Assembly: GCA_945632055.1 (NCBI GenBank)
Contig: CALZCU010000014.1
Coordinates: 1-10,110 of the forward strand
Origin: an uncultured Ruminococcus sp.
GTDB taxonomy: Bacteria; Bacillota; Clostridia; Oscillospirales; Acutalibacteraceae
Direction of reading: 5' to 3'
Length of the DNA: 10,110 nt
The notes under the pieces are model-generated. The model made no database searches, was not told where the DNA came from, and was given only the letters and a program-made list of their open reading frames with translations. Shown one piece after another: positions 1-10,110 of the stretch. Positions within the stretch are counted from its first letter, which is position 1. Every line of letters begins with the position of its first letter. The translations under genes and the position numbers were made by a program.

Positions 1-345
1 GAATACTCGGCAAACTTCCTCTTTACTCTCTGGAAGCGTGTGCGTAAGTACGGTGCGTACTGTACGGGTATTACGCAGAATGTGGACGACCTTTTGCAGA
101 GCCATACAGCGAGGACGATGCTTGCCAATAGTGAATTTATCATTATGTTAAATCAAGCGTCCACCGATAGGATTGAGCTTGCCAAATTGCTTAACATCTC
201 CGACCTTCAGATGAGTTATATCACGAATGTCGGTGCAGGTCAGGGCTTGCTCAAAGTCGGCAGCTCTCTTGTGCCGTTCGTCAACAAGTTCCCACGCAAT
301 ACCGAGCTTTACAAGCTGATGACTACCAAGTTTGGAGAGGTGTAA
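1..345 (+). CDS. VirB4/TraE-type conjugation ATPase, C-terminal end (partial)
   Basis: The reading frame is open from base 1 and stops at TAA 343-345, so only the last 114 residues are present. It starts EYSANFLFTLWKRVRKYG and continues with a stretch containing GITQNVDDLL and an ANSEFIIMLNQ strand. This pattern of a Q-N-x-x-D-L-L loop followed by a hydrophobic strand and an acidic/Leu-rich helix is typical of the C-terminal ATPase domain of VirB4/TraE proteins of Gram-positive ICEs. The family powers type IV secretion at the inner face of the membrane. The Walker A and B motifs would lie upstream of the window and cannot be checked. The sortase gene starts 4 bases after the stop and its Shine-Dalgarno lies inside this gene, so the two are probably cotranscribed and translationally coupled. 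Confidence 0.85.
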   Translation, partial: EYSANFLFTLWKRVRKYGAYCTGITQNVDDLLQSHTARTMLANSEFIIMLNQASTDRIELAKLLNISDLQMSYITNVGAGQGLLKVGSSLVPFVNKFPRNTELYKLMTTKFGEV

Positions 346-349
346 CCGT

Positions 350-1120
350 ATGAAAATGAAAAAGTATATTTGTCTGATTGCCGCCGTGTGCCTTTTAGGT
401 ACGGCGGCTTTTTGCGGCTATCACATTTACGACCATTATGCCGACGAAGCTGAACAGACCGAAGCCTTTGAGAATATTGCCGAAATCGTAGAGCAGGCAC
501 AGACAGAGGACGGCAATGCCCCAGAAGTTCCCTTGACAGAGGAAGAAAATATCCTCACGGAATACGGAGAACTGTATTTGAAAAACACGGATATGGTCGG
601 CTGGCTTTCCATAGCCGGCACACCCCTCAATTATCCCGTGATGCAGACCCCGAATGAGCCTAACTACTATTTGAAGCGCAATTTTGAAAAGGAATACAGC
701 GACTTGGGAACACCTTATATTCAGGAAAACTGCGACCTTACGAGCAGCGATAACCTTGTTATTTACGGTCATCACATTAAGGGCGGAAAAATGTTCGGAG
801 CTTTGGAGGATTACAAGTTCCAGAGCTTCTATGAGGAACACAAGACCATTCAGTTTGATACCCTTACGCAGCGTGGCGAATATGAAATTATCGCTGTTTT
901 TAAGACCGTGGCGTACAGCTCTCAGGGCTTTCGCTACTATGATTTTGTCAATGCGGAAAGCGAGGACGAGTTTAACGCCTATATTCAAAAATGCAAAGAG
1001 CTTGCATTGTACGAAACAGGCGTAACCGCAGAATACGGCGACAGACTCATTACCCTCTCTACCTGCGAATACTCAGCGCAGAACGGCAGGCTTGTGGTGG
1101 TCGCAAAAAAGACAGCTTGA
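350..1120 (+). CDS. Class B sortase of the conjugation module
   Basis: The protein is 256 aa, starting at ATG 350 (GGAGAGG at 334-340, 9-base spacing); an upstream in-frame non-ATG start would overlap the previous gene and has no better site. Residues 3-25 form an N-terminal membrane anchor (KKYICLIAAVCLLGTAAFCG) with an outward-facing C-terminal domain. The catalytic triad of sortases is complete: His141 in IYGHHIKGG, Cys239 in LITLSTCEYS and Arg247 in NGRLVVVAKK. The TLxTC-type motif, the long helix-rich insert before the Cys and the overall length fit class B. Sortases cleave sorting signals and attach proteins to peptidoglycan; in Tn1549-like ICEs one is commonly found beside the VirB4 and hydrolase genes. 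No substrate with a sorting signal is visible here, so the target is unknown. Confidence 0.92.
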   Translation: MKMKKYICLIAAVCLLGTAAFCGYHIYDHYADEAEQTEAFENIAEIVEQAQTEDGNAPEVPLTEEENILTEYGELYLKNTDMVGWLSIAGTPLNYPVMQTPNEPNYYLKRNFEKEYSDLGTPYIQENCDLTSSDNLVIYGHHIKGGKMFGALEDYKFQSFYEEHKTIQFDTLTQRGEYEIIAVFKTVAYSSQGFRYYDFVNAESEDEFNAYIQKCKELALYETGVTAEYGDRLITLSTCEYSAQNGRLVVVAKKTA

Positions 1121-1156
1121 TTTTGAGCGCAAATCTTCTGGGAAAGGAGGTTATCT

Positions 1157-2899
1157 ATGGCTGATATAAAGACCAGAGATGCAGTCAAAGGAACGATTAA
1201 GACCATTGACAAGGCTGCGGTAGCTTCTGAGCGTATGAAGTCTGCTTATTCCAAGATAAAAAGCAAGGCTGAACAAGGCTATTACGCTGATGAAAACTCC
1301 GCCACCGAATATGCCGCCGATAAGGTTTCAGCAACTTCGGAGCGTATCACGGACGAGGGCGTTCATCAGTTCAACAAGCAAGGTCAAAAAGGAGTAAAAA
1401 CCACAAAGGACAATGTGGTTAAGGCAAAGGATAAAATATCTGAGTTCAAGCAAAAGCGAGCCGCCAAAGCCGCCGAGCAGCGTATGTCTGGAAACAGCGT
1501 GCAGACCTATCGCAGTACCGTAAGCCATTCAGCAGATAAGGCGGTCAAAGGCGCACAGCAAACGGAAAAAACCATAAAGCAGACTGCCCGAAGCGGTAAA
1601 AAGACAGTAAAAACAGCCGCCAAAGGTACGGTAAAGACTACGCAAAAATCCGTAAAAACCGCACAGGCAACCTCAAAGGCAGCGATAAAAACTGCCGAGC
1701 ATACCGCCAAAGCAACGCAGGCGGCGGCGAAGGCTTCCGTAAAAGCAGCTCAGAGAGCTGCACAGGCAGCAAGAGCCACGGCGAAGGCTACGATTGTTGC
1801 CGTGAAAGCGGCGGTCAAAGCTACGATTGCGGCAGTTAAGGCGATTATTGCAGGAACAAAAGCGTTAATTGCGGCGATTGCGGCGGGCGGTTGGGTTGCG
1901 GTTGTTGTTATTTTGGTTATCTGCCTTATCGGTCTGCTCGTAAGCTCGGTATTTGGTATTTTCTTTTCGGGCGAGGACTCAGGAAACGGAATGACAATGC
2001 AGACCGTGGTTAGAGAAATCAATACCGAATATGACACCCGCCTTGATGAAATCAAAAGCGATACGGCTTATGATGTTTTGGAAATGTCGGGAAGCCGTGC
2101 CGTCTGGAAAGAGGTGCTTGCGGTTTACTCGGTCAAGACTACTACCGACCCAGACAATCCGCAGGAAGTGGCGACAATGGACGATAATAAAAAGCAGCTT
2201 CTGGCGGACATATTCTGGGAAATGAACGAAATAAGCTCCAGAACGGAAAGCAAGACCGAAACCGTGATAACCGAAACAGATGACGGTCACGGAAATATCG
2301 TCCAGACCGAAACCACCCAAACACGGACTTACCTGTATATTACAGTCAGCCACAAAACCGCCGAGGAAATGGCAGACCAATACGGTTTTGATGACGAGCA
2401 GCGGCAGATGTTGTCCGAATTACTTGCCGATGAAAACAATTCGCTATGGTCGCAGGTGCTTTACGGCATATCCGTAGGCGACGGCGAAATCGTGACCGTG
2501 GCTCTGTCGCAGGTCGGCAATACAGGCGGTCAGCCCTATTGGTCGTGGTATGGCTTCAACTCTCGTGTGGAATGGTGCGCTTGCTTTGTTTCGTGGTGTG
2601 CGAACGAATGCGGCTATATCGAGAACGGGATTATCCCGAAGTTTGCAGGCTGCATACAAGGCTCTGAGTGGTTTAAGGAAAGAGGACAATGGCAGGACGG
2701 CAGCTTTACGCCAGAAGCAGGACACATTATCTTCTTCGATTGGGAAGGTGACGGTCTTACAGACCATGTGGGTATTGTAGAGCGTGTGGAGAACGGAACA
2801 GTCTATACAGTTGAAGGTAACTCAGGCGATGCCTGCCGACAGAACAGCTATTCTATCGGCAGCAGCGTTATCTACGGCTACGGTATCCCTGCTTATTAA
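1157..2899 (+). CDS. Membrane-anchored CHAP-domain cell-wall hydrolase with Lys/Ala-rich cytoplasmic tail
   Basis: 580 aa, ATG 1157 preceded by AAAGGAGG (1143-1150). Three parts can be seen. Residues 1-235 are very rich in Lys, Ala, Thr and Gln, with repeated KTAxK / KATxAAxKA patterns predicted to form one long helix. Residues about 240-266 are a single transmembrane segment (GWVAVVVILVICLIGLLVSS). Residues about 290-430 are a linker, and residues 445-580 a CHAP (cysteine, histidine-dependent amidohydrolase/peptidase) domain. Its active-site residues are Cys474 in EWCACFVSWC, His537 in DHVGIVE and Glu553/Asn555 in VEGNSGD. The CHAP domain would lie outside the membrane and cut peptidoglycan to let the conjugation channel through, the VirB1-like role. 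The layout resembles ICE proteins of the CD1108 type (from memory). The Lys-rich inner half is unusual for a hydrolase. Confidence 0.88.
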   Translation: MADIKTRDAVKGTIKTIDKAAVASERMKSAYSKIKSKAEQGYYADENSATEYAADKVSATSERITDEGVHQFNKQGQKGVKTTKDNVVKAKDKISEFKQKRAAKAAEQRMSGNSVQTYRSTVSHSADKAVKGAQQTEKTIKQTARSGKKTVKTAAKGTVKTTQKSVKTAQATSKAAIKTAEHTAKATQAAAKASVKAAQRAAQAARATAKATIVAVKAAVKATIAAVKAIIAGTKALIAAIAAGGWVAVVVILVICLIGLLVSSVFGIFFSGEDSGNGMTMQTVVREINTEYDTRLDEIKSDTAYDVLEMSGSRAVWKEVLAVYSVKTTTDPDNPQEVATMDDNKKQLLADIFWEMNEISSRTESKTETVITETDDGHGNIVQTETTQTRTYLYITVSHKTAEEMADQYGFDDEQRQMLSELLADENNSLWSQVLYGISVGDGEIVTVALSQVGNTGGQPYWSWYGFNSRVEWCACFVSWCANECGYIENGIIPKFAGCIQGSEWFKERGQWQDGSFTPEAGHIIFFDWEGDGLTDHVGIVERVENGTVYTVEGNSGDACRQNSYSIGSSVIYGYGIPAY

Positions 2900-2904
2900 A
2901 ATGG

Positions 2905-2946
2905 GCAAAAGAAAACCAGAGGATTTTATTCCTCTGGCTCTTTTGC
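2905..2946. terminator. Bidirectional terminator between convergent genes
   Basis: Nested inverted repeat: outer arms GCAAAAGA (2905-2912) and TCTTTTGC (2939-2946), inner arms CCAGAGGA (2916-2923) and TCCTCTGG (2930-2937), loop TTTTAT. It sits just after the CHAP stop, and the stop codon of the minus-strand Xre gene falls in the loop. The T-rich outer arms give a U-rich tail on both strands, so it can end both transcripts. Confidence 0.75.
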
Positions 2947-3285
2947 TTTACATAGTCCGTTTACAGTTGCTTCAATCACGGACAGTTCTTTATCATCTAA
3001 ATTGTCGAGCTGTGCGTCTAAGCGTCTGCGGACGGAACTCTTTTTGACTTCTTTGTTAGGAAATATATACTCATCAACCGAAACATCGAACATTGTAATA
3101 AGCTGAATAAACAGCTCGATGCTTGGATATTTTCCCTCGTTTTCGATAGATTGAATGTGTCTGGGGGCATAGCCGATTATCCCAGAAAGCTGCTCTCTCG
3201 TCATTCCTCGTGCTTCACGGGCTTTTTTAATCGCCTGTCCTATCGGCATAAAATCGAAATCAAAATCGTTGTTTCTCTCGTCCAT
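2926..3285 (-). CDS. Xre-family (HTH_3) transcriptional regulator
   Basis: 119 aa, taken from ATG at 3285. AAGGTGG at 3293-3299 is 7 bases upstream and supports this start; an earlier TTG at 3306 is less likely. Residues 16-70 form a classic helix-turn-helix: GQAIKKAREARGMTREQLS, then IIGYAPRHIQSIENEGKYPS with the recognition helix RHIQSIE. The C-terminal 45 residues (VRRRLDAQLDNLDDKEL) look like a short dimerisation or effector helix. The gene is transcribed towards the conjugation module and away from the cargo block, as expected for an element-encoded repressor. The start region overlaps an inverted repeat (3304-3327), which suggests autoregulation. Which genes it controls is not shown by the sequence. 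Confidence 0.9.
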   Translation of the reverse strand: MDERNNDFDFDFMPIGQAIKKAREARGMTREQLSGIIGYAPRHIQSIENEGKYPSIELFIQLITMFDVSVDEYIFPNKEVKKSSVRRRLDAQLDNLDDKELSVIEATVNGLCKAKEPEE

Positions 3286-3303
3286 AAGCTCACCACCTTG
3301 CCT

Positions 3304-3327
3304 CAATATAATTCTCTTATTATATTG
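3304..3327 (-). promoter_or_regulatory. Probable operator over the -10 of the minus-strand Xre gene
   Basis: Perfect 9-bp inverted repeat CAATATAAT (3304-3312) / ATTATATTG (3319-3327) with a 6-base spacer. Read on the minus strand it contains TATAAT (3324-3319), a consensus -10 lying 33 bases before the ATG. The matching -35 (TAAGAA around 3347-3342) is poor. A dyad centred near the start of transcription of a Xre gene is a usual autorepressor site. Confidence 0.5.
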
Positions 3328-3369
3328 TATGGATTTGTGGCTTCTTATTAAACGATGTGAAAATGCCGA

Positions 3370-3401
3370 CTATAAGATATTTCACTTCCTGCTATAAGCA
3401 G
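3370..3401. repeat. CTATAAG direct repeats in the divergent intergenic region
   Basis: CTATAAG occurs at 3370-3376 and 3392-3398, spaced 22 bases (about two helical turns). The second copy lies in a short dyad CTGCT-ATA-AGCAG (3389-3401), and GTGAAA/TTTCAC (3357-3362, 3380-3385) encloses the first. These may be extra regulator-binding sites between the two divergent Xre genes. The rest of 3286-3581 is AT-rich with no ORF I would support. Confidence 0.25.
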
Positions 3402-3538
3402 TAAAAATTCATATATTCTATTATGCTAAGAGTAAACCCAACGATTGAAATAAAAACTATCTGAAACAGAGATTGTGAAGATAAAAATAATTTTTACATA
3501 AATTCAATGTAGAGTTTGATGTTTCAACGGAGCGTTTC

Positions 3539-3566
3539 TTGAATATGTCATTACTTGTGATATTAT
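3539..3566 (+). promoter_or_regulatory. Candidate promoter of the membrane-tethered Xre gene
   Basis: TTGAAT (3539-3544), 16-base spacer, TATTAT (3561-3566). Transcription would start near 3573, leaving a leader of only about 10-18 bases. This favours the TTG start at 3591 (AAGGTG as ribosome site) over the GTG at 3582. Confidence 0.45.
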
Positions 3567-3581
3567 AAAAGAGGAAAGAAG

Positions 3582-4031
3582 GTGAAAATATTGAACCCTC
3601 AAAAAACTGGAAGTTTGATAGCTACTATTAGAAAACAACAAAATCGTACTCAACAAGACTTGGCAAATGAATTAGGTGTATCAAGTGCGGCTGTTTCAAA
3701 ATGGGAACGGGGTATCGGCTTTCCAGATGTATCCCTTGTTGAACCATTAGCTACATCCTTGGGAATTACGATAGCAGAATTATTCAAGGGTGAAAGAATA
3801 AATGATAGCGTTGATAACGAATATGAAAGTTTATTAGCAGATGTTGTAAAAGTATCAGTTGATGAAATAACCAAAAAGAAAAAAATAGCCAATTGGATTA
3901 TCGCTATCGCTGTTGCTGTTCTATATTTATTGATTTCTGTAATATCAAATAAGTGGGAGATAACTTGGGTAGTCTGGATTGTATATTGTTTTTATCGGAT
4001 TTTTACTGAATATATTTATAAAAAATATTAG
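3582..4031 (+). CDS. Xre-family regulator with two C-terminal transmembrane segments
   Basis: 149 aa from GTG 3582 (GAGGA 6 bases upstream), or 146 aa from TTG 3591 (AAGGTG upstream, giving MNPQKTGSLI); both are plausible. Residues 9-68 are a well-preserved HTH_3 domain: GSLIATIRKQQNRTQQDLAN, then ELGVSSAAVSKWERGIGFPD. After a short linker come a basic KKKK patch and two hydrophobic segments, about residues 102-122 (IANWIIAIAVAVLYLLISV) and 126-142 (WVVWIVYCFYRIF). The protein is therefore probably a membrane-anchored DNA-binding protein. Such Xre-TM proteins are common in Firmicutes, often beside transporters or peptide systems, but no partner gene lies here. Base composition is more AT-rich than the conjugation genes, marking the start of the cargo block. 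Confidence 0.85.
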   Translation: MKILNPQKTGSLIATIRKQQNRTQQDLANELGVSSAAVSKWERGIGFPDVSLVEPLATSLGITIAELFKGERINDSVDNEYESLLADVVKVSVDEITKKKKIANWIIAIAVAVLYLLISVISNKWEITWVVWIVYCFYRIFTEYIYKKY

Positions 4032-4052
4032 TAATCAGCAGGTATAAGAGAA

Positions 4053-4075
4053 TATCACAGACAAAGAGCCGATGA
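4053..4075 (+). pseudogene. Remnant of a KTR gene 3' end
   Basis: TATCACAGA (4053-4061) and, 4 bases later, GAGCCGATGAACTTGT (4066-4081) match the end of the KTR gene at 6145-6330 (6294-6302 and 6321-6336), where the two blocks are 18 bases apart. In frame the remnant reads ...QTKSR-stop, against ...AKTQSR-stop in the intact copy. It appears to be the last codons of a lost KTR gene with a small internal deletion, kept because it forms the left arm of the terminator. Confidence 0.5.
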
Positions 4076-4108
4076 ACTTGTAAATGGTCATAGTTTATCG
4101 GCTTTTTT
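4067..4108 (+). terminator. Intrinsic terminator after the membrane Xre gene
   Basis: Arms AGCCGATGAACT (4067-4078) and AGTTTATCGGCT (4092-4103) pair over 12 bp with one G-U, followed by TTTTTT (4103-4108). It is related in sequence and position to the terminator after the last KTR gene (6320-6366). Confidence 0.85.
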
Positions 4109-4130
4109 AATAAGTATTTTGCTTGCCCTC

Positions 4131-4159
4131 TTGACTTTTACTATCAATAATAGTACTAT
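4131..4159 (+). promoter_or_regulatory. Sigma-A promoter of the PadR-YjdF-KTR operon
   Basis: TTGACT (4131-4136), 17-base spacer, TACTAT (4154-4159). This is close to consensus. The predicted start, near 4166, leaves about 20 bases of leader, just enough for the AGGAGG at 4174-4179. Confidence 0.8.
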
Positions 4160-4172
4160 TATTGGTAGTAAA
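4137..4172. promoter_or_regulatory. 36-bp palindromic operator covering the PadR promoter
   Basis: The half ACTATCAATAATAGT (4140-4154) is followed directly by ACTATTATTGGTAGT (4155-4169). With flanking TTT/AAA bases the dyad runs 4137-4172 and has a single mismatch (T4144/G4165). It spans the spacer, the whole -10 and the start site. PadR proteins bind dyads of the ATAC/TACT...AGTA/GTAT kind, so binding here would block RNA polymerase and give autorepression. Confidence 0.75.
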
Positions 4173-4186
4173 TAGGAGGTGCTATT

Positions 4187-4711
4187 ATGTCGTCTATAGA
4201 TTTGGTAATACTTGGGATTGTGTTAGAAAAACCGCAAAGTGCTTATGAAATACAAAAAGATGTGGAATATCATCATTTGTCACGGTGGACTAAAATAAGC
4301 GTACCCTCTATATATCGAAAAGTTATTCAGCTTAGTGAAAAGGGGTATTTGCAAAGCGATATTGTAAAGGGCGATAGATTTGCAGATAAAGCAGTCTACT
4401 CTATTACGGATAGTGGAAAGCGATATTTTGATGAGCTGATGACTTCGTATGTATCACAATCTGTTCCTTTATTATTCGATTTTAATGTTGTAATTGCTAA
4501 TCTGAATAAAGTTAGTAAAGAAGAAGCTCTTGTATTGATTTCTGAGTTGAGAGCAACTATACAGACTTCGGCTCAATCCAATGAAAGGTATGCTTCCGAA
4601 TATGCGAATATCCCACTTGTTGGAAGAACAATTTTTGAGCAACAAAGGCATTTATATAATTCACTTCTGGAGTGGCTTAATGAATTTGAAAGCCAATTCA
4701 AAAAGGAATAA
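4187..4711 (+). CDS. PadR-family transcriptional regulator
   Basis: 174 aa, ATG 4187 with AGGAGG at 4174-4179. Residues 1-85 form the PadR winged helix: DLVILGIVLEKPQSAYEIQK, SVPSIYRKVIQLSEKGYLQS, then a wing with KAVYSITDSGKRYF. Residues 95-174 are the helical C-terminal domain used for dimerisation and ligand sensing (KEEALVLISELRATIQTS, HLYNSLLEWLNEFE). PadR proteins are usually repressors that release DNA when bound by phenolic, multidrug or other small aromatic compounds. The palindrome over its own promoter supports autorepression. The gene is first in an operon with YjdF (4-base gap) and a KTR gene, so YjdF is the likely controlled function. The ligand cannot be read from sequence. Confidence 0.92.
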   Translation: MSSIDLVILGIVLEKPQSAYEIQKDVEYHHLSRWTKISVPSIYRKVIQLSEKGYLQSDIVKGDRFADKAVYSITDSGKRYFDELMTSYVSQSVPLLFDFNVVIANLNKVSKEEALVLISELRATIQTSAQSNERYASEYANIPLVGRTIFEQQRHLYNSLLEWLNEFESQFKKE

Positions 4712-4715
4712 TAGT

Positions 4716-5132
4716 ATGCCTATAAAATCCAGCTTAACCATTATGTTTGAAGCTCCATTCTGGATTGGGGTATATGAGCGATACGATGATGGTCAATACG
4801 AAGTATGCAAAATTACTTTTGGTGCAGAGCCAAAAGACTATGAGGTGTACGAATTTCTCTTAAAAAACTGGAGTAAATTAAAGTTCAGCCCACCTATAAA
4901 ATCAGAATTAGTAGAGGAACGAAAAATAAATCCAAAGCGTAAGCAGCGTGAAATTAACGGTCAGTTGCAAGACAGAGGTATGGGAACAAAAGCACAACAG
5001 GCATTAAAACTTCAACACGAACAAAATAAACTTGAACGGAAATGTAAAAATCGTGAGCAGAAGGAAGCTGAAAAAGAGCGAAAATATGTTTTACGCCAAG
5101 AAAAGAAAAAAGCAAAACACAGGGGAAGATGA
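4716..5132 (+). CDS. yjdF: YjdF-family protein (DUF2992)
   Basis: 138 aa from ATG 4716, with AAAAGGA (4701-4707) 8 bases upstream inside the end of padR. Recognised by the YjdF signature: SSLTIMFEAPFWIGVYERYD, VCKITFGAEPKDYEVYEFLL, and KFSPPIKSELVEERKINPKR. The second half (residue 65 to the end) is strongly basic and charged (EQNKLERKCKNREQKEAEKE) and predicted helical, suggesting nucleic acid or ribosome contact. The function of YjdF is not settled. In Bacillus the gene is controlled by a riboswitch that binds azaaromatic compounds (from memory). Here there is no room for a riboswitch, since the start follows padR by 4 bases, so PadR seems to take over the sensing role. The base composition is AT-rich like padR. 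Confidence 0.88.
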   Translation: MPIKSSLTIMFEAPFWIGVYERYDDGQYEVCKITFGAEPKDYEVYEFLLKNWSKLKFSPPIKSELVEERKINPKRKQREINGQLQDRGMGTKAQQALKLQHEQNKLERKCKNREQKEAEKERKYVLRQEKKKAKHRGR

Positions 5133-5138
5133 TAAATT

Positions 5139-5345
5139 ATGACTCAAAAATGGATACTGTGTCCTGTTTGCGGCAGCAAAACCCGTGACAGGCTTAGAGA
5201 GGATACAGTATTGAAAAACTATCCTCTCTACTGCCCGAAATGCAAACAGGAAACTTTGATTGATGCAAAGGAACTACATATAACCGTCATTAAAAAGACA
5301 TACACGCAAGCAATAAATTTGGAAGCAGAAAAAATATTCAAATAA
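5139..5345 (+). CDS. Cysteine-rich KTR-domain zinc-ribbon protein (copy 1, altered tail)
   Basis: 68 aa, starting 6 bases after yjdF, with AGGGGA at 5121-5126. Two CxxC pairs (Cys8/Cys11 in LCPVCGSKTR and Cys32/Cys35 in LYCPKCKQET) would bind one zinc ion; the KTR motif follows the first pair. KTR proteins are small ICE-associated proteins of unknown role. Compared with the second copy at 6145, residues 1-50 are close, but the tail is replaced: after HITVI this copy reads KKTYTQAINLEAEKIFK instead of TEPDAKTQSR, and the terminator that overlaps the normal gene end is missing. The 3' end was therefore probably lost when the MerR cassette was inserted. The MerR promoter begins 5 bases after the stop. 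Confidence 0.85.
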   Translation: MTQKWILCPVCGSKTRDRLREDTVLKNYPLYCPKCKQETLIDAKELHITVIKKTYTQAINLEAEKIFK

Positions 5346-5349
5346 CCTA

Positions 5350-5380
5350 TTGACTCTGACGCTGCGTTATAGTTTAGAAT
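5350..5380 (+). promoter_or_regulatory. MerR-type promoter/operator with 19-bp spacer
   Basis: TTGACT (5350-5355), exactly 19 bases, TAGAAT (5375-5380). The spacer holds an imperfect 21-bp dyad (5353-5373) with a perfect core ACGC-T-GCGT centred at 5363. An overlong spacer with a central dyad is the hallmark of MerR-activated promoters, where the regulator untwists the DNA. It directly precedes the MerR gene, so positive autoregulation is likely. Confidence 0.8.
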
Positions 5381-5406
5381 GATATTACACGGAAGGGGTG
5401 ATAAAT

Positions 5407-6135
5407 ATGCGAACAGTAAAAGAAGTCAGCAAACTCACAGGTGTTAGTGTGCGCACACTACATTACTATGATGCCATTGGTCTTTTGAAGCCTACAAAAG
5501 TAACCGAGGCAGGCTATCGAATGTATGACGATGCAGCCCTTAGCCGTTTGCAAAACATTCTATTGTTTCGTGAATTACAGTTCCCTCTGAAGGAAATTAA
5601 AGTAATTCTTGATAGTCCTAACTTTAATCAAGAAGAAGCGATAGCACAGCAAATTAGACTGTTAGAATTGCAATATAAGCATATAGGTGAGCTTATTTCC
5701 TTCGCCCGTGAAATTCAGAGTAAAGGAGTAAGGACAATGAATTTTGGAGTTTTTGATACGAATGAGATTGAGCAGTACAAGTCAGAAGTCAAAGCAAAGT
5801 GGGGACACTCTAAAGCATACCAAGAGTATGAAAAAAGAGCTGCTTCTCACGGTGAGAACAACTATGATAAATTTGCCGATGAGATAATGTCCCTGTTCAC
5901 TAAATTCGGAACGATGAAGCAATTACCCCCTACTGATAAAGCTGTTCAAGAAAAAGTCGCTGTTTTGCAATCCTATATAAACGAAAATTTTTATACTTGC
6001 AATAATGAGATTTTAAAAGGATTGGGCGAGATGTATGTATGCGATGAGCGTTTTAAGAAAAACATCGACTGTTTTGGCGGAGAAGGAACGGCAGAATTTG
6101 TAAGACAGGCAATTTTCGCTTATTGTGACAAGTAA
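5407..6135 (+). CDS. MerR-family activator with TipAS drug-binding domain
   Basis: 242 aa from ATG 5407, with GGGG at 5395-5398 8 bases upstream; a GTG at 5398 overlaps that site and is less likely. Residues 1-70 are the MerR winged helix (VRTLHYYDAIGLLKP, AGYRMYDDAALSRLQNILLF). Residues 70-108 form the dimerisation coiled coil. Residues 111-242 match the TipAS antibiotic-recognition domain (FDTNEIEQYKSEVKAKWGHS, LGEMYVCDERFKKNID). TipA proteins of Streptomyces bind thiopeptide antibiotics and activate their own promoter. As I recall the TipAS motif, the Cys before LGEMY that forms the covalent adduct is Gly here (KGLGEMY), so binding may be non-covalent or of another ligand. An internal ribosome site may give a short ligand-binding form. 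A KTR gene follows after 9 bases. Confidence 0.9.
   Translation: MRTVKEVSKLTGVSVRTLHYYDAIGLLKPTKVTEAGYRMYDDAALSRLQNILLFRELQFPLKEIKVILDSPNFNQEEAIAQQIRLLELQYKHIGELISFAREIQSKGVRTMNFGVFDTNEIEQYKSEVKAKWGHSKAYQEYEKRAASHGENNYDKFADEIMSLFTKFGTMKQLPPTDKAVQEKVAVLQSYINENFYTCNNEILKGLGEMYVCDERFKKNIDCFGGEGTAEFVRQAIFAYCDK
5722..5739 (+). promoter_or_regulatory. Internal ribosome site and start for a short TipAS-like form
   Basis: AAAGGAG (5722-5728) lies 8 bases before an in-frame ATG (5737-5739) encoding Met111, exactly where the ligand-binding domain starts (MNFGVFDTNE). Initiation here would give a 132-residue protein lacking the DNA-binding domain. Streptomyces tipA makes a short TipAS form in this way. 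Confidence 0.55.
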
Positions 6136-6144
6136 AGCTTCAAT

Positions 6145-6330
6145 ATGAATATCAAATGGATATTATGCCCTGTCTGTGGCAGCAAAACAAGGTTACAGAT
6201 ACGGGAAGATACAAAGTTAAAGAATTTTCCCCTCTACTGTCCGAAATGTAAACAGGAAACTTTAATCAATGCCAAAGAGTTGCATATAACCGTTATCACA
6301 GAGCCAGACGCAAAGACGCAGAGCCGATGA
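6145..6330 (+). CDS. Cysteine-rich KTR-domain zinc-ribbon protein (copy 2, full tail)
   Basis: 61 aa, starting 9 bases after the MerR stop. It has the same zinc ribbon as copy 1: Cys8/Cys11 (LCPVCGSKTR) and Cys32/Cys35 (LYCPKCKQET). The tail HITVITEPDAKTQSR is the form I take as normal for the family. No good Shine-Dalgarno precedes the ATG (bases 6125-6144 have only weak purine runs), so translation may depend on coupling to the MerR gene. The last three codons form the left arm of the transcription terminator, so gene end and terminator evolve together; this overlap explains why KTR ends recur in the cargo block. The molecular role is unknown. Confidence 0.88.
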   Translation: MNIKWILCPVCGSKTRLQIREDTKLKNFPLYCPKCKQETLINAKELHITVITEPDAKTQSR

Positions 6331-6366
6331 ACTTGTGAGTAATCACAGGCATCGGCTCTTTCTTTT
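6320..6366 (+). terminator. Intrinsic terminator overlapping the end of KTR copy 2
   Basis: Perfect 10-bp arms AGAGCCGATG (6320-6329) and CATCGGCTCT (6350-6359), loop of 20 bases, then TTCTTTT. The left arm includes the last Ser-Arg codons and part of the TGA stop. Confidence 0.88.
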
Positions 6367-6377
6367 ATATTTGGATA

Positions 6378-6414
6378 AGCCCACCGAATAAAAAAAACGG
6401 TGCTTTGGTGGGCT
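6378..6414 (+). other. Hairpin with two competing pairings
   Basis: AGCCCACC (6378-6385) pairs with GGTGGGCT (6407-6414). CACCG (6382-6386) could instead pair with CGGTG (6398-6402) across an A-rich loop. No U-run follows, so it is not a standard terminator. It is the first of a series of hairpins before the sigma-like gene. Confidence 0.45.
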
Positions 6415-6444
6415 GTTCTGTCACGCCCGAACAAAATATCACAG

Positions 6445-6480
6445 CCCTCTAAACCCGTTTTGAGTTTGGAGGGATTTTTT
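6445..6480 (+). terminator. Terminator-like hairpin that also covers a Shine-Dalgarno
   Basis: CCCTCTAAAC (6445-6454) pairs with GTTTGGAGGG (6464-6473) over 10 bp with one G-U; ATTTTTT follows. The right arm GGAGGG is 7 bases from the ATG at 6481, so the hairpin could either end transcription or hide the ribosome site of the leader ORF. Confidence 0.7.
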
Positions 6481-6555
6481 ATGCGCTGGTCTGCCCTGAG
6501 CGCCTTGCTGCTTATCAGAAGCAGCAGTTACCTACATAGCATCACGAATAAGTGA
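6481..6555 (+). CDS. 24-codon leader peptide (candidate)
   Basis: A short ORF starting MRWSALSALLLIRSSS and ending SITNK, with a near-ideal ribosome site (GGAGGG 6468-6473, 7 bases before ATG). It is rich in Ser and Leu. TGCTGCTT/AAGCAGCA (6506-6513/6519-6526) forms a hairpin within it. Its last codons and TGA stop form the left arm of the next hairpin (6543-6590), so a ribosome reaching or stalling near the stop would prevent that hairpin. A strong site, tiny size and placement before stacked hairpins fit a regulatory leader peptide of an attenuator. No such peptide sequence is known to me with certainty. It could be a chance ORF, but the site and overlap argue against it. Confidence 0.5.
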   Translation: MRWSALSALLLIRSSSYLHSITNK

Positions 6556-6590
6556 GGATAATCTGTTAAAAAAATCCTAAGTTATTCGTG
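6543..6590 (+). promoter_or_regulatory. Long hairpin overlapping the leader ORF stop
   Basis: Outer arms CACGAATAA (6543-6551) and TTATTCGTG (6582-6590), then a 3x3 internal loop, then AGGAT (6555-6559) with ATCCT (6574-6578). All pairs are in register. A smaller perfect hairpin GCTTCTA-AAG-TAGAAGC follows at 6601-6617. Neither has a U-run; both may be pause or antiterminator elements. Confidence 0.55.
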
Positions 6591-6651
6591 GTACTATTAC
6601 GCTTCTAAAGTAGAAGCTATATATCTACACAATAGAACTTATATTGCTTAT

Positions 6652-6685
6652 AACCGCAAAGGTATGACTGCCTTTGCGGTTTTTT
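6652..6685 (+). terminator. Strong intrinsic terminator in the leader
   Basis: Perfect 11-bp arms AACCGCAAAGG (6652-6662) and CCTTTGCGGTT (6671-6681), 8-base loop, then TTTT. No gene ends in the preceding 95 bases, so it probably acts as an attenuator or ends a small RNA. Confidence 0.85.
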
Positions 6686-6748
6686 GTTTGTCGTTATTTG
6701 TCGGAATAAAGGATAAGTCCATATCTGGCGTAGGTTGCCGTTCGCCGC

Positions 6749-6784
6749 CTTTCAATCTGGATTTTCAAAAATTCAGATTGGAGG
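6749..6784 (+). promoter_or_regulatory. 16-bp hairpin that hides the Shine-Dalgarno of the sigma-like gene
   Basis: Bases 6749-6764 (core CAATCTGGATTT) pair continuously with 6769-6784 (core AATTCAGATTGGAGG), with three G-U pairs and the tetraloop TCAA. The ribosome site GGAGG (6780-6784), 9 bases before ATG 6794, is wholly inside the stem. A second ATCTG at 6723-6727 could pair with CAGAT (6774-6778) and open the stem, as in a riboswitch or RNA-thermometer platform. Confidence 0.7.
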
Positions 6785-6793
6785 TAAAACGAT

Positions 6794-7222
6794 ATGGCTT
6801 ACAATAAAGCCAAAGAAGAAAAGAAATGGCGGCTCTGGAAAGAAGCCGAAGAAAAACAGTTAAGGAAGCTCGGCGTTGATGAAAGTACCATTGAAACGCT
6901 CCGTTCTCACGATTGGGCGATTTTCAATTCAGACAGGCGGTACTATCAGCGTATGCAGGAAGCGGGTACATACCTTGAGGGAGTTGCTAATGATACGCAG
7001 CAGCCCGAAATAAAGACGGTTGAGGACTTTCTGGACAGTATCGAAAATCAGCAGCTCTATCAGATTTTGATTAAGGTGGACAAGCTGACCCTGCAAATCG
7101 CCTTGCTGAAGATACAAGGCTATTCCACTCGTGAAATAGCTCACTCTCTCAACATAACCGAGAAGGCTGTTTACAGGCGAATGGACAGGCTCAAAGAAAA
7201 ATTAAAAAAGTTTTTTGAATAG
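6794..7222 (+). CDS. ORF7-like sigma-70 region 4 / HTH regulator of the element
   Basis: 142 aa from ATG 6794 with TTGGAGGT just upstream. Residues 1-30 are highly charged and helical (KAKEEKKWRLWKEAEEKQLR). The middle part contains ETLRSHDWAIFNSDRRYYQR. Residues 98-140 resemble sigma region 4: LQIALLKIQGYSTREIAHSL, then NITEKAVYRRMDRLKEKLKK with the recognition helix KAVYRRMDRLK. Proteins of this size and position, between cargo and xis/int, are the counterparts of Tn916 ORF7, which promotes expression of conjugation and excision genes. There is no region 2, so it would not be a full sigma factor. Its ribosome site is locked in a 16-bp stem, so translation is probably regulated. The stop is followed by several hairpins. 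Confidence 0.82.
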   Translation: MAYNKAKEEKKWRLWKEAEEKQLRKLGVDESTIETLRSHDWAIFNSDRRYYQRMQEAGTYLEGVANDTQQPEIKTVEDFLDSIENQQLYQILIKVDKLTLQIALLKIQGYSTREIAHSLNITEKAVYRRMDRLKEKLKKFFE

Positions 7223-7223
7223 A

Positions 7224-7243
7224 GGGGAAAATCGCAGTTCCCC
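7224..7243 (+). other. Hairpin after the sigma-like gene
   Basis: GGGGAA (7224-7229) pairs with TTCCCC (7238-7243), 8-base loop, 1 base after the stop. It has no U-run; it may stabilise the mRNA 3' end or be part of the hairpin series that follows. Confidence 0.4.
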
Positions 7244-7251
7244 ACGGGCTA

Positions 7252-7289
7252 CAGGGTGAGAGGATAAAATCCTCACACCCTGTTTTCCT
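7252..7289 (+). terminator. Terminator with an overlapping alternative stem
   Basis: CAGGGTG-A-GAGGAT (7252-7265) pairs with ATCCTC-A-CACCCTG (7269-7282), 13 of 14 bp, loop AAA, then TTTTCCTT. Its 3' end CCTG is shared with a second perfect stem, CCTGTTTTC (7279-7287) / GAAAACAGG (7299-7307). The two can compete for these bases and for the U-run. Confidence 0.75.
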
Positions 7290-7307
7290 TTGTGTGGCGA
7301 AAACAGG

Positions 7308-7799
7308 ATTGTTCCTTGTCAATCGAATAGCCATTCGCCAAATACTTTCTCTTTGTGATTGTGATAAGCATAAGCGTGTCGAGAGGTACGCCACGACCTG
7401 CCGTAAGGCAGAGAGCGATAACTACCTACTCAAAATATCGGGCAGCTCCCGATTTCGCCGTAATCCACAAAGAGGATAATGATACTCCCGTCCAGTCACA
7501 GTCCGAGCGTGATAAAACCGTCGCAGGCAATGAGGGCGGCTCTGGCAGACCGTCAGTTGGGGTGGAACTCCCGTGGTGTCAGTTCGCTGCTGACCGTTTG
7601 GCGACTTCCCTGCGTGAAACGCATTTGCATCTTGGGGTGTCGAGGACAAATAGAGATGCTTCTATCATAAAGCCAAATACAAGGCGGTCTATTGAAACAG
7701 AGAATTGTTTATGCTCTCCCGACCTTAAAAACTTCCTTGTGTTTGGCTGATTACATAGGCAGAGCTTACCTGCTTATATCCAGATAGGAGGTCAAACTA
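7308..7799. other. 492-base stretch without a convincing protein gene
   Basis: Several short ORFs cross here on both strands, but none has a good ribosome site together with a recognisable protein. The stretch is less AT-rich than the cargo and holds many small hairpins (see 7381-7453; also TGCGT-GAA-ACGCA near 7612-7624 and repeated GTCAGTT motifs). The best ORF is 7479-7670 (63 codons, AGAGG only 3 bases from ATG). It may be a structured RNA, a cis-acting DNA site or a decayed gene. No clear promoter for mazF was found in it. Confidence 0.4.
7381..7453 (+). ncRNA. Candidate structured RNA
   Basis: GAGAGGTA (7381-7388) pairs with TACCT-A-CTC (7423-7431) with one bulged A. It encloses the perfect hairpin CTGCC-GTAA-GGCAG (7398-7411), whose loop is a GNRA tetraloop. 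A third stem ATCGGG-CAGCT-CCCGAT (7437-7453) follows. Three compact helices with a GNRA loop in 73 bases look like a folded RNA, but I cannot match a known family. Confidence 0.3.
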
Positions 7800-8165
7800 A
7801 TGGATAAAACAATTAAGCGTGGTGACATCTACTACGCAGACTTAAACCCTGTTGTCGGCTCGGAGCAAGGAGGAACACGACCTGTACTTGTTATCTCCAA
7901 TGATATAGGAAACAAGCACAGTCCTACGGTCATTATTGCCGCCATAACAAGCCGTGTACGCAAAAAGAAGAAATTACCTACACACTTATATTTGGGGCAA
8001 ATTGAGGGGCTTCCTGCGAACTCAATCATTCTCTTTGAGCAGTTACGCACGATTGATAAAAGCCGCTTGAAAGAACATCTCACACACCTTGATGAGCAGT
8101 ATTTGAAATCGCTTGAATTTCCTCTCCTCATCAGTATCGGAGTTGAAAAAAGGAGGAGCTTATGA
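7800..8165 (+). CDS. mazF: PemK/MazF-family toxin (mRNA endoribonuclease)
   Basis: 121 aa from ATG 7800, AGGAGG at 7786-7791. It aligns closely with Bacillus MazF: KRGDIYYADLNPVVGSEQGG, TRPVLVISNDIGNKHSPTVI, AAITS, then a strand ending ILFEQLRTIDKSRLKE. The catalytic residues expected by comparison are present, Arg27 (GGTRPV) and Thr50 (AAITS), so the enzyme is probably active. MazF proteins cut single-stranded mRNA at short motifs and are normally held in check by a MazE antitoxin encoded just upstream. No MazE-like gene is present: the 577 bases before it contain none that I can see. Instead its TGA overlaps the ATG of the excisionase-type gene by four bases, so the small HTH protein may be its partner or simply be coupled to it. 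Confidence 0.92.
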   Translation: MDKTIKRGDIYYADLNPVVGSEQGGTRPVLVISNDIGNKHSPTVIIAAITSRVRKKKKLPTHLYLGQIEGLPANSIILFEQLRTIDKSRLKEHLTHLDEQYLKSLEFPLLISIGVEKRRSL

Positions 8166-8380
8166 ACTTTGGAGATATATATGCGTTAGTCTTAAAAGAA
8201 TACCCAGACATTTTAACCGTTGATGAAATGAGCAAGGCTCTTGGTGTCAGCACAAAAACAGGTTATCAATTACTCCGTGAAAACAAAATAGAACACCTGA
8301 AGGTGGGCAGAGCGTACAAAGTACCAAAAGCCCATCTTCTTTCTTATTTGAGGTTAGGTCTGCGAAATGCGGAGAATTAA
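8162..8380 (+). CDS. xis: Excisionase-family (HTH_17) DNA-binding protein
   Basis: 72 aa. ATG 8162 overlaps the mazF TGA as ATGA, and AGGAGG (8152-8157) lies inside the end of mazF. Residues 17-66 form a MerR-like HTH_17 domain: ILTVDEMSKALGVSTKTGYQ, then LLRENKIEHLKVGRAYKVPK, with the wing VGRAYKVP, and a C-terminal helix HLLSYLRLGL. Excisionases bind near the element ends and steer the integrase towards excision. Size, fold and position just before int support this. The MazF coupling leaves open a second role as an antitoxin, since HTH_17 proteins can also serve as DNA-binding partners. It is separated from int by 91 bases holding the int promoter, so xis and int can be expressed independently. 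Confidence 0.82.
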   Translation: MNFGDIYALVLKEYPDILTVDEMSKALGVSTKTGYQLLRENKIEHLKVGRAYKVPKAHLLSYLRLGLRNAEN

Positions 8381-8393
8381 AGAATTTGCACAT

Positions 8394-8422
8394 TCGACTT
8401 CTTTGGCTTAAATTGCTACAAT
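8394..8422 (+). promoter_or_regulatory. Promoter of the integrase gene
   Basis: TCGACT (8394-8399), 17-base spacer, TACAAT (8417-8422) preceded by TGC as an extended -10. Transcription would begin near 8429, about 43 bases before the int start. Confidence 0.65.
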
Positions 8423-8471
8423 GTATATGGTCAACAGCAGAAGTCGGTGCTACGCAAAGGAGGTTATATTT

Positions 8472-9638
8472 ATGGTAGCAGGACATCTGCAAGAGAAAAA
8501 AGGCTATTTTTATATGGTTTTGAGCTATCCCGATGCTGCGGGAAAAAGAAAAACGAAATGGTTGCCGACAGGATTGCCTGTCAAGGGAAATAAAAAGAAA
8601 GCGGAAAAGATGCTGATGGAAACAAGGCAGACCTTTGTGCCTGAGTGCAAACCCATACAGGAAGATATGCTGTTTTCGGATTTTCTGCTTCAATGGTTGG
8701 AAATCGCAAAGCCGACCATCGCACTTACCACATACTCATCGTACTCAGGTATGGCAAAGAGCGTTATCATTCCGTATTTCAAGGAAAGAAAAATCACACT
8801 TTCCGAAATAAAGGCGACAGACATTCAGGCTTTTTATATGAAACAGTTGAAGCGAGTAAAAGCCAACACGGTTATCCACTACCATTCCGTTATCCATAGG
8901 GCTTTGAAATATGCCGTAAAGATTGACCTTATTTCTGTCAATCCTGCGGATAAAGTGGAACGCCCTAAAGCTGATAAGTTTATCGGCAGCTTCTATGACA
9001 GCAACGAGGTACAGGCATTATTTGAAGCCGCCAAAGGAACGCTGATTGAAATACCGATTTTTCTTGGTGCGTTCTATGGATTGAGGCGAAGTGAAGCTCT
9101 GGGATTAAAATGGGACGCTATTGATTTTCAAAACAATACGATTACCATTAGACACACCGTTACTTCCTGCAACCTTGACGGCAAGCATATCCAGATAGCA
9201 CAGGATACGACCAAAACCAAATCGAGTATGAGAACGCTGCCCCTTGTTCCTGCGTTCAAAGAGAAGCTGCTAAAGCTCAAGGAACAGCAGGAAGAATACA
9301 GGCGGGTATGCGGACGATGCTACAACAAAAAGTATTTGGAGTATATCTGCGTAGATGAGATGGGGACATTGATTTCTCCGCACTATCTCACAGCATCATT
9401 TCCAAAGCTGCTTGAAAAGAACAATTTGCGCCACATTCGTTTCCACGACCTGCGTCATAGTTGTGCTTCGCTGCTTCTTGCGAACGGTGTTCCTATGAAG
9501 CAGATACAGGAATGGCTCGGACACAGCGATTTTTCAACTACGGCAAATGTATATGCCCATTTGGATTACAATTCCAAGCTGTCATCGGCTGACGCAATGG
9601 TAAACGGTCTGAGTGGTGCATTAGAGGTTATTTCATAG
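8472..9638 (+). CDS. int: Tyrosine recombinase / ICE integrase
   Basis: 388 aa from ATG 8472, with AAAGGAGG at 8456-8463 (8-base spacing); an upstream ATG at 8421 has no comparable site and overlaps the promoter -10. Residues 1-45 are an N-terminal arm-binding domain (KKGYFYMVLSYPDAAGKRKT). Residues 65-160 are the SAM-like core-binding domain (MLFSDFLLQWLEIAKPTIAL). The rest is the catalytic domain with all active residues: Arg205 (YGLRRSEAL), His325 and Arg328 (RFHDLRHSC), His351 (LGHSD) and the nucleophile Tyr361 (NVYAHL). A Lys/Ser-rich strand (KTKSSMRTLPL) holds the usual catalytic lysine region. It is of the Tn916/Tn1549 integrase type and should integrate and excise the element. It is the last gene before the tRNA-Ser gene, which it faces. 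Confidence 0.95.
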   Translation: MVAGHLQEKKGYFYMVLSYPDAAGKRKTKWLPTGLPVKGNKKKAEKMLMETRQTFVPECKPIQEDMLFSDFLLQWLEIAKPTIALTTYSSYSGMAKSVIIPYFKERKITLSEIKATDIQAFYMKQLKRVKANTVIHYHSVIHRALKYAVKIDLISVNPADKVERPKADKFIGSFYDSNEVQALFEAAKGTLIEIPIFLGAFYGLRRSEALGLKWDAIDFQNNTITIRHTVTSCNLDGKHIQIAQDTTKTKSSMRTLPLVPAFKEKLLKLKEQQEEYRRVCGRCYNKKYLEYICVDEMGTLISPHYLTASFPKLLEKNNLRHIRFHDLRHSCASLLLANGVPMKQIQEWLGHSDFSTTANVYAHLDYNSKLSSADAMVNGLSGALEVIS

Positions 9639-9645
9639 CTTCTGC

Positions 9646-9672
9646 GGCGTATCGCTTTACTAAGGATACGCC
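9646..9672 (+). terminator. Hairpin after int, weak terminator
   Basis: GGCGTATC (9646-9653) pairs perfectly with GATACGCC (9665-9672), 11-base loop. It starts 8 bases after the int stop. No U-run follows (AACTACAT), so termination would be weak, or the stem may instead protect the mRNA. Confidence 0.45.
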
Positions 9673-9708
9673 AACTACATATCCAGAGTTCAAATCTCAG
9701 AAAATTTA

Positions 9709-9739
9709 GGAGAGAACTACCGATTTTCAGGAGAGAACT
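9709..9739 (+). repeat. Two GGAGAGAACT repeats left of the tRNA
   Basis: Exact 10-mers at 9709-9718 and 9730-9739, spaced 21 bases (two helical turns), each in a similar setting (AGGAGAGAACT, two bases, CG). The 21-base phasing fits integrase or excisionase arm sites. The same 10-mer occurs twice more right of the tRNA. Confidence 0.6.
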
Positions 9740-9763
9740 CACGGAAAAATCCCAAAGGTGCAG

Positions 9764-9803
9764 AAAAAAGAAAAAGCCTGCAAACGGCAAAAACCGCTTG
9801 CAG
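9764..9803 (-). terminator. Terminator of tRNA-Ser
   Basis: On the minus strand, CTGCAA-G-CGG and CCG-T-TTGCAG (arms at 9778-9787 and 9794-9803) form a stem with a six-base T-rich loop, then GC and TTTTTCTTTTTT (9775-9764). It lies 12 bases beyond the tRNA CCA end. Confidence 0.75.
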
Positions 9804-9814
9804 ACTGAGTTTTC

Positions 9815-9903
9815 TGGCGGAGTGGGTGGGATTCGAACCCACGGTACCCGAAGGTACAACTGATTTCGAGTCAGTCCCGTTATGACCACTTCGATACCAC
9901 TCC
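9815..9903 (-). tRNA. tRNA-Ser: tRNA-Ser, anticodon CGA, CCA end encoded
   Basis: 89 bases on the minus strand. Acceptor arms GGAGTGG (from 9903) and CCACTCC (9825-9819) pair over 7 bp, followed by discriminator G and an encoded CCA (9817-9815). Anticodon arm ACTGA-CTCGAAA-TCAGT gives anticodon CGA (plus-strand TCG at 9866-9868), reading UCG. A long variable arm (GTACCTTCGGGTAC) is typical of Ser, and the T-arm is GTGGG-TTCGAAT-CCCAC. The gene is whole. Its 3' end points at the integrase, the usual setting of an ICE inserted at a tRNA 3' end. Confidence 0.97.
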
Positions 9904-9947
9904 GTGTATTTATCTTCACATCAGCCCTCAAAAACACCTCGGAAAAA

Positions 9948-9970
9948 GGAGAGAACTGATGGAGAGAACT
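9948..9970 (+). repeat. Two GGAGAGAACT repeats right of the tRNA
   Basis: Exact copies at 9948-9957 and 9961-9970, only 13 bases apart, of the same 10-mer found twice left of the tRNA. They lie upstream of the tRNA 5' end. Whether they belong to the element or to the host is undecided. Confidence 0.6.
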
Positions 9971-10110
9971 AAGGGATATTCACTTTTCAATGATAGCTGA
10001 AAAACCCCGTAAAATCAAGGCTTTTCAGAGGTGAGCTTCCAAAAAGGTCATTCGTTTTCGAGTCTGGTGCCGTACCAAGCTGGGTCACCTTTCCAAAGGA
10101 AATTTCACTT
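9971..10110. other. Flanking DNA, no gene recognised
   Basis: An inverted repeat CTGAAAA (9999-10005) / TTTTCAG (10021-10027) and a short palindrome CCTTTCCAAAGG near 10088-10099 are visible. No ORF of useful length or recognisable RNA gene was found. It is probably host chromosome. Confidence 0.3.

What the first reader, a model, noticed from the sequence alone, without database searches (positions are those of the whole stretch)
6445..6793. Leader-peptide attenuator and Shine-Dalgarno lock in front of the ICE sigma-like gene
Seen: an SD hidden in a terminator-like hairpin, a 24-codon ORF with a good SD, a hairpin overlapping its stop, an 11-bp terminator with no gene before it, then a 16-bp hairpin covering the SD of the ORF7-like gene. 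Known: in Tn916 a leader peptide and terminators before tet(M) let tetracycline raise transcription into orf7/orf8 and then xis/int. Inference: this element keeps the same control logic without a resistance gene at this position, so ribosome-targeting stress could trigger the regulator and transfer. The leader may be left over from a lost resistance gene.
Basis: partly seen in the sequence, partly recalled or inferred. Interest (0 to 1): 0.85.

Follow-up and report, generated by a model that had tools for sequence, protein, structure and literature searches.

The report
Frameshift leader guarding mobile-element regulator
Just before the master regulator of a bacterial jumping element lies a conserved RNA leader in which a ribosome apparently has to slip by one letter at a run of seven A's in order to travel through a transcription stop signal and a hidden start site, which would tie the element's activation to the state of the cell's ribosomes.

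Summary
In detail: the SD-hiding hairpin, 24-codon ORF, long hairpin, terminator and sigma-gene SD hairpin are present, fold far better than shuffles and are conserved with compensatory changes in Clostridia. The leader is not a relic of a lost resistance gene: it is the native leader of the orf7/orf8-like gene in Tn916/Tn1549-type elements. Classical attenuation is not predicted: a ribosome anywhere on the ORF leaves terminator and SD lock unchanged. Instead, a run of usually seven A's (UUA/UCA-AAA-AAA) is conserved, and one frame after it is open through the terminator towards the sigma start: in 51 of 53 distinct clostridial leaders (exactly the -1 frame in 49; other frames 1 each), and the -1 frame in 20 of 23 distinct Tn916/Tn1549-type loci (other frames 1 and 2; about 2 expected). 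The best model is a frameshift-gated leader, working like the antibiotic-induced frameshift of the ermC leader. Caveat: in the window's own sub-type the 24-codon ORF is not in frame with the slip site, so entry there is unexplained. Side result: Rfam's pemK RNA coincides with an essential part of Tn916's canT antiterminator.

The parts
6145..6330 (+). cysteine-rich KTR protein (zinc-ribbon, 61 aa) upstream of the leader
   Evidence: Pfam Cys_rich_KTR 1.1e-32; a KTR match ends within 700 nt of the sigma start in 36 of 92 loci
6321..6366 (+). terminator after the KTR gene (GAGCCGATG..CATCGGCTC-TTTCTTTT), by eye
   Evidence: sequence; same hairpin in L003, L004, L005, L013, L033, L040
6378..6414 (+). 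hairpin H0 with A-rich loop (GAATAAAAAAAACGG); counterpart in Tn916
   Evidence: covariation: 95.6% paired, 5 pairs changed on both sides, 40 sequences; L087 and L095 left out as degenerate, L127 had no sequence there; Tn916 counterpart lies inside Rfam RF03532
6445..6480 (+). hairpin H1 (terminator-like): SD of the leader ORF in its 3' arm, then a T-run up to the start codon
   Evidence: 96.8% paired in 43 sequences, mostly one-sided changes
6481..6555 (+). leader ORF1, 24 codons (type A, MCWS..LLIRSSSYLHS)
   Evidence: within ORF1 the coding signal is strongest over RSSSYLHS
6505..6527 (+). hairpin H2 inside ORF1
   Evidence: 87.5% paired, 5 of 8 pairs changed on both sides in 22 type-A sequences
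6536..6597 (+). hairpin H3, its loop carries the A7 run
6566..6574 (+). proposed slip site TTA AAA AAA (A7 = 6568-6574)
   Evidence: in 50 of 53 distinct leaders the run keeps the same phase to the downstream CRSPP frame; counterpart in 23 distinct other loci
6562..6807 (+). open frame D (-1 relative to the LKK frame), through the terminator and SD hairpin, ends 11 nt past the sigma ATG; no start codon assigned
   Evidence: open from the A-run to CRSPP in 51 of 53 distinct leaders, other frames 1 of 53 each; window end point
6652..6687 (+). intrinsic terminator inside frame D
   Evidence: 96.3% paired, 6 of 11 pairs changed on both sides, 41 sequences, L004 and L041 left out
6736..6750 (+). 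CRSPP codons in frame D, immediately 5' of the SD hairpin
   Evidence: CRSP or RSPP in 82 of 102 loci, not de-duplicated; strongest coding signal of the leader, +2.94 against -0.25 and -0.35 in type A
6747..6785 (+). hairpin that hides the sigma-gene SD (GGAGG 6780-6784)
   Evidence: conserved in relatives
6794..7222 (+). sigma-like regulator (orf8-like of Tn916-type elements)
   Evidence: Pfam Sigma70_r4_2 3.6e-06; 52% identical to the second sigma gene of the E. faecalis tet(O) element
7476..7576 (+). pemK RNA (RF02913), counterpart of a part of the Tn916 canT antiterminator
   Evidence: 42.5 bits, gathering 34.8; Tn916 copy starts at the base where canT(S3) is mutated

Best explanation
The stretch is the native leader of the sigma-like (orf7/orf8) regulator of Tn916/Tn1549-superfamily elements, and it works as a frameshift gate. 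A ribosome enters at a start codon behind a weakly accessible SD, reads a short ORF and normally stops soon after the run UUA/UCA-AAA-AAA. Transcription then ends at the terminator, and any read-through mRNA keeps the sigma SD locked. When a ribosome slips back one base on the A-run it enters a frame that stays open through the terminator and the SD hairpin to the sigma start. A ribosome moving in this frame keeps the terminator from forming behind the polymerase and melts the SD lock, so sigma is made and excision follows. Shown here: the conserved structures, the conserved A-run, the open -1 frame in most leaders, no competing antiterminator in folding. Inferred: that the slip happens, that it opens terminator and SD, and that ribosome-targeting drugs or slow translation raise it. 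In the window's own sub-type (type A) the ORF at 6481 is not in the pre-slip frame, so an extra step is needed there and is unexplained.
For: The CRSPP frame (D) is open from the A-run in 51 of 53 distinct clostridial leaders, the other frames in 1 of 53 each; in 50 of 53 it is the -1 frame of the run, in 49 both hold, although the spacer is 161, 158, 164, 152, 143 or 119 nt long. A-run of H0 as internal control: -1 frame open in 0 of 37. Independent test in Tn916: leader MKYIIYNKFPYIGFLSKKVVYLQ, 0-frame stop 15 nt after A7, -1 frame open for 96 codons to 41 nt past the orf7 ATG, chance 0.002. Of 66 sigma loci of Tn916/Tn1549-type and weaker matches, 23 distinct ones carry T[CT]A7 within 100-330 nt; -1 frame open to the sigma start in 20, other frames in 1 and 2, expected 2.1; in the phase in which the run reads Ser/Leu-Lys-Lys, 20 of 23 have a start codon with an SD. 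A terminator-like hairpin lies between A7 and sigma in 17 of 20 of these (L161, L201, L208 not examined). CRSPP before the SD hairpin is the best coding signal. Terminator and SD lock do not respond to stalled ribosomes in folding. Precedent: ketolide-induced frameshifting of the ermC leader invades the spacer and unfolds mRNA (review PMC5009743, passage read); ErmCL in L144 ends PNKK on AAA AAA.
Against: No experiment shows slipping. In most type-A leaders, the window's type, ORF1 lies in frame D and stops before A7; the pre-slip frame is open from -60 to A7 in 17 of 21 but has no obvious start except in L008 and L050, and ORF1's phase varies between relatives. L003 and L081 have stops in frame D, L054 and L078 have interrupted runs; L004 has six A's; L190 has a type-A leader and no A7. 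A start codon (mostly TTG) 36-60 nt before CRSPP in frame D is present in 74 of 82 loci, so later entry into D is conceivable, though 0 of 82 have an SD-like sequence before it. In 13 Tn1549-type leaders there is no coding-type substitution signal in any frame. In the clostridial set the frame-D signal is strong only at CRSPP and weak between, and in type B (5 sequences) D looks coding from before A7. Of 88 sigma loci with at least 330 nt upstream, 29 lack the A7 pattern at its place; part of these are second sigma genes with the leader further upstream. Three of 23 loci fail (L161, L199, L204). The clostridial sequences are related: at a similarity ratio of 0.75 they form 11 clusters.
Confidence: 0.55

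Rival explanations
1. Frame D is translated, but ribosomes enter it another way: RNA polymerase slippage on A7 makes a mixed mRNA population, or ribosomes reinitiate after ORF1 or start within D.
For: An A7 run can serve polymerase slippage as well as ribosome slippage (general knowledge). In type A the start codon is mostly out of the pre-slip frame, which another entry would explain. A start codon, mostly TTG, lies 36-60 nt before CRSPP in frame D in 74 of 82 loci.
Against: None of those 82 loci has an SD-like sequence before that codon, and D is open far upstream of it, back to the A-run. In 20 of 23 Tn916/Tn1549-type loci the pre-slip ORF has its own SD-preceded start, as ribosomal slipping needs.
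Confidence: 0.22
2. Classical attenuation as in tet(M) or erm: a stalled ribosome on the 24-codon ORF shifts the RNA into an alternative fold that frees the terminator or the SD.
For: ORF1 shows coding constraint; H2 and H3 overlap it and covary; CRSPP sits just 5' of the SD hairpin, where a ribosome stalled in frame D would open it.
Against: With a ribosome at codons 1, 3, 6, 9, 12, 15, 17, 20 or 24 the terminator keeps 0.95-0.96 and the SD hairpin 0.87-0.88. No conserved pairing partner of the terminator's 5' arm turned up in 19 leaders. The ORF differs between types A, B and C while A7, terminator and SD lock stay.
Confidence: 0.12
3. A passive insulator: stacked terminators and an SD hairpin keep resistance-gene transcription out of the sigma operon; the open frame is a fossil or a by-product of conserved sequence.
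For: Three terminator-like hairpins stand in a row (KTR terminator, H1, 6652-6681). A terminator is known to insulate Tn916 at its left end (PMC11658703, first part of Results read). No coding signal in 13 Tn1549-type leaders.
Against: A stop-free frame of about 50 codons in 51 of 53 clostridial leaders and 20 of 23 other loci, against about 2 expected of 38 and of 23; synonymous changes at CRSPP including Ser TCN/AGC swaps.
Confidence: 0.15
4. The leader is a remnant of a resistance gene that was lost from this position.
For: Leader peptides before resistance genes on such elements are well known, for example the annotated tet(M) leader.
Against: It follows tet(O)-KTR or tet(40) and precedes sigma in the annotated records inspected; tet genes there have their own leader; a leader of the same plan stands before orf7 in Tn916, next to tet(M).
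Confidence: 0.02

Closest known systems
Antibiotic-induced frameshifting of the ermC leader (Gupta et al. 2013, not held; described in review PMC5009743, passage read)
   Same: Short leader ORF with Lys-Lys on A-run codons near its end; a locked SD downstream; translation in the new frame invades the spacer and unfolds structure.
   Different: Here the run is usually exactly seven A's in a conserved phase across the superfamily, the -1 frame is kept open for about 50-95 codons, it also crosses a terminator, and the gene controlled is a regulator of a mobile element rather than a resistance gene. Drug response is untested.
tet(M) attenuator of Tn916 (Su et al. 1992; cited in PMC9632896, passage read; the paper itself not read)
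   Same: Leader ORF and terminator; by eye the annotated tet(M) leader peptide covers its terminator.
   Different: Different sequence; here before sigma, not before tet; would need a frame change; has an SD lock.
Rfam RF03532 SQ2397, 'cis-regulator of HTH transcription factor' (made in an Rfam course, PMC7779021, passage read)
   Same: The Tn916 copy covers the orf9-orf7 gap with the H0-like hairpin and the start of the leader ORF.
   Different: The match ends 12 nt after the leader's start codon, so it includes neither A7, terminator nor the orf7 SD; the window does not match it at E up to 1.
canT processive antiterminator of Tn916 (PMC11658703)
   Same: Same operon; the window has a likely counterpart downstream of sigma at 7476-7576.
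   Different: canT is a cis-acting RNA after orf8, so it is not yet made when polymerase meets the leader's terminator.

Membership tests
Tn916/Tn1549-type integrative conjugative element | sigma-like gene, excisionase, tyrosine integrase in order, Orf9-like repressor on the other strand | tested here: met
   Pfam: Sigma70_r4_2, HTH_17, Phage_integrase, HTH_3 with DBD_HTH; the names excisionase and Orf9-like rest on position and on annotated relatives; transfer not testable
Rfam RF03532 SQ2397 | covariance-model score at or above 100 | tested here: not met
   no match in the window at E up to 1; met in Tn916, L144 and L145
Rfam RF02913 pemK RNA | covariance-model score at or above 34.8 | tested here: met
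   42.5 bits at 7476-7576
canT antiterminator | position between orf8 and xis, overlap with bases essential for canT | tested here: met
   in Tn916 the pemK hit spans nt 283-383 after the orf8 stop; canT(S3) alters bases from nt 283 and canT(delta162) removes 229-390; the window copy by match to the Rfam model only
canT antiterminator | antitermination activity | not testable with these tools
   needs a reporter; a 291-nt piece of canT that contains the bases altered in both mutants was inactive, so the pemK part alone need not suffice
programmed -1 frameshift signal | slippery heptamer A AAA AAA in the zero frame of a translated ORF | tested here: inconclusive
   by sequence in 20 of 23 other loci (SD-preceded start in that phase) and in types B and C; in type A the pre-slip frame mostly has no assigned start
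programmed -1 frameshift signal | -1 frame open beyond the zero-frame stop and conserved | tested here: met
   49 of 53 clostridial leaders with the CRSPP frame both open and in -1 phase; 20 of 23 other loci
programmed -1 frameshift signal | measured frameshift product | not testable with these tools
   no expression data
ermC-type leader frameshift control | induction by a ribosome-targeting drug | not testable with these tools
   none here; drugs that inhibit translation are reported to stimulate Tn916 (PMC9632896 introduction, passage read)
tet(M)/trp-type attenuator | alternative fold competing with the terminator | tested here: not met
   terminator probability unchanged for nine ribosome positions
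resistance-gene leader | lies directly before a resistance gene | tested here: not met
   9 plasmid and phage records with a match; in the four annotated ones with genes around the match it lies after tet genes and before sigma

The most novel reading that the evidence does not exclude
Tn916/Tn1549-type elements at large share a frameshift switch before their master regulator: a seven-A slip site lets ribosomes run in the -1 frame through a terminator and a locked start site. This would be a resistance-gene-independent sensor of ribosome stress that controls excision and transfer, and, as far as my ten literature searches show, the first evolutionarily conserved case of leader frameshifting used to read through a terminator.
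Probability: 0.4. Interest if true: 0.92.

Novelty: new variant of a known kind. Interest (0 to 1): 0.8.

Why it matters
Tn916/Tn1549-type elements carry much of the tetracycline and vanB resistance of Gram-positive bacteria (general knowledge; tet and vanB examples). Why ribosome-targeting drugs raise Tn916 transfer is explained so far by attenuation (PMC9632896, passage). Many relatives have no tet gene at this place, as the window shows. A frameshift gate in front of the regulator would give such elements their own ribosome sensor, would turn a drug-induced curiosity of ermC into a widespread natural control device, and makes a direct prediction that can be tested with simple reporters.

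Tried and rejected
Rejected: leader as a resistance-gene relic (position). Rejected as main mechanism: stalled-ribosome antiterminator. Considered: KTR zinc-ribbon protein as an RNA-binding activator of this leader (a likeness to phage Mu Com is recalled, from no call); KTR lies within 700 nt upstream in only 36 of 92 loci and no Com family is among the 25 shown of the 45 Pfam families listed for it, so it was dropped. Considered: a promoter just before H0; the promoter scan gave 3 sites where shuffles gave 4.3 on average, and no conserved site was seen by eye. Considered: the weak Rfam trpB match at 6590-6691 (29.9 bits, gathering 59, E 0.65), taken as chance. Considered: type A translated by a +1 shift near H2 followed by the -1 shift; frame signals fit (D, then pre-slip frame, then D) but no site could be named. 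The coding test in the Tn1549-type set gave nothing. A viral-contig pattern scan gave 12 loci, none of which matched the leader beyond 20-38 nt. Two genome hits (L044, L045) look like chance matches. Literature: the ten searches showed no report of frameshifting before orf7; only listings and the passages named in this report were seen. The pemK/canT search was swamped by the English word cant and is no evidence on whether pemK RNA is known to be canT.

Full report
1. What is in the window. The window is the right end of a Tn916/Tn1549-type conjugative element: Orf9-like repressor on the minus strand (2926-3306), a cargo block, sigma-like gene (6794-7222), PemK toxin, HTH excisionase-like gene, tyrosine integrase and a tRNA. 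The sortase-like and CHAP-like genes at its left were named by eye and from the annotated neighbours in L016. The cargo holds XRE, PadR and a MerR regulator with a TipAS antibiotic-recognition domain (5407-6135, 2.8e-34), which lies between two cysteine-rich KTR genes. The genome is an incomplete assembly of 1.4 Mb in 285 contigs and has one copy of the leader.

2. The stretch 6440-6700 has z -6.5.

3. Conservation. Leader DNA gives a match in 8 of 148 related genomes and 15 of 391 genomes of the class, the window's own genome counted in both and some matches covering only a small part; also in 7 plasmid records and 2 phage-collection records. Of the 92 loci used, 88 have at least 330 nt upstream, and 59 of these 88 have the A7 pattern at its place; part of the other 29 are second sigma genes whose leader lies further upstream. 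Three types of leader ORF occur: A (MCWS..LLIRSSSYLHS, the window), B (MSFFRAVIHLLM..), C (xPASSxFYLHIPYRGW..). H0, the terminator and, in type A, H2/H3 show two-sided changes beyond every shuffle; H1 is supported more weakly. One relative in another family of the order is 96% identical over the leader (G440), a sign of recent transfer.

4. Position relative to resistance genes. In an E. faecalis and a Salmonella plasmid the order is tet(O), KTR, leader, sigma (in the Salmonella record only part of the sigma gene is left and it is not annotated). In Monoglobus and a Streptococcus phage record it is tet(O/32/O) or tet(O), tet(40), leader, sigma. The tet genes have their own, different leader. 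The leader therefore belongs to sigma, not to the resistance genes.

5. No classical attenuator. Placing a ribosome at nine codons of the ORF changes H1, H2 and H3 but leaves the terminator at 0.95-0.96 and the sigma SD hairpin at 0.87-0.88. Folding 19 leaders up to the terminator's 5' arm gave no conserved competing partner.

6. The open frame. Between A7 (6568-6574) and the sigma start one frame, here called D, is open. In 53 distinct clostridial leaders that have an A-run and the CRSPP codons, the CRSPP frame is open from the run in 51, each other frame in 1. In 50 of 53 it is the -1 frame of the run; L054 and L078 have interrupted runs and L081 is one base off; in 49 of 53 the frame is both open and in -1 phase, although spacers of 161, 158, 164, 152, 143 and 119 nt occur. 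Ten further loci have CRSP or ERSPP without an A-run found. On a representative set 37 of 38 are open in -1 phase where 2.1 are expected, and the A-run of H0 gives 0 of 37. The sequences are related: at a similarity ratio of 0.75 they form 11 clusters, 10 of them open throughout. D runs through the terminator (..NRKGxTAFAVF..) and on through ..CRSPPxNLDF.. into the SD hairpin; its stop lies from before to after the sigma ATG, and in some loci D runs on into the sigma frame. CRSP or RSPP is found in 82 of 102 loci, not de-duplicated; the 20 misses are mostly second sigma genes. It has the strongest coding-type substitution signal of the leader, +2.94 against -0.25 and -0.35 in type A. Elsewhere in D the signal is weak, and in type B (5 sequences) it starts before A7. 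A start codon, mostly TTG, stands 36-60 nt before CRSPP in frame D in 74 of 82 loci, in none with an SD-like sequence before it; entry there cannot be ruled out.

7. Independent test in Tn916 and Tn1549. The orf9-orf7 gap of a Tn916-type element (pCF10, L142) has an H0-like hairpin, an SD within structure, the leader MKYIIYNKFPYIGFLSKKVVYLQ, UCA-AAA-AAA, a strong terminator hairpin and a structured orf7 SD. The 0 and +1 frames stop 15-18 nt after A7, while the -1 frame stays open for 96 codons, to 41 nt past the orf7 ATG; chance about 0.002. I then took sigma loci from plasmid and phage records (14 fetched) and the best 30 loci each from 398 and 295 searched genomes, some genomes in both. Of the 66 loci that could be used, 34 lack T[CT]A7 in range, 9 are near-duplicates and 23 are distinct. 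In these 23 the -1 frame is open to the sigma start in 20, the 0 frame in 1, the +1 frame in 2; 2.1 are expected. The pre-slip phase was taken as the one in which the run reads Ser/Leu-Lys-Lys; 20 of 23 have a start codon with an SD in that phase. In L161, L201 and L208 the counted run lies only 103-110 nt from the start and is probably not that of the leader; L161 counts as a miss, the other two as hits. The other misses are L199 and L204, where another small gene lies between. A terminator-like hairpin was found between A7 and sigma in 17 of the 20 loci left when those three are set aside; Tn916 itself is one of the three not flagged, though its terminator folds at -24.6 kcal/mol. Many of the 34 loci without the motif are weak matches and may be other sigma factors, but some are relatives that lack it (L147, L148, L149, L160, L188, L190). 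L159 has nine A's and L165 AAAAAAG, both with the -1 frame open.

8. Model. A short ORF is read up to a slip site; only ribosomes that move back one base continue through the terminator and the SD lock to the sigma start. This is what the ermC leader is known to do when ketolides make ribosomes shift: translation in the new frame enters the spacer, unfolds the mRNA and permits ermC initiation (review PMC5009743, passage read; the original paper is not held). The ErmCL seen next to a Tn916-like element in L144 ends PNKK on AAA AAA. That drugs inhibiting translation stimulate Tn916 excision and transfer is stated in the introduction of PMC9632896 (passage read), which names transcriptional attenuation as the mechanism. 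Of the Wirachman and Grossman paper on Tn916 terminators (PMC11658703) I read the abstract, the first part of the Results, the section on canT structure, the Discussion and passages; the word frameshift does not occur in its main text. Its four predicted terminators were sought between the left end and the conjugation genes, so this leader was not covered.

9. The weak point. In most of type A, the window's own type, the ORF starting at 6481 is in frame D and stops before A7. The pre-slip frame carries a conserved reading (..YIxSRxSEDNLLKKSL..) and is open from -60 to A7 in 17 of 21 type-A leaders, against 1 of 21 for each other frame, yet it has no start of its own except in L008 and L050, and ORF1's phase is not constant. 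Sliding coding scores suggest D, then the pre-slip frame, then D again, as if two shifts occurred. I cannot name the first site. In one type-B lineage (L124-L126) the leader is a single continuous frame, so the gate is not universal.

10. A second result. Rfam's pemK RNA (RF02913) in Tn916 spans nt 283-383 after the orf8 stop. The paper's canT(S3) mutation starts at nt 283 and canT(delta162) removes nt 229-390; both are defective in antitermination. So by position pemK RNA is an essential part of canT. It need not suffice: a 291-nt piece that contains the bases altered in both mutants was inactive. The window has it at 7476-7576, and 13 of 20 further loci scanned have it.

11. Verdict. That frame D is read is likely; that A7 is the switch is probable; drug sensing is a prediction.

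Noticed in passing
window 7476-7576; L142 41822-41922: Rfam pemK RNA coincides with bases essential for the canT processive antiterminator of Tn916; 13 of 20 other loci scanned also have it.
   Followed up: partly
window 5407-6135: MerR regulator with a TipAS (thiopeptide-recognition) domain between two KTR genes in the slot where other elements carry tet genes; its upstream DNA has a TTGACT-19-TAGAAT spacing as in MerR-type promoters (by eye, recalled pattern).
   Followed up: no
window 6736-6750 and 82 of 102 loci: CRSPP peptide codons immediately before SD-locking hairpins, by eye also before small genes other than sigma (L161, L199, L200, L204); a Pro-Pro stall there would open the hairpin.
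   Followed up: partly
window 6378-6414; L142 about 43220-43265: Hairpin H0 with a conserved A-rich loop is shared by Tn916 and clostridial elements; function unknown.
   Followed up: partly
L056, about 1129-2893 of the locus: A group II intron (Rfam hits) ends just before the conserved TTTGTCG that follows the terminator elsewhere.
   Followed up: no
L032 (G440): Leader 96% identical to the window in a genome of another family of the same order: recent element transfer.
   Followed up: no
window 5139-5345 and 6145-6330: Two KTR zinc-ribbon genes flank the MerR gene; KTR matches end within 700 nt of sigma in 36 of 92 loci and their function is unknown.
   Followed up: partly
L017, L155: Streptococcus records labelled as phages carry Tn916-type or clostridial regulatory regions with tet genes.
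   Followed up: no
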